Source: Alloprevotella sp.
Lineage (GTDB): Bacteria > Bacteroidota > Bacteroidia > Bacteroidales > Bacteroidaceae
Reading direction: 5' to 3'
DNA length: 64,000 nt
Assembly (NCBI GenBank): GCA_017471505.1
Contig: JAFUTC010000008.1
Coordinates: forward strand, 1 to 64,000
The notes beneath the pieces are model-generated. The model did no database searches, was not told the origin of the DNA, and saw nothing but the letters and a program-made list of their open reading frames with translations. Made by a program: the position numbers and the translations under genes. Of this stretch, positions 1-64,000 are shown in pieces; within the stretch, counting starts at the first letter, position 1, and the number at the start of each line of letters is the position of its first letter.

Positions 1-361
1 CTACAATCTGGATTCCGTAAGTGCCGTCGTTGTCTGGCTTAGGAATGTGCAGAGAGTTCAGCAACTGCTGGAATGCTTTAAGCATAGTACTCTTGCCATT
101 GCCACAGCCACCGCATAGCATAATGCCGAAATGGGATGATGGCGAGGTAAGCCAGTGAGCCATCTCATGGAGTTGCTTCTCCAAGTGTTCGTTTGGGCAG
201 AAGGTGCGGTGGCGATATTCTACCTCAGCCATAATTGAAGCTAAAAGCCAGGCATAAGCTTCTTCCTCTGACATAGGCATCTTAAAACGAGCCTTCATAG
301 GGCGACGCTGTAGTAGAGACTTCTTTAATCCCTCTACGTCGATTTTGAGTTTCTGTTCCAT
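1..361 (-). CDS. AAA+ ATPase of a mobile element (DnaC/IstB-like), 3' end cut by window
   Basis: Only the N-terminal 120 or so residues are in the window; the gene runs off the left edge. The reading frame from the ATG at 361 shows a Walker A loop, GGCGNGKST, at about residues 84-92. A hydrophobic strand (FGIML) comes just before it, as in AAA+ helicase loaders and transposon ATPases. Genes of this kind sit beside replication-type winged-helix proteins in Bacteroidota integrative elements, so a role in loading a helicase during element replication or transfer is inferred. The start lies inside the upstream gene: the first 80 nt overlap it in another frame, which suggests translational coupling. 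Walker B is outside the window, so the exact family is unproven. Confidence 0.7.
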   Translation of the reverse strand, partial: MEQKLKIDVEGLKKSLLQRRPMKARFKMPMSEEEAYAWLLASIMAEVEYRHRTFCPNEHLEKQLHEMAHWLTSPSSHFGIMLCGGCGNGKSTMLKAFQQLLNSLHIPKPDNDGTYGIQIV

Positions 362-770
362 AATTCCTTTCCCTTTCTTTGTTTGAAAAGTTTAGTGAAG
401 CGCTAATAATTAAATTGTCTTTCTCTTTATCTTTTAAAGGGGTAAAGTCAGCCGTCAATCCATCCGTCAACTCTACCGTCAAGTTATCCGTCCATTTTAG
501 GAGTGAATATTTGGACGGTACATGACGTGAACTGCCTTCGGTGAAAGAAATCAGTCCACGTTTGGCAAGATTCTTTCGAGCGTTGCAGAGCGTCTGCTTT
601 GACATATGCAGCACTTCGCAGATTCGGACTGTAGAGCATGGCACTGGCATATTCCAATGATTAAGGTTGCACTCATTCACTATGAATGCGTATAGCGCAA
701 CCTCGCTCATGGACATATATTCCATAGAAGAAGCACGCCAGAACTGGTTCATGTAATCAATGTACGTCAT
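282..770 (-). CDS. Winged-helix replication-type protein of an integrative element
   Basis: A 162-residue protein read from the ATG at 770 (a longer frame to 845 exists, but its extra 25 residues are basic and run into the upstream gene). The first two thirds resemble the helix-turn-helix proteins that accompany DUF3853 and ATPase genes in Bacteroides elements: a leading YIDYMNQFW segment, then a helix-turn-helix around CEVLHMSKQTLCNARKNL and the wing 'KRGLISF'. The C-terminal 50 residues are low-complexity and charged. It overlaps the upstream gene by 14 nt and the downstream ATPase by 80 nt, so the three form one operon. A role in initiating element replication or controlling excision is inference from context. 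Confidence 0.6.
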   Translation of the reverse strand: MTYIDYMNQFWRASSMEYMSMSEVALYAFIVNECNLNHWNMPVPCSTVRICEVLHMSKQTLCNARKNLAKRGLISFTEGSSRHVPSKYSLLKWTDNLTVELTDGLTADFTPLKDKEKDNLIISASLNFSNKERERNYGTETQNRRRGIKEVSTTASPYEGSF

Positions 771-1104
771 TCTCTTTCGCTGTTTTCTCGCCTTTGACCC
801 TGATAGTTCCTGCTTTCTTTGCCAATTCAAGAGCAAGATTGCCATCGATTACAATCTGACGATCGATTTGTGTTATGGCATCGTCTATCACACCACTCTT
901 CTTGATGCGATTGGCAGTTGGTACACTGCAACCGAATATCTGAGCGATTCCTTCAATACCATAGTAGATACGTCTTTGACTAAGACTCGCAATCTCTGTT
1001 GCCCAAGTAGCCATACGGCTGTCAATGAGGAAACTGAGTTCCTCTCCTGTCATTATTGCCACAGGTTTTTGTTTCAATTCATCGATATTCATATTTAATG
1101 TCAT
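757..1104 (-). CDS. DUF3853 family protein
   Basis: A 115-residue protein (111 if the ATG at 1092 is used). It has the features of the DUF3853 family of Bacteroidota mobile elements: an N-terminal 'MTGEEL' region, then a helix-turn-helix with GIEGIAQIFGCSVPTANRIK, followed by a short segment that reads like a beta-strand and helix (QIDRQIVIDGNLALELA). The motif resembles excisionase-type or Helix_17 DNA-binding folds, so it may be an excision or directionality factor; that is inference. A -7 box lies upstream at 1168-1175, and the stop codon overlaps the next gene by 14 nt, placing it first in a three-gene operon. Confidence 0.75.
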   Translation of the reverse strand: MTLNMNIDELKQKPVAIMTGEELSFLIDSRMATWATEIASLSQRRIYYGIEGIAQIFGCSVPTANRIKKSGVIDDAITQIDRQIVIDGNLALELAKKAGTIRVKGEKTAKENDVH

Positions 1105-1167
1105 TTGAAATTAGTACTAAGAGGTCTGCAGAACCTCAATGAATTTCTCTGAAATCGATTTCGAGTG

Positions 1168-1175
1168 CAAAGGTA
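1168..1175 (-). promoter_or_regulatory. -7 promoter box for the DUF3853 operon
   Basis: TACCTTTG on the minus strand fits the Bacteroidota -7 consensus TAnnTTTG exactly. Transcription would begin near 1161, about 60-70 nt before the DUF3853 start codon. No convincing -33 element was seen. Confidence 0.55.
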
Positions 1176-1274
1176 ATGACAATTCAATGGGGCATTGGTC
1201 GGTTTATTTATACCTTAATAAAACCAACCATTTTGAGGGATACATTCAATGTCTATTAACTGTGTATCAACAAG

Positions 1275-1310
1275 AAAAGCGGATAATCAGTCTTGTGCCG
1301 ATTATCCGCC
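1275..1310 (-). terminator. Intrinsic terminator after the 349-residue gene
   Basis: A perfect 10-bp stem (1279-1288 pairs with 1300-1309; arm GCGGATAATC) with an 11-nt loop is followed on the minus strand by TTTTCTTG. It lies about 30 nt past the stop of the 1340-2389 gene. Confidence 0.75.
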
Positions 1311-1339
1311 TATCATGGGTCAAAAGAAGAGGGATGACT

Positions 1340-2389
1340 TTATGCTACTGCTTCAAATATGCGTGACCACCGAAATATGATTTCTTTGGCTTTAGCCCAT
1401 GAACCCTTCTGTGCTCCGTGAAATCCAAAGTCCTTCATCTCACCAAAGCGTTTCTGGGGAGTGTCAATCCCGAACTTCCGTCCTGTGAACTGTTCTATGG
1501 CACGATGGAAAGTAGCATAACTGACACTCTCCTTAATGGCATCAACTCGTATTAACGCCTTTAACATGTATGCTAGACAGATTGCCCCAGGATTCTCTTT
1601 AATAAAGAGAAGAATCTGTTCTTTCAGTGCAGACTTGTTTCCTATCAGCAGGTTGTCGATACAATCTATTTTCACCTTTCTTCCTCTATTTCCTTCCGAC
1701 TTGCTTAGTTCATAGCTTATATCCTTCCAGATTTCAGGGTCACATGAGTTTGCAACCTTTTCCCAAGATTCCTTAGTTCCCACACCAAGGTCAATGCTGC
1801 TTAGAACCATAAAGCCGACTGCCCCATGAATCATTGCCATATCCTCTTGGTCAAGAATTTCTTCGTTCAGAATGCTATTCAGCGTTTCAATCATCTTTGT
1901 TGAGCCGCCATCAAACATCATGTAGTAGTACATGCATCGAATGACATCATTCTCTTCATCCATGACTTTCGCCTTTAAGTTGCTTACAAAAGATGGGACA
2001 AATGACATACATGTGTTCATGTAATCAGCAGCCTCCTCAATCAAAGAAAGACAATCCTCCTTGGTCGCCCTACCATCTGTTTTGCTTGCCTCGGCAATAT
2101 AAGACTTGGCATATTGAGGAAGGGTTTGCCAAATCGCCTCGGCAGATCCGAAGCATGGCAATGATGATGCAGTCTTGCCCTTTGGCTTATCAGACAAGCA
2201 ATCACAGAAAAGATGGAACATTGCATCCAATGCGGACAGGTCTCCTGCGCTGATGTTCTCCATTTTGTCCTTGAATTCAGTATAGACATCTTCATGCTCT
2301 GCTTTCCAAGAACAGATGCTTAGTGATGCTTTTTCTCGCAATTCGGGGTAATTACTCACATTCATTAGCGCGTCAATAATAGTCTTCAT
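1340..2389 (-). CDS. Uncharacterised helical protein downstream of the integrase
   Basis: 349 residues with no motif that I can name with certainty; it may belong to DUF6043, a family found next to integrases in Bacteroidota elements (low confidence). It is mostly helical and acidic in the first two thirds. The C-terminal 70 residues (YATFHRAIEQFTGRKFGI and a Trp-rich end) read like a compact helical domain of the kind seen in RteC or excision-related proteins. It starts 24 nt after the integrase stop codon and ends just before a terminator, so it is almost certainly co-transcribed with the recombinase. That suggests a role in integration, excision or its control. Confidence 0.5.
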   Translation of the reverse strand: MKTIIDALMNVSNYPELREKASLSICSWKAEHEDVYTEFKDKMENISAGDLSALDAMFHLFCDCLSDKPKGKTASSLPCFGSAEAIWQTLPQYAKSYIAEASKTDGRATKEDCLSLIEEAADYMNTCMSFVPSFVSNLKAKVMDEENDVIRCMYYYMMFDGGSTKMIETLNSILNEEILDQEDMAMIHGAVGFMVLSSIDLGVGTKESWEKVANSCDPEIWKDISYELSKSEGNRGRKVKIDCIDNLLIGNKSALKEQILLFIKENPGAICLAYMLKALIRVDAIKESVSYATFHRAIEQFTGRKFGIDTPQKRFGEMKDFGFHGAQKGSWAKAKEIIFRWSRIFEAVA

Positions 2390-2413
2390 ACATTATACAA
2401 TTATATATAGGTA

Positions 2414-3904
2414 CTACATGGCTTTTGCAAGAAGTTGGGTAAGTTCCTCATTCGACAGCTTTGATAGCCTTGACATCAGTTCTTCCCGCTCGGTAGATTC
2501 CGTGTCGAGAACAAGCAACTTGGAGTTGTACTCCATCTGCATTTCAATAGGGTATGTGTCAAGATACACATTGGTCATGTCGTTAGAATTGCTGGAATGC
2601 CCCATGCTCTCATCAATATAAGTCTTTTCCACACCAGCATTACGGAGGTTGGTGGCAAACGAATGGCGGCACCACGTTCCAGACGGTTTTATTGCGTTAT
2701 CCCATCCAAGAACATCGTGACATATCTTGGTCACACGGTCTTTAACGTTAGAGTTTTCCTGTGCCGTTAGCTTCCTTCGTTCTTTTTCACTTGTCTCCCC
2801 ATCGAATATCTGGGGAAACACATAACTCCCAAGAGTGGGAGGGGCTGCGATTTCATCAAGTATCGCTTGCAACGGCTCGATGATAGGTATGACAACCTCG
2901 GAATCATTGGAACTTCTCTCAGCAGTCTTCTTGCGGTTGAAGAGGAATGCCCTTCTGCCAGTCTGGAAATAATAGTCGTTATATTGCAACCGTGCAGCAT
3001 CTGCAAGATTAAAACCATTGCAGAGATACTGAATCAAGAACAGTCCAAGGGAATAATGTGCCTTTTCTGCATAGCCCTTCTTCCATGTTTTAGGATAGTT
3101 CTTGTTGATAAACACATGATATAGTTCCGTAAACTGTTCTCTCTTCAGATAGACCTTCTTCTTCACCTTGCCTCGTGGAATACTGACAAGATGCTTCTCT
3201 TTCTTATTTGAGAACGGATAGGGTACATCCAGCAGATAGCCCTGACTGCGACACAGATTCCATATAGTGCGGCAGGAGCGAAGATATATCCCGACCGTGG
3301 CATCTGACAGTTCTCTTTCAATACTGCCATTCTTCTCTTTAACAGCATTAGTCATAGCTTCCTTCCATTTCTGTATCTCAGCCACGCTGATATTAAATCC
3401 TTTGATGGCATCCTTCCCCAAGAATTTCTGGAAGGAGTTCAATGCACTGATGTAGCTGTCGCTTGTAGAATATCGCTTACCATTATCGTCGTTCTGAAGA
3501 TGGTAGATATATTCTTGCCAAATACCGACAAAGGACTTGTCTTCTTTGGCAACCTCGACATTGGCATTGCCTGTGGTGACAGCCACACGTACCATTTCAT
3601 AAGTGAATGGAATGCCCTTGTTGAGGTTGACGAGCATATCCTTGTATTTCGGAACGATTTCCTCGCGCCACATCTTCTGCTCCTTATAGTTCTCCGAAGA
3701 ACTCTTGGTGGCAGTACAGATGTCAGAGAATCGTTTTTCGGAATAGGAACCTCCGACTTGATGATAGAAGAACTTGCGGTCAACCGTGAATCGGATGGCC
3801 AGAGGGTACTCACTCACATTCTTACGATTGGTGCGAGTGTCAAGAACTAAAGAAGCATTACAATTACGCTCCTTGATGACTGGTAGTGATTTTGTTAATT
3901 TCAT
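2414..3904 (-). CDS. Tyrosine recombinase (integrase) of an integrative element
   Basis: 496 residues, the usual length for Bacteroidota element integrases with an N-terminal arm-binding domain, a SAM-like core-binding domain (about 125-240) and a C-terminal catalytic domain. The catalytic part shows box II as WCRHSFATNL (Arg near residue 413), then the MGHSS box and the nucleophile region NVYLDTY near residue 447. Two textbook residues are not evident: the box I arginine (the segment reads LCNGFNLADAARLQ) and the His of HxxRH, which is Thr here. The same changes seem to be shared by a Bacteroidota subfamily, so it is not necessarily dead. It is transcribed with a very long leader. It would catalyse site-specific insertion and excision of the surrounding element. 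Confidence 0.9.
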   Translation of the reverse strand: MKLTKSLPVIKERNCNASLVLDTRTNRKNVSEYPLAIRFTVDRKFFYHQVGGSYSEKRFSDICTATKSSSENYKEQKMWREEIVPKYKDMLVNLNKGIPFTYEMVRVAVTTGNANVEVAKEDKSFVGIWQEYIYHLQNDDNGKRYSTSDSYISALNSFQKFLGKDAIKGFNISVAEIQKWKEAMTNAVKEKNGSIERELSDATVGIYLRSCRTIWNLCRSQGYLLDVPYPFSNKKEKHLVSIPRGKVKKKVYLKREQFTELYHVFINKNYPKTWKKGYAEKAHYSLGLFLIQYLCNGFNLADAARLQYNDYYFQTGRRAFLFNRKKTAERSSNDSEVVIPIIEPLQAILDEIAAPPTLGSYVFPQIFDGETSEKERRKLTAQENSNVKDRVTKICHDVLGWDNAIKPSGTWCRHSFATNLRNAGVEKTYIDESMGHSSNSNDMTNVYLDTYPIEMQMEYNSKLLVLDTESTEREELMSRLSKLSNEELTQLLAKAM

Positions 3905-4303
3905 GACTGAAATGAATTAAATTATTAAACATGTTGAATTCTCTCACATGCAGTCATTTCAGTACATGGGTATATATACAAAAACAACTGCGTTTGACCA
4001 TTGCCGAAGCAATAATCAAAAGCAGCTGTGCAATCTCGGCCTCTTCTGTCGCTGTATGATAACCGGGCTTATGCTAATCGGTCTCAACCCCTGAAGAGCC
4101 TCTTGTGTGGAGTTGGATAGAGTATCTTCCGACTAATACTCCCTCCGCACGATGATTCATCGGAATGAATTTTTACCAGTTCACGTTCTGGTGAGCAGAC
4201 TCACTTCCTTGTCGAAACAAGAAGAGCAACATTTCGTTCTTGCTTAGGCAAGCGTCTCATAATGTCGCCGAGCGCATGGCCCGCTCTTAATGCTAAAGCG
4301 TTG
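3905..4303 (-). promoter_or_regulatory. Long structured 5' leader of the integrase transcript
   Basis: About 400 nt without a convincing ORF separate the -7 box (4304-4311) from the integrase ATG. On the minus strand the leader contains several small hairpins, for example CTTGT/ACAAG around a TTCG-type loop near 4213-4226 and CCGATGAAT/ATTCATCGG near 4153-4175. Long leaders with hairpins controlling integrase or transfer genes are known in Bacteroides conjugative transposons such as CTnDOT. Attenuation or an encoded small RNA is inferred here. Confidence 0.45.
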
Positions 4304-4311
4304 CAAAGGTA
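4304..4311 (-). promoter_or_regulatory. -7 promoter box upstream of the integrase leader
   Basis: TACCTTTG on the minus strand matches TAnnTTTG. It is the only good box between the helicase gene and the integrase, so the integrase transcript probably starts near 4297. Confidence 0.5.
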
Positions 4312-4429
4312 CAACTTTTTCTCTGATGGAACGTCATAGTATGGCAGAAAACAGAGTATCTTTGAGCATCTTTAACTATCATACTTGGGTCGAGTATGAA
4401 AATTATACCCTGAAGATTAGGTGCTACCT

Positions 4430-7261
4430 TTATTTTTGTAATGAGTCTAATAGGTTAGATGCTATTTCAGGATTTCGGAATCGAATAAGATTATCTTCAA
4501 GGGAGCGGTATCCAAGGATATTGACACTGCCGTACCAGATGGTGCTTTTGTCAATAATGGCAGCATGAAGGGATAGATGGTCTTTGTAGATGACAGATAT
4601 TCCCTGATGTTGTAAACGAATCGCGTCATCATTCTCTTCTTTTGTATACAACACTATCTCTATACCGTTTGCCATTAAATCAGCAAGACGGTCTGCAATC
4701 TGTGAGTGTCGTCCAGTTTTTACTTTCGGACATGAGACAACAACAGATTGCTTGGCCTTTGATAAATCAGAGATAAATGGAGGTTCAAAGTTCTGACCGT
4801 CGTAAATCACATCAGTAATAGGGAATAGGCTGTCAAAAGCCTCATTGTTGCGGATTCTATAACCGATGGAAGCGTAGCCTTTCAGCCGCTTACGATACAT
4901 GGACTCGCATACAGGAACACGGATGTCAATGTAATCATAAATCTGGACATCTTGTTTGCCTTCATACTCCCGATGCAAACGTCCTGCATATTGGGCCACG
5001 ATACCTTTCCATGCTACTGGAGACACGAGAAACAGCGTGTCAAGTCTTGCATAGTCAAAGCCCTCACCAACATATTTGCCTGTAGCGACTATGACAAGCT
5101 GCTCTGATGATGGAATAGATTGTAGATGTTCCATCTTCTGCCGTTTATCCTTGGTACTTTCGGAGCCAATAAGAGTGATGACATTCCGACAATGAGGCTT
5201 TAGTAGTTCAGCCAATGTCGCGACATGGGAGGTTCGACTGGTAAGGATGATGGGAGAGCGGCCTTCCTTCAGGACTTCAATAACATCCTTGACGATAAAT
5301 AAGTTTCGATATTCATCCTCTGCCAGTTGCTGGGCGACTTTTGTATACGAGAGATCACTACCTACAATGGGTCTGAATGGTGTAAAGCGAGGCACTAACA
5401 AACGCTCAAAAGATTGGCTTAGCATCTGAGCTTTTGCATCTGCACTATATCTTATTGGGCCACACTGCATGAAGATGATGGGCTGGTGTCCATCTTTACG
5501 AATGGGTGTCGCAGTCAAGCCATACACATAACGTGCATTAACGGTTTTAAGTATCTGCTCAAAGTTTACAGCTGAGACGTGGTGGCATTCGTCGGCAATC
5601 ACCATGCCATATTCCTTGACGAAAGTCTTTACTTCATTGTCAGATATGCATGACTGCATTAAAGCGATGTCAATGATGCCATGAAGTTTGTTACCAGTTG
5701 ATGATAAGGTACCAATGGGCGAAAGTGGTTTTCTTCGTTTGCGTTTGCGCTCATTCTCCTCAGGGATTGTATCAATCGTCAAGAACTGCTCCAAAGCCTT
5801 TACCCATTGATCAAGTAAGGCTTTTGTGTGAACAAGTACCAACGTGTTTACTCCATGTTTTGCTATCAATCCTATTGCTGTCACCGTCTTGCCAAATGCT
5901 GTTGTAGCGGAGAGCACACCATTACTATTGGAAGCCAAGACATTGACTGCTTCTTGCTGATTGTCCCTTAACACACCATTGAACTGAACGGAAATCGGTT
6001 TGCCATGATTGCATTTGTCTTCAATTCGATAAGGAACGTCCTTTTCTCTTAACAATGCAATGACTGCATCCTCACATCCACGAGGTAAAGCGAGGTATTC
6101 ATCGTCTATGTCTGCACAGGAAATGATGCGAGGCGTTTGGTAGGTTGACAGTCTCAATGCCTGTTTGCTGTAGAACTCCGGATTACGGAATGAGGCTATT
6201 CGTTTGAGATGGTTGAGGACTTTCGATGAAAGCTGGTTCAACGGAATATAGAGCATGTTTGACCGTATGATGATGACCTCTGACGAGAAATCGCTCCTTC
6301 CTATCTCTTTCGGCATTGGTGTCTCCCATGGCTTACTCTCACTAGTCTTTGAAAGTTCACCAAGAGGTTGTATGTTGGCAGTCTTTTTCAAAATATCCTC
6401 CAGTAACTGCTCAGAGAGTTTACCAACATTCAACAGAAACTCCCATTGGTCAGGGTATGGTTCAAAATTCTCATCTACGAACACGCTATTGCCATGTTTC
6501 CTGGCATTTCCCTGTAACGGCAGAGCAACTAAATTGCCCAGTCCTCCTTCAGGCATCGTGTCTTGATTAGGAAAGAAACGGTCGTATGATTTGAAACTGA
6601 TTTTCCCGTTTCTGCTCATCGCCTCTGTTAGTATGGCATTGCCAAGCCTACGTACTTTGACAGCCAGCACAGGATTATCAAAGAAAATCCACACATGAGC
6701 ACCGTTGCCTGAACGGGAACGCTCTACAGAACAAGGTATGTTCCAACTCCTACAAACATCTATGAATGCCAGTACATCATTTTTATAGCCATGTTCGCAG
6801 TTCTTGTCGTCAAAATCCGTACATAGAAGGTGACAAGTGTTGTCTTCATTAAGAACATAAAGACCAATTACATCCCTGCCATCGGCATCTTTGCCTTCCA
6901 GATGTCGATAGATGTCATTATCAGTAAGAGGTGAAAAATGGCGATTGGGACAATCGGCGCATTTGAATGTCCTCTTGTCGCACATTGGAGTCCATTCATT
7001 TTGACATACAGGTTGGTAACCTGCTTTTCCACTTGTCTTGCTGTACCATCTACGGGCAAACACATCCTCACGCCCTTTGAAAAGGCTTCTGAACAAGTCC
7101 ACTTTCTCCTGAAAAGACAAATTTTGCATTGCCGTCGGTTTCTTTTCTGTGGGCGTGACATCTTCGCCAAGCCTTTTTCTAAGCTCGGTATTCTCGGCTT
7201 CCAATTCTTTTATTCGTTCAAGAAGCTGCTGACGTTCTATTAACCACTCATGTTGCTGCAT
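4430..7261 (-). CDS. TOTE-type primase-helicase fusion with degenerate PLD-like C-terminus
   Basis: About 943 residues from the ATG at 7261 (a GTG at 7279 adds six). Domain order: an N-terminal coiled coil (to about 40); a zinc cluster with four Cys near residues 86-104; an archaeo-eukaryotic primase domain with the metal-binding CTDFDD motif near 150 and GNGAHVWIFF near 187; an SF2 helicase with Walker A (TTAFGKT, about 455), DECH (about 558) and a TATP motif; and a C-terminal PLD-like segment ending in GSVN. This is the architecture of the AEP-primase/helicase proteins described from TOTE conflict systems. The first His of the PLD HxK motif is Ser, so nuclease activity is doubtful. It is probably a defence or element-competition protein; the precise mechanism is unknown. 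Confidence 0.8.
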   Translation of the reverse strand: MQQHEWLIERQQLLERIKELEAENTELRKRLGEDVTPTEKKPTAMQNLSFQEKVDLFRSLFKGREDVFARRWYSKTSGKAGYQPVCQNEWTPMCDKRTFKCADCPNRHFSPLTDNDIYRHLEGKDADGRDVIGLYVLNEDNTCHLLCTDFDDKNCEHGYKNDVLAFIDVCRSWNIPCSVERSRSGNGAHVWIFFDNPVLAVKVRRLGNAILTEAMSRNGKISFKSYDRFFPNQDTMPEGGLGNLVALPLQGNARKHGNSVFVDENFEPYPDQWEFLLNVGKLSEQLLEDILKKTANIQPLGELSKTSESKPWETPMPKEIGRSDFSSEVIIIRSNMLYIPLNQLSSKVLNHLKRIASFRNPEFYSKQALRLSTYQTPRIISCADIDDEYLALPRGCEDAVIALLREKDVPYRIEDKCNHGKPISVQFNGVLRDNQQEAVNVLASNSNGVLSATTAFGKTVTAIGLIAKHGVNTLVLVHTKALLDQWVKALEQFLTIDTIPEENERKRKRRKPLSPIGTLSSTGNKLHGIIDIALMQSCISDNEVKTFVKEYGMVIADECHHVSAVNFEQILKTVNARYVYGLTATPIRKDGHQPIIFMQCGPIRYSADAKAQMLSQSFERLLVPRFTPFRPIVGSDLSYTKVAQQLAEDEYRNLFIVKDVIEVLKEGRSPIILTSRTSHVATLAELLKPHCRNVITLIGSESTKDKRQKMEHLQSIPSSEQLVIVATGKYVGEGFDYARLDTLFLVSPVAWKGIVAQYAGRLHREYEGKQDVQIYDYIDIRVPVCESMYRKRLKGYASIGYRIRNNEAFDSLFPITDVIYDGQNFEPPFISDLSKAKQSVVVSCPKVKTGRHSQIADRLADLMANGIEIVLYTKEENDDAIRLQHQGISVIYKDHLSLHAAIIDKSTIWYGSVNILGYRSLEDNLIRFRNPEIASNLLDSLQK

Positions 7262-7296
7262 AGATTCTTTAATTGCCACAATATGGATATTGTGCC

Positions 7297-8661
7297 TTAA
7301 AGCCCAGTAAGGTCAAACTTATATACTTTCTCTTCTGCCTGGGTTTGTTCGAAAAAGGTTATCATGTAGATGGGATAGTAAATAACTCTCCCCTTTGTCT
7401 GGACATTCTCCCCACAGAACACATAAGCCATTGGTACAGCATATTCTTCATTCTCCATCACGTTAGAAAGTGCATTATGCCGCTCATAGTCCTTACCTGA
7501 CTTGACCTCTATCGGCAGCATGTTACCAGCATACTCTACCACAAAGTCTAACTCTCCTTGTTTCTTGCTGTTGAAATAGTAAAGTGAATGTTGCTGTGCT
7601 TCAGAGAAACCATGAGCATACAGTTCTTGGGCAACAAGGTTTTCAAAAACAGAGCCAAAGTTGATGTTTGGATTCGGACTGAGCAATCTGGCTTGTATGT
7701 TTCCCCCGTACATAGCAGCAAGCAACCCTACATCGTTGAGAAAGAGTTTGAACAGATTTCGCTGCTTGTTCAATAGCAAAGGTACTCGTGGCTCCTCGAC
7801 ATTGTATGCAGGGATAGCCACCCCCGCATCCCTTAGCCATAAAAAACTGTCCTCGTATTTGCTGAATCGTGCCTTTTCGTTCAGCTCTTTGAGGATAAAG
7901 CGTTTGTTTTTTGCATTCAGTTCAGAGGGTATTAGGTCGTAGATTTCTTCTATCTGCAACTTATGGTCATGGTCGTATTGGGTGATATCCCTCTTGTAGG
8001 TGCGAATGATTCCGCGCTGTTCTTCATACACTCTGCGGAGATTGTTAGTGTCAAGGTACTTTTGAACAGCCGCGGGCATTCCACCGACGATAAGATATAG
8101 ACGAATGGCCTCCAACATTCTCTTGTGAATAAATTCATCAACAGGTCTCTTCTCCTCAAAACACGTTCGCAAATGGCTAATGACATCTATGCCAATACCA
8201 ATTGCCTCAAAGAACTCCATCAGGTCAAGAGGATACATTTCTATCTCATCCATGTACCCCACGGGGACACTACGCAGGTCATCCAACTCAACACCAAGTA
8301 AAGAGCCACTCATCACATACTTGTAACTGCCCTCGTCCACAAGGAACTTGATTGCTGTTACTATCTCCTTGCACTCCTGTACTTCATCGAAGAAAATCAA
8401 TGTTTTCCCGGGAACCAATGGCTTTTTAGTGAAGGCAGACAGTCGCAAAAGCAAATCTTTTGCTCCCTTCTGCTCACTGAACAGTTCAATGGCATCGGGC
8501 TGTTCTACGAAATTGATTTCAACAACATTGTCAAAACACTCCTTACCGACCTTCCTAATGGAAAAGGTCTTGCCAACTTGTCTGGCTCCTGTTACCAACA
8601 GAGAACGCCTGTCGTTGAGTATAAAGTTGCGTATTAGCTCGTCAGCTTTGCGTTTTACCAT
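7297..8661 (-). CDS. AAA ATPase with C-terminal DUF4143 domain
   Basis: 454 residues from the ATG at 8661, chosen because a -7 box sits 22 nt upstream; the longer frame to 8748 would start upstream of that promoter. The AAA_14 domain has Walker A TGARQVGKT near residue 28 and Walker B 'LIFFDEVQE' near 92. The C-terminal DUF4143 region ends in an endonuclease-like fold with the signature 'KKQGELDFVVEY...IEVKSG', which resembles PD-(D/E)XK (D...E-x-K). These proteins are abundant in Bacteroidota genomes and their substrate is unknown. It sits directly upstream of the primase-helicase (17 nt before that gene's GTG, 35 nt before its ATG), so the two may be one transcript. Confidence 0.85.
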   Translation of the reverse strand: MVKRKADELIRNFILNDRRSLLVTGARQVGKTFSIRKVGKECFDNVVEINFVEQPDAIELFSEQKGAKDLLLRLSAFTKKPLVPGKTLIFFDEVQECKEIVTAIKFLVDEGSYKYVMSGSLLGVELDDLRSVPVGYMDEIEMYPLDLMEFFEAIGIGIDVISHLRTCFEEKRPVDEFIHKRMLEAIRLYLIVGGMPAAVQKYLDTNNLRRVYEEQRGIIRTYKRDITQYDHDHKLQIEEIYDLIPSELNAKNKRFILKELNEKARFSKYEDSFLWLRDAGVAIPAYNVEEPRVPLLLNKQRNLFKLFLNDVGLLAAMYGGNIQARLLSPNPNINFGSVFENLVAQELYAHGFSEAQQHSLYYFNSKKQGELDFVVEYAGNMLPIEVKSGKDYERHNALSNVMENEEYAVPMAYVFCGENVQTKGRVIYYPIYMITFFEQTQAEEKVYKFDLTGL

Positions 8662-8682
8662 ATCAAATAAACTTTGTTGGTA

Positions 8683-8690
8683 CAAAGGTA
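8683..8690 (-). promoter_or_regulatory. -7 promoter box for the DUF4143 ATPase
   Basis: TACCTTTG on the minus strand, 22 nt before the ATG at 8661, giving a short leader of about 15 nt. The 33-bp phased repeats at 8729-8811 lie just upstream. Confidence 0.6.
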
Positions 8691-8728
8691 CAATTTTTCG
8701 CTTAAACACAAGCATGGATTGCAAATAA

Positions 8729-8811
8729 ATTACACTTTTCCAAGGCAATTTAATGTATTTTATTACACTTTTCCAAGGTTGTAATAGTATAGAATATACA
8801 TTTATCCAAGA
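8729..8811. repeat. Three 33-bp-phased direct repeats upstream of the ATPase promoter
   Basis: The 17-mer ATTACACTTTTCCAAGG occurs at 8729-8745 and again, identical, at 8762-8778. A third, degenerate copy (matching the TTTaTCCAAG part) ends near 8811. The CC of each copy falls at 8740, 8773 and 8806, a constant 33-bp step (about three helical turns). Position and spacing suggest operator sites for a regulator of the ATPase gene. Confidence 0.7.
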
Positions 8812-8895
8812 TTAGGATGTTTTTTCAGCCGTATGGCCTTCACATTGTGAGCTAAACTAAGACTTGAGTATAAAACTGCCTGTTTGCCGCCAAAT

Positions 8896-8930
8896 TCTGC
8901 GTAAACAATGCGTAAACATTTTATTTCAGT
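8896..8930 (+). repeat. Arm-type repeat, left copy (inverted partner at 16528-16562)
   Basis: A 35-bp sequence containing the tandem GCGTAAACAATGCGTAAAC, followed by an AT-rich tail. It matches the reverse complement of 16528-16562 at 34 of 35 positions. Its orientation relative to the nearby tRNA sequence is the same at both ends, as expected for integrase arm sites on either side of an attP core. Confidence 0.8.
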
Positions 8931-9033
8931 TAGGGGTGTTTTTTGATATTCATAGAAAATCATGATTTAGTAAAACACTGATAATCAGTACGCTTCTACA
9001 ATAACAAGATGTCACAGAATATCACTTTAAGAT

Positions 9034-9076
9034 ACTCATAATCTGGAGGTCATAGGTTCAAGCCCTATCTGGTCCA
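9034..9076 (+). other. tRNA 3'-half fragment (probable att core)
   Basis: Matches the anticodon loop, variable region, T arm and acceptor 3' strand of the CAT tRNA at 16611-16684, but on the opposite strand. 18 bp from the anticodon side, 13 bp of the T arm and 9 bp of the acceptor end are identical. The two-base differences on either side of the T stem (AT..AT versus CC..GG) preserve pairing. There is no 5' half, so it is not a functional tRNA. It looks like the displaced or element-borne end left by tRNA-targeted integration. Confidence 0.8.
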
Positions 9077-9091
9077 CGCTGAAAATCAAGC

Positions 9092-9119
9092 ACTTACAAA
9101 GATTTTGTAGGTGCTTTTT
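9092..9119 (+). terminator. Terminator hairpin following the tRNA fragment
   Basis: AGCACTTACAAA pairs with TTTGTAGGTGCT (one G-T pair) around GATT and is followed by TTTTCTTTTC on the plus strand. It is a typical post-tRNA terminator that travelled with the fragment. Confidence 0.7.
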
Positions 9120-9287
9120 CTTTTCTTGGTGAACATGAGGTGAACATAGAGCTCTCAAAGTGACCTTTGGGTGACCTTCTGAAATTTAGTGTAATTACTT
9201 GGGAGAACGTGAAATACATTAATGACTTATTGTGGCATATATACATCCCCCACACTATGGATAAGTGGGAACATTTTGGGAACAATT

Positions 9288-9329
9288 AACCCACTGACCT
9301 TTGGCATAACTGCTGAAAGTCAGTGGGTT
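9288..9329. terminator. Hairpin after the nuclease gene, probable terminator
   Basis: AACCCACTGAC (9288-9298) pairs perfectly with GTCAGTGGGTT (9319-9329) around a 20-nt loop. It lies about 45 nt past the stop of the restriction nuclease gene, so it probably ends the restriction-modification transcript. Confidence 0.6.
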
Positions 9330-9373
9330 TGCTCGTTTCGTTGTCAATCTTGATAAGATGAATCAGCTAAGAT

Positions 9374-11857
9374 TTACATCTCGATAATATCAGTCATTTT
9401 TACCACACGTGGGTATCTCCAGTCTTCTCCTTCAGTTTTTGACTCTTCAATTTTAATTCTAGATAATTCTGGAGTTTTCAGGGGAGATTGTGGATTATCT
9501 AAGTCGAAAAGAATATACATAGAACGACTTGTCTTAGGTTTAATCAGATTACCATTTGTATCTATATTAAACACCTCAGGCTTTGGATTTGTGTATGTAG
9601 TGGATATACAACTTTCCTTGTCAATTTCATAAACTAACTGAGGCTCGCCCTTTACTTTGTAAAGACGTTTCTTCCATTTTTCATCTTTGCCCGTATTTGA
9701 GACAACAACATACTTGACTTTTGTAAACTTTTGAACGACCTCAAACGCATGTAAATCCATCTCTACACCAACAGCCACAGATAATATCTTGTCTATATTC
9801 TGCCAATGATATGCATTCGTGTCAATAAACACTAGAACCTTTTCTCTGTTCCACTTCTTTTGCAATGCAAGTGATGGGTCATCTGAATATACTAATCCTT
9901 TCTGTGGAACAGAATTTTCAATGTGAGCTATCATTCTCTCTTCTGTCAAGACTTTCTGTAAATGTTCTTCCAGTTTTGAACACATGATAAAAGTATTCTC
10001 ACTTATAGGTTTTGAAGGGTCGAATTTTGATGGCATAACTGGGAATGCTCCAATATTGATGGACTCAATGCTCTTGATATAATACTTGTCTTCAAGACTT
10101 TCATTACTGCCTACACGACCTGGGAATAGAATATAACCACCAATAACCTCTTTGCTATCAGGACGGTTAATAGTATGATTGGGAATGCGATTATCAGGTG
10201 TAGTACCATAGTAAATAGCATCCCTATATCTATGCATTGCATTTATCGCATCATGGACAGGTTCATCGGTAGCCTTTTCTGCATTCTTTATTTTGTCATC
10301 ATACACACGATACTTAGCATCATAAAGGTATGTTAGTGTTTCCTGACCCTCTCGATGGATGTTCAATACAATATCAGGTATTTGTTCTATTGTTAAAGAA
10401 TGCTCTTCTGTTGAAGAATCATTATATTCATATCTACATTGATATATCAACTCTGCCCATGAAGTTTTAACTATCTCGCCATTTTCGTTTTCTTTATGAA
10501 AATAGAATCTACAACGACTAGTTTTCTTGTCGTCTTCCAGACATTCTGCCAAGGTACTGCCTGTTATTTCTATTTGTGGTGAAGTCAATACGTCCTCTAT
10601 ACCCATAACCTTGGCAATAAGACGTTTCATCACAAGAAAACACCAAACCTCATATAACTTCCATATCTGACGAACACCAATCTGCGTACTTCCATTTTCT
10701 AGTTCTACAACCGATTTGAGGACTTGCCAATAAACATACACATTTCGATATCCAACTCTTTGCTGAAGAACCAAGCTCTCTTGCATTTGCCCTTCAAAGT
10801 TTCCTATAGATCTGAAAAATTGGCTATGTCTGAGAGATCGAAATGTATCACAATAGGACGTAATCATTTGCTCATATTCAGTAGAGAGACTTTCCTTATA
10901 TTTCTTTTTTATATCAGCAAAAACATAAGTAAGCCTTTCTTCAATCTTTAGTAAAGTATGTTTGACAAAGCGATTTTCCTTTGTGTTAATGGTTTGTTCC
11001 GAAACCTGATTCCGATAATAATATTTGTCTGCATCCTTCCCTCTATTGTGCATTTTTTCAAGTTCGTGCACCCCCCAATGCTTTATGCGGTCTGGTTTTT
11101 GATAATAAACCTTCTGCACAGAACGTTTATTGCTATGCGCTATGATGTAGCGTACAGCCTTTACATACTTGTCAACAATTTGTTGGAAGATACTCATCCA
11201 TACATCATCCTCGCTTCTATCTTTTCTCTGGATACTCTGGTTTTGATATGTAAGTGCAAGGTATTGATATACATAGTTTTCGTACTCTTGTTCAATAAGA
11301 CGTTTTATTTCCAGCAAATCATGTTTGGTGTCTAGTTTAGGGGACACAACTTCCATAGACATGTTCTCATCATGATGTATTCCGTCTTTGTCGGTATAAT
11401 CAAATCGAAGGATAAATGTCCCTGGTTGATTCAAGAAGTTAACCACACCAGTTAACAAACCGGTATAATTTCCTGTATCAACGTACTCAAAACAATCTGT
11501 GACATCTTTTAAAGGATGAATCAACCTAGCGTTCCCTTTAATGTTATTGAGTTTTATATGGAAATGATACATGCCTCCTGTTTCAAACAACACTGGAGGT
11601 TGCCCATTCCATTTTCTTGTATAATTTCCAGGAGCTGCAAAGCATTCATTACTTGAATTGTTTATGTCATATCTTAGCAAATACAATCTGCCTTCTGAAC
11701 TTGATTCATAATCGCAATATGTGGAAGCAGTTCGATGACTTTCGTAATCTTCAATTATGCGTCCCTTGAATCGATTCCATAAGTCATGTGTATCACCACT
11801 TGTAACAACCGTGATGACATACCTATTGTCTTTCTCATGAAATTTAAGTACTTGCAT
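9374..11857 (-). CDS. DUF2357 / PD-(D/E)XK nuclease subunit of a LlaJI-like restriction system (McrC-like)
   Basis: 827 residues. The N-terminal half fits the DUF2357 beta-rich and helical region seen in BsuMI YdjA and LlaJI R2-type proteins. A PD-(D/E)XK nuclease core follows, with IPDIVL (Asp near 495) and YDAKYR (D-x-K near 512). It would be the DNA-cleaving partner of the McrB-like GTPase encoded directly upstream, acting on DNA whose target lacks the methyl marks made by the two methyltransferases. It is the last gene of the operon, 15 nt after the GTPase stop. Assignment rests on domain order and gene context; sequence identity to characterised enzymes was not measured. Confidence 0.8.
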   Translation of the reverse strand: MQVLKFHEKDNRYVITVVTSGDTHDLWNRFKGRIIEDYESHRTASTYCDYESSSEGRLYLLRYDINNSSNECFAAPGNYTRKWNGQPPVLFETGGMYHFHIKLNNIKGNARLIHPLKDVTDCFEYVDTGNYTGLLTGVVNFLNQPGTFILRFDYTDKDGIHHDENMSMEVVSPKLDTKHDLLEIKRLIEQEYENYVYQYLALTYQNQSIQRKDRSEDDVWMSIFQQIVDKYVKAVRYIIAHSNKRSVQKVYYQKPDRIKHWGVHELEKMHNRGKDADKYYYRNQVSEQTINTKENRFVKHTLLKIEERLTYVFADIKKKYKESLSTEYEQMITSYCDTFRSLRHSQFFRSIGNFEGQMQESLVLQQRVGYRNVYVYWQVLKSVVELENGSTQIGVRQIWKLYEVWCFLVMKRLIAKVMGIEDVLTSPQIEITGSTLAECLEDDKKTSRCRFYFHKENENGEIVKTSWAELIYQCRYEYNDSSTEEHSLTIEQIPDIVLNIHREGQETLTYLYDAKYRVYDDKIKNAEKATDEPVHDAINAMHRYRDAIYYGTTPDNRIPNHTINRPDSKEVIGGYILFPGRVGSNESLEDKYYIKSIESINIGAFPVMPSKFDPSKPISENTFIMCSKLEEHLQKVLTEERMIAHIENSVPQKGLVYSDDPSLALQKKWNREKVLVFIDTNAYHWQNIDKILSVAVGVEMDLHAFEVVQKFTKVKYVVVSNTGKDEKWKKRLYKVKGEPQLVYEIDKESCISTTYTNPKPEVFNIDTNGNLIKPKTSRSMYILFDLDNPQSPLKTPELSRIKIEESKTEGEDWRYPRVVKMTDIIEM

Positions 11858-11872
11858 AACTCTTATTTTATA

Positions 11873-13618
11873 TTACTTCCAAAATCTCGTAAATCCGTCT
11901 CCTGTATTTAGAAGATAAAGCATATATTCTATTTTCAAGATAGAATCCTTCCAAGGTGTTTGGGGTTTTGATGCAATTGTTTGCGCATCAATATCGTATG
12001 AAACGTTAGCCCATTCATTTGGAATATTCTGCTTAGCAATCATTGACTTTAATCCTATTAACGCTTTTTTTGCAGCACTATCTCCTTCTATTCTAGGCAA
12101 AACCTTCATCATAAGAATGTCATTTTTTACCTGTTCTAATGAAGCATCGCCATCATTTAGTAACTGCATTGAACGATAATATAAAATCATTTCATTAAGA
12201 ACTCGATAACTAATTTGGAAACTAGTACCTGCCATCGCTTTGTTTAAGTCATTGATGTAATCAATAATTGCCTGACGTTCATCTTCTTTCAGTTCATACC
12301 CTGCTTCGATAGCTTTGTCTGCTCTAACCTCATCACAAATAAATACAGAGCCATCGAGATTACCATATTGTAATGTATCTTTGGCTACAAAATAAGATTC
12401 TTTATCAAAAACTTCAATGTCAGTTTCAAAGATCATTGCACGATCAATAACCTTGCGAGAGAAAGAATTGGTCGTGTCGTCCATATTAACAGTACCGATT
12501 ACTACTAAATTCTCTGGAATACAAAGACCTTCATTTCTTAAGACAGAAATAATGTCTTCACGCTCAAATATTTCTGATGTTGTCTCTGTATTTTGTCCCG
12601 CGGTTGAAGCTTCGTTAGAACCAACGGTTCTTCCTACCTTTTTAAGCCCTAAATCTTCAAATATATTATAGGTAGAACCATTATTTCCCCGGCCACTATA
12701 TGATTTCTTGAAAACATCTGCAGGTATTAGTGGCTCACTTATAATATGCCATGAGTCGTCTTCAAATTGAATTTTTTTTCTGCTTTCTAAAACACTTAGA
12801 AATTCAGCGAAATATTCCTCAACTGGGGCAAGATTCATCTCGTCCATACAACAGAAGAATGGTGTATTAGGTGTCTGCATCGCCTTTACCACAAAGCGCA
12901 TAAACTCCGTGACCATATACTTATTAGCAATGGTTGACTCATAACCTAGCAACTCTGTAGAATCATGCCAATTTGGTTTAACTGATATTAAACAATAATT
13001 CCCAGGGCTTTTTTCATCTTGAAGCTCAAGAGGACATGTAAGATATGCAAGCTCTTTAACCTTTTGACTTTTACCTGTACCCGAAAAACCTCCTAGTATT
13101 AGGAAAGGTTTAGTGCGAATGGCTGTAAGATACTTAATGTCTATATCTTCAACCTCTTCGAGGTTTGTTGGAGTTACGCTCATTTTTTTAGCTTGGGGAG
13201 ATACTGGTTCTTGAATTTCAGCCGTCATCCCTTTAGCTTCTACTAACCAATCTGAGAAATCGTTCTTTTTGTAAACCATCAATTTCTCATATACAAAAGG
13301 AGTGCCTTCTGTCAAAACAAGAACAGTCTCTAACTTTGGATACTTAAATGTTTCAATGTGTTCTAAGATTATTGACTGTTTTCTGTTCCACAGGTCGTCT
13401 TTGCACACGAAAACAACAATACTTTTTTCATGCCTAAATGGATCGCTAACTCGATTCTTCAAAGCACCATCGTTTGTTATTCGAGAACTTTTACTTTCAA
13501 GAGAAAAAGTGCTTTGAATCCAATTCTCCATGGGCTTACCTTTGCTATTGTCTTTGACGCCAGCATTTACTAGATGGGTAATAGTCGATTCAAAGTCTTG
13601 AATACTAATGTTACTCAT
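11873..13618 (-). CDS. McrB-like GTPase subunit of a LlaJI-like restriction system
   Basis: 581 residues. An N-terminal domain of about 150 residues (likely DNA or target recognition) precedes an AAA+ GTPase core: Walker A GFSGTGKS near 175, Walker B with the McrB-type signature CMDEMNLAP near 258, and a GTVNMDD motif near 378, the counterpart of the NTAD/NTxD GTP-specificity motif of McrB. McrB-family rings hydrolyse GTP to translocate DNA and activate the nuclease subunit. It overlaps the upstream methyltransferase by 8 nt and precedes the nuclease by 15 nt, so translation is coupled. A stand-alone type IV McrBC system is less likely because two methyltransferases share the operon. Confidence 0.87.
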   Translation of the reverse strand: MSNISIQDFESTITHLVNAGVKDNSKGKPMENWIQSTFSLESKSSRITNDGALKNRVSDPFRHEKSIVVFVCKDDLWNRKQSIILEHIETFKYPKLETVLVLTEGTPFVYEKLMVYKKNDFSDWLVEAKGMTAEIQEPVSPQAKKMSVTPTNLEEVEDIDIKYLTAIRTKPFLILGGFSGTGKSQKVKELAYLTCPLELQDEKSPGNYCLISVKPNWHDSTELLGYESTIANKYMVTEFMRFVVKAMQTPNTPFFCCMDEMNLAPVEEYFAEFLSVLESRKKIQFEDDSWHIISEPLIPADVFKKSYSGRGNNGSTYNIFEDLGLKKVGRTVGSNEASTAGQNTETTSEIFEREDIISVLRNEGLCIPENLVVIGTVNMDDTTNSFSRKVIDRAMIFETDIEVFDKESYFVAKDTLQYGNLDGSVFICDEVRADKAIEAGYELKEDERQAIIDYINDLNKAMAGTSFQISYRVLNEMILYYRSMQLLNDGDASLEQVKNDILMMKVLPRIEGDSAAKKALIGLKSMIAKQNIPNEWANVSYDIDAQTIASKPQTPWKDSILKIEYMLYLLNTGDGFTRFWK

Positions 13619-14768
13619 TTTCTTTATTCTTTATGTATTTAACTAATGTTTTATTAAAGTACTTTGGGCTTTTTAGATTACCCTCTTGAAGACGGCTGTA
13701 GAATCCTTTGCTTGCTCTCAATGATAAATCTTTCATTGGAAATTCTATAAATTCTTCCAATCCAGAATCTCTGGCCATCTCTGGAAGTGTTGATGCATTT
13801 GAACAGAAACGTTTTCCATTCATGCCCCATGCAGCATGAGGCCATTTCTTTCCATCAAGAGGTTTGTCTTTTGTCGTATCGTATTTCTCTGGATGTGCAA
13901 ACTTCTTCGCTATCCATGCTATAGTATTGACTGTAACTGCATTCCCAACAAGTTTCCATCTCGTTGATGGTTTTGCAACAGCCTCTGCAGGCTTCGTCCA
14001 ATTGGGTGGAAATCCTTGTAATCTTTCTGCGTCGCGAATATCAGGCATAGCAACCTTACCTGAAGGGAATGCTATTGCTGGTGGAGATGGAATACCTATC
14101 GTGGATCCAGCTTTTAATGTGGGAATTGCGTCAGAAACTAGTCCTAAGGCAGATCTTCCTTCTGTCCAGTAGAATCCCAATGGCTTTTCAAAATTATCCA
14201 AGTTTATTTCTCCGTATCGTATTGATGATTCCCCGCTTAACAAAATATCACAAGGATTATGATGAAGAGATGCAACAATATATACTCTTTTCCTATGCTG
14301 GGGAATAAAAGAAATTGAATCTATCAGCCTATAAGCCCATTTGTAACCAAGTTCTTCAAGGTTTTCAACTATACATTTAATAGCCTCCCCACCTTTCAAA
14401 CTTAGCATAAAAGATACATTCTCAAAGATTACCCACTCAACTTTACGCTTGCTTAGGAGTCGGAATACCTCATTAACAAGAGAGGATCTTGTTCCTTCTA
14501 GTCCTAATTTTGCACCGACAGAACTTAAGTCTTGACAAGGAAATCCGGCACAAAGTAAGTCTGTCTTTGGTGGGAGGTTTTTGAGTGTGCAAATATCATC
14601 TACTATAGGAATATTTGGCAGATTCGTTGACAATACATATTTGGCAACATTATCTATTTCGCACATTAAGATAGTCTTAGTCCCGATTGAATTGAAACCA
14701 AGTTCAAAGCCTCCAATGCCAGCAAAGAGACTGACCATTCTTTGGGGAATTTTATTTTTTTGAGCCAT
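13611..14768 (-). CDS. C5-cytosine DNA methyltransferase 2 of the LlaJI-like system
   Basis: 385 residues from the ATG at 14768 (the longer frame to 14792 adds eight). All core Dcm-family motifs are visible: motif I SLFAGIGGFELG at the start, motif IV GFPCQDLS with the catalytic Cys near 80, motif VI FENV, motif VIII QHRKRVYIVA, and a C-terminal GNAV motif X. It would methylate one strand or form of the recognition site and protect it from the McrB/nuclease pair. The start overlaps the end of methyltransferase 1 by 17 nt. Two C5 methyltransferases with GTP-dependent restriction subunits is the layout of LlaJI and BsuMI; the target sequence cannot be read from this DNA. Confidence 0.93.
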   Translation of the reverse strand: MAQKNKIPQRMVSLFAGIGGFELGFNSIGTKTILMCEIDNVAKYVLSTNLPNIPIVDDICTLKNLPPKTDLLCAGFPCQDLSSVGAKLGLEGTRSSLVNEVFRLLSKRKVEWVIFENVSFMLSLKGGEAIKCIVENLEELGYKWAYRLIDSISFIPQHRKRVYIVASLHHNPCDILLSGESSIRYGEINLDNFEKPLGFYWTEGRSALGLVSDAIPTLKAGSTIGIPSPPAIAFPSGKVAMPDIRDAERLQGFPPNWTKPAEAVAKPSTRWKLVGNAVTVNTIAWIAKKFAHPEKYDTTKDKPLDGKKWPHAAWGMNGKRFCSNASTLPEMARDSGLEEFIEFPMKDLSLRASKGFYSRLQEGNLKSPKYFNKTLVKYIKNKENE

Positions 14769-16038
14769 TTTCAATTTGTTCAATGTTATCACATATTAAT
14801 TCTATTAAATATGGAGGCACACTTTCTCCAATGACTTCGCAACACATAGCTCTGGTAATATCTTTCCCTTCTATAGAGAATTTGTAATCATACCTAGATA
14901 TGCTTTGCAAAATCAAACCTTCTTGTATAGATAAGACTCGATCCTGTTCTGGGTGAAGTTTCTTGTCTGATGACTCAAACTGGAAATTCTGCGTTAGTGT
15001 AGGTGCTGGTGAGTCCCAAACCATTCTTCTGTATGCACTATCAAAACCTTTTATCATCCGCCTTAAGCCAGTCTCCTTGTCAACCATTGTTGGCCGTGGC
15101 AACAAAGAGTTGCATTGGGCACAATAGATAGGGGTGTCTTTTCTTGATTGATGGCGTCCTTCAAGATAGCACATACCATGTCGAGGTGTTCCAGTAAATC
15201 CACAATGAGTGCATTGGTTATTATAAGCTGTCTCGTTGTATGGCGTATTTTCAACCCACCATAATTTTTCTTTTTTCATTATGGGAACAACATGCCATTT
15301 AATATTGGGATCTTGGTTTTTTCCTTTTTCAGAACGCAAATATGGCATATTACCAATAGCGTCTCTTAAGGTAATCCATTTTTTCAGATTATCCTTTGGA
15401 GTTTCAGAATGAGTTCTATCTGGAAGTAAAGTTTTATGTTTTTTGAAATACGACTTACCTTTTGAACTGCGAGTTAATATAGTTAATAGACGACAACGCA
15501 TCTGAGGTATACCATAATCGGCACAATTCACTATTTCTGGTACACCTTCGTAATCGGGCGCTAATTCTTGTTTAATGTAATCTATAATATTAATGTAAAC
15601 ATCATCCTCTGTTCGAATAATTGTATTTTGCATGGTAGGCACATTCTCTAGAAGTACCCACTGAGGACTTAAAGATTTTATAATTTGAATTGTAGGTATG
15701 ATTAAACGGTTTCTGGCATCTTCTTTTGGTCTTCGACCTGCTCTAATTTCTGATTGCAATTTGCCAATTCCATTAAACGACATACCTTGGCAAGGAGGTG
15801 TTGCATAAATCATAAATGGATTTCCCTTCTTCAGCGATTTCCATGTTGATATTATATTATCCTGCAAAGACCAAATGTCTCCGCAAATACATAGTGTTTC
15901 CGGATAGTTTTCCTTATAGAGTTTGCAGCGCTCATATACCAGTTCGTTGCTTACTAGTATATCAAAGCCACTTGCTTTAATACCAAGTTCACCAATACCG
16001 GCAGAAGAGAACAAACTCAATACATTTCTATTCATCAT
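14752..16038 (-). CDS. C5-cytosine DNA methyltransferase 1 of the LlaJI-like system
   Basis: 428 residues from the first of two adjacent ATGs (16038/16035). Motif I reads SLFSSAGIGELG, motif IV TPPCQGMSFNG holds the catalytic Cys near 90, motif VI is ENVP, and the C-terminal motif X region reads 'GESVPPYL'. Between the catalytic and C-terminal parts, in the target-recognition region, are two CxxC pairs (CTHC near 274 and CAQC near 305) that look like a zinc ribbon; most Dcm enzymes lack this. It is first in the tight block of four R-M genes and follows the XRE regulator by about 75 nt. The partner of methyltransferase 2, presumably acting on the other strand of an asymmetric site (inference from LlaJI). 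Confidence 0.92.
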   Translation of the reverse strand: MMNRNVLSLFSSAGIGELGIKASGFDILVSNELVYERCKLYKENYPETLCICGDIWSLQDNIISTWKSLKKGNPFMIYATPPCQGMSFNGIGKLQSEIRAGRRPKEDARNRLIIPTIQIIKSLSPQWVLLENVPTMQNTIIRTEDDVYINIIDYIKQELAPDYEGVPEIVNCADYGIPQMRCRLLTILTRSSKGKSYFKKHKTLLPDRTHSETPKDNLKKWITLRDAIGNMPYLRSEKGKNQDPNIKWHVVPIMKKEKLWWVENTPYNETAYNNQCTHCGFTGTPRHGMCYLEGRHQSRKDTPIYCAQCNSLLPRPTMVDKETGLRRMIKGFDSAYRRMVWDSPAPTLTQNFQFESSDKKLHPEQDRVLSIQEGLILQSISRYDYKFSIEGKDITRAMCCEVIGESVPPYLIELICDNIEQIENGSKK

Positions 16039-16111
16039 ATACCAATTTAACAAATACATCTATTCAAATACTATATAGAAGGACAATCTTAACAGATTCG
16101 AATAGAGACGC

Positions 16112-16315
16112 TTATTTTTCAGTTGAGTTCAACAAGTCCTTCATGTCAACATCAAGGAGCTTTGCGATTTTATCTAAAGTTTGCAAGTCTGGTTGAATAC
16201 TATTACTGCACCATTTGCTTACAGTACAGGGTGTTTTACCTACCTCTTCGGCAAGCCATTTGCCTGTTTTGCCTTTCTCGACAAGAACAACTTTAATTCT
16301 ATTCAAATTTGCCAT
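16112..16315 (-). CDS. Small XRE-family regulator of the restriction-modification operon
   Basis: 67 residues from the ATG at 16315; an earlier ATG at 16345 is rejected because it lies on or upstream of the predicted transcription start. Helix-turn-helix with KWLAEEVGKTPCTVSKW near 19-35 and a C-terminal 'TLDKIAKLLDVDMKDLL' segment typical of Cro/C.protein-like dimers. Its length and place at the head of an R-M operon match controller (C) proteins, which delay restriction until methylation is complete. An inverted repeat, TATAAT/ATTATA, lies between its promoter and start codon and could be its own operator. Function is inferred from family and position. Confidence 0.85.
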   Translation of the reverse strand: MANLNRIKVVLVEKGKTGKWLAEEVGKTPCTVSKWCSNSIQPDLQTLDKIAKLLDVDMKDLLNSTEK

Positions 16316-16320
16316 AAATC

Positions 16321-16334
16321 TATAATTGATTATA
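16321..16334. promoter_or_regulatory. Candidate operator for the XRE regulator
   Basis: A perfect inverted repeat TATAAT-TG-ATTATA sits just downstream of the predicted transcription start and 6 nt before the start codon. A repressor bound here would block its own promoter. Confidence 0.5.
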
Positions 16335-16342
16335 ATTTGGTG

Positions 16343-16350
16343 CAAATATA
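16343..16350 (-). promoter_or_regulatory. -7 promoter box for the regulator and R-M operon
   Basis: TATATTTG on the minus strand matches TAnnTTTG. Transcription would start near 16336, giving a leader of about 20 nt and ruling out the ATG at 16345. Confidence 0.6.
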
Positions 16351-16527
16351 ATAAAATTCCATGAAATAAATGGCTCTTGCTTGTGAAAAGTTGCTAATGG
16401 CGCTATATTTTCCATGATATTATTAAAAATGCCACATGGTAACGCATAGAACCACCTTCGTAAAACACGAATGTGGTTAATAATACATCAAAGAAACTCC
16501 ATGATACTATGTGACTGAAAAGGGGAG

Positions 16528-16562
16528 ACTGAAACAAAATGTTTACGCATTGTTTACGCAGA
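16528..16562 (-). repeat. Arm-type repeat, right copy
   Basis: On the minus strand it reads the same tandem GCGTAAACAATGCGTAAAC as 8896-8930, with one difference in 35 bp (G for A in the AT-rich tail). It lies 49 nt from the tRNA 3' end, versus 104 nt between the left copy and its tRNA fragment. Confidence 0.8.
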
Positions 16563-16566
16563 CATG

Positions 16567-16600
16567 AAAAAAGGAGTTGCGCGATTTGCGTAACTCCTTG
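16567..16600 (-). terminator. Terminator downstream of the CAT tRNA
   Basis: AAGGAGTTACGC pairs with GCGCAACTCCTT (one mismatch) and is followed by TTTTTTCATG on the minus strand, about 10 nt past the tRNA 3' end. Confidence 0.75.
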
Positions 16601-16610
16601 ATTTTCTGAG

Positions 16611-16684
16611 TGGACCAGCCAGGGCTTGAACCTGGGACCTCCAGATTATGAGTCTGTTGCTCTAACCAACTGAGCTACAAGTCC
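16611..16684 (-). tRNA. tRNA with CAT anticodon (tRNA-Met, or tRNA-Ile2)
   Basis: 74 nt on the minus strand, from GGACTTG at the 5' end to CTGGTCCA at the 3' end. D arm GCTCAGTTGGTTAGAGC, anticodon loop CTCATAA (CAT), T arm CCAGG-TTCAAGC-CCTGG. CCA is not encoded. The 7-bp acceptor stem contains a U-U mismatch at the sixth pair and a G-U at the fifth, so the 5' strand fits CAAGTCC better than the 3' strand present. That is what a host tRNA with an element-supplied 3' end would look like. Elongator Met versus lysidine-modified Ile2 cannot be separated by eye. Confidence 0.9.
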
Positions 16685-16719
16685 GGGACTTCGGCCGCAC
16701 GGGGCGGTCTTGTCGGGTG

Positions 16720-16727
16720 CAAAGATA
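16720..16727 (-). promoter_or_regulatory. -7 promoter box for the tRNA
   Basis: TATCTTTG on the minus strand matches TAnnTTTG; transcription would start about 30 nt before the tRNA 5' end. Confidence 0.55.
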
Positions 16728-16767
16728 CAACTAAATTTTCAGTTGCCTGTGTTTGCTCCTAAAATTT

Positions 16768-17169
16768 TTATGGTTTCTGCTCGAAAGCCTGGCGGATGGC
16801 GTCGGCGGTTTGTTGCATGACGTCGGCCGGCAGTTGGAGCTTGGGTTTGCGGAAGTCGGCGTCGGCCTCGGTCTGCAGTGGGATGAGGTGGATATGGGCG
16901 TGGTTGACTTCGAGTCCGAGCACGACCATGGCTACTTTCTTGCAAGGGAAGGCTTCTTTGATGGCGGCGGCCACGCGCTTGGTGAAGGCCATCATGCGTG
17001 CCAGTTCGTCGTCGCTCAGGTCGAAGAAATAGTCTTCTTCGCGGCGGGGGATGACGAGGGTGTGGCCTTGGGCCAGCGGGTTGATGTCGAGGAAGGCGTA
17101 GAACTCGTCGTTCTGGGCGCAGCAGTAGGAGGGGATTTCGCCGGCGGCGATTTTGCTGAAGAGGGTCAT
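16768..17169 (-). CDS. HIT-family nucleotide hydrolase/transferase
   Basis: 133 residues. The histidine triad HAHIHLIPL lies near residues 90-98, where the middle His acts as nucleophile on nucleoside phosphoramidates or dinucleoside polyphosphates (HINT-like branch). The N-terminal 'FSKIAAGEIPSY' block and the 'INPLAQGHTLVIPRR' segment are typical of bacterial HIT proteins. It follows greA by 16 nt, an arrangement common in Bacteroidales, so it is probably co-transcribed with greA. The physiological substrate is not known for this group. Confidence 0.95.
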   Translation of the reverse strand: MTLFSKIAAGEIPSYCCAQNDEFYAFLDINPLAQGHTLVIPRREEDYFFDLSDDELARMMAFTKRVAAAIKEAFPCKKVAMVVLGLEVNHAHIHLIPLQTEADADFRKPKLQLPADVMQQTADAIRQAFEQKP

Positions 17170-17185
17170 GGGCTTAGGGAGGGGG

Positions 17186-17650
17186 TTAGAGGCTGATGCT
17201 GATGATTTCGAGTTGGATGGTGCCCTGGGGGATTTTCACGTCGACGACGTCGCCCACTTTGTGGCCCAGCAGGCCTTGTGCGATGGGGGTGCTGCTCGAT
17301 ATCTTGCCTTCGCGCAGGTTGGCTTCGCTCTCGCTGACGATGGTGTATTTCATCACCATGCCGTTGCGCACGTTTTTCATTTCGACGGTGGAGAGTATCT
17401 GTACGGTGTCGGCCGACAGCATGCTCGGGTCGATGATTTTGGCTTCGGCGATGGTGGCCTTGAGTTCGTTGATGCGCATTTCGAGCATGGCCTGTGCTTC
17501 TTTTGCGGCTTCGTATTCGCTGTTTTCCGAGAGGTCGCCCTTGTCGCGGGCTTCGGCGATGGCGGCAGAGGCGGCCGGGCGGTCCACGGTCTCCATCTTG
17601 CGCACTTGGGCCACCAGCTTGTCGTAGCCCTCTTGAGTCATGTATGCCAT
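17186..17650 (-). CDS. greA: Transcription elongation factor GreA
   Basis: 154 residues, the normal length. The N-terminal coiled-coil contains the acidic tip 'DLSENSEYEAAKE' (about 39-51), which inserts into the RNA polymerase secondary channel and stimulates cleavage of backtracked RNA. The C-terminal FKBP-like half has 'SSTPIAQGLLGHKVGDVVDV'. A -7 box at 17782-17789 gives a leader of about 125 nt. It is the first gene of a short operon with the HIT protein. Confidence 0.97.
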   Translation of the reverse strand: MAYMTQEGYDKLVAQVRKMETVDRPAASAAIAEARDKGDLSENSEYEAAKEAQAMLEMRINELKATIAEAKIIDPSMLSADTVQILSTVEMKNVRNGMVMKYTIVSESEANLREGKISSSTPIAQGLLGHKVGDVVDVKIPQGTIQLEIISISL

Positions 17651-17781
17651 AGTGTCTTTTGTGGTTTGCGGGTGAATAATGGTTTTGTAGGATTGCAGCG
17701 TAAAAAAAACCGAAAGAACTCACGCCGTTTTGCGAGAATCCTTTCTTTTTTTGCGTCTGCTAATTGTGTGTTTTCCTGCGA

Positions 17782-17789
17782 CAAAGGTA
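17782..17789 (-). promoter_or_regulatory. -7 promoter box for greA
   Basis: TACCTTTG on the minus strand, in the 217-nt gap between dusB and greA. It indicates that greA has its own promoter. Confidence 0.55.
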
Positions 17790-17867
17790 AGGCAATCGTT
17801 CGATATGCCCAAATTTTTCGGCCGTAAAGTTTTTCGCGGGCTGTGGGGCGAGAGTGGCACGGCGGGG

Positions 17868-18893
17868 TCAGGTGGCGTGGTGGGCGCGTACGAGGGGGCG
17901 CACTTGCTCGAGCAGTCCGAAGAGTTGGTCGAGGGTGGTGGCGCGGAGGATGGCGATGCGTGTCTCGCGGAAGTCGGGAATGCCTTTCAGCACGGGGCTG
18001 GCGGCCAGGTGGCGGCGCACGTGGAGTATGCCGCGGTACTCGTCGATGCGGGCAATGCTCTGGCGCACCTGTTCCTTGAGCACGTCGAGTTTCCAGTCGG
18101 CGCTGAGGGGCTCGTAGTCGCTCCTGACGAACGAGGGGTCGAAGGCATCGGTGCGTCCTACGGCCTCGCTCATCTCGCGAAATATCCACGGTTGTCCGAA
18201 GGTGGCGCGGCCCACCATGACAGCGTCCACGCCGTAGCGTTCGAAGGCCTCGCGGGCCTGCTGTCCGGTGCAGATGTCGCCGTTGCCGATGATGGGGATG
18301 TGCATGCGCGGGTTCTGCTTGATCTGGCCGATGAGTGTCCAGTCGGCCTCGCCCTTATACATCTGTGCGCGTGTGCGGCCGTGGATGGTCAGTGCGCTGA
18401 TGCCGCAGTCCTGCAGGGCTTCGGCGGTTTCGACGATGTGCTTGCTCTGCTCGTCCCAGCCGAGGCGTGTCTTGACGGTGACGGGGATGCGCACGGCCTC
18501 GACCACGCGGCGCGTGATAGTGAGCATGAGCGGTATGTTCTGCAGCAGACCGGCTCCGGCGCCTTTTCCGGCCACTCGCTTTACGGGGCAGCCGAAGTTG
18601 AGGTCGAGCACGTCGGGACGGGCTATTTCTTCGACCATGCGGGCGGCTTCGGCCATGGCGTCGGGCAGTCGGCCGTAGATTTGTATGGCGGTGGGCCGCT
18701 CGTCGTCACTGACCTGCAGCTTGCGAAGCGTGGTGGGCACGGAACGTACCAGGGCGTCGCTGGCCACGAACTCGGAGTAGACCATGGCGGCGCCCATCTT
18801 GCGGCACAGCAGTCGGAAGCCGGCGTCGGTGACGTCTTCCATCGGGGCCAGGAGTATGGGGCGTTCGCCCAAGTCGATTGTTCCGATTTTCAT
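17868..18893 (-). CDS. dusB: tRNA-dihydrouridine synthase (DusB-like)
   Basis: 341 residues forming a flavin-dependent TIM barrel. Visible family marks are the N-terminal 'LAPMEDVTDAGFR', the catalytic Cys in LDLNFGCPVKRV (about 102), and the FMN-binding 'IPIIGNGDI' and 'VMVGRATFGQPWIF' segments. It reduces uridine in the tRNA D-loop with NADPH via FMN. It follows the CPBP protease gene by 4 nt and is the last gene of the operon. DusB is the usual paralogue in Bacteroidota; the substrate position is inferred. Confidence 0.93.
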   Translation of the reverse strand: MKIGTIDLGERPILLAPMEDVTDAGFRLLCRKMGAAMVYSEFVASDALVRSVPTTLRKLQVSDDERPTAIQIYGRLPDAMAEAARMVEEIARPDVLDLNFGCPVKRVAGKGAGAGLLQNIPLMLTITRRVVEAVRIPVTVKTRLGWDEQSKHIVETAEALQDCGISALTIHGRTRAQMYKGEADWTLIGQIKQNPRMHIPIIGNGDICTGQQAREAFERYGVDAVMVGRATFGQPWIFREMSEAVGRTDAFDPSFVRSDYEPLSADWKLDVLKEQVRQSIARIDEYRGILHVRRHLAASPVLKGIPDFRETRIAILRATTLDQLFGLLEQVRPLVRAHHAT

Positions 18894-18897
18894 GGGT

Positions 18898-19758
18898 TTA
18901 GTCGTTGGATTGCGTGGGTGCGTCCGGTGTGGGGAGCGGGGCTTTCGAGCGGTTCCACCAATAGGCCAACAGTGCCGCGGCAGCCAGCAGCATGCCGGTG
19001 CCCATAAGGATGTCGCCCCAGAGAGGCAGGCTGAATAGTTCGGCCTCAGGGCCCAGCAGAATCAGCGTGGTCACGGCGATGGCGTTGTTTAGGATGTGGG
19101 CCGGCAGGCATAAGCGCAGGTCGCCGGTCTTGAGGTAGAGCAGTCCGAGCACTATGCCGAGGAGGAATGCGGGTATGGACTGCGCCAGGTTGAGGTGGGC
19201 AATGCCGAAGAGGGCTGCCGAGACGACGAGCGCCACGGCGGGGCGGAAACCGCCGCTTATGAGGCGTTGCAGGATGCCGGCGCGGAACACCACCTCTTCT
19301 ATCAGGGGGGCTACTACGACCATCGTGACGATGCCCCATACGGAGCCCGACATCTGCAGGAACAGCGGTTCGGTGCCGCCATCGCTCAGGTCGAACGGTG
19401 CGCATAGTTGGTTGACGCCGAGGGCAAAGAGGATGAAGGCCACGATGGCGAGTGGCCAGCCTTTGAGCCGTCCCTCGGGCACGGGCTTAACATACTGGCG
19501 CGGGACGAGGCGTACCTGCCACAGGAAGGCAAGGGTGAGCACGGCGGCCACAATCATGCCCACCGACAGGGCTGTGGGGTCGAGCGGGTTCATAAGGGAG
19601 TCGATTTTATCGGCTCCGATGTTGAGGCGTTGGCCTTTGAGAAGGTTCGACACGAGGGCGTAGCCCATCGAGATGATGCCGGCCAGCACGTTGTAGGCCA
19701 GGAATATCATCAGCAAGGTGGCCACTTTCCAGATGGCATCCGATTTATGTGGGTTCAT
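18898..19758 (-). CDS. CPBP family intramembrane metalloprotease
   Basis: 286 residues with about eight hydrophobic segments. The CPBP (Abi/Rce1) motifs are present: EEVVFR (about 154-159) and 'FGIAHLN' with its His near 188, plus a final membrane motif around 'HILNNAIAV'. Such proteins are membrane proteases or processing enzymes whose substrates are usually unknown. It overlaps ribF by 4 nt and precedes dusB by 4 nt, so it is part of a U32-ribF-CPBP-dusB operon. Confidence 0.9.
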   Translation of the reverse strand: MNPHKSDAIWKVATLLMIFLAYNVLAGIISMGYALVSNLLKGQRLNIGADKIDSLMNPLDPTALSVGMIVAAVLTLAFLWQVRLVPRQYVKPVPEGRLKGWPLAIVAFILFALGVNQLCAPFDLSDGGTEPLFLQMSGSVWGIVTMVVVAPLIEEVVFRAGILQRLISGGFRPAVALVVSAALFGIAHLNLAQSIPAFLLGIVLGLLYLKTGDLRLCLPAHILNNAIAVTTLILLGPEAELFSLPLWGDILMGTGMLLAAAALLAYWWNRSKAPLPTPDAPTQSND

Positions 19759-20702
19759 AGGAGTAGGGTTTTAGCGTGGGCGACGTCGCGCTCCAGCTGG
19801 CTGACCAGTGCATCGGTCGAGGCGAAGGTCTGCTCGTCGCGCAGCCTTGCCGTAAAGCGCAGCGTCATAGGTTTGCCGTAGAGTTCGAGGCGTTGTCCGA
19901 TGAGATGGGTCTCTATGGTTCTTTCGAGGGAGTCGTCGAAGGTGGGCCGGCGACCGATGTAGGTCATGGCGGCATAGTCGTGTCCGTCGACGGCCGCCCA
20001 CACGGCGTAGGCCCCATCCTTGGGCAGGAGTTTGTCGGGGTTGTCCGTGCGCAGGTTGGCCGTGGGAAATCCGAGCGTGTGACCAATTCCGCGGCCATCG
20101 CCTATGGTTCCGCTCAGGGTGTAGGCGTGTCCGAGCAGGCGGGTGGCTTCGTCCACGTCGCCCGACTGCAGCAGGCGCCGGATGGCCGAACTGCTGGCAT
20201 GGCTGCTGGCTTCGGTCCACTCGTCGGCCTTGACCACGTCGATGTCCAAGGCGCGGCCCTCTTCGCAGTAGCGCTCAAACGAGGCGTCGGCATCGCTTCC
20301 GAAGTGGTGGTCGTAGCCCACGAGAAGGCAGTCGGTGTGGAACCATTGGCGCAGATAGTCGCGCATGAAGGCCTGCGAGGTCTGCCGGGCAAAGTCGGGC
20401 GTGAAGTCAATCATCGCACAGAGGTCGATGCCCAGGACTTCGAGCAGGCGGGCTTTCTCTTCGGCGGTGGTGAGCAGGGGCGGTGTCTGCTGGGGCTGCA
20501 GCACCTTGCGCGGATGGGTCGGAAAGGTGATCACCAGGCTCCGTCCGTGGCGGCGGGCGGCTTCTTGCTTGAGCAGGTCGAGCAGATAGGCATGGCCGCG
20601 GTGAACGCCGTCGAAGAATCCCACGGCTGCCACAATCGGCGTCGATTGGAGCAGGGCCTGGCACGAGGGGTCGGTGCGGTCGGAGGAGCGGATTATGCGC
20701 AT
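19755..20702 (-). CDS. ribF: Bifunctional riboflavin kinase / FMN adenylyltransferase RibF
   Basis: 315 residues, typical for bacterial RibF. The N-terminal FAD synthetase domain shows the nucleotidyltransferase motif GFFDGVHRGH (about 28-37). The C-terminal riboflavin kinase has 'GRGIGHTLGFPTANL' (about 200-214). It makes FMN and then FAD in the cytoplasm. Its downstream neighbour two genes on, dusB, uses FMN, but a functional link is only suggestive. It overlaps the U32 gene by 10 nt and the CPBP gene by 4 nt. Confidence 0.96.
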   Translation of the reverse strand: MRIIRSSDRTDPSCQALLQSTPIVAAVGFFDGVHRGHAYLLDLLKQEAARRHGRSLVITFPTHPRKVLQPQQTPPLLTTAEEKARLLEVLGIDLCAMIDFTPDFARQTSQAFMRDYLRQWFHTDCLLVGYDHHFGSDADASFERYCEEGRALDIDVVKADEWTEASSHASSSAIRRLLQSGDVDEATRLLGHAYTLSGTIGDGRGIGHTLGFPTANLRTDNPDKLLPKDGAYAVWAAVDGHDYAAMTYIGRRPTFDDSLERTIETHLIGQRLELYGKPMTLRFTARLRDEQTFASTDALVSQLERDVAHAKTLLL

Positions 20703-22015
20703 GGGGTGTCGGAGGGGCTTGCCGGTTCGGAGGTGGCTTTCGTCACGGGGTCGATGCGGTATAGTTTGTCGGAAGGACGTATTTTTTCATCGAGCGGGAT
20801 GCTCACGTTGTGGCCGCGCAGGGCCTGCTGGAGCGGTTCGCGGTCGTAGCGCAGTTCGGTGGCGGTGAAATAGACGGCTCCAGTAGTGGGTCCGGTGACC
20901 AGGAGCTTGTCGCCCACGGCGATGTCGCCCGCCTCGAGGCGGAACTCGGCCACGCCGATGCGTTCGTAGTACTTCACGCCGCGCCCGATATAGGTCTTAC
21001 GCTCGGTGGCTTGGCTTCCGTAGGATGCGCTCCATTCGCCGAGGCGCCGGCCCAGGTAGTAGCCGTCCCAGAAGCCGCGGTTGAACACGGTCATAAGGCG
21101 CTCGTCCCACTGCGCTACCTTCTCGGCCGAGAACGTGCCGCGGCACACCGACTCGATGGCCTCGCGGTAGCACGTCGTAACGGTGCTTACGTATTCGGCA
21201 GGCCTGGCGCGGCCCTCAATCTTGAAGACGCGCACTCCGGCCTCCATCATCTGGTCGATGAACGAGATGGTCTTCAGGTCCTTGGGGCTCATGATGTATT
21301 TGTTGTCGACGTCGAGTTCTACGCCGGTCTCGCGGTCGCGCACCGTATAGCCGCGACGGCATACCTGCAGGCAACTGCCGCGGTTGGCCGACGAGTTGAG
21401 ATTGTCGAGCGAGAGATAGCACTTGCCGCTAATGGCCATGCAGAGGGCCCCGTGGCAAAACATCTCGATGCGTATGAGCTGGCCCGACGGGCCGCAGATG
21501 TGATCGCGCACGATAGCCTCGTAGATGTGTCGCACCTGCTTGAGGTTCAGTTCGCGGGCAAGTACCACCACGTCGGCAAATTGGGCATAGAAGCGCAGGG
21601 CTTCGATGTTGGAAATGTTCAGTTGCGTGGACAGATGCACCTCCATCCCAATCTGGCGGCAATAGGCCATGACCGCAATGTCGCAGGCAATGACGGCAGT
21701 GATGCCCGACTCCTTGGCAGCCCGGCAGATTTGCCGCATCAGTTCCATATCGTCGTCGTAGATGATGGTGTTGACGGTGAGATAGGACTTTATGCCGTGC
21801 TGCCGGGTGGTAAGGGCAATGTCGCGCAGGTCGTCGAGCGTGAAGTGGGAGGCCGAATGTGAGCGCATGTTCAGGGCTTCGACCCCGAAATAGATGGAGC
21901 CTGCGCCGGCACGGATGGCGGCGGCCAGCGCCTCGCGCGAACCTACCGGTGCCATGACCTCGAACGTCTCGCCGGCATAGGGTGCGGCGGAGTGTGGGGA
22001 TAGTGGTTCGGACAT
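20693..22015 (-). CDS. U32 family peptidase (TrhP/YegQ-like)
   Basis: About 440 residues from the ATG at 22015; the longer frame to 22072 starts inside an upstream terminator and is rejected. It begins with the U32 'EVMAPVGSREALAAAIRAGA' block and carries the conserved Cys-rich region (FCHGALCMAISGKCYLS and CLQVCRRGY) that in TrhP-type proteins binds an iron-sulfur cluster. Homologues in Escherichia coli and Bacillus act in tRNA U34 prephenate-dependent hydroxylation. The terminal domain (about 340-420) is a beta-barrel extension. It heads the operon with ribF, CPBP and dusB; two of the four genes are thus linked to tRNA uridine modification. Confidence 0.92.
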   Translation of the reverse strand: MSEPLSPHSAAPYAGETFEVMAPVGSREALAAAIRAGAGSIYFGVEALNMRSHSASHFTLDDLRDIALTTRQHGIKSYLTVNTIIYDDDMELMRQICRAAKESGITAVIACDIAVMAYCRQIGMEVHLSTQLNISNIEALRFYAQFADVVVLARELNLKQVRHIYEAIVRDHICGPSGQLIRIEMFCHGALCMAISGKCYLSLDNLNSSANRGSCLQVCRRGYTVRDRETGVELDVDNKYIMSPKDLKTISFIDQMMEAGVRVFKIEGRARPAEYVSTVTTCYREAIESVCRGTFSAEKVAQWDERLMTVFNRGFWDGYYLGRRLGEWSASYGSQATERKTYIGRGVKYYERIGVAEFRLEAGDIAVGDKLLVTGPTTGAVYFTATELRYDREPLQQALRGHNVSIPLDEKIRPSDKLYRIDPVTKATSEPASPSDTPCA

Positions 22016-22049
22016 GTGAACGTATGGGTTGTTTTCGGATGCGAAGATA

Positions 22050-22083
22050 AAGAAAAGCCGTGGCGTGGGCAACGGCTTTTCTC
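22050..22083. terminator. Terminator between manC and the U32 operon
   Basis: GAAAAGCCGT (22052-22061) pairs perfectly with ACGGCTTTTC (22072-22081) around a 10-nt loop, followed on the minus strand by TTTATC. It ends the manC transcript. Confidence 0.8.
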
Positions 22084-22147
22084 AATAAGTGCGCCTGCGC
22101 GGGGCGCTATGGCGTAGGTCGGCGTGTGGGGCTGCTTTTGCCGGCGG

Positions 22148-23236
22148 TCAGACAAATTCGCCGCCGAAACGGCTGTTGGCGTCTTTGTAGGCCTTCTTGG
22201 CAGTGGCGGGGTCGTCGTTCGGGCATATCAGGAGTATGTTGTCGTGCTGCGCCACAAGGTAGCCGTCGAGTCCCTCGATGACGGCGAGGTGTCCCTCGGG
22301 GATGCTCACAAGGTTGCGGCTGGCGTGGTTGAAGACGGCCTTGCCCTGGTTCATCACGGCGTTGCCCTGCGTGTCTTTCTGCGCGAAGTCGTAGAGTTGG
22401 GGCCAGCTGCCGATGTCGGCCCATCCGAATGTGCAGCGCTGGATGAGTGCCGTTTCGTTGCGCGACAGTATGACGAGGTCGATGGAGGCTTTGCTGTCGG
22501 TGGGATAGAGGGTCTTGACAAACTGCAAGTCTTGTCCCTGCCGGAGGTTGTGGGTGGCAGCCTCGAGCGACTCTGCGAGTTGCGGCATCAATGTGGGCAG
22601 ATGGTGGAGGAACGATTGTGCGTTCCAGGCGAACAGTCCGGTGTTCCATAGGAACTCGCCGCTCTCGACGAAGGCGGCGGCATAGACGGCGTCGGGCTTT
22701 TCGGTGAACGAGCGGATGCTGTAGCGTTCGTTGCCCAGGCTGTCGCCTATCTGCACGTATCCGTAGGCGGTGTTGGCGGCATTGGCCTGCACGGCCAGAG
22801 CCAGGAGTTTGTCGCTCTGGACCGTATAGTCGAGGGCGGCTCCTACCTCGTCGGTGTAGCGGTCGGTATAGAGCACGAGTTGGTCGCAGGGGGTCACCAG
22901 GATGTTGGCCTGCGGGTTTTGCAGGGCGATATGAATGGTGGCCCAGGCCACTGCGGCGGCGGTGGAGATGCGCACGGGCTCGGTCAGTATCTGGCTGGTG
23001 CTGATTTGCGGCAACTGGTTGCTGACCTGCTCCACGTATTGCTCGTAGGTCGAGATATAGATGTTTTCGGGGGGAATGATGCGGCTGACGCGCTCGAAGG
23101 TTTGTTGGAGCAGGGTCTGGCCGGTGCCGAAAAAGTCGATAAACTGCTTGGGGTGGGCGCTGTTGCTCTGCGGCCACAGACGCTTGCCCACGCCGCCTGC
23201 CAACAGGATGCAGAAGTTGTTGTGGTTAAGAGTCAT
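22148..23236 (-). CDS. manC: Mannose-1-phosphate guanylyltransferase
   Basis: 362 residues from the ATG at 23236, supported by a promoter box 24 nt upstream; a longer frame to 23290 is rejected. The nucleotidyltransferase signature 'LLAGGVGKRLWPQSNSAHPK' is at about 9-28, and VTPCDQLV and TEKPD motifs follow. It makes GDP-mannose from GTP and mannose-1-phosphate for surface polysaccharides and GDP-fucose. It is a short type lacking the C-terminal isomerase domain of long bifunctional ManC/AlgA proteins. It is monocistronic, between two terminator-like hairpins. Confidence 0.94.
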   Translation of the reverse strand: MTLNHNNFCILLAGGVGKRLWPQSNSAHPKQFIDFFGTGQTLLQQTFERVSRIIPPENIYISTYEQYVEQVSNQLPQISTSQILTEPVRISTAAAVAWATIHIALQNPQANILVTPCDQLVLYTDRYTDEVGAALDYTVQSDKLLALAVQANAANTAYGYVQIGDSLGNERYSIRSFTEKPDAVYAAAFVESGEFLWNTGLFAWNAQSFLHHLPTLMPQLAESLEAATHNLRQGQDLQFVKTLYPTDSKASIDLVILSRNETALIQRCTFGWADIGSWPQLYDFAQKDTQGNAVMNQGKAVFNHASRNLVSIPEGHLAVIEGLDGYLVAQHDNILLICPNDDPATAKKAYKDANSRFGGEFV

Positions 23237-23259
23237 AGTCAGACTAAGGTTGTTGCATA

Positions 23260-23267
23260 CGAAAGTA
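23260..23267 (-). promoter_or_regulatory. -7-like promoter box for manC
   Basis: TACTTTCG on the minus strand, one mismatch from TAnnTTTG. It supports the start codon at 23236 with a leader of about 17 nt. Confidence 0.45.
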
Positions 23268-23363
23268 GGCCGATTCGTTGAAAGTTCCAAACAGTTGGTG
23301 GGTTTTAATGAATTTTAGTATTTGGGCGCGGTCGGGGTGGCCGGCGGGCACGTGATACCAAAG

Positions 23364-23396
23364 AAGGAGGCAGTCCCGTGGCGGGCTTGCCTCCTT
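23364..23396. terminator. Hairpin downstream of the DUF4252 gene
   Basis: AAGGAGGCA pairs with TGCCTCCTT across a GC-rich 15-nt loop that can itself pair. It is likely to end the sigma/anti-sigma/DUF4252 transcript, although the following T-run is weak. Confidence 0.5.
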
Positions 23397-23538
23397 GCTT
23401 GGCTATTTCCGCAAGACCGGTGCACGCATGCCGGCGTGGCGTCTGGGCGGAAACAAAGGGTGTTTTAATAAAAGTGTAGAAAGTTTTTTGGTAAAACTTT
23501 GCGTCGGGCGCTCCCGACTGCACAAATGAATATCTATT

Positions 23539-24021
23539 CTATTGTGTTTTCGAAATGAGTTGCTGCAATGCGTCGGCATCGAGCGTGCCGGTGACGTTGA
23601 CCATGTTGAACTGTGCGTGTTGCGTGTCGATGAGGATGAGTTCCACTATGGTGTCTTTCTTCTTGCGGGCATAGAGTTGGTAGTGGCTCTTTTCGGCCAG
23701 TTCGGTGTAGCGTCCCTTGTCTTGCTGCAACAGGTTCAGGGCTATGCGCAGCAGTTCGTCGGGGGCGAGGGTGCCTTTGGCGGTGACCACACGCATGCTT
23801 TTGATGTTTTTCAGTTGTGCGGCAACCTCGGGCGACAGCGAGCCGCTGTAGGCAGTCACGAGTTGGGCTATCATGGCGGGTCCGACGGTCTGGCAGAAGA
23901 CGGCTTCTTCGACGTGGTCCTGTTCAAGGAAGCGCGAGGTGAAGTCGGTTTCTTTCTGTGCGCTGAGTGTGAGCGTGCCGGTCAGTGCCACCAGCAGGAG
24001 CAGCAGGGCTTTTTTCATCAT
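23539..24021 (-). CDS. DUF4252 domain protein, secreted
   Basis: 160 residues with a signal peptide of about 20 residues (hydrophobic stretch then LSAQ). The rest matches the DUF4252 pattern: 'FTSRFLEQDHVEEAVF', a middle block around 'NIKSMRVVTA', and a C-terminal block around ELILIDTQHAQFNMVNVTG. Its function is unknown; these proteins are commonly encoded beside an ECF sigma factor and a membrane anti-sigma protein in Bacteroidota, as here. It overlaps the upstream gene as ATGA, so translation is coupled. A role in sensing or responding to the envelope signal that controls this sigma factor is inference. Confidence 0.85.
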   Translation of the reverse strand: MMKKALLLLLVALTGTLTLSAQKETDFTSRFLEQDHVEEAVFCQTVGPAMIAQLVTAYSGSLSPEVAAQLKNIKSMRVVTAKGTLAPDELLRIALNLLQQDKGRYTELAEKSHYQLYARKKKDTIVELILIDTQHAQFNMVNVTGTLDADALQQLISKTQ

Positions 24022-24521
24022 GGTTCGGTTTCGGGGTTGACTGCAGCCCGTGCGGTGTCGGCCTGGGCGGTGCGGCTGAAGATGTCGAGGCCTTCCTGCA
24101 GCACCTTATAGGCTTGCTGTGGGTTGTCGTAGGAGTTTTCGAACGAGGCGGGGTTGTAGTCCCACACGCCACGGTCGGCGCGTTCGAAGGCCCGCTGGGC
24201 TCCGTAGGCTGTAAGCACGACGACGACGACGGCAGCGGCAGCCTGCATCAGCGGGCGTATGACGTTGAGCAGCGTGGGGCGTTCGGCCCGCACGACGGTG
24301 CGTTCGTCGTCGGCAATGCGTCGGAGCACGCGCTCGTCGAAGCGACTGTCGAGTTCGTGGGCGGCTTCGGCATCGAGCTGGGCAAAGAGTGCCGCGTAGC
24401 GGTTCAGGTGGGCCGGCACGTCCGACTGGCGGAAGAAGGTGCGCAATATGTGCTCCTCCTCGAGGGTGGTCTCGGCGTTCCAGTAGCGCTCTAACAGTTG
24501 TTCGATGTATTTATAGTCCAT
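24018..24521 (-). CDS. Putative membrane anti-sigma factor
   Basis: 167 residues from the ATG at 24521. The N-terminal cytoplasmic region (about 1-75) has the 'YIEQLLERYWNAETTLEEE' segment found in Bacteroidota anti-sigma-type proteins that bind an ECF factor. A single hydrophobic, Val-rich membrane segment follows at about 88-106, then a short extracytoplasmic tail. It overlaps the sigma factor gene by 11 nt and the DUF4252 gene by 4 nt. Binding to the neighbouring sigma factor is inferred from arrangement, not shown. Confidence 0.7.
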   Translation of the reverse strand: MDYKYIEQLLERYWNAETTLEEEHILRTFFRQSDVPAHLNRYAALFAQLDAEAAHELDSRFDERVLRRIADDERTVVRAERPTLLNVIRPLMQAAAAVVVVVLTAYGAQRAFERADRGVWDYNPASFENSYDNPQQAYKVLQEGLDIFSRTAQADTARAAVNPETEP

Positions 24522-25023
24522 AGTTTTCGATGGCTTCAAATTCTTGTCGCATACGCTGTCGGGCTCGGCAGATGCTCACTTTGACGGCTTCTTCGGTGGT
24601 GCCCATGATTTCGGCAATCTGGCTGTGGCGAAGGCCTTCGATGTCGCGCAGTTGGATGAGGGTGCGCTGGCGCTCGGGCAGCCGGTTGAAGATTTCGCGT
24701 ATTCGCTCCAGGTGGTCGGTGCCCACGAGTCGGTCGAGCGGATTGGGAGCGGCGTCGGCCGCATCGTAGTCCAGGTCGTCGAGCGAGGCGTTCTGGCTGT
24801 CGTGCAATGCCTTTCGGTCGAGGGCAAGGTGGCGGCAGACGGTCAGGCAGTAGGCTTCGACGGAGCGAAGGTCTTGCAGTTCGTCGCGCTTTTGCCATAC
24901 GCGAATCAGCGTGTCCTCGGTGATATCCTCGGCCTCAACCGTGTCGGCCACAATGCGCAGCGCAAGCCGGTAGAGCTTGTTTTTCAGCGGGAGGAGGTCG
25001 GTGCGGAAATCAATGGTAGGCAT
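24511..25023 (-). CDS. ECF-type RNA polymerase sigma factor
   Basis: 170 residues. Region 2 spans about 10-75 ('RIVADTVEAEDITEDTLIRV' with the DxxE...W pattern) and region 4 about 105-160 (LPERQRTLIQLRDIEGLRHS, then the helix-turn-helix 'IAEIMGTTEEAVKVSICRAR'). It lacks regions 1 and 3, as ECF factors do. It heads a three-gene operon with a putative anti-sigma factor and DUF4252 protein. A TAACTTTA sequence at 25059-25066 (minus strand) could be its promoter -7 box. Confidence 0.93.
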   Translation of the reverse strand: MPTIDFRTDLLPLKNKLYRLALRIVADTVEAEDITEDTLIRVWQKRDELQDLRSVEAYCLTVCRHLALDRKALHDSQNASLDDLDYDAADAAPNPLDRLVGTDHLERIREIFNRLPERQRTLIQLRDIEGLRHSQIAEIMGTTEEAVKVSICRARQRMRQEFEAIENYGL

Positions 25024-25140
25024 ATGCGTCTCTATAAGGGATGACGGATGAGATGGAGTAAAGTTACAGAAAAATGTGCGTTTTTTTTAATTTTTTCTTC
25101 CGATGCTTGGCTTGCACGGCTCCGGCGGGGTGGAAAACGG

Positions 25141-25236
25141 CATTATGGAACGGAAAATTCGCATTATGCGGCCGCGAAATTGGCTTATGGAAAATGAAAA
25201 TTGCATAATCCGATTTTGGCGTCGGATTATGCAATT
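25141..25236. repeat. 21-bp-period palindrome array A (5 units)
   Basis: Cores CATTAT, CATTAT, GCTTAT, CATAAT, GATTAT begin at 25141, 25162, 25183, 25204 and 25225, exactly 21 bp apart. The best units approach the palindrome ATTGCATWATGCAAT separated by 6 variable bases. The last two units form a perfect 13-bp hairpin (25201-25213 with 25222-25234, 8-nt loop) that starts 27 nt past the M16 stop codon and is followed by TTTTCATTTTCC on the minus strand. It could end that transcript. Confidence 0.85.
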
Positions 25237-25261
25237 TCGGTGGCCGGACTGTTGCGGGTGC

Positions 25262-26515
25262 CTATTGGAATATGAGGGTGCTGCGCAGGTGGGGCGCATA
25301 GAGTTCGCGGGCGGCGCTGAGCAGTTGGTCGGCTGTGAGTGCGCGAATCTTGTCCATGGTCTTGCGCGTGTCGCGTATTTGGTTGTAGTGGGCGTAGGTG
25401 CGTCCGAGGGCGAGTGCGCGGCTTTCGAACGAGTTGGTGGCCACGCCGATTTGTCCGCATAGTTGGCGCTTGGCGGCCTCGAGTTGCCGCGGGGTGAGCG
25501 GGGCTTGCAGCAGTCGGTCCAACTCTTGTGCGATGCGACGCAGGCAGCGTTTGACGTCGGAGGGATTGCAGCCGAAGTAGATGTTCCACATGCCTGCGTC
25601 GGGATAAGTGGACAGGTAGGAGTCGACACTATAGACGAGGCCTGCCTTCTCGCGCAGCGAGACGTTCAGTCGGCTGTTCATGCCGGGTCCGCCAAGGAGG
25701 TTGTTGAGCAGGATGGCGGCGTACTTGCGGCTGTCGGTACCTGCGAAACTGCGTCCGCCTACCATGACGTGGGCCTGGTGGGTGTTTTTCTCGACTGACA
25801 GGGTGATGGGCTCGTAGGGTGGCAGCGGCTGGGCAAGGGCGGTTGGCGCCGGGGTGTCGGCCAGTGCGATGCGTCCGCATGCGGCGGTATGTTTCTCGAG
25901 GTAGTGGCGCACGCGGTCGGGGTCGAGGTGTCCGAAGGTGAAGAACACGCAGTTGTCGGGGCGATAGTGGCGGGTGGCGAAGCGCAGGGCATCGTCGTGC
26001 TGATAGGTGCGCAGTCGGTCGGCGTCGCCCAGGATGTCGCGGCCCAGCGGATGGTTGCGGAAGACGGTCCGCTCGAACTCGTCGAAGATTTTATCGGCGG
26101 GCGAGTCGTTGTAACTGTCTATTTCGTCGCAGACGACTTCCACCTCGCGGGTGAGTTCCTTCTGCGGATAGATGCTGTGGAACACGATGTCGGAAAGCAG
26201 GTCGACGGCACGCGGGAAATGCTCGCGCAGCACGGCGGCATGATAGACCGTCTCCTGCTTGGTGGTGTAGGCGTTCAGGTCGCCGCCCACGCGTTCGAGA
26301 CCGTTGGTTATCTGGAAGGCCTTGCGTTTCTCGGTGCCTTTGAAGGTGAGATGCTCGACGAAATGAGCCAGGCCCGAGTCGGCCGGTTCTTCGTGGCGCG
26401 TGCCGGCGCAGACCACGTAGCCGCAATAGACCACCTCCGACGGCACATCGGCGCACACCACGCGCAGCCCATTGTCGAGGCGGAACGTGGTCGTTGGGTT
26501 AAGCGTTGGGTTCAT
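25262..26515 (-). CDS. M16 family (insulinase-like) zinc peptidase
   Basis: 417 residues, the length of a single two-domain M16B subunit. The inverted zinc motif HFVEH (HxxEH) lies near residues 48-52, with the downstream Glu in 'EVVCDEIDSYNDSP' near 125-138. A second homologous half carries the 'GGPGMNSRL...SVDSY' segment used for substrate binding. No signal peptide, so it is probably cytoplasmic and degrades short peptides. It overlaps the flippase gene by 17 nt. Confidence 0.93.
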   Translation of the reverse strand: MNPTLNPTTTFRLDNGLRVVCADVPSEVVYCGYVVCAGTRHEEPADSGLAHFVEHLTFKGTEKRKAFQITNGLERVGGDLNAYTTKQETVYHAAVLREHFPRAVDLLSDIVFHSIYPQKELTREVEVVCDEIDSYNDSPADKIFDEFERTVFRNHPLGRDILGDADRLRTYQHDDALRFATRHYRPDNCVFFTFGHLDPDRVRHYLEKHTAACGRIALADTPAPTALAQPLPPYEPITLSVEKNTHQAHVMVGGRSFAGTDSRKYAAILLNNLLGGPGMNSRLNVSLREKAGLVYSVDSYLSTYPDAGMWNIYFGCNPSDVKRCLRRIAQELDRLLQAPLTPRQLEAAKRQLCGQIGVATNSFESRALALGRTYAHYNQIRDTRKTMDKIRALTADQLLSAARELYAPHLRSTLIFQ

Positions 26516-28022
26516 GGGCTGACGGTTTGCGGAAATACTTGCCCACCACTGGCAGTGCGTGGAGCGGAAAATCGTGATAGACGACGTGGCCGACGAAGGC
26601 CAGGATGAGCGTCGTGTTGATAAGCAGCCGCGTCCATAGCGGCCAGTTGGCGGGCACGAGCAGCATGGCGCCGAAGAACAGGGCCGTCAGTGCTACGTAC
26701 ACCAGTATGTCGCGCAGCGGATAGCGTATGGGATAGTAGCGCTGGCCTACGAGGTAGCTCAGGAGCATGGCCGTGCCGTAGCCGGCGCCGCCCGCCCAGG
26801 CGCAGGCCATGTAGTGGTAGGTCGGGATGAACAGGAGGTTGACGACAATCAGCACGGCGCAGCCTATTCCGCTGAAGATGGCGCCCCAGCCGGTGCGGTC
26901 GGTGAGCTTGTACCAGAAGGAAAGGTTGAAATAGACGCCCATCATGATTTCGGCGGCCATGACTATCGGGACGACGCGAAGGCCTTCCCAATAGGTGGGT
27001 CCGACAATGTATTTCAGCACATCGATGTAGGCCATTACTACCAAGAAGGCCAGGAGCGTGAATATGAGGAAGTACTTCATGGCCTTGGCGTAGGTATCCT
27101 TGCTGTCCTTGTCCTTCGCCTTGCCAAAGACAAACGGCTCGTAGGCATAGCGGAACGCCTGCGTGATAAGGGCCATAATCATGGCAATCTTGACCGATGC
27201 GCCGTAGATGCCGAGTTCGACACTGCCCTCATGGCCCGGACGGATGAGCGGATAGATGATTTTGTCGGCCGTCTGGTTGAGGATGCCGGCAATGCCGAGC
27301 ACCAGGATGGGCCAGGCATACTTCAGCATCTTTCGCAAGAGGTCGCGGTCCATCTGGAAGTGCCATCCGCGCAGTTCCTTATAGAAGAACAGCATGACCG
27401 TCGAGGTGCATACGAGGTTGATATAGAACACGTAGCCCACGTCGATGGCACCGCCCGGCTTGAGCAGCGGAGCCACCCATGAGTCGGGACCGTCGTAGAG
27501 TTCGGGGACGACGAGGAAGTAGAGCAGGTTCAGTCCGATGTTCAGCGCGATGAAAAGCAGTTTGAGCATAGCGAACCGCAGCGGCTTGCGCTGGTAGCGG
27601 AGGTAGGCGAAGGGGATGCACTGAAACGCATCCATGGCTACGACGGCAGCCATAACGCCGAGGAACTGTGGATGGGCCTCGTGGCCCAGTGCGCCGGCAA
27701 TGGGCGACAGGAAAACCAGCACGAGGGCCACAAACAGCAGCCCGACGCTTCCGACGGCGGTCAGCGTGGTGCGATAGACGGTCTGCGGGTTTTCCTCCTC
27801 TTTGTTCACATAGCGGAAGAACGTGGTTTCCATGCCGAAGGTGAGGATGACCAGCAGCAAGGCTATGTAGGAATAGATGTTGGTCACTATTCCGTAGTCG
27901 CCCGACTGTGCCGCCATCTTGAACGTATAGAGCGGCACGAGCAGATAGTTGAGAAACCGTCCGATGATGCTGCTCAGTCCGTAGATGGCCGTGTCTTTTG
28001 CGAGCGAAGATAGGTTTGCCAT
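26499..28022 (-). CDS. Polysaccharide flippase (Wzx/MATE-like)
   Basis: 507 residues with about twelve to fourteen hydrophobic segments, opening with 'DTAIYGLSSIIGRFLNYLLV', the usual start of MOP-superfamily flippases. Conserved Arg and Tyr residues in 'YRTTLTAV' and 'YAYEPFVF' fit the same group. It would move lipid-linked glycans across the inner membrane. No glycosyltransferases are adjacent, so the cargo is unknown. It is the fourth gene of a block that starts with the efflux genes; the gap to the outer-membrane factor is 55 nt. Confidence 0.88.
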   Translation of the reverse strand: MANLSSLAKDTAIYGLSSIIGRFLNYLLVPLYTFKMAAQSGDYGIVTNIYSYIALLLVILTFGMETTFFRYVNKEEENPQTVYRTTLTAVGSVGLLFVALVLVFLSPIAGALGHEAHPQFLGVMAAVVAMDAFQCIPFAYLRYQRKPLRFAMLKLLFIALNIGLNLLYFLVVPELYDGPDSWVAPLLKPGGAIDVGYVFYINLVCTSTVMLFFYKELRGWHFQMDRDLLRKMLKYAWPILVLGIAGILNQTADKIIYPLIRPGHEGSVELGIYGASVKIAMIMALITQAFRYAYEPFVFGKAKDKDSKDTYAKAMKYFLIFTLLAFLVVMAYIDVLKYIVGPTYWEGLRVVPIVMAAEIMMGVYFNLSFWYKLTDRTGWGAIFSGIGCAVLIVVNLLFIPTYHYMACAWAGGAGYGTAMLLSYLVGQRYYPIRYPLRDILVYVALTALFFGAMLLVPANWPLWTRLLINTTLILAFVGHVVYHDFPLHALPVVGKYFRKPSAHEPNA

Positions 28023-28077
28023 AGTATCGTTTCTATGAGGTTGTCAGATTGGTTGTCGAGGCCGGTCGGGAGCGGGC

Positions 28078-29493
28078 TTATTTCGTGCCGCCGCCCAGTG
28101 CGATGTAGAGGGCGATTACGGCTTGGGCACCCTCGTATATATTCATGGCCTCGCCGAGTTGTGAGCTGAGCAGGCTCTCTTGTGCCGTGAGCACCTCAAG
28201 ATAGTTGGCCTTGCCGTTGTCCATGAGTTCGTGGGTGCCGGTATAGGCCTCGTGGAGCACTTGCACTTGGCGGTGGAAATACTCGTGCTTCTCGCGGGCC
28301 GCCATGCAGTCGGCGATGGCCTCGTTGACTTGGTTTCCGGCATCGATGACTGTCTGCGCATACTTGTTCTTAAGGTCTTCTTCGGTCAGTTGCGATATTT
28401 TCAGGTTGGCCTTCAACTTGCCGCGTGCGAAGATGGGCTGCGTGAGTTGTCCGATAAAGTTGAGCAGCAGTTTGCCCGGGTTGACGATGGCACCGCCGCC
28501 GTTGTTGGTCCATCCGAGCGTGCCCGAGAGCGTGATGCTGGGGAAGAAAGCGGCGCGGGCGGCTTGCGTGTTGTAGAAGGCTTCTTCCATGGCGTGGTTG
28601 GCCATGCGAATGTCGGGACGGTGTTCGAGCAGCGAGGCCGGAACGCCCACCTTCAGGTAGCGCGTGTCAAACATGTTCAAGTTTTCTTCGGCGTTGGGAT
28701 GGTGCGGCAGTGCGGTAAATCCCCACGAGCTACGCTCGATGTGCTGCGGCGGCAAGCACAGCATTTGGCAGAGCGCGTTCTCGGTGGAGCGTATGCTGCG
28801 GCGTATGTCGACAATCTGCGTCTTTACGTTCAGCCACGACGATTCCATCTGGTTGACGGCCGTAGAGTACGACTTGCCGTTCTCCCACAAGGTCTTCTGT
28901 GTGTCCAGCGACGTGTTCCACAGGCTGTCGGTCTGCGTGAGTATTTCCAGTTGGCGGTCGAGCAACTGCAGCATGTAATAGTACTGGGCGACGGCGCTAA
29001 TGAGATTAGAGCGCACGGCTTCTTCACGCATGCGAGTCTGCATAAGCACAGCCTCCGAGGCGCGTTTCTTATTGGTGAGCGAGCCGAAGATATCGACGTC
29101 GAGCGACAACTGCAGGGGCAGGTCGTAGGTCTTTGACCACGACGAGTTGCCGAATTTTCCAACGGAGCCTTGCGGCACGAGGGCGAGCGCCGGCAGATAG
29201 GCCATTTTGGCCATCTTCAGCGAGGCTTCGCTCATTTCTACGGCAATGCGAGCCGAGTTGAGGTCGGTGTTGGAGGCCAGAGCCTGCTCAATGAGTTGCT
29301 GCAAAAGCGGGTCGGTGAAGAACTCGCGCCACGACAGGTCGGCCAGCGACGTGCTGTCGGAACTCTCGGCGATGTCCAGCGTGGTTCCGAAGGCATTGTC
29401 GGTCACCTTTACGTTTTGCTCGTATTTGTTATACAGGCCGCAGCCCGTGAGCATCAGACAGGCGACTGCAGCGATGATGATATTTTGCTTCAT
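28078..29493 (-). CDS. Outer-membrane efflux lipoprotein (TolC/OprM family)
   Basis: 471 residues with a lipoprotein signal (LTGC at about 16-19). Two tandem TolC-type repeats with long helices are visible, for example 'SNTDLNSARIAVEMSEASLK' and a matching 'NYLEVLTAQESLLSSQL' near the end. It would form the outer-membrane channel of the RND pump encoded upstream. It starts 23 nt after the RND gene stop, so the three efflux genes form one operon. Confidence 0.93.
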   Translation of the reverse strand: MKQNIIIAAVACLMLTGCGLYNKYEQNVKVTDNAFGTTLDIAESSDSTSLADLSWREFFTDPLLQQLIEQALASNTDLNSARIAVEMSEASLKMAKMAYLPALALVPQGSVGKFGNSSWSKTYDLPLQLSLDVDIFGSLTNKKRASEAVLMQTRMREEAVRSNLISAVAQYYYMLQLLDRQLEILTQTDSLWNTSLDTQKTLWENGKSYSTAVNQMESSWLNVKTQIVDIRRSIRSTENALCQMLCLPPQHIERSSWGFTALPHHPNAEENLNMFDTRYLKVGVPASLLEHRPDIRMANHAMEEAFYNTQAARAAFFPSITLSGTLGWTNNGGGAIVNPGKLLLNFIGQLTQPIFARGKLKANLKISQLTEEDLKNKYAQTVIDAGNQVNEAIADCMAAREKHEYFHRQVQVLHEAYTGTHELMDNGKANYLEVLTAQESLLSSQLGEAMNIYEGAQAVIALYIALGGGTK

Positions 29494-29516
29494 TATTGCA
29501 CTGTTTCGTAAATCCG

Positions 29517-32500
29517 TTATATAGACTCGTTGTTGCTGGTGTTCTGCGTCGCCTTCGTTCCCTGGAAACGCTCATGCAGTTTCTGGAACACGATGAAGAA
29601 GGCCGGCACGGTGAAGAGCAGGGCCAGTGTGCCGACCGCCATACCGGCGGAGACGCCGAGAGCCAGCACGCGGTTGCCGTTGGCTCCCGCACCACCGGCG
29701 ATGATAAGCGGAATCATACCCGCAATCATCGTGACGACGGTCATCAGAATGGGGCGTAGGCGTTCCTCGCAGGCGGCAAAGGCGGCGTCGCGGATGCTGA
29801 GTCCCTGAGCACGGCGTTCGGAGGCGTACTCCGTGATGAGGATGGCCGTCTTGGCCAACAGGCCAATGAGCATGATAACACCCGTCTGCAGATAGATGTT
29901 GTTCGCCATGCCCGGGAGTGTCGAAACGAGCCACACCGCTCCGAACGAACCCATCAGACCGAAGGGAACGCTTAGCAGCACGGCCCACGGAGTGAACCAC
30001 GAGTTGTAGAGCGAGGCCAGGATGAGGTAGATGAGGATGACGCAGACGAGGTAGATAAGAGCCGTGGCGTTCGAGCCGGCCATCTCTTCCACCTCACGCG
30101 ACATACCGCTGTACTCGTAACTGTAGCCGTTGGACATCTCTTGCTTGAAGACTTCGGCAATAGCCTCATGGACGTCGCCCTCGGAGAAGCCGTTGGCGGG
30201 CATTACGCCGCAGGTGATGCTCTGGAACAGGTTGAAGTGGCTTACGGCTGCCGAGCCGACAATCTCCTTCAGAGTGACGAACTCGGATATCGGTGCCATC
30301 TTGCCACCTTGCACACGCACGAAGATGTTGTTCAGCGACGAGGGGTCGAGGCGGTATTCGGGCGCTGCGTTGGCCATAATGCGATAGACCTTGCCAAACT
30401 GGTTGAAGTTGCCCACATACGCGCCGCCGCAATAGGCACCCAGCGTGTTGAGCACCGCAGCGGGCGACACGCCGGCACGGTCGCATTGCGTGGCGTCTAC
30501 ATCAACCAGATATTTCGGAAAGCGTTCGGAGTAGGCCGACATGGCCATCATGACTTCCGGCCGTTCGTTCAGTTTGGTCAGGAACTTCGTGGCATCGGCA
30601 TTAAACTCCGACATCGGGCGGTCCTGGACATCCTGCAGAATCAGACTGATGCCGCTGTTCGCGCCATAGCCCGGCACCTGTGGCATCTGGAAGGGGATGA
30701 CCTGCGCGTTCTTAATGTCCATGCAGTCGTAGGCAAAGCGGCCGTAGACAAGGTCAATGATATGGTTCATTCCCGGGCGGTCGTCCCAGTTCTTCAGTCG
30801 GATGATGAGCGTGGCATAGCAGCTGCCGGAGCGGTCGGCCATCATTCCGTAGCCAGAGACAACGGCATAGCTTTCCAACTCGGGAATCTTCTTAATCTTC
30901 TCCTCTACTTTCTTCACGATTTCCTGCGTCTCGTGCAGTGTGCAACCTTCTGGAGCACGCACTTCAGCGAAGAATACGCCCTGGTCCTCTTGCGGTACGA
31001 GGTCGGAAGGCAGGCCGCGCATGAAGATAACGAGCAATACGGCGGCTATCGCAAGCAGTAGCCCCGAAACCCACGGGCGCTTGATGAAGCCAGCCACACT
31101 CTTCTTGTACTTGGCGAGGATGGCGTTGTAACTGGCGTTGTAGGCCTTGGTCACATAGTAGTTCAGATTCTTTTTCTCCTTTTTCCCCTCCGTGACGCGC
31201 ATCATGATGGCGCACAGGGCCGGGCAGAGTGTCAAGGCGCATATGCACGACAGACCTACGGACGAGGCCAGCGTGACGCCGAACTGCGTGAAGAACGAAC
31301 CCGACGTGCCGGGCATGAATGCCACGGGGATGAACACGGCCATGAATACCAGCGTACACGAGATGACGGCCACCGACACGTCGCTCATAGCCTCGCGGGT
31401 GGCTTGCTTGGCATCCGAGATGCCGCTCTCCATCTTTGCCATTACGGCCTCTACTACGACGATGGCATCGTCTACTACCGTACCGATGGCCAATACTAAG
31501 GCAAACAGCGTTAATATGTTGAGGGAGAAACCGGCAAGGGAAACGATGGCAAAGGTGCCCATCAGCGAGACAATGATACTGATGGACGGGATGACCGTTG
31601 CCTTAAAGTTCTGCAGGAAGAAATAGACGACGAGGATTACAAGGATGATGGCGATGACAAGCGTCTCTACCACGTTGTGAATGGCGGCAAAGAGAAAATC
31701 GTCGCTGGTCTCCAGAATTTCAAACTCCAGTCCGGCCGGCATCGTTGTCTGTAGTTCCTCGTAGAGATTATTGATGCGTGCGTTCACTTCCGTGGCATTG
31801 GCACCCGGTGCCTGGAACACCATGTAGATAATGCCCGGTTTCCCGTCGATGTTAGAAGTAAAGTTGTAACTGACTGCACCAATCTCCACGTCGGCCACGT
31901 CGTTCAGGTGCAACAGGTGGCCGTTGTCGCTGGTGCGCAGTACGATGTCGTTGAATTCCTCAACGGTCTTCAGCGTGCCCTTGTATTCCATCGAATACTG
32001 GTAGGCATTTTCCGACTGTTCGCCCAAAGAACCTGTGGCGGCCACGAAACTTTGTCCGCCGATGGCCGCAAACACGTCGTTGGGTTCAAGTCCGTATTGC
32101 GCCATCACATCAGGCTTCAGCCAGATGCGAAGTGCGTAGGTGTTGCCCAGCGACATAACGTCGCCCACACCCGTGATACGCATCAGTCGGGGACGCACGT
32201 TGATGTCGACATAGTTGGCTATGAAGTCGGCGTCATATTTGCCGTCGACGCTTTTCAGGGCACCGATGTGCAGGATGTTACTCTGCTGCTTCATCACCTG
32301 CACACCTACCTTTGTCACTTCCGAAGGCAGCAGGGCGGTGGCACGGCTGACGCGGTTCTGCACATTTACGGCGGCGATGTCGGGGTCAGTGCCTTGTTCG
32401 AAAAACACCTGGATGGAGACGTCGCCGGATGCCGAGGCCGAACTGGTGATATAGGTCATGCCTGGCACGCCGTTGATGTTTTCCTCCAAAGGTTGCACCA

Positions 32501-32684
32501 CCGACTTCATGATGGTGTTGGCGTCGGCTCCCGTATAGTTCGTCGACACGCGCACCGTGGGCGGCGCGATGTCTGGATACTGCTCGATGGGCAGGGAATT
32601 CATGCAGATGAAACCCACCAGCGTGATGACAATGGCGATGGCGCATGCCATCACGTATCGGTTAATGAAAATGTTGTTCTTCAT
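29517..32684 (-). CDS. RND-family inner-membrane efflux transporter (HAE1/AcrB-like)
   Basis: 1,055 residues, the standard length. The first transmembrane segment precedes a large periplasmic domain beginning 'LPIEQYPDIAPPTVRV', a hallmark of HAE1 pumps. The membrane motif 'LALVLAIGTVVDDAIVVVEA' carries the paired Asp residues used in proton relay, and the second half repeats the pattern. It exports hydrophobic and amphiphilic compounds, driven by protons. Flanked by its adaptor and outer-membrane factor. No dedicated regulator gene is adjacent. Confidence 0.97.
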   Translation of the reverse strand: MKNNIFINRYVMACAIAIVITLVGFICMNSLPIEQYPDIAPPTVRVSTNYTGADANTIMKSVVQPLEENINGVPGMTYITSSASASGDVSIQVFFEQGTDPDIAAVNVQNRVSRATALLPSEVTKVGVQVMKQQSNILHIGALKSVDGKYDADFIANYVDINVRPRLMRITGVGDVMSLGNTYALRIWLKPDVMAQYGLEPNDVFAAIGGQSFVAATGSLGEQSENAYQYSMEYKGTLKTVEEFNDIVLRTSDNGHLLHLNDVADVEIGAVSYNFTSNIDGKPGIIYMVFQAPGANATEVNARINNLYEELQTTMPAGLEFEILETSDDFLFAAIHNVVETLVIAIILVILVVYFFLQNFKATVIPSISIIVSLMGTFAIVSLAGFSLNILTLFALVLAIGTVVDDAIVVVEAVMAKMESGISDAKQATREAMSDVSVAVISCTLVFMAVFIPVAFMPGTSGSFFTQFGVTLASSVGLSCICALTLCPALCAIMMRVTEGKKEKKNLNYYVTKAYNASYNAILAKYKKSVAGFIKRPWVSGLLLAIAAVLLVIFMRGLPSDLVPQEDQGVFFAEVRAPEGCTLHETQEIVKKVEEKIKKIPELESYAVVSGYGMMADRSGSCYATLIIRLKNWDDRPGMNHIIDLVYGRFAYDCMDIKNAQVIPFQMPQVPGYGANSGISLILQDVQDRPMSEFNADATKFLTKLNERPEVMMAMSAYSERFPKYLVDVDATQCDRAGVSPAAVLNTLGAYCGGAYVGNFNQFGKVYRIMANAAPEYRLDPSSLNNIFVRVQGGKMAPISEFVTLKEIVGSAAVSHFNLFQSITCGVMPANGFSEGDVHEAIAEVFKQEMSNGYSYEYSGMSREVEEMAGSNATALIYLVCVILIYLILASLYNSWFTPWAVLLSVPFGLMGSFGAVWLVSTLPGMANNIYLQTGVIMLIGLLAKTAILITEYASERRAQGLSIRDAAFAACEERLRPILMTVVTMIAGMIPLIIAGGAGANGNRVLALGVSAGMAVGTLALLFTVPAFFIVFQKLHERFQGTKATQNTSNNESI

Positions 32685-32721
32685 AATCGTCGTTCCTCAA
32701 TGATCAATAGTCTGGTGCCAT

Positions 32722-33819
32722 TTAGAAGATGACTTGCTGTCCTTCTTGCACGTTGTTGGCTCCGACCGTCACAATTCGGTCGCCTACATTGAGGCCGCTT
32801 TGGATGATGAAGTCTTTGCCGTTGCCGAAATCCGTGTAGGTCACGGCAACTGCGGTGGCGGTGCTGTCAGCCTTCACCTTATAGACAAGAGCCTTGTCCT
32901 GCAGGCGAAGCACGGCGGCTTGCGGAATGGTAATCACGGCGTGCTCCTGAAGCGGAAGCACTACTGTGCCCTGAACTCCCGAGTACAGGTGGCCGTCGGG
33001 GTTGGGGAACGAGGCTTTGCAGGCCAGCGAGCCGGTAGCCGCATCCACCACGCCAGTCAGACTGGTGATGCGTCCTTTGTGCGGGTATTCCGTACCGTTC
33101 TTCATGACAAACGTCACCTCGGGAAGTTCGGCCAGATATTTTGATATGTCGTTCTGACTCGTACCAAGCGACACCTGCGCCTCGATGATGGCCTCCGTGA
33201 CGGAAAACACTGCGTCCATCGTCGTGTTGCCGCTGACGATGGTGAGATACGTGGCAGGAGAAACCTGGTCGCCAGGGCGAACGGGTATCTCGCCTATGAC
33301 GCCAGTCACGGGCGAAGTGATGGTGCAGAATCCGAGGTTTACTTTTGCGCGGTTCACCGATGCGCGAGCCTGGGCAACCGAGGCTTGCGCCTGGCGGTAA
33401 CTGTTCAGTGAATTTTCCAGCATGTAACTGCTGACAATTTTCTTTTCAAAGAGGTTCTTATTCGAGTCGTATTCCAGTTTGGCACTGTTCTCCATGGCGA
33501 TGGCGGCTTGCAGGTTGGCCTTTGCGGCATCCAGTTCCAACTGAGCATTACGCGAGTCGATGACGAAAAGCGTTTGCCCCTTTCTTACCTGCTGGCCCTC
33601 GCTCACGCAAATTTGCGTCAGCTGCCCACTTACTTGCGGAGTGATGGTTACGTCGGATTGTCCTTTCAGTTTGGCGCTGAATTTGACAGGTACCTCAAGG
33701 TCCTGTTTCTCAACAACCATGGTTTCAAACGACGAGGGTACCTCCTTGGGCATGTCAATCTTGCACGAGGCCAACATTAAAAGCATCACGGTCCCCGCAA
33801 AAACAAATTTTTTTCTCAT
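32722..33819 (-). CDS. RND efflux periplasmic adaptor (membrane fusion protein), lipoprotein
   Basis: 365 residues with a lipobox LASC at about 16-19. The order is typical of AcrA/MexA: lipoyl half-motif, alpha-helical hairpin (about 100-165, heptad-like with repeated Ala and Gln), second lipoyl half 'GVIGEIPVRPGDQVSPATYL', beta-barrel, and membrane-proximal domain. It links the RND pump to the TolC-like channel. It starts the efflux operon and lies 29 nt downstream of the SpmA/B-like gene, so read-through from that gene is possible. Confidence 0.94.
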   Translation of the reverse strand: MRKKFVFAGTVMLLMLASCKIDMPKEVPSSFETMVVEKQDLEVPVKFSAKLKGQSDVTITPQVSGQLTQICVSEGQQVRKGQTLFVIDSRNAQLELDAAKANLQAAIAMENSAKLEYDSNKNLFEKKIVSSYMLENSLNSYRQAQASVAQARASVNRAKVNLGFCTITSPVTGVIGEIPVRPGDQVSPATYLTIVSGNTTMDAVFSVTEAIIEAQVSLGTSQNDISKYLAELPEVTFVMKNGTEYPHKGRITSLTGVVDAATGSLACKASFPNPDGHLYSGVQGTVVLPLQEHAVITIPQAAVLRLQDKALVYKVKADSTATAVAVTYTDFGNGKDFIIQSGLNVGDRIVTVGANNVQEGQQVIF

Positions 33820-33848
33820 ATGGTTTTAAGGATTTTGTGGATTTGTCG

Positions 33849-35081
33849 TTAACTGAAGAAGAGATATGTGACACCGATGGCCGCCAGTATGCCGGCAAGG
33901 TCGGCCAATAGTCCGCACTGAACGGCATGGCGTGTCTTGCTGATGCCCACGCTGCCGAAATAGACGGCAAGGATGTAGAAGGTGGTGTCAGTGCTGCCTT
34001 GGAAGATGCAACTGAGTCGTCCGATGAAACTGTCGGCGCCGTAGGTGTTCATCGCATCCACCATCATTCCGCGAGCGCCGCTTCCGCTCAGAGGCTTCAT
34101 GATAGCGGTGGGAAGAGCGGCCACCCAGTCGGATGCACAGCCCAACTGCTCGACGCACCAGCGCAGGCCGTCGATAAGCCAGGTCATGGCGCCCGAAGCA
34201 CGGAACACGCCGATGGCCACCAGAATGGCGATGAGGTAGGGAATAATCTTCACCGAGGTCTCAAAGCCCTCCTTGGCACCTTCGATAAAGGCGTCGTACA
34301 CGTTGATTCTCTTTCGAATGCCGCTGATAATGAAGAGCACGATGACGCCAAAGAGAATAAGATTGGCGCTAAGCGAGCCTACTAGTCCGAGTTGTTCCTG
34401 ATTCAGTTTGCTAAAGCCCCAGATGATTCCGGCCACAAAGAGCGAAGCCACACCAATGGTGAGCAGCAATACGGAGTTGAATATATTGATTCGCTGGTAG
34501 ATGCAGGTGATAATCATACCGGCGAGCGTCGAGCAGAAGGTGGCGATGAGAATGGGGATAAAGATGTCGGTGGCTTGGGCTGCGCCGCACTGGAATCGGT
34601 AGGTCATGACGCCCACGGGAATAAGGGTCAGTCCCGACGTGTTAAGCACGAGGAACATAATCATTGCATTCGACGCCGTATCCTTTTTCTCGTTGAGTGC
34701 CTGCAGGCCTTCCATAGCCTTGAGGCCTAAGGGCGTGGCGGCATTGTCGAGTCCCAGCATGTTGGCTGCCACGTTCATGAACATCTGTCCATATACGGGG
34801 TGGTTCTTGGGTATTTCTGGGAACAACTTACTGAATACGGGCGACAGGCCGCGGGCAAGTGTCTGCACGAGGCCACCTTTCTCGCCAATTTTCATGACGC
34901 CGAGCCAGAGTGAAAGTACGCCGCACAGACCCAGGGAAATCTCAAATCCTTGCTTTGCCATGTCGAATGTGCTGTTCATCATATCGGCAAAGACGCCGGT
35001 ATCGCCGCCTATAAGCAGACGAAGCAGTCCCACGACGAAAGCAATGAGGAAAAATGCAATCCAAATATAGTTTAAGACCAT
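33849..35081 (-). CDS. SpmA/SpmB-like nucleoside-recognition (Gate) domain membrane protein
   Basis: 410 residues with about ten hydrophobic segments. It contains two Gate-type halves: an SpmA-like first half ('NVAANMLGLDNAATPLGLKA') and an SpmB-like second half ('PLSGSGARGMMVDAMNTYG'). This fused form is common in Bacteroidota. Members are thought to be transporters for nucleosides or other small solutes; in sporulating bacteria the separate proteins act in spore core dehydration. No spore genes are nearby, so the substrate here is unknown. A TAATTTCG box at 35102-35109 may be its promoter. Confidence 0.9.
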   Translation of the reverse strand: MVLNYIWIAFFLIAFVVGLLRLLIGGDTGVFADMMNSTFDMAKQGFEISLGLCGVLSLWLGVMKIGEKGGLVQTLARGLSPVFSKLFPEIPKNHPVYGQMFMNVAANMLGLDNAATPLGLKAMEGLQALNEKKDTASNAMIMFLVLNTSGLTLIPVGVMTYRFQCGAAQATDIFIPILIATFCSTLAGMIITCIYQRINIFNSVLLLTIGVASLFVAGIIWGFSKLNQEQLGLVGSLSANLILFGVIVLFIISGIRKRINVYDAFIEGAKEGFETSVKIIPYLIAILVAIGVFRASGAMTWLIDGLRWCVEQLGCASDWVAALPTAIMKPLSGSGARGMMVDAMNTYGADSFIGRLSCIFQGSTDTTFYILAVYFGSVGISKTRHAVQCGLLADLAGILAAIGVTYLFFS

Positions 35082-35171
35082 AGTAAAAGGTGTTTCAAAC
35101 GCGAAATTACAAAGAATTTTCGTAACACAGGCACTCCCCGTTGCTACAAGCCACGTTCCGGCCGTTTCGGG

Positions 35172-36509
35172 CTACGGACGGGTATAGAAATCGGTCATGC
35201 GGATGAGGGCGCGTGTGCAGACAGGGCAGAAATGGGTTACCTCGTTGATTTTCATACGGCACTCCTGCGCGGGGCGGTAGACTCCTTTCGACTGGTAGCC
35301 TCCGCCTTCGAACACGCCTATGCGCTGCGTGGCTTCGTCAATGGCCTTCCATTCCTTTGCGGTCCGGGCCTTGCGATAGTCGGGAATCTTGGCCGGCGGC
35401 GTGGGGATGGCGCAGTTGACGGGCAGCATGTCGGCCCATTTCTTCGAGAAGTCGTGCAGGGTCGTTAGGTTCGGCTCCCACGGCTCGGTGTCGGCGGGAT
35501 AGATAGACTCATATTGGTCGTCGTAGAAGTATTCGTCGCCCAGACCGCCGTATTCGTGGCCGAATTCATGCACGAGCACCTGCGAAAAAGTGCGATGGTC
35601 GGAGGTGGTCAGCGTGAGTTGGTTGTAGATGCCACCGCCGCCGTAGTTGCCGGTATTGGCCAGTACGATGATATGTTCGTAGGGGATGCCGTTCAGACTG
35701 TCGCTCAAGCGAAAAAGACTGCTCGTGGTCAGATAGCGGTCGGTGTAGAACGTGTCGAAGTGACTTTGGCAGGCTGTCGTGTGCCAGATGTGGTGGTGCG
35801 GGATGCTGGGGCCGGAGTCTTTCGAGGGCAAATAGCAGGCCACCACGTTGAAACGGTCCTGCAGGCTAAGGAAAGGTTCGTGTGCGAACAGTGCATCGTA
35901 GGCCCGCTGAGCATCGGAGAAGAACTTGTCCGTTTCGCCCTCGGCATATCCTTCTGCGACAATGACGATATCCACGCATTCGGAGGGCTTGCCGTTTGCT
36001 TTCAGGGTGCGCAGGGTTCCGTCGGACGGTTCGACTTTGCGTATCAGGATGTCTTTCGGGTCAATCGTCTGGGAGTAGGTGGTTTTCGGCTGGCCGTGCG
36101 TGTCGAGCAGGCAGAGCGTGATATCAACGGAGTCTTTCGGATAGGGCACCTGAAACGTTGCCTCGAAGGAGCGCGAGGTGCGAGTGGCCTCCTCGGTGGA
36201 TACCCACTCTTGGAACAGCGTCGAAAAGGTGTGGGTGTAGATGAGTTGCTGCGAGCGGTGGTCGCGCATGAACAACTGGCCGTTGCCACGCAGCATTATT
36301 TCGGAAAGATGGTTGCGCCGGCCTGCCCAACCGGCATACGACGTGGCGCCGGCGTAGAAAATGTGCTGTTCGGCGGCATTGCCGGCCAGGATGAAGTCCA
36401 GGCGCAGGGTTTGGTCGGTGAAATAGTCGTCGAACTGCTGTGCGCGAAGAGTGTGGCACGTGACAGTCAGTACGAGGCACATAGATAGGAAAAGGCGGCG
36501 TAGTCGCAT
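35172..36509 (-). CDS. M64 family zinc metallopeptidase (IgA protease family), secreted
   Basis: 445 residues with a signal peptide (hydrophobic stretch to about 22, then LRAQQ). The M64 zinc motif is explicit: HEFGHEYGGLGDEYFYDD near 316-333, with the HExxH pair and the following GxxDE. An N-terminal beta-rich domain (about 30-160) is the usual Bacteroidota M64 prodomain. The name comes from the Clostridium ramosum IgA protease; the target here is not known. It stands 74 nt from pdxB and may be the last gene of that transcript. Confidence 0.95.
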   Translation of the reverse strand: MRLRRLFLSMCLVLTVTCHTLRAQQFDDYFTDQTLRLDFILAGNAAEQHIFYAGATSYAGWAGRRNHLSEIMLRGNGQLFMRDHRSQQLIYTHTFSTLFQEWVSTEEATRTSRSFEATFQVPYPKDSVDITLCLLDTHGQPKTTYSQTIDPKDILIRKVEPSDGTLRTLKANGKPSECVDIVIVAEGYAEGETDKFFSDAQRAYDALFAHEPFLSLQDRFNVVACYLPSKDSGPSIPHHHIWHTTACQSHFDTFYTDRYLTTSSLFRLSDSLNGIPYEHIIVLANTGNYGGGGIYNQLTLTTSDHRTFSQVLVHEFGHEYGGLGDEYFYDDQYESIYPADTEPWEPNLTTLHDFSKKWADMLPVNCAIPTPPAKIPDYRKARTAKEWKAIDEATQRIGVFEGGGYQSKGVYRPAQECRMKINEVTHFCPVCTRALIRMTDFYTRP

Positions 36510-36583
36510 GGGCGGGGATGTTTATGTGGGTTAAGGTTCGGATTAGTGTCGGAAGTAGGCGGTTCGGACTGTTTTCGGAGGGG

Positions 36584-37651
36584 CTATTTCAGTTTCAGCG
36601 GCGAAAAGACATTCTCGCGTGTCAAGGGACATTCGCGGCGTAGCGGATAGGTGCCGCGTTGTTGTTCGAACTGCATGGGAGCTGCCTTGAAGCGGTTGCT
36701 GTCGAAGAGGGGGTCGTAGTAGCGCAGTGCCTCGGTGACGGGCGGCTGCTCCGTATTGTAGGCAAACGACGGGTCTATCTGCGGAGGCTCCACCTCAAAG
36801 GCAATGTCCGTGCCGAGCCACTCGGCCACGGCTTGCAGCGACATGCGGGTGGCGTTGGCCTTGCCGTCGGCCGAATAGCCTGCGATGTGGGGCGTGGCAA
36901 TAAGGCACCGGTCGCGCAGTTCGCGGTCGGTCGATGGTTCTGTCTGCCACGTGTCGATGACGGCCTCTCGCACGGTTCCGTCGCGTAGGGCTTTCAGCAG
37001 CAACGCCTCGTCGACCACTCCGCCACGGGCCGCATTTATCACGATAGGACGGCGTTCCCGACACAGGTCGAAGAAGTGTGCGCCGGCCAGATGGTAGGTG
37101 GCGTGCGGACCATTGTGGGTCAGCGGTGTATGGAAGGTGATGACGTCCGATTGGCTTATGAGTTCGTTCATACCGACAAGGCCCGCCTCGCCTTTCTCGG
37201 CGCGTGGCGGGTCGCAGAGCAAGGTGCGGACGCCCAGGCCCGACAGACTGGATGCCAGCCTACTGCCGATGTTCCCCACCCCTACGATGCCTACGGTGGC
37301 GGCGGTCAGGTCGAGGCGCTCCATTAGGTGCAGCCGCAGCAAGGTTGTTATCACATATTGCACTACGCTCATGGCGTTCGATGCGGGGCAGCAGCGCCAC
37401 GCTATGCCGGCCTGTTGCAGCCATTCGACGTCAAGATGGTCGTAGCCGCTTGTGGCCGTGACCACCAGTCTTACACTACTGCCTTGCAGCAGCGCTGCGT
37501 CGCAACGGGTGCGTGTCCGGACGATGAGCACGTCTTTGTCCTTCACGTCGGCAGGACTGATGCGTGCGCCGGGCATATAGGTGCAGCAGCCGAGCTGTTC
37601 GGCCTGGCCGTGCAGGTAGGGGATTTTGTCGTCTATCAGTATGCGAGTCAT
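36584..37651 (-). CDS. pdxB: 4-phosphoerythronate dehydrogenase PdxB
   Basis: 355 residues from the ATG at 37651; the open frame to 37924 is a non-coding extension running through the neighbouring gene. It begins 'MTRILIDDKIPYL' and carries the NAD-binding GVGNIGSRLASSL Rossmann motif near 120, the catalytic Arg in 'NAARGGVVDE' and the His in 'ATPHIAGYS'. The C-terminal PdxB dimerisation domain is present. It oxidises 4-phosphoerythronate in pyridoxal-5'-phosphate synthesis. It follows the DUF3108 gene by 17 nt. Confidence 0.95.
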   Translation of the reverse strand: MTRILIDDKIPYLHGQAEQLGCCTYMPGARISPADVKDKDVLIVRTRTRCDAALLQGSSVRLVVTATSGYDHLDVEWLQQAGIAWRCCPASNAMSVVQYVITTLLRLHLMERLDLTAATVGIVGVGNIGSRLASSLSGLGVRTLLCDPPRAEKGEAGLVGMNELISQSDVITFHTPLTHNGPHATYHLAGAHFFDLCRERRPIVINAARGGVVDEALLLKALRDGTVREAVIDTWQTEPSTDRELRDRCLIATPHIAGYSADGKANATRMSLQAVAEWLGTDIAFEVEPPQIDPSFAYNTEQPPVTEALRYYDPLFDSNRFKAAPMQFEQQRGTYPLRRECPLTRENVFSPLKLK

Positions 37652-37668
37652 GTGGCAGCCAATGGAAA

Positions 37669-38544
37669 CTACTTGCCGGTCAGTGCGGTGAGCGGATGAC
37701 GCACGTTCTTCCAACCGGACAGATAGGCTTTTGCCGTGCCGAAACGCAGGTTCATGTCCAGTCGGACAGGCAGGTGGTTGTCGTCGTCGGTCACGTAGAA
37801 GCGCACCACTTCGTTCTCCTTGCCTTTCTCGGTTTCGAGATAGGAGAACACCAGGCAGCGGAACTGTTGGTCGGTGCCTTCCATTTTGACAGTTTCTTTT
37901 CCGCAGTAGAGCAATGTGCGCCACTCCGTGTGCCTGCCTTCGGCGAGCAGAAACTTCTGTCGGTATCCCTTGGTGTACTTGCTTGCGTCAAACGACCTCG
38001 CACGCAGCATCATGGCAACCATGTCGTAGGCGCAGTAGGCACTTTCCAGCACGTCGGTGCGTGGCTCGAGATAGTCGCGCCGGTAATACATCGAAACCTT
38101 GCATTTGCCCGACGGGTAGGTGTAGTTGATTTTTTCTTGCCTATATTGCTTGCCTTCGGTGGCGTTCTTCTCGAAATAGAGAGGGTGTAGGTCGCGTGCC
38201 ACATAAGAAACAAGGGTGTCGCGCATCACAAAGTAGCGGTCGGCCTTCTTGTTAGAGCGTGTGATGAGGCGGGTACGGTAGGCTGGCGTGCCCTTATAGG
38301 ACGTCTGCGAAACGCTCCACGTGGCGTTGCCAACCTTAATCCACACGAATTTCCAATTGAAGTATAGGTCGAAGACGAGTGTCTCGCCGCTCTGGAAAGC
38401 CGAGTTGGGCGCGGCACACTGCGCTTGTGCGGCCGAGTGGCCTATGGCTGTCCACACGCACCACAGGAGTAGCCATCGGCCGACCATGCCGGCGAGCCTA
38501 CTTGCTCTTTTGTTTCTGCTGTTGGCGCTGTATGTTCTTTTCAT
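37669..38544 (-). CDS. DUF3108 domain protein, exported
   Basis: 291 residues. A basic N-terminus and a hydrophobic stretch ending in AAQAQC at about 42 look like a signal peptide. The DUF3108 family hallmarks are visible: 'GETLVFDLYFNWKFVWIKVG', the 'DLHPLYFEKNATEG' block and the 'YVTDDDNHLPVRLDM' end. The family is predicted to be a periplasmic beta-barrel-like fold of unknown function. Its 5' end overlaps the upstream lipoprotein gene by 47 nt, indicating coupled translation with GH3 and the Ig-like protein. Confidence 0.9.
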   Translation of the reverse strand: MKRTYSANSRNKRASRLAGMVGRWLLLWCVWTAIGHSAAQAQCAAPNSAFQSGETLVFDLYFNWKFVWIKVGNATWSVSQTSYKGTPAYRTRLITRSNKKADRYFVMRDTLVSYVARDLHPLYFEKNATEGKQYRQEKINYTYPSGKCKVSMYYRRDYLEPRTDVLESAYCAYDMVAMMLRARSFDASKYTKGYRQKFLLAEGRHTEWRTLLYCGKETVKMEGTDQQFRCLVFSYLETEKGKENEVVRFYVTDDDNHLPVRLDMNLRFGTAKAYLSGWKNVRHPLTALTGK

Positions 38545-40438
38545 GTCCCGTTTGTTTCTTTTGCTTCGACTTTTTGGTCTGCATCTTTGCGGGTTTTTGT
38601 TTCAGGAGCGACCGTTCCGTCAGTTTCCAGGTCTGGTCGATGTCCCAGTTGGCCCGCACCTCGATGCCGGTCGGGAAGTAGTACATCTCTTCGGGTTGCT
38701 CCAGTGGCTCGGCACGTCCGGACGACCATTTGCCGTCACCGTTGCGGTCGAAGAAGCAACGCACGTAGTAGGTGCCGGGAACGATGTAGAAGAAGTCGGC
38801 CCGCTGGTTTTCAACCTTGACTCGGCGCTCCACGCTGGTGGCACTCTTTATCAGTTCGACCACTGCCGTCGAGTCGGCGTCGGGGATGGTGAGGAAAATC
38901 GAGCCGACCTCCTCGTTGGTCGTCACGTGGATGGCCTGGGTCAGTCCGCGGGTGTTTTTTCCGCTCAGGGCTGTGGCGCACAGCGAGTCCATAACCAGTT
39001 TGTACGACTGCCCGGGCCTCCATTCGGCCATCAGGGTGAACTCCTTCAGCCGGGGCTTGAGAATGCGATAGGGCGCGGGGGTTTGAGTGGAGTCGGTAAC
39101 GAGCGTTAGGTGGATGTGGCTCGTGTCCACTTGCATGATAGGCTCTTCAGCCGTGAACACGAGGTTTTGCAGTGGCGTGATAGAGGTGCCTGTCGCCGCC
39201 TTCAGTTCAATGGTCTCGGGTGGCCGTGTCTCTTGCGAGAAGTCGCCTCGCTTGTGGCGGCGGGCCAGTTCTTTCTCCCAGGTCTTCTGCGCCTCCTCTT
39301 CCAGTTTCTTGATTCGTGCGTTGCTCAGACGGGGCACCAGCTCCATCGTATCGGTGCGCAACTCGAGCGCATAGGTGGAGTCGTTCGTTGCCTCGTAGGT
39401 GTAGAGGAACTGGAGCGTGTCGTTGAGAGCCAGGTCTTTGCTCTTGAGCCAATAGATAATGGTGTCGCCCGTCTCGCATGCGTCTTCCACAAACGCATCG
39501 GTGGCGTCGAAGTTGATGCCTTTGATTTCGGGTCGTTTCGAGGGGGTTCCGCTGAACACGGCCGTCATGCGCTCGGGGCGTTCGCGGTTGAATTTGGTAA
39601 GGCCCTTGATGGCGTTCGGCTCCTGGTAGAAACGCATCACCAGGTCGTCGGGCTTGAAGTGGGTGTAGTGTATGGTGCGCACGCTGTCGTATCGCACGGA
39701 GTCGGCCCATATTGTGTCGAACCGGATGTCGGGATAGGCCGACGGGGTGATGGCTTCTTCGAGGAAAGCCAGTCGTTCGCCGCGCGTGTACTTAAAGTCG
39801 CCGTCCATGTCGGCCAATGCATACACGCGGTAGGTGCCTGGTGCCACGCCTTTGATGCTGAAGTGTCCGTCGTCGTCCGTACGGGCCACGCGCTCAAAGG
39901 GTTTCGAGAAAAACAGACTATCCTCCATCGAACTGTAAAGTCCGACCAGGGCACCCTTTACGGGTTCGAGCGTCTCGGCATCGACCACGTTGCCGGCCAC
40001 TTCCATGGTGTCTATCTGTTCGCCAGTAGAGAAATAGTAGGTGAAATTGCCCAGCGGGTTCTTTTCCGTAGCGTCGGTAATGGCGTCACTGAAGTCGATG
40101 GTGTAGGTCGTATTCTCGCGGAGGGTGTCTTGGAGTTGCACGCTGATGCGACGGCCGTTCACCTTGACTTCGGGCACGTCTTGCTGCGGAGGCGAGACCG
40201 TCACCTTCTCGGAGATGTTCTCCACGGCGATAGGTTCGGAGAAGGTGATAATAATCTTCTGCTTTTTCCCAACGGACGTAGTGCCTTGGGCCGGCGAAAT
40301 GGCCACGATGCTCGGAGGAGTCTCGTCGAACGGGCCTCCATCGGGGCCTGTGCCCGGATTGGCGCAGGAGTGGAGCGAGAGCCCTATGGCACACGTCCAC
40401 AGCAGTAGCAGGGCGGTATGTAGTCGGGTCATAGTCAT
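38498..40438 (-). CDS. Ig-like (Big_5) domain lipoprotein
   Basis: 646 residues (a second ATG at 40432 is possible). A lipobox (LHSC at about 24-27) is followed by an SbsA-type Ig-like domain, 'PPSIVAISPAQGTTSVGKKQ' through 'FTYYFSTGE' (about 40-135). A carboxypeptidase-regulatory-like beta-sandwich follows ('AGNVVDAETLEPVKGALVGL'), then more beta-rich repeats. The C-terminal 25 residues are strongly basic and Gln/Lys-rich. A surface-associated or periplasmic role is likely; function unknown. It sits directly after the GH3 gene, whose stop codon it abuts. Confidence 0.85.
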   Translation of the reverse strand: MTMTRLHTALLLLWTCAIGLSLHSCANPGTGPDGGPFDETPPSIVAISPAQGTTSVGKKQKIIITFSEPIAVENISEKVTVSPPQQDVPEVKVNGRRISVQLQDTLRENTTYTIDFSDAITDATEKNPLGNFTYYFSTGEQIDTMEVAGNVVDAETLEPVKGALVGLYSSMEDSLFFSKPFERVARTDDDGHFSIKGVAPGTYRVYALADMDGDFKYTRGERLAFLEEAITPSAYPDIRFDTIWADSVRYDSVRTIHYTHFKPDDLVMRFYQEPNAIKGLTKFNRERPERMTAVFSGTPSKRPEIKGINFDATDAFVEDACETGDTIIYWLKSKDLALNDTLQFLYTYEATNDSTYALELRTDTMELVPRLSNARIKKLEEEAQKTWEKELARRHKRGDFSQETRPPETIELKAATGTSITPLQNLVFTAEEPIMQVDTSHIHLTLVTDSTQTPAPYRILKPRLKEFTLMAEWRPGQSYKLVMDSLCATALSGKNTRGLTQAIHVTTNEEVGSIFLTIPDADSTAVVELIKSATSVERRVKVENQRADFFYIVPGTYYVRCFFDRNGDGKWSSGRAEPLEQPEEMYYFPTGIEVRANWDIDQTWKLTERSLLKQKPAKMQTKKSKQKKQTGHEKNIQRQQQKQKSK

Positions 40439-41950
40439 CTATTTGTTAAGCGGAAGGATGTCGTCGATGATGTGGCGGTTGTTGGCGAGGCGTGGAACTT
40501 TGTGCTGTCCGCCCAGTTTGCCGTTTTTCTTAAGCCATTCGTCAAACAGTCCGGGCTTGGCCACCACAATCTCAAGCGGCTGCAGCGTGATGTCCTTGTA
40601 GCGCTTGGCTTCGTAGTCGGAATTGACGCGTTGGAGGGCCAGGTCGAGCAGCTGGCCGAAGCGGTCGACGTCCTCGGGCATCTTGCTGAACTCGATGAGC
40701 CACTGGTGGCGGCATTTGCCGCTCTGGTCCATAAACACCGGCGCGGCTGTGTATTCGCAGACGATGGCTCCCGTCTGGGCGCAGGCTTCTTTCAGTCCCG
40801 ACTCCGCGTTGTCCACAATCAGTTCTTCGCCAAATGCGTTGATGAAACTCTTGGTGCGGCCTGAAATCTTGAACTTGTAGGGGGCTTTCTGCGTGAAGCA
40901 TACGGTGTCGCCTATCTGGTAGCGCCACAGCCCGCAGCTGGTGGTTATCACCATCGCGTAGTTCTTGCCCACCTCTACGTCCCAGAGCGGCACGACGGTC
41001 GGTTCGGGCCGGCCGACTTCTTCGAGTGGGATGAACTCGTAGAAGACGCCATAGTCGAGCATCAGGAGCATGGCCGGGTCGGCCAGGTCGCTCTGCAGGC
41101 CAAAGAAACCCTCGCTGGCGTTATAGGTCTCCATGTAGTGCATACGGTCGCTGTGTATCAGGCTGTGGTAAAGTTCGCGGTAGGGCGTGAAGGCAATTCC
41201 TCCGTGGAAGAAGACTTCCAGTTCGGGCCATATCTCGTCGAGCGAGTCCTTGCCGCTGAGTTCCAGCATGCGCTTGATGACCGACATCATCCAACTGGGC
41301 ACGCCCGATATATTGGTCACGTTCTGCTGCATGGCCATGCGGGCAATCTTGTCGCGCTTTTCTTCAAAGTCGGGCCAGAGAGCGGTCTGTTTGTCGGGAA
41401 TGCGAAACAGGTTGACAAACGGACTGACGTTTTCTATCAGTATGGCGCTCAGGTCGCCCACGAGCGAGTGAGGCAGGTTGTAGTTGGGCTGGTGGCTGCC
41501 GCCGAGTATGAGCGCCTTGCCACTGAACAGGCGGCTTTGGGGATTGTTGTGCAGATAGAGAGCCACGGCATCCGATCCGCCGGCATAGTGGGTGTCGCGC
41601 AGTCCTTGGGCCGACACGGGGATGAACTTACTCTTGTCGTTGGTGGTGCCCGAACTCTTGGCGTACCATCTTATGCGACCGGGCCAGAGCACGTCGCTTT
41701 CGCCGTGGCGCATGCGGTCGATGTCTGCCTTCAGCGTCTCGTAGTCGTTCACCGGTATGCGGGAGGCAAACTGCTCGTAACTGTCAATCTGCTCGAAGTT
41801 GTTGCGGCAGCCGAACTCGGTGTTCCTGGCTTGGTGGAGCAGGTTCTTGAGCACTTGGCGCTGGATTTGTTCCGCCTGGGAGGCATAGCGTGCAATCTGC
41901 TTTATGCGGCGGCTGAAATAAGGTCGTGTTATGGGTGTCAGGTTTATCAT
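40439..41950 (-). CDS. GH3-family acyl-acid amido synthetase homologue
   Basis: 503 residues. It contains the ATP-binding signature 'KSSGTTNDKSKFIPVS' (about 98-113) and the GH3 middle block 'NASEGFFGLQSD', then a C-terminal domain with 'SGRTKSFINAFGEELIVDNA'. Plant GH3 proteins adenylate and conjugate hormones to amino acids. Bacteroidota encode homologues whose substrates are unknown. It heads a probable operon of four or five genes with the Ig-like protein, DUF3108, pdxB and perhaps M64, and has a -7 box at 42044-42051. Confidence 0.93.
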   Translation of the reverse strand: MINLTPITRPYFSRRIKQIARYASQAEQIQRQVLKNLLHQARNTEFGCRNNFEQIDSYEQFASRIPVNDYETLKADIDRMRHGESDVLWPGRIRWYAKSSGTTNDKSKFIPVSAQGLRDTHYAGGSDAVALYLHNNPQSRLFSGKALILGGSHQPNYNLPHSLVGDLSAILIENVSPFVNLFRIPDKQTALWPDFEEKRDKIARMAMQQNVTNISGVPSWMMSVIKRMLELSGKDSLDEIWPELEVFFHGGIAFTPYRELYHSLIHSDRMHYMETYNASEGFFGLQSDLADPAMLLMLDYGVFYEFIPLEEVGRPEPTVVPLWDVEVGKNYAMVITTSCGLWRYQIGDTVCFTQKAPYKFKISGRTKSFINAFGEELIVDNAESGLKEACAQTGAIVCEYTAAPVFMDQSGKCRHQWLIEFSKMPEDVDRFGQLLDLALQRVNSDYEAKRYKDITLQPLEIVVAKPGLFDEWLKKNGKLGGQHKVPRLANNRHIIDDILPLNK

Positions 41951-42043
41951 CTTGGTGGAGTGGCTTGTGGGGCAGAGCCGTCTGACGGTCGGAAAAATCG
42001 GCAGGACCTTTTGTTTGGACGGCGACCCATTGTTTCGAATTTA

Positions 42044-42051
42044 CAAAAATA
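42044..42051 (-). promoter_or_regulatory. -7 promoter box for the GH3 operon
   Basis: TATTTTTG on the minus strand matches TAnnTTTG. It lies in the 252-nt divergent region between the GH3 gene and the transporter and gives a leader of about 87 nt. Confidence 0.5.
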
Positions 42052-42202
42052 TGGAGTTCTGCCGTTTCTACCAAAACGGAGGCGGTTTTTCAGAGGTTTC
42101 AGTCCGTATGCCTGTCTGGCGGTCGCGGCTCTAAATGGTTTGATTTTCTCGCAACATGTCGTAAATTCGCACCATTATTCTACCATTCGACAAGACTATC
42201 GC

Positions 42203-43876
42203 ATGAATCTGCTCCATTGGATTGACAACGAATTGCTCGGCGTTCCGGCCATCAAGGCCGTGGCCATCATCTGTCTTTGTTGCGCCTTTGGACTGGCGCT
42301 TGGCAAGATTCGGTTTCGCGGCATAAGGCTCGGCGTGACGTTCGTGTTCTTCGTGGGCCTTCTCGTAGGCGGCCTCGGCGTTGCCATAGACCACCAGATG
42401 CTCATCTATGCCGAGGACTTCGGTCTGATAATCTTCGTCTATGTCTTGGGTCTGCAAGTGGGTCCGGGCTTTATGAGCAGTTTCCATGCGGGCGGCACGC
42501 GGCTGTCCTTGCTTAGCATGGGCGTGGTGCTGACGGGCACGCTGATGGCGCTGCTCCCCGTGCTGTTGCAGCAGATGCCGTTGGGCGAGATGATGGGCGT
42601 ATTGTGTGGCGCCACTACCAACACTCCCGCGCTGGCAGCCGCCCAGCAGGCGTTCACGCAAGTGGGACTTCCGTCGGAAGGCATAGCGTCGGCGCTTTCG
42701 CTTGGCGTGACCTACCCCGTGGGAATGATTGGGGTGATTGTGGCGCTTATTGTGATTCGCGTGTTCCTTGTGCGCAGCCACCACACGCTTGAGGAACCCG
42801 AGCACGACGAGGCGTTCATCGCGTCGTTCCTTATCACCAATCCCGACGTCTTCGACCTGCGGATTGTCGACTGTGTCAAGCGGGTCGATTTCCACTTTGT
42901 GGTGAGCCGCATCTGGCGCGACGACCGCGTCATCCTTCCTTTCGGCGACACTGCGCTGAAGAAAGGCGACCGCTTGCTTATTATCATGCAGGAGAAGGAC
43001 GTGGCCGCGCTGGCAGCCTTGCTCGGACAGGTCGACAAGACCGACTGGAATAAGAAAAACATCGACTGGAACAAACTGGATGCCAAACTGGTCAGCGAGC
43101 GCATCCTGATTACCAACAAGCACATCAACGGCAAACGGCTGGGCGCCTTGCATCTGCGCAATCGTTTCGGGGTAACCGTCTCGCGTGTCAAGCGAAGCGG
43201 CCTGCACCTCGTGGCTACGCCCGACCTGGTGCTTCGCATGGGCGACCGTCTTACGGTGGTCGGCGAGGCCGATAGTTGCCACCACGTGGCCGACGAGTTG
43301 GGCAACCGGATTACCGCCCTCAACGAGCCCAACATGGTAACGATTTTCATCGGCATGGTACTCGGACTGTTGCTCGGCTATATTCCGATAGCTGTTCCCG
43401 GCATGTCGGTGCCGCTCCGGCTTGGTTTGGCAGGCGGCCCGATAGTGATGGGCATCCTGATAGGTGCGTTCGGGCCTCGCATCCATATGGTCACCTATGT
43501 CACCACAAGCGCCAACATGCTCATCCGTAGCCTGGGGCTTGCCACCTACCTTGCGTGCCTCGGCCTCGACGCCGGACCGCAGTTTGTGAGCGTTGTGATG
43601 CGCCCGGCGGCCTTGGTGTGGGTTGGCTTCTCGGGGTTGATAGCCGTGGTGCCTGTGCTGCTGTTCGCCTGGATTGCCATGCGCTGGTGCAAGTGCGGCT
43701 ATGCTACCTCGGCCGGCATGCTTTGCGGCGCCATGGCCAACCCGATTGCGCTCGACTACTATAATACAACCGTGAAGACCGACAACGCCAACGTGGCCTA
43801 TGCTACGGTCTATCCGCTGTCTATGTTCGTGCGCATCATAGTGGCTCAACTCATTGTTGTGCTCTGTTGTTCCTGA
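42203..43876 (+). CDS. TrkA-C domain transporter of the aspartate-alanine exchanger type (YidE/YbjL-like)
   Basis: 557 residues from the ATG at 42203; the open frame continues upstream to 41138, but that part is antisense to the GH3 gene. Two sets of about five hydrophobic segments surround a central hydrophilic region with two TrkA-C (RCK_C) domains (about 200-375), where 'FGDTALKKGDRLLIIMQEKD' and 'VLRMGDRLTVVGEAD' mark the two copies. The membrane repeats 'GLQVGPGFMSSF' and 'GLDAGPQFVSVV' are typical of the AAE family. It is probably an anion or amino-acid exchanger; the substrate is unknown. Confidence 0.92.
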   Translation: MNLLHWIDNELLGVPAIKAVAIICLCCAFGLALGKIRFRGIRLGVTFVFFVGLLVGGLGVAIDHQMLIYAEDFGLIIFVYVLGLQVGPGFMSSFHAGGTRLSLLSMGVVLTGTLMALLPVLLQQMPLGEMMGVLCGATTNTPALAAAQQAFTQVGLPSEGIASALSLGVTYPVGMIGVIVALIVIRVFLVRSHHTLEEPEHDEAFIASFLITNPDVFDLRIVDCVKRVDFHFVVSRIWRDDRVILPFGDTALKKGDRLLIIMQEKDVAALAALLGQVDKTDWNKKNIDWNKLDAKLVSERILITNKHINGKRLGALHLRNRFGVTVSRVKRSGLHLVATPDLVLRMGDRLTVVGEADSCHHVADELGNRITALNEPNMVTIFIGMVLGLLLGYIPIAVPGMSVPLRLGLAGGPIVMGILIGAFGPRIHMVTYVTTSANMLIRSLGLATYLACLGLDAGPQFVSVVMRPAALVWVGFSGLIAVVPVLLFAWIAMRWCKCGYATSAGMLCGAMANPIALDYYNTTVKTDNANVAYATVYPLSMFVRIIVAQLIVVLCCS

Positions 43877-43893
43877 AAACCACACCATAGTCT

Positions 43894-44565
43894 ATGCGCA
43901 CTTTCCTATGCTATTTGCTGCTAAGTCTGTCGGCCGTTGCTGCTACGGCGCAGAAATCGGCCACGGAACGGTCGATGGAGCGGCAGGGACTGGTCGATGT
44001 GCAGGAAGCCGACTCGTCGATACGCGTCAGCCTGATGTATGCGCGTGCCGACAACTTCACCGGACGCGTGCTGTACTCCGACCTGCACACGGCCTATTTG
44101 CATCCGGAGGCGGCCCAAGCGCTCCGCAAGGCACAGCAGATGTTGCAGCGGCTGCGTCCCGACCTGTCGCTTATTGTGTTTGATGCCACGCGGCCGATGT
44201 CGGTGCAAGCAAAAATGTACAAGGTCGTGGCGAACACGAACAGGGCCAAGTATGTCAGCAACCCGCGCAACGGAGGAGGACTGCATAACTACGGACTCGC
44301 GGTCGATATTTCTATCTGCCGGAAGGCCACGGGCGACACCCTGCACATGGGCACGACAGTGGACCACATGAGCAGTTTGTCGCACACCGATAGGGAAGAC
44401 GACCTGCTGCGTGGCCGGCTGCTCACGAAGGAGGCGGTAGAAAACCGGCGACTGCTTCGCCGGGTGATGAAGGCCGCCGGCTTCCGTCAGTTGCCCACGG
44501 AGTGGTGGCACTACAACCTGCGTTCGCGAGCCGAGGCTAAGGCACGCTATCGGGTTATAAAATAA
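43894..44565 (+). CDS. D-Ala-D-Ala dipeptidase (M15D, VanX-like), secreted
   Basis: 223 residues with a signal peptide of about 19 residues (cleavage after ATA). Zinc and catalytic residues are visible: 'GGGLHNYGLAVDISI' gives the HxxxxxxD pair (about 130-138), and 'EWWHYNL' near 202-208 supplies the catalytic Glu and third zinc His. 'FDATRPMSVQ' is the conserved Arg block. It cleaves D-Ala-D-Ala. As there are no van resistance genes around it, a role in recycling wall dipeptide is more likely than glycopeptide resistance. 17 nt after the transporter gene. Confidence 0.93.
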   Translation: MRTFLCYLLLSLSAVAATAQKSATERSMERQGLVDVQEADSSIRVSLMYARADNFTGRVLYSDLHTAYLHPEAAQALRKAQQMLQRLRPDLSLIVFDATRPMSVQAKMYKVVANTNRAKYVSNPRNGGGLHNYGLAVDISICRKATGDTLHMGTTVDHMSSLSHTDREDDLLRGRLLTKEAVENRRLLRRVMKAAGFRQLPTEWWHYNLRSRAEAKARYRVIK

Positions 44566-44602
44566 ACGGTTTCATCGCATAATAACCACCTGCACATTGC
44601 CT

Positions 44603-45808
44603 ATGACAGCCGACGAATTCATACGCCTGCATGCCGACGAGCCGGTTGAGCAACTTGCTTTCCGACTGCAGCAGCACAAGGAGATAGACGCGGCGTATGT
44701 CTTGCGTCAGATAGAGGGCCGCCAGCGCATGGCGCGGAAGGTTCCGTCGCTGGCGCAGGTCGATGGCCTTCGGTTTCCGATGCGCCTCTCTATGGAGCAA
44801 TGCTCGGGCGAGGTGGCGGCCCGCTACAAGGCCGACTTGGTGGCGCGGCGCATAGGCTCGCGGCGGTGCATGGCCGACTTGACGGGCGGTTTCGGTATCG
44901 ACTTCGCCTTTCTGTCGCCGCTTTTCGACGAGGCCCACTATGTGGAGCGCCAGGACGAACTGGTGGAGTTGGCGGCGCACAATCTGCCACTGATGGATGC
45001 CCGTGCCACGACTGTGGAGCAGGGTGAGGCCGCTGAATGGCTGGCTCGCGCGGAGCAACTCGACTTAGTTTTTCTCGACCCGGCCCGTCGCGACGAGGCA
45101 GGCCGCAAGGTGGTGCTGCTCGACGACTGTGAACCCAACGTGAAGGACTTGCTTCCGTTGCTGCGCCGTAAGTGCCGCTATGCGTTGGTCAAACTTTCGC
45201 CCATGCTCGATATTGCCAGTTGCCTGCAGAGCCTTCCGGCCGTGGCCGAGGTGCATGTGGTGGCCGAAAAGGGAGAATGCAAGGAACTGCTTCTGCTGCT
45301 GGATTTCACAACTGATAAAGACCCTGATTTCCCCGATGAAACCGTGGTTTTTTGCCACGATGGATTCGACTTCCGCTTTACTCGCATGGAGGAGGCACAG
45401 GCGGTGGCGCCCGGCACCGACAGGGTGATGCGCTACCTCTACGAGCCTTCGGCGGCGCTTCTCAAGGCAGGGGCGTTCAAGGTGGTTGTGGCCCGCTACG
45501 GACTGCTGAAACTCCACCCCGAAAGTCACCTCTACACCTCGGACGAACTGGTGAACGACTTCCCCGGACGGAGGTTCCGCGTGCTGCGTACGAGCCGTTT
45601 TGCCAAACCGCAGTTGCGGGCGTTCGTGGACGGCGTGAAGCGGGCCAATCTGACGGTGCGCAACTTCCCCGGCACGGTGGCCGCGTTGCGCAAGCGCCTG
45701 CGGGTGGCCGAAGGCGGTGAGGAATACTGGTTTGCCACTACGCTGAACGACCAGACACACGTGCTGATTGCCTGCGAAAAGGTGTCGCCAATCGAAAAGA
45801 TGGTGTAA
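44603..45808 (+). CDS. Class I SAM-dependent methyltransferase with THUMP-like domain
   Basis: 401 residues from the ATG at 44603. A Rossmann methyltransferase core spans about 85-250: motif I 'MADLTGGFGIDFAFL' near 92 and the catalytic-type motif LDLVFLDPARRD (DPAR) near 155. A THUMP-like C-terminal region follows. The DPAR motif is related to the DPPR/NPPY motifs of N-methyltransferases acting on nucleic acid bases. Probably an RNA methyltransferase; target unknown. Its TAA stop overlaps the promoter of the next gene. Confidence 0.85.
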   Translation: MTADEFIRLHADEPVEQLAFRLQQHKEIDAAYVLRQIEGRQRMARKVPSLAQVDGLRFPMRLSMEQCSGEVAARYKADLVARRIGSRRCMADLTGGFGIDFAFLSPLFDEAHYVERQDELVELAAHNLPLMDARATTVEQGEAAEWLARAEQLDLVFLDPARRDEAGRKVVLLDDCEPNVKDLLPLLRRKCRYALVKLSPMLDIASCLQSLPAVAEVHVVAEKGECKELLLLLDFTTDKDPDFPDETVVFCHDGFDFRFTRMEEAQAVAPGTDRVMRYLYEPSAALLKAGAFKVVVARYGLLKLHPESHLYTSDELVNDFPGRRFRVLRTSRFAKPQLRAFVDGVKRANLTVRNFPGTVAALRKRLRVAEGGEEYWFATTLNDQTHVLIACEKVSPIEKMV

Positions 45809-45813
45809 CTTTG
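45806..45813 (+). promoter_or_regulatory. -7 promoter box for the histidine phosphatase
   Basis: TAACTTTG matches TAnnTTTG and contains the stop codon of the upstream gene. It supports the start codon at 45843. Confidence 0.55.
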
Positions 45814-45842
45814 CCTGCGAATTATATACCAACAAACAGACT

Positions 45843-47132
45843 ATGATACATTCTTTCCACCGACTTATGGCCTGCATCGGCGTGTGCTGCGTGGCGCTCT
45901 CGCTCCATGCGCAGACGGCCCGCGAGGCTATCCATGCCGACCTGAAACGTAGTGCCGGCAACTACTATGCCTATCCCTCTCCGCAACGCAACCTTACGCC
46001 CGCGCCCAAGGGCTATGAGCCGTTCTACCTCAGCCATTATGCCCGCCACGGCAGCCGCTATCTGATTGACCCGGGCCAATATAACCGCCCAGTCGACAAA
46101 CTTACGCGCGCGAAGAATAAAGGATGCCTGACGGCCGAGGGACTTCGGGTGCTGGAGATATGCGACAGCGTGGCAAAGATGGCGAAGGATCGCTATGGTG
46201 AACTGTCGGCCCTTGGCGCACGCCAGCACCGCGGCATCGCGCAACGCATGTACGAGAACTTTCCACAGGTGTTCTCGAAGAATGCGCCGGTCGATGCACG
46301 CAGCACTATCATCATTCGCTGCATCCTCTCTATGATGAACGAGTGCATGCAGTTGCAGTCGCTCAACCCGACCCTGCAGGTCAAGAGCGATGCCAGCCAG
46401 CACGACATGTTCTATATGAACAACGAGAACCAGGCCGACCTCTACAAATACCGCAGCAATCCCGCCATCCACGAGGCCCACAAGCAACTCAACAGCACGC
46501 GCACCGACCGCAAGCGCATCATTGCCTCGCTGTTTACCGACCTGCAGTTTGCCAACGACAGCCTTGATGCAAACGGATTGGTGGGCGACTTGTTCGACGT
46601 GGCCAGCAATATGCAGAGCCTCGATACGGACCTCGACCTCTACTGGCTGTTTACCGAGCAGGAACTCTACGACATGTGGGCAAACTATAACATGGGCTGG
46701 CACATCAACTATGCCAACTCGCCGCTGACCGAAGGCACCATGCCCTACCTGCAGCGAAACCTGCTGCGCAACATTCTCGACACCGCCGACACCTGCATCG
46801 TCAAGGCACAGCCCGGTGCCACGCTCCGCTTCGGCCACGAAGTGGTGGTGCTGCCCCTTGCCGCGCTCATGGAACTCGGACACTACGGACGTTCGTACAA
46901 TGACGACGAGAACCTGGAGAATGAATGGCGCAACTACGAGATATTTCCCATGGCAAGCAACATTCAACTCGTGTTCTACCGTAAGAAGAAAAGCAACGAC
47001 GTGCTTGTGAAGGTGCTGCTCAACGAGCGCGAGATGACGCTGCCCGTGAGTTCCGACCTCGCACCCTACTACCACTGGACCGACGTGTCGTCCTACTATC
47101 GCGACAAACTGGACCGTTTCAGTGTTAAATAA
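45843..47132 (+). CDS. Histidine acid phosphatase (MINPP/phytase-like), secreted
   Basis: 429 residues from the ATG at 45843, with a signal peptide of about 23 residues. The catalytic motif YARHGSRY (RHGxRY) lies near 66-73. The C-terminal proton donor region reads LRFGHEVVVLPL, where many histidine acid phosphatases have HAE or HD; here it is His-Glu. Bacteroidota MINPP homologues degrade inositol polyphosphates. The substrate is inferred from family. A strong hairpin with a T-run (47166-47208) ends the transcript. Confidence 0.9.
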   Translation: MIHSFHRLMACIGVCCVALSLHAQTAREAIHADLKRSAGNYYAYPSPQRNLTPAPKGYEPFYLSHYARHGSRYLIDPGQYNRPVDKLTRAKNKGCLTAEGLRVLEICDSVAKMAKDRYGELSALGARQHRGIAQRMYENFPQVFSKNAPVDARSTIIIRCILSMMNECMQLQSLNPTLQVKSDASQHDMFYMNNENQADLYKYRSNPAIHEAHKQLNSTRTDRKRIIASLFTDLQFANDSLDANGLVGDLFDVASNMQSLDTDLDLYWLFTEQELYDMWANYNMGWHINYANSPLTEGTMPYLQRNLLRNILDTADTCIVKAQPGATLRFGHEVVVLPLAALMELGHYGRSYNDDENLENEWRNYEIFPMASNIQLVFYRKKKSNDVLVKVLLNEREMTLPVSSDLAPYYHWTDVSSYYRDKLDRFSVK

Positions 47133-47165
47133 GCCGACGGGCGGACAGGCGTTCGCCGTTGTGAG

Positions 47166-47260
47166 ATTGCATAATCGGATTTCGCTGTCCGATTATGCAA
47201 TTTTTTTGTCGCATAATGCAATTCCGAAATTCCATTATGCAATCGGGCCATTGCATAATG
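47166..47260. repeat. 21-bp-period palindrome array B (5 units), first pair forming a terminator
   Basis: Cores CATAAT, GATTAT, CATAAT, CATTAT and CATAAT begin at 47170, 47191, 47212, 47233 and 47254, exactly 21 bp apart. The first two units make a perfect 14-bp hairpin (47166-47179 with 47188-47201, 8-nt loop), followed by a run of T to 47207. This is a good intrinsic terminator 33 nt past the phosphatase stop. Confidence 0.9.
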
Positions 47261-47481
47261 TTCCACGGCAAAAGGTGCTATAGTAGGCATCTGTGGGCTT
47301 GTCTTTGGAAAATATTGAAACGTGAAACAATCAAAAAGTTTTCTCTTTTCGACAAGTTTTGTAATCGGATTTTTGAAAAAGTTTTCCAAAACAATTTGCT
47401 ATATTATTAAATCTCAGCGGATTAACATTATTTAACACGAAAAAAGTTGTCCAAAATGATAATCGTATAGTGGCGGCGAAT

Positions 47482-47489
47482 TACTTTTG
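47482..47489 (+). promoter_or_regulatory. -7 promoter box for nrdD-nrdG
   Basis: TACTTTTG matches TAnnTTTG. Transcription would begin near 47496, 13 nt before a leader ORF and about 120 nt before nrdD. Confidence 0.55.
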
Positions 47490-47508
47490 CATCAACAAAA
47501 ATCGCCAC

Positions 47509-47616
47509 ATGAGTTTTTTGAGCGCGAAAGAGGTTGCCGGCTTCTTTTCGGAACGACTTGCGCGCCGACCGGACAGACTCCTATATTTATATAACCCCAT
47601 ACATCATTTACAGTAG
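47509..47616 (+). CDS. Possible 35-codon leader ORF ahead of nrdD
   Basis: Starts with ATG at 47509 and stops with TAG at 47614-47616, two nt before the nrdD ATG. The peptide is basic in the middle (SERLARRPDR) and ends LYLYNPIHHLQ. It is the first start codon after the predicted promoter, so ribosomes would meet it before nrdD. That allows translational coupling or a regulatory leader peptide. Coding status is unproven. Confidence 0.35.
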   Translation: MSFLSAKEVAGFFSERLARRPDRLLYLYNPIHHLQ

Positions 47617-47618
47617 CA

Positions 47619-49862
47619 ATGATTCAGACAGTAGTAAAACGCGACGGACGCATCGTCGGTTTCAACGAGCAGAAGATAATGGCCGCCATCCGCAAGGCCA
47701 TGCTGCACACCGAGCAAGGTGACGACGAGACGCTCATCCGGCAGATTACCGACAGCATCAGCATAAGCGGCTCGGCCCAGATGACGGTCGAGCAGATTCA
47801 GGATGCCGTTGAGATGGAACTCATGAAGAGCGCGCGCAAGGACGTGGCAAAGGAATACATCTCCTACCGCAACCAGCGCAGCATTGCGCGCAAGGCGAAG
47901 ACCCGTGACGTGTTCCTCGAGATTATCAACATAAAGAACAACGACGTGACGCGTGAGAACGCGAACATGAACGCCGACACGCCGGCCGGCATGATGATGA
48001 AGTTCGCCAGCGAGTCCACCAAGCCGTTCGTCGACGACTATCTGCTCAGCCCCGAAGTCCGTGAGGCCGTCGAACACAACTATCTGCACATTCACGACAA
48101 GGACTACTATCCGACCAAGTCGCTGACCTGCGTGCAGCACCCCCTGGACCATATCCTGACAAATGGGTTCTCGGCAGGCCACGGCTCGTCGCGTCCGGCC
48201 AAGCGCATAGAAACCGCCAGCATGCTCGCATGCATCTCGATGGAAACCGCCCAGAACGAAATGCACGGAGGGCAGGCCATCCCGGCATTCGACTTCTATC
48301 TGGCACCCTTCGTACGCTCCAGTTACATTGAAGAGGTGAAGGTGCTCGAACGACTGACCGGCCAGGACCTCTCTGCCCTCTACCATGCCGAAGTCAAGGA
48401 CTTCGACACGCGCCCCGTAGACGAACTCGAAGGCAACGAGCGCCTGCAGCAGCATGCCATAAACCGCACTGTCAGCCGCGTGCATCAGGCCATGGAGGCC
48501 TTTATACACAACATGAACACCATCCACTCGCGCGGCGGCAACCAGGTGGTGTTCTCGAGCATCAACTATGGCACCGACACGTCGGCCGAAGGAAGATGCA
48601 TCATGCGCGAGGTTTTGAAGAGCACCTACGAGGGTGTCGGAAACGGAGAAACGGCCATCTTCCCCATCCAGATATGGAAGAAGAAAAGAGGCGTGAACTA
48701 TCTGCCCGCAGACCCCAACTACGACCTCTACCAACTGGCCTGCAAGGTGTCGGCACGCCGCTTCTTCCCCAACTTCCTTAACCTGGACGCCACGTTCAAC
48801 CAGTGCGACGAGTGGGATGCCAATGACCCGGAGCGCTATCTGCACGAGGTGGCCACGATGGGCTGTCGCACCCGCGTGTTCGAGAACCGTTTCGGCCCGA
48901 AGACCAGTGTGGGTCGCGGAAACCTCTCTTTCTCCACCATCAACATCGTTCGCCTGGCCATAGAGTGCATGGGCATCGAGAACAAGGAGGAGCGCATCAA
49001 CGCATTCTTTGCCAAGCTCGACCAGATGCTCGAAGTTACCGCCGCACAACTCAACGACCGCTTCAATTTCCAGAAGACGGCCTACGTGCGCCAATTCCCG
49101 CTGCTCATGCGCAGCCTTTGGGTCGATTGCGACAAACTGGACCCGAACGGAACCATCGAGCCTGTCATCAACCAGGGTACGCTTGGCATCGGATTCATCG
49201 GCCTGGCCGAGTGCCTGGTGGCACTTATCGGCAAGCACCACGGCGAGAGCGACGAGGCCCAGGAACTTGGCATCAAGATTGTCACTTACATGCGCGACCG
49301 CGTCAACGATTTCTGCGAACGCTATAAGCACAACTACAGTGTGCTGGCTACTCCGGCCGAGGGACTCAGCGGAAAATTCACGCGCGTCGACCAAAAGAAG
49401 TTCGGCAAGATACCTGGCGTCACGGACCGCGAATATTACACCAACTCCAACCATGTGCCCGTCTACTACAAGTGTACGGCACGCCACAAGGCCGAGGTGG
49501 AGGCTCCGTATCACAACCTGACGCGCGGAGGCCATATATTCTATGTCGAAATCGACGGAGATGCCACCCACAATCCCGATGTCATCATGAACATTGTCGA
49601 TATGATGGACCAACTCAATATGGGCTACGGCAGCGTCAACCATAATCGCAACCGATGCATGGAGTGCGGCTACGAAAATGCAGAGCCCGACCTGAAGATT
49701 TGTCCGAAGTGCGGAAGCACGCATATCGACAAGCTGCAGCGCATCACGGGCTATCTCGTGGGCACCACCGACCGATGGAACCGTGGCAAACTGGCCGAAC
49801 TCAACGACCGCGTAACGCACGTCGACAGCGGCAACCAGCTCACGCTTTTCGAACGCCTCTAG
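47619..49862 (+). CDS. nrdD: Anaerobic ribonucleoside-triphosphate reductase NrdD
   Basis: 747 residues. An N-terminal ATP-cone (about 1-95, starting VVKRDGRIVGFNEQKI) provides allosteric control. The central ten-stranded barrel domain contains 'NGFSAGHGSSRPAKRIETAS' and related blocks. Near the end a zinc site with two CxxC pairs (CMEC and CPKC) precedes the glycyl-radical motif RITGYLVG, whose Gly is near 711. It makes dNTPs without oxygen, as an obligate anaerobe requires. nrdG follows 12 nt downstream. Confidence 0.98.
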   Translation: MIQTVVKRDGRIVGFNEQKIMAAIRKAMLHTEQGDDETLIRQITDSISISGSAQMTVEQIQDAVEMELMKSARKDVAKEYISYRNQRSIARKAKTRDVFLEIINIKNNDVTRENANMNADTPAGMMMKFASESTKPFVDDYLLSPEVREAVEHNYLHIHDKDYYPTKSLTCVQHPLDHILTNGFSAGHGSSRPAKRIETASMLACISMETAQNEMHGGQAIPAFDFYLAPFVRSSYIEEVKVLERLTGQDLSALYHAEVKDFDTRPVDELEGNERLQQHAINRTVSRVHQAMEAFIHNMNTIHSRGGNQVVFSSINYGTDTSAEGRCIMREVLKSTYEGVGNGETAIFPIQIWKKKRGVNYLPADPNYDLYQLACKVSARRFFPNFLNLDATFNQCDEWDANDPERYLHEVATMGCRTRVFENRFGPKTSVGRGNLSFSTINIVRLAIECMGIENKEERINAFFAKLDQMLEVTAAQLNDRFNFQKTAYVRQFPLLMRSLWVDCDKLDPNGTIEPVINQGTLGIGFIGLAECLVALIGKHHGESDEAQELGIKIVTYMRDRVNDFCERYKHNYSVLATPAEGLSGKFTRVDQKKFGKIPGVTDREYYTNSNHVPVYYKCTARHKAEVEAPYHNLTRGGHIFYVEIDGDATHNPDVIMNIVDMMDQLNMGYGSVNHNRNRCMECGYENAEPDLKICPKCGSTHIDKLQRITGYLVGTTDRWNRGKLAELNDRVTHVDSGNQLTLFERL

Positions 49863-49874
49863 CCCTGCGGCACG

Positions 49875-50381
49875 ATGATTTCCATTCTCGACATAGTCGA
49901 AGACACCATGGTCGACGGGCCCGGACTGCGCACCTCTATCTACTGCGCCGGTTGCCCGAACGCCTGTGAGCATTGCCACAATCCGCAGTCGTGGGACATA
50001 CGCAACGGCCGCCCCACCTCTACGGAGGAGATTATGAAGGTCATACTTGCCGACCCGTTTGCCAATGTAACCTTCACGGGAGGCGACCCGATGTTCCAGC
50101 CCGAGGGGTTCACCGAACTGGCGCGAGCCATCCGCGAGCAGACCGACAAGACCATTTGGTGCTTTACCGGCTACTTGTTTGAGAACCTCGTAAAGAAACC
50201 GGCCCAGCGCATGCTGCTCGAAGAAATCGACGTATTGGTCGACGGTCCCTACATAGACCGCCTGCGCAACACCGACCTCCGGTTTCGCGGCAGCGAGAAC
50301 CAGCGCATCATCGACGTAAGGCAGTCGCTACGCAGCAATAAGGTGGTGCTCAGCAGCGAAATGCAAATACCGACCATCTGA
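49875..50381 (+). CDS. nrdG: NrdG, radical-SAM activase of anaerobic ribonucleotide reductase
   Basis: 168 residues. The radical-SAM cluster motif CxxxCxxC is in 'CAGCPNACEHC' (about 24-34): CPNACEHC. A conserved TGGDP segment (about 73-77) binds SAM. It generates the glycyl radical of NrdD. It lies 12 nt after nrdD in the same operon, which ends at a hairpin at 50399-50426. Confidence 0.97.
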   Translation: MISILDIVEDTMVDGPGLRTSIYCAGCPNACEHCHNPQSWDIRNGRPTSTEEIMKVILADPFANVTFTGGDPMFQPEGFTELARAIREQTDKTIWCFTGYLFENLVKKPAQRMLLEEIDVLVDGPYIDRLRNTDLRFRGSENQRIIDVRQSLRSNKVVLSSEMQIPTI

Positions 50382-50398
50382 GACTAACCGAACGACGG

Positions 50399-50426
50399 CA
50401 GCCTCTCCCGTGCCAGGGGGAGGCTG
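50399..50426 (+). terminator. Terminator after nrdD-nrdG
   Basis: CAGCCTCTCCC pairs with GGGGGAGGCTG (one G-T pair) around a short loop, 18 nt past the nrdG stop. The T-run is weak. Confidence 0.6.
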
Positions 50427-50440
50427 TTGCGCGTTTGGAG

Positions 50441-50509
50441 CATAATGGCAGAAAAATTCGCCATATTGACAGGAAAAGCGTTGATATCTGCAGCAATTTT
50501 GTGCATTAT
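50441..50509. repeat. 21-bp-period palindrome array D (4 units, degenerate)
   Basis: Cores CATAAT, CATATT, GATATC and CATTAT begin at 50441, 50462, 50483 and 50504, exactly 21 bp apart. AATGGC and GCCAT in neighbouring units can pair. It lies between the nrdG terminator and the Lrp promoter. This is the most degenerate of the four arrays. Confidence 0.65.
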
Positions 50510-50545
50510 TTTATCAAATTGTAAATTTGTTCCGATACAATCGTT

Positions 50546-50553
50546 TATATTTG
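50546..50553 (+). promoter_or_regulatory. -7 promoter box for the Lrp/AsnC gene
   Basis: TATATTTG matches TAnnTTTG, with a TTTG at 50526-50529 as possible -33 element. The leader would be about 58 nt. Confidence 0.6.
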
Positions 50554-50617
50554 TCGGCACAAAAACATAACCTTTTTAACTTAACAAGCCGTTCAGGCGA
50601 ACCTGAATCTTTATACT

Positions 50618-51106
50618 ATGGATAAGATTGAACCGCTGGATCTCAAGATTCTCAGCATTATCTCCAAGAATGCCCGTATTCCGTTCAAGGATGTGGCAGA
50701 AAAGTGCAACGTGAGCCGTGCCGCCGTCCATCAGCACGTTCAGAAAATGATAGAGGACGGCATCATCGAAGGCTCGGGCTATCATGTCAACCCGCGGGCC
50801 ATAGGCTACGGAACCAGTTCGTATATCGGCATCACGCTGGAACGCGGTTCGCTCTACAAAGAAGTATCGAAACAGCTGGCCGAACTGCCCGAGGTGGTCG
50901 AATGTCACTTGGTCACGGGCGAATATACCTTGCTCATCAAGATACAGTGCTACAACAACGAGCATCTGATGACCCTTCTGAACGAAAAGATACAGGCCAT
51001 CGACGGCATCCTGTCGACGACGACGCTCATCTCGCTCGAGCAGACCATCTACCGCACGCTGCACATTCCCGAGGTAGAGATGCCGGTGCGCAAACATAGC
51101 CGGTAG
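50618..51106 (+). CDS. Lrp/AsnC family transcriptional regulator
   Basis: 162 residues, the usual length. The N-terminal winged helix spans about 5-60 (KIEPLDLKILSIISKNARIP, then the recognition helix region VSRAAVHQHVQKM). The C-terminal RAM domain (about 68-150) binds an amino acid and forms dimers that assemble into octamers. It probably responds to amino-acid levels; targets unknown. Monocistronic. Confidence 0.95.
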   Translation: MDKIEPLDLKILSIISKNARIPFKDVAEKCNVSRAAVHQHVQKMIEDGIIEGSGYHVNPRAIGYGTSSYIGITLERGSLYKEVSKQLAELPEVVECHLVTGEYTLLIKIQCYNNEHLMTLLNEKIQAIDGILSTTTLISLEQTIYRTLHIPEVEMPVRKHSR

Positions 51107-51205
51107 CGCCGCTTCGGGCACCGCCTCGCCGGTGCGTCAGGCAAAAATGTGGGCCGAATGATGATAGCCGCCCGAAAAACCGGGTCACATTTGCGTCCGA
51201 TTTAC

Positions 51206-51213
51206 TAACTTCG
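51206..51213 (+). promoter_or_regulatory. -7-like promoter box for the DUF4491 gene
   Basis: TAACTTCG, one mismatch from TAnnTTTG, about 32 nt before the ATG at 51245. Confidence 0.4.
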
Positions 51214-51244
51214 CAAGCAGATAATCCAATTTATTTGCTTGCGT

Positions 51245-51550
51245 ATGTTTTTTGAAGGCCTCCTAATCGGCTTTGCCACCTTCCTTATCATCGGCATCTG
51301 CCACCCGATAGTAATCAAGACAGAGTATTATTGCGGCACCTGGCCGTGGTGCATCTATCTGGTCATCGGACTGTCGGGCATCGTGGGTGCACTATTCATC
51401 GAATCGACGCTATGGAGTTCGCTCTCCGCCATAACGGGTTTCTCGTTTCTTTGGGGCATCCTTGAACTCTTCGAACAGCAGAAGCGCGTCGAGAGAGGCT
51501 GGTTTCCGATGAACCCGAAGCGCAAGCACCACTATAAGTCCAAGCAATAG
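51245..51550 (+). CDS. DUF4491 family membrane protein
   Basis: 101 residues from the ATG at 51245 (a TTG two codons earlier is possible). Three hydrophobic segments (about 3-22, 36-53, 58-78) are followed by a basic tail ending NPKRKHHYKSKQ. 'FLIIGICHPIVIKTEYYCG' matches the DUF4491 family. Function unknown. It is followed 31 nt later by the C26-M19 fusion gene and is likely co-transcribed with it. Confidence 0.85.
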   Translation: MFFEGLLIGFATFLIIGICHPIVIKTEYYCGTWPWCIYLVIGLSGIVGALFIESTLWSSLSAITGFSFLWGILELFEQQKRVERGWFPMNPKRKHHYKSKQ

Positions 51551-51581
51551 CCACGTTCCACCAACCATTCCACTTGCAACT

Positions 51582-53342
51582 ATGGGAAAAGAACTCGACC
51601 AACAATACCGCCGACTGACAAGCCGTTTCCCCAACCACGAGCAACGCCCCGTCGTGGGCATAGCAGGCAACAGCGACGCGACAAACTACTTGCTCAACCG
51701 CGACTACTACGACAGTCTGCTCGAGGCAGGCGTGGTGCCAGTGATTTTGCCGCCCACGACGAGTCACGCCACTATGCTGTCGTACCTCGACCTTATCGAC
51801 GGCCTGCTGTTGTCGGGCGGCTCGGACATCAACCCTGTGTGGCTCGACGAAGACCCTATACCGCAACTCCATTCCATCAACCCCTTGCGCGATGGCTTTG
51901 AGTTGCTGCTCACCCGCATGGCCTACGACCGCCAGATACCTATGCTCGGCATCTGTCGGGGCATCCAGGTGATGGCGGCCAGCCTCGGAGGCTCCGTCAG
52001 CCAAGACATCTATGCCGAAAATGCGGGTCGCACGCTGCTGAAGCACTCTCAGGATGCGCCGCGTCCCACGGCAACCCATCTGGTGAAGGCAGAAGAAGGC
52101 TCGCTGGTGGCTCAGTTGCTCGGCGAGACCTTTGCCGTCAATTCGTTCCACCATCAGGCCGTGCGCGAATGTGGCCCGCATCTGCGGGTGAGTGCCGTGG
52201 CGCCCGACGGCATCATTGAGGCCGTGGAGAGCACCGAGTACAAAAGCATGCTCGGCATACAGTGGCACCCCGAGAGTTTCGTCCACGAAATCCAGAACCC
52301 CATGGCGCCGCTTTTCATGTGGCTGGCCGACGAAGCCAGGTCGTTCCAGGCGGCCAAGCGCATACACCAGTCCATACAGACCCTCGACTCCCATTGCGAC
52401 ACGCCTATGCTGTTTGCCGATGGCTACAATCCTGCCGTGCGCCAGGAGCGTGCCTGCGTCGATTTGCATAAGATGACCGAGGGACACCTCGATGCTTCCG
52501 TCTGGGCCGTCTATCTGCCGCAGAAGGAACTCACCGACGACGGACGCGCAAGTGCTGTGGCCTATGCCGACAAGCAGATTGCAGCCGTCAAGAAGACGGT
52601 GGCCTATGCCAAAGGCATGCAGTTGGCCACCACTCCGAAGGACCTGCCGCGCATCAAGCGCATGGGCGACAAGGCCATCTTTATGGGTATCGAAAACGGC
52701 TATGCCATCGGCACCGACCTGAGCCACATTGCCCGCTACAAGAAGGAGGGAATCGTATATATCACGCTCTGTCACAACGGCGACAACGACCTTTGCGACA
52801 GCGCCATGCGTAGTGCGAACACGCACGGCGGACTGAGCGAGCTGGGGCGTAAGGCCGTGGCCGAGATGAACCGTTGCGGCGTGATGGTCGACCTGTCGCA
52901 CGCCGCCGAGTCGACCTTCTACGACGCGCTCCGGCTGTCAAGCGTGCCGGTGGTATGCTCCCATTCGTCGTGCCGAGCCATCTGCGACCATCCGCGAAAC
53001 CTTACCGACGAGCAACTAAAGGCCTTGGCCGAGAAAGGCGGCGTGGCGCAGATTACTTTCTATAGCGGATTTGTGCGCAAGGAGGGCGTGGCCACCATTC
53101 TCGATATCGTGGAGCACATCATGCACGCCATTTCCGTGTGCGGCATAGACCACGTGGGCATCGGCTCGGACTTCGACGGTGACGGAGGCGTGGTAGGACT
53201 GGCCAACGCTTCGGAAATGATAAATCTGACCAGGCTGCTTCTCAGAGAAGGGCTCAGCGTGGCCGACCTGCGCAAGTTGTGGGGCGGCAACTTCCTGCGC
53301 GTGATGGACCAGATACAGAAAGCCGCCCATCCGGCCGATTAG
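51582..53342 (+). CDS. Fusion of C26 glutamine-amidotransferase-like hydrolase and M19 dipeptidase
   Basis: 586 residues with two complete catalytic domains. The N-terminal half (about 20-255) is a peptidase C26 (gamma-glutamyl hydrolase / PuuD-like) with nucleophile Cys in LGICRGIQV (about 127) and the His-Glu of QWHPES (about 227). The C-terminal half (about 265-580) is an M19 renal-dipeptidase-type metal enzyme with the DSHCDT metal motif, VDLSHAAES, CSHSSCRAI and GIGSDFDG. No signal peptide, so it is cytoplasmic. Removing gamma-glutamyl groups and then cleaving the dipeptide is a plausible combined role; substrate unknown. Confidence 0.92.
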   Translation: MGKELDQQYRRLTSRFPNHEQRPVVGIAGNSDATNYLLNRDYYDSLLEAGVVPVILPPTTSHATMLSYLDLIDGLLLSGGSDINPVWLDEDPIPQLHSINPLRDGFELLLTRMAYDRQIPMLGICRGIQVMAASLGGSVSQDIYAENAGRTLLKHSQDAPRPTATHLVKAEEGSLVAQLLGETFAVNSFHHQAVRECGPHLRVSAVAPDGIIEAVESTEYKSMLGIQWHPESFVHEIQNPMAPLFMWLADEARSFQAAKRIHQSIQTLDSHCDTPMLFADGYNPAVRQERACVDLHKMTEGHLDASVWAVYLPQKELTDDGRASAVAYADKQIAAVKKTVAYAKGMQLATTPKDLPRIKRMGDKAIFMGIENGYAIGTDLSHIARYKKEGIVYITLCHNGDNDLCDSAMRSANTHGGLSELGRKAVAEMNRCGVMVDLSHAAESTFYDALRLSSVPVVCSHSSCRAICDHPRNLTDEQLKALAEKGGVAQITFYSGFVRKEGVATILDIVEHIMHAISVCGIDHVGIGSDFDGDGGVVGLANASEMINLTRLLLREGLSVADLRKLWGGNFLRVMDQIQKAAHPAD

Positions 53343-53388
53343 TCGGCCGAGGGTATCGCACCATCCAATCCCAGCAAACACATCTATC

Positions 53389-54369
53389 ATGATAAGACAA
53401 TCGTTTTCAATCGTTTCCTTGTTGGTTGCGCTGACGCTACTGGCGTGCAAGAGCAACCAAAGCACCTCTGCGCCGGCCGGCGAGGAGGCCGACCTGACAA
53501 CCGTGAGTTTCGACGCCGACAGTGCGTTCGCGCTGATTGTAGCCCAGTGCGACATGGGTGCCCGCGTACCGGGTTCGGCCGCACATAGTCAGTGTGCATC
53601 GTGGATACAGCAACAATTCAAGGCCAGAGGTATGCAGCCCGCCGACCAGACGGCACGTCTGACCATGTGGGACGGAAAAACCTACGACTGCCATAACATT
53701 TTTGCCTCGTACAAGCCAGAAGCCGCCCGGCGCATCTTGCTCTGCGCCCATTGGGACAGTCGTCCGTGGGCCGACGAGGATGCCGACAGCAGCAAACACC
53801 GCAGTCCGGTGATGGCCGCTAACGACGGCGCCAGCGGAGTGGCTGTGCTGCTCGAGGTGGCCCGTCTGTTGCCGGCGCTCGACCCTTCTGTCGGTGTCGA
53901 TTTCCTGTGTTTCGACCTCGAGGACTATGGCGCTCCCTATTGGGCCAAGTCTTCCGTTCAAGAGGACGACTGGTGTGTGGGTAGCCGCTATTGGGCCGAA
54001 CACAAGCCTGCCGACTACAAGCCGGAATATGCCATCTTGCTCGACATGGTAGGCGGCAAGGACACCAAATTCTACTACGAGCATTTCAGCCGCCAATATG
54101 CCCAGCGCATACTGGCCCGCACCTGGGGCGCCGCACAGACCGCCGGCTACGAAGCCTATTTCCCCCAGCGCGACGGACTGATGCTCACCGACGACCACAT
54201 ACCCCTCAACCGCATTGCGCGTATTCCGACCATCGACATCGTTGGCACCGCCGACCAGGGATTTGGCGCCACGTGGCACACCACGGCCGACACGCCCGAA
54301 AACATCTCGAAAGACTTGCTCAAGGCCGTCGGGCAGACGCTCCTGCAACTGCTCTACGAGGAAAACTAA
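53389..54369 (+). CDS. M28-family glutaminyl-peptide cyclotransferase-like lipoprotein
   Basis: 326 residues with a lipobox (LLAC at about 17-20). Zinc-binding residues follow the M28 pattern: HWDSR (about 124), AANDGASG (about 143), a DLEDYG acidic block (about 182) and DHIPL near 269. Animal glutaminyl cyclases have this fold, and Bacteroidota carry homologues that form N-terminal pyroglutamate on exported proteins after signal peptidase II-independent cleavage. That role is inferred; an aminopeptidase function is the alternative. Confidence 0.9.
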   Translation: MIRQSFSIVSLLVALTLLACKSNQSTSAPAGEEADLTTVSFDADSAFALIVAQCDMGARVPGSAAHSQCASWIQQQFKARGMQPADQTARLTMWDGKTYDCHNIFASYKPEAARRILLCAHWDSRPWADEDADSSKHRSPVMAANDGASGVAVLLEVARLLPALDPSVGVDFLCFDLEDYGAPYWAKSSVQEDDWCVGSRYWAEHKPADYKPEYAILLDMVGGKDTKFYYEHFSRQYAQRILARTWGAAQTAGYEAYFPQRDGLMLTDDHIPLNRIARIPTIDIVGTADQGFGATWHTTADTPENISKDLLKAVGQTLLQLLYEEN

Positions 54370-54405
54370 GTTGAACGCACCTGTTGCATTAAATTTTTCC
54401 AGACA

Positions 54406-54834
54406 ATGACCATTAACCAGATTCAGGACGATATCATCGAGGAGTTCTCGGAACTTGACGATTGGATGGACCGCTATCAGTTGCTCATCGACCTGGGGTC
54501 GGACCAGCCGGCGCTGCCCGATTCCGACAAGACTGAAAGCAATCTTATCGACGGCTGCCAGAGCCGTGTGTGGCTTGCATGCGAGGAGCGGGACGGCCGC
54601 CTGTGGTTCCGGGCCGAAAGCGACGCGCTCATCGTGAAAGGCATAGTGTCGCTGCTCGTGCGCGTATTCAATGGGCAGACGGCTGAGGACATCGTGGATG
54701 CCGACCTATACTTCGTCGACCGCATCGGTTTGCGCGACCATCTTTCGCCCACCCGTTCGAACGGACTACTGGCCATGATTCGCCAGATACGCTACTATGC
54801 GCTCGCCTTCAAGGCCCGGCACGCTGTGCAATAG
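54406..54834 (+). CDS. sufE: SufE-type sulfur acceptor
   Basis: 142 residues. The sulfur-accepting Cys is in 'NLIDGCQSRVW' (about 51). The rest matches SufE ('GIVSLLVRVFNGQTAEDIVD' and a final helical region). SufE takes persulfide sulfur from the cysteine desulfurase SufS for Fe-S cluster assembly. No other suf genes are visible here. It ends before a shared bidirectional terminator. Confidence 0.95.
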   Translation: MTINQIQDDIIEEFSELDDWMDRYQLLIDLGSDQPALPDSDKTESNLIDGCQSRVWLACEERDGRLWFRAESDALIVKGIVSLLVRVFNGQTAEDIVDADLYFVDRIGLRDHLSPTRSNGLLAMIRQIRYYALAFKARHAVQ

Positions 54835-54853
54835 GGCTGCCGCCATAGAAAAG

Positions 54854-54889
54854 CAATCCGCTGCATCTCTTGCGAGGTGCAGCGGATTG
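54854..54889. terminator. Bidirectional terminator between sufE and the lipoprotein gene
   Basis: A perfect 12-bp stem, CAATCCGCTGCA with TGCAGCGGATTG around a 12-nt loop, flanked by TGTTTTC on the plus side and CTTTTC on the minus side, between convergent genes. Confidence 0.9.
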
Positions 54890-54925
54890 TGTTTTCAGCG
54901 AGAAGTTCGCTGAGTATGCGTCCGA

Positions 54926-55480
54926 TTAGAGACCCAGTTTCTTGAGGCCTTTGTTTACGCCTTCGTTCACTTTCTCAGCAGCCTTCTCGGAAGCCTTGTT
55001 AACGGCTTCGTTGGCAGCCTGAGTAGCGGCTTCCTTCACGGCTTCCTTGGCGGCTTCGCCTTCAGCCTTCAGTTCTTCCTTGGCACCCTCGACGGCAGCG
55101 TTGGCATTGTCGGCTGCGTTCTCCACAGCGGCTTCGCCGTTGCCAGTGAGTTTGTTTACGAAGTTGGTGATGGTTTCGCCACCTACGTTGCCAGCCACTT
55201 TCTCGACAGCCTCTTTCAGCGTAACGTCGCCAGCGATAACGTCCTTGATAATCTGGGTGTACTGGTTCAGGGCAGTAGAGTCGCCGGCCTGAGTCAGTTC
55301 TTCAATCTTGGCCTGAGCCTCGCTTATGAGGGTAGCAATCTTCTCGGGATTGTCCACATTAGCCTTCAGGGAGTCAACCAAAGCGTTGGCTGCTTCTTCG
55401 GGGTTCACGGCTTTGTCGCTATTGCAGGCAGCGAACGAAACAGTTGCGAGAGCAACGAGAGCAAATACTAATTTTTTCAT
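54926..55480 (-). CDS. Small Ala-rich lipoprotein with amphipathic repeats
   Basis: 184 residues with a lipobox (FAAC at about 16-19). The first half (to about 100) is an ordinary acidic helical domain. From about 110 it is made of 11-residue-like Ala/Glu/Lys repeats (for example AVEGAKEELKAEGEAAKEAV) that would form a long amphipathic helix, as in LEA or apolipoprotein-type proteins. No known family is claimed. It probably coats or spans the periplasm as a helical rod; inference. A -7 box (TACTTTTG at 55585-55592) gives a leader of about 98 nt. Confidence 0.75.
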   Translation of the reverse strand: MKKLVFALVALATVSFAACNSDKAVNPEEAANALVDSLKANVDNPEKIATLISEAQAKIEELTQAGDSTALNQYTQIIKDVIAGDVTLKEAVEKVAGNVGGETITNFVNKLTGNGEAAVENAADNANAAVEGAKEELKAEGEAAKEAVKEAATQAANEAVNKASEKAAEKVNEGVNKGLKKLGL

Positions 55481-55584
55481 GATAAAATGGTTTATGAGTT
55501 AATAAAATAGAAATGTGATTCGAATGCCGTATGGAGGGGCTGAAACGGGCGTTTTTTTCATAATGCCGCATACCATCTCATAAG

Positions 55585-55592
55585 CAAAAGTA
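55585..55592 (-). promoter_or_regulatory. -7 promoter box for the Ala-rich lipoprotein
   Basis: TACTTTTG on the minus strand matches TAnnTTTG, in a conventional position upstream of the ATG at 55480. Confidence 0.5.
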
Positions 55593-55652
55593 GGCGAATT
55601 TTCGTTCAATCCAAGATTTTTTTCAAAAAAATGCAGTCCGCCGTCCCGTTGT

Positions 55653-55793
55653 CATAATTCGTGGTGCCGGCGGCATAATGCGACGAAAAAATTGCATTAT
55701 GGAGCGGGCCGATTGTATAATTGAATCGTCGGATTCCATAATGCAATTCCAAGATTGTATAATGCCATTTTTCTGCGGCATTATGCAATGTGG
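55653..55793. repeat. 21-bp-period palindrome array C (7 units)
   Basis: Seven cores (CATAAT, CATAAT, CATTAT, TATAAT, CATAAT, TATAAT, CATTAT) begin at 55653, 55674, 55695, 55716, 55737, 55758 and 55779: six successive steps of exactly 21 bp. Several units extend towards the palindrome ATTGCATWATGCAAT. Units 3 and 5 pair as a 10-bp inverted repeat (GCATTATGGA with TCCATAATGC), and units 6 and 7 form a further 8-bp stem close to the sialidase 3' end. The 6-nt spacers are GC-rich and variable. Confidence 0.92.
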
Positions 55794-55828
55794 CGCTATA
55801 TATAAAGGAGTGGGCCAGAGGGGCGGTC

Positions 55829-57073
55829 CTATCGTTTCACGTCGTAGGGCTCGAGCGAGTATTGTCCGTGGGTGATTTCCTCGAGCGTGAGCAGCCGGTA
55901 GGCAATCGTATAGTCGGTGCCGTGAGTCAGTTCCTCGAAGATGAAGGCAATGAGTCCGTTCTGTAGGGGCAGGATTTCGGAATAGGCCGAAGCCACTTGC
56001 GACACCTGGAAGCGGCCGTCCCAGTCGGCGGCAATGTCGGCCGGGTTGTCGAAGGTCGCGTCGAGGGCGAACTCCTTATAGTATATGCCCACGTTGCGGC
56101 GCTGCGGGCCGAAGGGCAGCGACTGCAGCAGCAGATAGACGGGTGTGCGGTCGGACTTGCGTAGGGCACGCACCAGTTCGACGCCTCCGTTGCATGCGTT
56201 GTCGAGGGCTGCGACGCCGCGGTTGGCGTGGTTGCTGAGCACAGGTTGCTGCCACGAGCCGGTGCCTGCCTTCACGTCGTCGTAGCGGAAGATGTTGTAG
56301 AAGCGTCCGCCGTCGGTGCGTGATGACAGTAGCAGGTTGCCGTTGGGCAGCTCGACCACCTTGGGCTCGTCGCCTTTCGGGCAGGGGCGTGCCTGCGGTC
56401 CTCCGAGTGCGTGCCACGTGCGGCCGAAGTCGTCGGTATAGACCACCATGTTGCCTTCGCCCTTGGCCAGCAGTGGGGCATAGACGCGGCGGTGCGTGCC
56501 GATGCGGTAGCAATGGCTCTGATAGAGTTTGCCGCTGCCGAAGAAGAGGCCTTGCAGATTGTCATAGAGTCCGTAGATGGCCGGAGTGAGGTCGGTGGGC
56601 GCGCTCCAGGTGGTGCCGTTGTCGTGCGACAGGAACAGCGCCGTCTGCATACGGTGGTCGGCCCGCGTGTCGCCCCATGAGATGTTTCCCATCACCGAAA
56701 TCATCAACACGTCGGCACTCTCGTAGTCGGCCACCAGTGCTGCGTCGCCAAATCCGGCGGTGGCGGGGTCGGCCGCGCCACTTCCGAGCACGAGGGTGTG
56801 CTCCGGTCCGAAGGCAACGCCGTCGGGCGAGAGGCGATATTTGAGGTCGATGCGCGAACCGAAGAGTTCGGGGCTCCAGCCAATGTCTCCCTTGTTCCAG
56901 CGATAGTCCGACACGACGATGACCTGCCCGCTGTGGGCCTGCGCGATGGCGGGGATGCGATAGGGGATGCGGGCGTCGGCCGAGGTCGTAAAGAGGTCTT
57001 GGCGGGCGCTTTGGGCCATGGCCGACAGACTGAGGCTGAGGCCGAGGGCCACAAAGAGGTGGCGGAGGTTCAT
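55829..57073 (-). CDS. Exo-alpha-sialidase, secreted
   Basis: 414 residues with a signal peptide of about 20 residues (ending AMAQS). Sialidase hallmarks: the RIP motif YRIPAIAQ (about 37-44) supplying the first Arg; Asp-boxes SHDNGTTW (about 147) and TDDFGRTW (about 212); 'EPKVVELPNGNLLLSSR' with the catalytic Glu and second Arg; and ASAYSE with the nucleophile Tyr near 362. It removes terminal sialic acid from glycans. No sialate uptake or catabolism genes are visible in this window. Array C begins about 35 nt past its stop codon. Confidence 0.94.
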   Translation of the reverse strand: MNLRHLFVALGLSLSLSAMAQSARQDLFTTSADARIPYRIPAIAQAHSGQVIVVSDYRWNKGDIGWSPELFGSRIDLKYRLSPDGVAFGPEHTLVLGSGAADPATAGFGDAALVADYESADVLMISVMGNISWGDTRADHRMQTALFLSHDNGTTWSAPTDLTPAIYGLYDNLQGLFFGSGKLYQSHCYRIGTHRRVYAPLLAKGEGNMVVYTDDFGRTWHALGGPQARPCPKGDEPKVVELPNGNLLLSSRTDGGRFYNIFRYDDVKAGTGSWQQPVLSNHANRGVAALDNACNGGVELVRALRKSDRTPVYLLLQSLPFGPQRRNVGIYYKEFALDATFDNPADIAADWDGRFQVSQVASAYSEILPLQNGLIAFIFEELTHGTDYTIAYRLLTLEEITHGQYSLEPYDVKR

Positions 57074-57085
57074 GGGGGCGGGTGT

Positions 57086-57538
57086 TTAGGCGTTAAGGAT
57101 TTGTTTCACGAGGTTGGCAATGGCCTTTCCGTCGGCCTTGCCTACGAGCCGCTTCGACGCCTCGCCCATGACGCGGCCCATGTCGCGCATGCTGGTGGCA
57201 CCGAGTTCGGCCACGATGGCACGGATGGCGGTCTCGAGTTCTTCGGCCGACAGTTGCTTGGGCAGGTATTCGTCGATGACAAGTGCCTGTGCCTCTTCCT
57301 CCTGAGCCAGGTCGTCGCGGCCTTTCTCGTGGTAGAGGGCGGCAGTGTCGTGGCCCTGCTTCGAAAGTTTCGACAGGATTTTCACGGCCTGCTCGTCGGT
57401 GAGTTCTCCGTTAGAACCCGGGGCGGTGACTGCCTCGAGGAAGTATTTCTTAATGTTGCGCAGTGCGTCGGTGCGCACCTTGTCGCGTGCTTTCATAGCC
57501 GCCATGATGTCGCGGCTTATCTGTTCGAAAAGTGGCAT
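57086..57538 (-). CDS. GatB/YqeY domain protein
   Basis: 150 residues, the family's usual size. It contains the two helical parts of the YqeY fold: LFEQISRDIMAAMKARDKVR at the N-terminus and the C-terminal 'MRDMGRVMGEASKRLVGKAD' that resembles the tRNA-binding tail of GatB. Its function is uncertain; the resemblance suggests tRNA binding. It lies 39 nt after the second ftsZ gene and 12 nt before the sialidase gene, so it may share their transcript. Confidence 0.95.
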   Translation of the reverse strand: MPLFEQISRDIMAAMKARDKVRTDALRNIKKYFLEAVTAPGSNGELTDEQAVKILSKLSKQGHDTAALYHEKGRDDLAQEEEAQALVIDEYLPKQLSAEELETAIRAIVAELGATSMRDMGRVMGEASKRLVGKADGKAIANLVKQILNA

Positions 57539-57577
57539 AGTGGGATGGAAATGTTGGAAAGGGCTGTGCGCCGGCGG

Positions 57578-58831
57578 CTAAATGGGGTCGGTCAGGTCGA
57601 CGGTGGTGGCCGTGGTCGGCACAGCAAGTTGTTTGATATTCTTCAGTTCGGCCTGCGTGCGGCGCAGGGTTGGCGTCGCGTCCACTTCGGTAACCACCAA
57701 ATCGTTGTCGAGGTCGTCGGTTGAGAAAATATAGTGGCGGATGACGTGACGGATGCGTCCCTGGTTTTTGGTGGGATAGAAGCGGCTGATGCGCTCGTTC
57801 TGCTGTATTTCGCGGTCGGTGAGGAGCGTGGGCTCGTGGTGGCGCACGGTTTCATCGTAGAGTCCGAATCCGGAAGCCAGTATGACGACCTTTACGCCGT
57901 CCTCCATCTCGCGGTCTACCTCCAAGCCGTATTTTATAAAGAGGTCGGGACGGAAATTGGAGAAGAATGCGTTGAGTTCTCCCATCTCGTCCATCGTAAT
58001 CTGCTCGTCTTTGTTGGGACTGGTGCTGATTTTGATGACAACCTTGGAGGCCAGGAAGACATTGTTGTTGTTGAGGATGGGCGAATTAAGCGCTTCCTCG
58101 ATGGCCTTCGACAAGCGGTGCTCGCCCTTGGCATATCCTTGTGCCATAATGGCTACGCCGCCGTCGCGAAGCACCGTGCTGACATCGCGAAAGTCGAGCA
58201 TGACGTGGCCACGCATGAACGTAATCTCTACAATGCTCTTGACGGCCTTGTAGAGGGTCTCGTCGGCGCACCGGAAGCCTCCGATGAGCGACTGCGTAGT
58301 GAAGATTTCGCGGAGGCGCTCGTTGTTGATGACAATGATGGCATCTGTCTCGGCGGCCAGCGTTTCCATGCCGAGCAAGGCCTTGTCAATCTTCCGGCGT
58401 CCCTCGAACTTGAACGGGAGGGTTACTACTCCGATGGTGAGCAAGCCTGCTTTCCGCGCCTCGCGGGCAATAACCGGCGAAACGCCCGTGCCCGTGCCGT
58501 TGCCCTCGCCTGCCGTGATGAAAACCATCTTGACTTCGGGGTTGAAGATGGCTTGAATCTTTTCAATCTCGTTTTCTGCGTACTGACGCCCTATGTCGGG
58601 ATTGCCGCCCGCACCGAGGCCCGGACCCAACTGAACCTTCTCCTTGATGGGAGATTCCTGCAAGTGCTTCTGGTCGGTATTGACCACGCAGAAACTGACG
58701 TCGTGCAACCCCATCTGATACATGTTTGCCACGGCATTACTGCCACCGCCACCCACACCAACGACCTTAATCATGGCGGTAGGCTTCGGCGAAGTCAGTT
58801 CGATAAGTTCGTGGTCGGACATTTCTATCAT
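57578..58831 (-). CDS. Second, diverged FtsZ-family protein (tandem paralogue)
   Basis: 417 residues, homologous to the neighbouring FtsZ over its whole length including the unusual Bacteroidota C-terminal region (Y-x-F...DLDN...PT-x-RR). The nucleotide-binding GGGTGTG becomes GNGTGTG (about 110-116) and the catalytic T7 loop NxDxxD has Met in place of the Asn (about 211-216, MLDFRD). GTP binding may survive, but GTPase activity is doubtful. It lies 67 nt downstream of ftsZ in the same direction. Could be an accessory division protein that co-polymerises or caps filaments; no function is shown. Confidence 0.9.
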   Translation of the reverse strand: MIEMSDHELIELTSPKPTAMIKVVGVGGGGSNAVANMYQMGLHDVSFCVVNTDQKHLQESPIKEKVQLGPGLGAGGNPDIGRQYAENEIEKIQAIFNPEVKMVFITAGEGNGTGTGVSPVIAREARKAGLLTIGVVTLPFKFEGRRKIDKALLGMETLAAETDAIIVINNERLREIFTTQSLIGGFRCADETLYKAVKSIVEITFMRGHVMLDFRDVSTVLRDGGVAIMAQGYAKGEHRLSKAIEEALNSPILNNNNVFLASKVVIKISTSPNKDEQITMDEMGELNAFFSNFRPDLFIKYGLEVDREMEDGVKVVILASGFGLYDETVRHHEPTLLTDREIQQNERISRFYPTKNQGRIRHVIRHYIFSTDDLDNDLVVTEVDATPTLRRTQAELKNIKQLAVPTTATTVDLTDPI

Positions 58832-58898
58832 GACGGTGCGAAAGTGGGGTTGGGAAAACGATTACTTGAGGAAGCCGGCTCGGCGCACGGGGCTGCGC

Positions 58899-60164
58899 TT
58901 AGTTGGCATTGTTGGCCTGCGCCTGCTGACGAATCTGCTCGAGCAATTCCTTGCTGCGCTTGTAGGTGGGCGAGAGTTCTACCATCGAAATGACCTCTTC
59001 GTTGTCAAGGTCCTTGAGGTCGAACGTGTAAGTCCTGAAGATTCGGCGCATAGTGCCGCGCTGCGAATCGGCCGGATAGAACACCGCACGGCGGTTGGCG
59101 GCTTCGTAGGCCTCTTCCTCGCTGCGCTGCTTGGCGGCCTCGGCCGCGTCGTCCAGTTTCTTTTGCATGCCAGGCACTGCGCTCATGCCGAAGCCGGTTG
59201 CCAATAGGGTGATTTTGATTTTCTTACCGAGGTTGGGATCTATCGATAGGCCCCACTTCGTTTCCACGTCGTCGCGGAATTTTGACATAAACTCGTGGAC
59301 CTCGTTCATCTCTTCCATCATCAACGTGTCGCCTTCGTCGTCAGAACAGAACGAGATGGACAGCAGGACTTTCCTACTGTCGAAGATGTCGGTATTATTG
59401 AGCAGCGGCGAATGCAAGGCTTCTTCGAGTGCGCGAGTGACGCGTTCCTCGCCTTCAGCATAGCCGGTGGACATGATAGCCACTCCGCCGTCTTTAAGTA
59501 CGGTGCAGACATCGCGGAAGTCGAGGTTGATGACGCCGTGCATAGTGATAATCTCGGCTATGCTACGCGCGGCCACCGACAGCGTATTGTCGGCACGCTG
59601 AAACGCGCTCAGGACGTTGAGCTCGGGGTAGATTTCGCGGAGGCGCTCATTGTTGATGACCAAAAGGGCATCGACGTGCTGCGCTATCTCCTCGACGCCG
59701 TCCAGCGCCTGGTCGATTTTCATGTTTCCCTCAAAGAGAAACGGTATGGTCACTATGCCGACAGTCAGTATGCCCATAGCCTTGGCCTCGCGGGCTATGA
59801 TGGGCGCGGCTCCGGTACCGGTACCGCCTCCCATGCCTGCGGTGATGAACACCATCTTTGTGCCGTCGTTGAGCATGTGGTGTATATCTTCCAGGCTCTC
59901 CTCGGCTGCTTTCTGGGCGCGCTTAGGATTGTTGCCGGCGCCTAAGCCTTCGTGCCCGAGTTGTAGTCGGGTCGGCACGGGGGAGTCGGCCAATGCTTTG
60001 CTATCTGTATTGCAAACGACGAAATTGACGTCGTGTATGCCTTCTCGATACATGTGGTTGACGGCATTGCCGCCGCCTCCGCCCACACCAATGACCTTTA
60101 TGATGGAGGTATTCGTGTTGCTGGGCTGCACGTCTATCAAAGGTTCTATCATGTCCATGTCCAT
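58899..60164 (-). CDS. ftsZ: Cell division protein FtsZ
   Basis: 421 residues from the ATG at 60164 (a TTG two codons earlier is possible). The tubulin-like GTPase core has GVGGGGGN (about 27-34), the signature GMGGGTGTGAAP (about 110-121) and the T7 loop NLDFRDV with both Asp residues (about 213-219). After residue 310 it has a linker rich in Glu/Ala/Arg and a C-terminal segment ending SPTYKRSKELLEQ, which probably acts as the FtsA-binding peptide in place of the usual proteobacterial one. It forms the division ring. It follows ftsA by 27 nt. Confidence 0.96.
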   Translation of the reverse strand: MDMDMIEPLIDVQPSNTNTSIIKVIGVGGGGGNAVNHMYREGIHDVNFVVCNTDSKALADSPVPTRLQLGHEGLGAGNNPKRAQKAAEESLEDIHHMLNDGTKMVFITAGMGGGTGTGAAPIIAREAKAMGILTVGIVTIPFLFEGNMKIDQALDGVEEIAQHVDALLVINNERLREIYPELNVLSAFQRADNTLSVAARSIAEIITMHGVINLDFRDVCTVLKDGGVAIMSTGYAEGEERVTRALEEALHSPLLNNTDIFDSRKVLLSISFCSDDEGDTLMMEEMNEVHEFMSKFRDDVETKWGLSIDPNLGKKIKITLLATGFGMSAVPGMQKKLDDAAEAAKQRSEEEAYEAANRRAVFYPADSQRGTMRRIFRTYTFDLKDLDNEEVISMVELSPTYKRSKELLEQIRQQAQANNAN

Positions 60165-60191
60165 AGTCAATGCGCTTTTTGTGTCGTTTGG

Positions 60192-61682
60192 TTAGTCTTC
60201 TTCGTTGATGGCTTCCGATATCTTCTTCCAGATGTTCTTGCCGAAGTTCAGGATTTTCTTGCCGTTTTCACTTGGCGGCACGGTCTGCTCGTCCAATGCC
60301 TCGCGCAGCCGCTGCACTTCGCCGGCGAATTCCCGGTCTTTGCCATACTTTTTGGCTACTTCCTCGAGGTTGTCGATGGCGTCGATGATGGGCTGTGGCT
60401 TTTTCACTTTGCCGGAGAGTTGGCGGTCTATGTCGGCCACCAGTTCCCTGAGTTCCTCCAGTTGCTTGCCGTCGTTTTCGTGCTGTGAGTCGAACATGTC
60501 GGTGGTTTCGCCCAGTTCGCCGCCGCAGCAGATAGGCTCGCCGCCTTCGAGCAGCGATATGGCGCTGTTGTAGGAGCCGTCTGCGTTGAAGTCGGACAGG
60601 CTGGCCGGCGTGCGCAACTGTACTTTCAGGTTGTTGACAAAACAAATCTTCTCGCGGTCAAAGCCTGTGAACTGTGCGAATGCCTTGTCTATTTCTTTCA
60701 TCTGCGAGGCGCCGCCCGTCAGCACTATGCCGCCAATCAGTTTGTCCTTGTCGAGGCCCGAGATGGTTATCTGCGCAGCCACGTTCCGTATGATTTCTTC
60801 CTGGCGGGCCTCTACCAGTTCGCAGAACTCGGTAAATGTCACCCGATTGTTCATGGGTAGTTGGATGTCCTCGTGGTTTTCGGCATTTTCGGGTACTTGT
60901 GCCTCGCCGTACTTCAGTTTGAGGCGTTCAGACTCCTGCATGTCGACTTGCAGGGAACTGATGTCGCGGGTGATATTCTCGCCGCCCAGAGGGATTACGG
61001 CCACGTGCTGGATGATATTGTTCTTGTAGATGGCTACGGAAGTGGTTTCGGCACCCATGTCTACGAACACGCAGCCGCTGCGACGTTTCTGTTCTTCGAG
61101 CAGATTGTCGGCCAGGGCCAGAAATGTGATGGGCATGTCGGCCAAAGCCAGTTTGGCGTCGTGGAAGCACTTCTCGATGTCGTCGCAAACGTCGCGGCGA
61201 ATGATTACATTGAGGAAGCGGCCCTCAATCTTATCGGCCTGCATGCCTACGGGGTCGAGCGTCGATTGTGCGCCAAGGCGATATTCCTGCGGAATGGTGG
61301 CGAGGATTACTTTGTCGGGGGTGTGGGCCTGTGCGTTCTCCTCGTGCATCGATGCGATTATCTCGGGCGTGATTTGCACTTTGTCGGCAAACGTCTGCGT
61401 AACCGTGTTAATCTGTGCATGCATGCCCATGCCGCCGACGCCTACGTAGGCTTTCTGGATGTTTTTCTTCGTGGCGCGTTCGAGGCGCATCTTGATGTCT
61501 TCGACGCAGTCGCGGGTCTTAAGCTGGTTGTTTATGCGGCCCTTGCGTATGAAGTCGGACGATGGCCTTTGGCAGGCGGCTGCGATGTGGATGGCACCGT
61601 CGGGTTCCTTTGTGCCGGCAATTCCCGTGATTTTGGAAGAGCCGATTTCAATAGCAACAATGTAGTTTTTCTCTGTCGACAT
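60192..61682 (-). CDS. ftsA: Cell division protein FtsA
   Basis: 496 residues. Actin-like ATPase motifs: AIEIGSSKITG (about 10-20), 'CVFVDMGAETTSVAIY' (about 203-218) and 'GGIVLTGGASQMKEID' (about 313-328). The extension after 375 is longer than in E. coli FtsA and is rich in charged residues; it ends in an amphipathic helix (LNFGKNIWKKISEAI) suitable for membrane binding. FtsA anchors FtsZ to the membrane. Confidence 0.96.
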   Translation of the reverse strand: MSTEKNYIVAIEIGSSKITGIAGTKEPDGAIHIAAACQRPSSDFIRKGRINNQLKTRDCVEDIKMRLERATKKNIQKAYVGVGGMGMHAQINTVTQTFADKVQITPEIIASMHEENAQAHTPDKVILATIPQEYRLGAQSTLDPVGMQADKIEGRFLNVIIRRDVCDDIEKCFHDAKLALADMPITFLALADNLLEEQKRRSGCVFVDMGAETTSVAIYKNNIIQHVAVIPLGGENITRDISSLQVDMQESERLKLKYGEAQVPENAENHEDIQLPMNNRVTFTEFCELVEARQEEIIRNVAAQITISGLDKDKLIGGIVLTGGASQMKEIDKAFAQFTGFDREKICFVNNLKVQLRTPASLSDFNADGSYNSAISLLEGGEPICCGGELGETTDMFDSQHENDGKQLEELRELVADIDRQLSGKVKKPQPIIDAIDNLEEVAKKYGKDREFAGEVQRLREALDEQTVPPSENGKKILNFGKNIWKKISEAINEED

Positions 61683-61720
61683 ATTCTATGGTATTCTTGT
61701 TTGCTTAAATGCGAAGTTAA

Positions 61721-62467
61721 TCAGGAATTTTTATCTGCGCCGTCTTTTTTGCAGATTACTTGGTTCGTGTGGCGCAAATCGATTTCCGAGTATTTGTTCC
61801 AGCCCACTTGCGGCATTACTTTTTGGTAGAACACGAGCAGGTTGTTCATTTTGACGTCGAGACTATCGGGCAGGCCGATGTGAATGAGTTGCGAGCCTAC
61901 GCGAGGCACCAGGTCGATTTTTCCATCGCGGTGCACGTAGATTTGTTCTATCTGGTCGTCCCAGAAGCGGTTCTCGCGCAGGAAGCGGCCTATGACGCGC
62001 AGTTTTTTCTTTGCGTAGTCGGCCGATATGTAGCCGGTAGCCACGGCCAGGTCGGCCGGATAGCCCGTGAAGCGCATGGCGTCGCCGTTTTCGTCAATGT
62101 AGTAGTCGTGCTCGTTCTGCGGACAGACGCGCAGCAACGGCAGCCGCTGTTCTAGCAGTATGGTCACGCGGTGGTCGGCCGTCTTGTAGCAGTCGATGTC
62201 CTTGATGAACGGGTTTTTCAGCAGTGCCTCCTTGATGTTCGTAGTGTTGACGCGGTCTATGGCCGTGTTGACGGGGTTTACCTTTGCCTTGTCGATTAGC
62301 CGGACTACCTCGTCGCGCGATATGAACCCTGCCCGCGTGCTGTCGGCTATGACAATGTTCAGCCCCGAACACTTCTCTTCGTTGGCAATGCGCGAGAAGC
62401 GAACCAGTGCAAAGCCCAGATAGACAATCAGGCCGCACATGAGCAGAAGTTTGAATAGCGTTTTCAC
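61721..62467 (-). CDS. ftsQ: Cell division protein FtsQ
   Basis: 248 residues. The start is a GTG at 62467; no ATG upstream keeps the frame and later ATGs would cut the membrane anchor. A single transmembrane segment at about 4-22 is followed by a POTRA-like domain (about 35-110, SGLNIVIADSTRAGFISRDE onward) and the FtsQ C-terminal domain. It bridges the cytoplasmic and periplasmic parts of the division machinery. It lies between murC (16 nt) and ftsA (38 nt). Confidence 0.9.
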   Translation of the reverse strand: MKTLFKLLLMCGLIVYLGFALVRFSRIANEEKCSGLNIVIADSTRAGFISRDEVVRLIDKAKVNPVNTAIDRVNTTNIKEALLKNPFIKDIDCYKTADHRVTILLEQRLPLLRVCPQNEHDYYIDENGDAMRFTGYPADLAVATGYISADYAKKKLRVIGRFLRENRFWDDQIEQIYVHRDGKIDLVPRVGSQLIHIGLPDSLDVKMNNLLVFYQKVMPQVGWNKYSEIDLRHTNQVICKKDGADKNS

Positions 62468-62483
62468 TGGGACGGGAGGGATT

Positions 62484-63872
62484 TTATTCGGTCAGGTTAT
62501 ATTTGGTGCGCAGGAGTTGCTCCAGTGCGGGCACGTCGTCGTCCACGTTGCCGGCGCCAAGCACCATCAGCACGTCGACGGGTTCGTCTTGCAGGATGCG
62601 AGGCAGGTCGGCGCGCGTAGACAGTCGGCGCTCGATGCCCGGACGCAGGTTGTCGTATATCAGACGGCTGCTTACGCCGGGAATGGGTTCCTCGCGAGCC
62701 GGATAGATGTCGAGCAGGATGACTTCATCGAGCAGCGACAGGCTCTCAGCGAATTCCTGGTAGAAATCACGGGTCCGCGTGTAGAGGTGTGGCTGGAAGA
62801 TGCCGGTCACCTTACGCCCGTCGAACACTTCGCGTACGGAAAGGATGCTCTGCCGCAGTTCTTCGGGATGATGGGCATAGTCGCTGAGGAAAACCAATTG
62901 GTCGGTCTTTATCTTGAAGTCGAAGCGTCGGTCCACGCCCTTATAGGTGGCCATGGCCTGCTTCATTTCTTCGGGGGTGGCACCGGCCAGTTGCGTCAGG
63001 GCCATGGCGGCCACGGCGTTTTCTATGTTGATGCTCACGGGCACGCCGAGTTCCACGTCGGCAACTCCGCCCAGCGGCGACACATAGTCGAAGCATATCC
63101 GTCCGCCACCGATGCGCACGTTTTCGGCACGGAAGTCGCCGTCGCTGCGTCCGTATTCGTAACTGGCTACGCCGTCGGCCAGGCGTTTTTCAAGGTCGAG
63201 GCCGGTGTGCGCGATAAGTGCGCCGCCTTCGGGCTTTATGAGCGAGGTGTAAACGGCAAAGCCTTCGCGATAGGCCTCGGGCGTGCCGTAGATGTCAAGG
63301 TGGTCGGCGTCGACAGCGGTTATGACGCTGGCCCACGGCCTAAGTTGGTGGAACGAGCGGTCGAACTCGTCGGCCTCGATCACTACGTAGGGGCTCGACG
63401 CGTCGAAGAGGTAGTTGGTTTCGTAGTTCTTGCTGATGCCACCGAGAAAGGCGTTGCAGCCCACGTGGCTCTCGTGGAGCAGGTGGGCTGTCATAGCGGT
63501 GGTTGTGGTCTTGCCGTGTGTTCCTGCCACGCAGAGGCCTTTCATCTGCTTTGTCAGCAGCCCCAGCACCTCCGACCTTTTCTTTATGTCGAAGCCGTTT
63601 TCCTTGAACCACTTTAGTTCGCCGAAGTCGGCGGGTATGGCCGGCGTATAGACCACGAGGGTCTCGGCGCGGTTCTTGCAGGCGTCGGGCACCAGGTCGA
63701 GGTTGTCGTCGTAGTGGATTACGACGCCTTCGTGTTCGAGTGTGCGGGTCAGTTCGGTGGCCGTGCGGTCGTAGCCGGCCACGCATAGTCCGCAGTGGCG
63801 GAAGTATCGGGCCAGCGCGCTCATGCCGATGCCGCCCACGCCAAGAAAGTATACTGCTTTGATATCGTTCAT
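62484..63872 (-). CDS. murC: UDP-N-acetylmuramate-L-alanine ligase MurC
   Basis: 462 residues. The N-terminal Rossmann domain starts 'AVYFLGVGGIGMSALARYFR'. The ATP-binding loop GTHGKTTTT is at about 117-125, and the central and C-terminal Mur ligase domains follow with 'EADEFDRSFHQLRP' and 'QPHLYTRTRDF'. It adds L-Ala to UDP-MurNAc, the first amino acid of the peptidoglycan stem. The gap to murG is 3 nt and to ftsQ 16 nt. Confidence 0.97.
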   Translation of the reverse strand: MNDIKAVYFLGVGGIGMSALARYFRHCGLCVAGYDRTATELTRTLEHEGVVIHYDDNLDLVPDACKNRAETLVVYTPAIPADFGELKWFKENGFDIKKRSEVLGLLTKQMKGLCVAGTHGKTTTTAMTAHLLHESHVGCNAFLGGISKNYETNYLFDASSPYVVIEADEFDRSFHQLRPWASVITAVDADHLDIYGTPEAYREGFAVYTSLIKPEGGALIAHTGLDLEKRLADGVASYEYGRSDGDFRAENVRIGGGRICFDYVSPLGGVADVELGVPVSINIENAVAAMALTQLAGATPEEMKQAMATYKGVDRRFDFKIKTDQLVFLSDYAHHPEELRQSILSVREVFDGRKVTGIFQPHLYTRTRDFYQEFAESLSLLDEVILLDIYPAREEPIPGVSSRLIYDNLRPGIERRLSTRADLPRILQDEPVDVLMVLGAGNVDDDVPALEQLLRTKYNLTE

Positions 63873-63875
63873 CTT

Positions 63876-64000
63876 CTATTCAATCTGTCCGGCCAGGCGG
63901 AGCACCTCATCGGCTATTGTGTCGGCCGCATGGGGGCGTGCCAGTTGTTTGATGTTCTCCGACAGTACGCGAAGGGCTTCGCTGTCGGTTACCATATTGA
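63876..64000 (-). CDS. murG: MurG C-terminal end, cut by window
   Basis: About 41 codons are in the window, ending in 'IADEVLRLAGQIE' and a TAG at 63876-63878. Position 3 nt upstream of murC and the helical C-terminus fit MurG, the glycosyltransferase that makes lipid II. Assignment leans on gene order because the catalytic domains are outside. Confidence 0.65.
   Translation of the reverse strand, partial: NMVTDSEALRVLSENIKQLARPHAADTIADEVLRLAGQIE

What the first reader, a model, noticed from the sequence alone, without database searches (positions are those of the whole stretch)
55653..55793. Array C: seven palindromic units at exactly 21-bp spacing in an intergenic region
Seen: cores of the form (C/T)ATWAT start at 55653 and repeat at six successive steps of exactly 21 bp. 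The fullest units approach the 15-bp palindrome ATTGCATWATGCAAT separated by 6 variable GC-rich bases. The same design recurs in three other intergenic regions of this window (25.14, 47.17, 50.44 kb) with the same 21-bp step, and I saw none in the AT-rich accessory part. Inference: 21 bp is two helical turns, so each dyad faces the same side of the DNA, as expected for cooperative binding of a dimeric protein or for chromosome architecture. Because only the core is conserved while spacing is rigid, selection seems to act on phase. I do not recognise a named element with this build.
Basis: partly seen in the sequence, partly recalled or inferred. Interest (0 to 1): 0.85.

Follow-up and report, generated by a model that had tools for sequence, protein, structure and literature searches.

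The report
Evenly spaced arrays for HU-type proteins
The window carries arrays of short DNA palindromes set exactly two helix turns apart, of a class that in many gut bacteria looks like the private landing pads of HU-type chromosome proteins and that in this genome recurs about every ten thousand bases.

Summary
Array C is real: six clear 15-bp palindromes plus a core-only seventh, at exact 21-bp steps. Two of three sister arrays are real; 50.44 kb is not. In the half of this genome examined, units lie 21, 42, 63 and 84 bp apart and hardly otherwise, and the 55 arrays are intergenic, mostly five units. A second family (TTTCA-AGSCT-TGAAA, three units, same step) lies in gaps of the first; together they are evenly spaced, about 10 kb apart. 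One second-family array stands in the promoter of the only HU-domain/winged-helix gene found (Pfam HU-HIG). Of 73 such genes from many genomes, 45 carry a private 21-22-bp phased palindrome array upstream; 1 of 72 downstream; 0 of 25 HU genes lacking the winged helix. Motifs read from two operators predicted 319 and 236 genome-wide copies, a third only 34. At 3 of 5 shared sites, family A in this species faces family B in a sister species. Best reading: sequence-specific HU fusion proteins organise the chromosome through private, phased, evenly spaced arrays. No binding was shown, and the partner of the window's own family A was not found in the incomplete assembly.

The parts
55649..55789 (.). 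Array C: six clear 15-bp palindromic units (55670, 55691, 55712, 55733, 55754, 55775) plus a core-only unit at 55649, step exactly 21 bp, family A
25137..25235 (.). family A array, five units at 21-bp step, intergenic
47166..47264 (.). family A array, five units at 21-bp step, intergenic; the orthologous gap of sister species G002 holds a mixed A+B array
55829..57073 (-). gene whose 3' end lies 39 bp from array C
   Evidence: ORF list and own gene call
54926..55480 (-). gene on whose 5' side array C lies (about 170 bp away)
   Evidence: ORF list and own gene call

Best explanation
The arrays are binding platforms of a family of DNA-binding proteins that fuse an HU domain to a C-terminal winged helix (HU-wHTH; Pfam HU-HIG). 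Each protein has its own palindrome, repeated 3 to 6 times at two helical turns (21 bp) in its own promoter, and in several genomes tested many further arrays of that motif lie between genes along the chromosome. Inferred mechanism: one dimer per palindrome, read by the winged helices; the 21-bp step places neighbours on one face so that HU domains bend or wrap the DNA into a particle of 3, 4 or 5 dimers; particles set about every 10 kb act as anchors or boundaries of nucleoid structure, and the array in the promoter closes a feedback loop. Shown by sequence: arrays, phase, unit number, promoter association, cognate motif match, even spacing in this genome, positional conservation with change of family. 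Inferred: binding, wrapping, the architectural role, and that family A of the window is served by a paralog missing from the assembly.
For: Phase and scale. Family B with the same step, and a mixed B+A array in phase at G000:C1:172028-172105. Even spacing of A+B: gap CV 0.48, 0.35, 0.47 on three contigs against 0.88, 0.85, 0.90 for random intergenic places, P<1e-4, <1e-4, 0.003. The only HU-wHTH found in G000 (C4:172988) and in G002 (C14:117267) lies just downstream of a family B array of that genome and reads away from it. 73 HU-wHTH genes: 45 with a palindrome triple of at least 16 of 21 at lag 21-22 upstream, 1 of 72 downstream, 0 of 25 HU genes without winged-helix match; 14 of 26 in relatives found by protein alone, G000 and G002 included. 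Operator motifs predicted dispersed copies: 319 in G036 (control 3, four other genomes 1-12), 236 in G035 (control 3, others 1-5), weaker 34 in G020 (control 4, others 7-26). Own-genome motif ranks first in 8 of 17 genomes, chance 1.7, P=1e-4. Shared gaps: 5 of 9 G000 arrays have an array in G002, 0 of 34 array-free gaps do, P=1.3e-4; in 3 of the 5, A faces B.
Against: No HU-wHTH gene with a family A operator was found: profiles find one winged helix of this kind in G000 and one in G002, both with family B operators; the assemblies are 77% and 58% complete. HU-wHTH was found in only 23 of 61 relatives, 2 of 24 outside the genus. In 4 of 17 array-bearing genomes (G094, G099, G101, G102) no examined operator matches the dispersed arrays (further paralogs by eye); G099 is one of the eight first ranks, with a negative score. 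20 of 73 HU-wHTH genes show no triple of at least 15 at lag 21-22 upstream; at that looser threshold 25 of 73 also show one at the other lags. Even spacing is not significant alone in G002 (P=0.13) nor by CV in RUG10906 (P=0.29, 0.42). In G036, 6 of 12 arrays with both neighbours known lie in divergent, promoter-bearing gaps. No binding data; no structure model was returned (pending).
Confidence: 0.65

Rival explanations
1. The arrays are operators of an ordinary regulon: the HU-wHTH proteins are transcription factors that repress or activate the genes beside each array.
For: Arrays stand in the promoters of HU-wHTH genes themselves; strong lone units stand in promoter regions; in G036 6 of 12 arrays with both neighbours known lie in divergent gaps.
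Against: In G000, 11 of 55 family A arrays lie in convergent and 9 in divergent gaps, although gaps of at least 120 bp number 22 convergent and 52 divergent (P=0.016); even spacing along the contigs; of the genes beside 113 arrays of other genomes, shared families are few: HU-wHTH in 4 loci, one family in 3, twelve pairs.
Confidence: 0.2
2. The arrays are copies of a non-autonomous mobile element (MITE or REP-like) that happens to carry phased repeats.
For: Many copies between genes; BrickBuilt of P. gingivalis is such an element with 23-nt repeats (passages of PMC4596501).
Against: Flanks of 35 five-unit arrays are 26% identical on average (maximum 49%), spacers 48% (maximum 83%); no conserved ends in the profiles; even spacing; same gaps in two species with different families.
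Confidence: 0.07
3. Family A of the window is bound by an unrelated protein, for example the Lrp/AsnC protein encoded at 50618-51106, and only family B belongs to HU-wHTH.
For: No HU-wHTH with a family A operator found; Lrp-type sites are also 15-bp palindromes (recalled); the gene at 50618-51106 is AsnC-type.
Against: A and B share step, phase within mixed arrays and places in orthologous gaps; the region before the AsnC gene is not a real array.
Confidence: 0.25
4. The arrays are a genome tag that lets HU-wHTH proteins tell self from foreign DNA, which would explain the fast change of motif between species.
For: Motifs differ between species and paralogs; a phage-like contig carries three copies of a unit type seen in RUG10906 and encodes an HU-like protein.
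Against: About one array per 10 kb is sparse for marking; a link to defence genes was not looked for.
Confidence: 0.1

Closest known systems
HU-HIG family (Pfam PF18291), HU domain fused to wHTH, Ig or glycine-rich part
   Same: the candidate binder of family B in G000 and G002 matches it
   Different: the family entry describes the protein; operators, phase, dispersed arrays and even spacing were not met in the listings of searches (open-licence papers only)
Noc/NBS, MatP/matS, SlmA/SBS chromosome-site systems (recalled)
   Same: a dedicated protein with many palindromic chromosomal sites and an organising role
   Different: as recalled, those sites stand alone with one consensus; here 3-6 phased units form one array, the motif differs between species of one genus, and arrays are evenly spaced near 10 kb
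Lrp/LrpC-type wrapping arrays (recalled)
   Same: 15-bp palindromes in phase, wrapping suggested
   Different: different protein family; no dispersed arrays of fixed unit number known to me
BrickBuilt MITE of Porphyromonas gingivalis
   Same: intergenic tandem repeats of about two turns in a Bacteroidales genome
   Different: 23-nt repeats, 1 to 22.8 copies, leader, tail and terminal inverted repeats, 19 elements (passages of PMC4596501)
REP/BIME (recalled)
   Same: many intergenic palindromes
   Different: as recalled, no 21-bp phase and no cognate promoter operator

Membership tests
HU-HIG (PF18291) for the candidate binder of family B | HU-type domain above the family cut-off | tested here: met
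   L224 protein 59.2 bits, cut-off 26.2; the cut-off also rings in 9 of 14 control genomes, E. coli among them, so it is not specific by itself
HU-HIG (PF18291) for the candidate binder of family B | C-terminal winged helix | tested here: met
   profile of 25 winged-helix parts finds G000:C4:173396-173587, E 3.9e-22; the profile includes this sequence
HU-HIG binder of family A | gene with a family A array in its promoter | tested here: not met
   none among the HU or winged-helix hits in G000 and G002; assemblies incomplete
MITE | conserved terminal inverted repeats and near-identical copies | tested here: not met
CRISPR | direct repeats of constant sequence with long unique spacers | tested here: not met
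   6-bp spacers, variable 15-bp palindromes
nucleoid-associated protein with dedicated sites | occupancy of the sites in the cell and effect on chromosome folding | not testable with these tools
   needs ChIP and contact maps
Lrp/AsnC operator | array before the AsnC-type gene | tested here: not met
   50.44-kb region scores 22, null mean 25

The most novel reading that the evidence does not exclude
A previously undescribed layer of chromosome organisation in Bacteroidales: HU/winged-helix proteins build particles of fixed size on private, phased palindrome arrays placed about every 10 kb, and protein and arrays are recoded together genome-wide while the places of the arrays stay put.
Probability: 0.45. 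Interest if true: 0.95.

Novelty: new variant of a known kind. Interest (0 to 1): 0.85.

Why it matters
It would give a large group of gut bacteria a sequence-specific chromosome-organising system whose spacing is close to the size recalled for supercoil domains. It makes the question of what sets roughly 10-kb domains directly testable, since candidate sites, protein and controls are named. The recoding of hundreds of sites together with the protein is itself an evolutionary puzzle, and the protein-site pairs offer a natural set for reading the DNA code of this winged helix.

Tried and rejected
Rejected: fourth array at 50.44 kb; Lrp/AsnC as binder on the strength of that region; mobile element; terminator: arrays occur in all orientations, and in 35 codirectional gaps 21 lie nearer the upstream stop, P=0.13. 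The viral hit L211 is two units in AT-rich DNA, taken as chance. Of the 113 stretches, four come from three non-Bacteroidales genomes (Pontiella, Kiritimatiellae, Spartobacteria); these have no HU-wHTH match and were left out of the motif-match test, which used the other 17 of 20 genomes. The 20 were picked by hand from about 40 assemblies. A blind palindrome scan of 20 stretches (20 kb or less, three of them wholly masked) from 20 other genomes of the genus showed no 21-bp phase in pairs; triples of at least 16 numbered 5 at lag 21 and 0-3 at other lags, none an array by eye. Only one of the two operator motifs of G036 and of G035 was tried genome-wide. The neighbour test used a crude length-based gene caller whose inside/outside labels are not used.

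Full report
OBSERVATION. Array C has seven cores at exact 21-bp steps; six units match the palindrome in at least 10 of 15 places (55670 to 55789), the one at 55649 is core-only. Its best three units score 39 of 45; 200 Markov copies of the window never exceed 29. The arrays at 25.14 and 47.17 kb pass the same test (36, 38); the one at 50.44 kb does not (22). In the whole assembly G000 (1.44 Mb, 77% complete) the motif occurs 324 times with up to two mismatches and its reversed control never.

ANATOMY. On 724 kb (340 of 352 kb of C1, 220 of 319 kb of C4, 164 of 180 kb of C5) I counted 55 arrays with at least two strong units, none inside a called gene; 35 have five units and 15 have six. Distances between strong units are multiples of 21 bp with very few exceptions. 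The 19 five-unit arrays of C1 show a common dyad: outer half-sites are the strongest, and spacers run from NNAAAA on the left to TTTTNN on the right. Weak in-phase cores extend beyond the strong units.

A SECOND FAMILY. A scan for palindrome triples of any sequence, with family A masked, found 18 triples at lag 21 and at most 1 at each of the 14 other lags from 16 to 30. These are family B: three units TTTCA-AGSCT-TGAAA. One array carries three B units and a perfect A unit in phase (C1:172028-172105). In the sister species G002 family B reads TTTCA-CASTG-TGAAA. B arrays (3 on C1, 7 on C4, none on C5) lie in gaps between A arrays; the union is evenly spaced: mean gaps 9.9, 11.7 and 10.4 kb, CV 0.48, 0.35, 0.47 against 0.88, 0.85, 0.90 for random intergenic places (10,000 draws each; P<1e-4, <1e-4, 0.003). 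Family A alone gave P 0.0004, 0.04 and 0.003. On 320 of 403 kb of G002 C15 the trend is the same but not significant (P=0.13).

THE PROTEIN. Among the genes beside these arrays the largest shared family was a 207-212-residue protein in four genomes (two of the four 89% identical), each time reading away from the array 84-159 bp upstream: an HU domain (PF18291, HU-HIG) with a C-terminal winged helix. A profile of these four found matches in 23 of 61 relatives, 2 of them among 24 genomes outside the genus. In G000 there is one, at C4:172988, some 125-145 bp downstream of a family B array and reading away from it; G002 has one with that species' own B units upstream. Relatives in other genomes of the genus have different units, again at 21 bp: for example TTACAAACTTTGTAA, AATTAAGGCTTAATT, AACCAAACTTTGGTT and TTGCAAGCCTTGCAA.

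STATISTICS. Over 73 HU-wHTH genes (identical proteins counted once, close relatives kept) with at least 300 bp of upstream DNA, 45 have a palindrome triple of at least 16 of 21 at lag 21-22 upstream, 4 at the eleven lags 16-19 and 24-30; downstream it is 1 of 72 and 3 of 72; of 25 HU genes without a winged-helix match none has one. At 15 of 21 the figures are 53 and 25 of 73 upstream, 2 and 12 of 72 downstream. Four of the 73 were found through their array and 43 come from genomes chosen for arrays; in the other 26, relatives found by protein alone with G000 and G002 among them, the count is 14. Of 20 array-bearing genomes picked from about 40, the 17 Bacteroidales ones have matches (G101 only weak) and the 3 others none. 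Scored with a motif model from dispersed arrays, the genome's own model ranks first for at least one operator in 8 of 17 genomes (chance 1.7, P=1e-4), in one of them, G099, with a negative score; 13 of 17 have an operator above 50 bits with their own model, 4 do not. Models of other genomes often also score above 50, since the TTYCA half-site is shared.

PREDICTIONS. The operator motif of G036 occurs 319 times in that genome (reversed control 3; 1 to 12 in four other genomes). In 355 kb of contigs known to hold hits, 18 arrays were found, 16 spanning four units, none in a gene, the 8 gaps all above 12.7 kb (no gap under 4 kb, P=0.14; none under 7 kb, P=0.02). Here 6 of 12 arrays with both neighbours known lie in divergent gaps. 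The motif of G035 occurs 236 times (control 3, others 1 to 5). For G020 the result is weaker: 34 (control 4, others 7 to 26, the 26 being mostly family B of G000). In RUG10906 the 11 full arrays on 330 kb all have four units and no gap is under 9.5 kb (P=0.02 for a limit set after seeing the gaps); the gap CV is not significant (P=0.29 and 0.42).

CONSERVATION. Among 43 gene adjacencies shared by the parts of G000 and G002 in hand, with a gap of at least 80 bp in either, 9 hold an array in G000, all on C5; 5 of these hold one in G002, against 0 of 34 without (P=1.3e-4). In three of the five a family A array faces a family B array. Two of the four misses carry weaker A units in G002. Place and phase are thus kept while the sequence family changes.

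MECHANISM. Inferred, not shown: a dimer reads each palindrome by its winged helices, the 21-bp step aligns HU domains on one face, and a fixed number of dimers forms one bent or wrapped particle; particles near every 10 kb organise the nucleoid. In G000 family A arrays are found in 11 convergent and 9 divergent gaps, while gaps of at least 120 bp number 22 and 52 (P=0.016), which speaks for structure rather than promoter control there; G036 does not show this. For the window's family A the partner protein is missing; I expect a paralog in the unassembled part, since several genomes carry two or more such genes with different operators.

LITERATURE. The listings of searches showed no paper on such arrays or operators; the library holds open-licence papers only. 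One search led to BrickBuilt, of which passages were read: a different element. A 2017 paper that described the HU-HIG clade is recalled and is not held.

Noticed in passing
L210:3802-3858 and 7300-7698: A phage-like contig carries three TTTCACGTCATGAAA units at 21 bp, a unit type also seen in the arrays of genome RUG10906, and encodes a protein that looks like an HU-HIG member (by eye).
   Followed up: partly
L121, L126 (units TTCCATCAAATGGAA and TTCCAGCTGCTGGAA types): In two genomes (G102, G094) TTCCA arrays lie beside the same 599-residue gene, and no examined HU-wHTH operator of these genomes matches their arrays.
   Followed up: partly
G000:C1 166206, 172091, 202710, 239122: Family A units scoring 14-15 of 15 stand without further strong family A units in promoter-side gaps; the one at 172091 ends a family B array.
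   Followed up: no
L272:499-890 (G000:C15): A second HU-HIG-like gene on a small contig has AAGTATACTT repeats about 22 bp apart upstream.
   Followed up: no
L227, L228, L231, L292, L330, L338: More distant HU-wHTH genes appear to use even palindromes at 22-23 bp instead of odd ones at 21 bp.
   Followed up: partly
window 1-25000: No family A array was found in the first 25 kb of the window.
   Followed up: no
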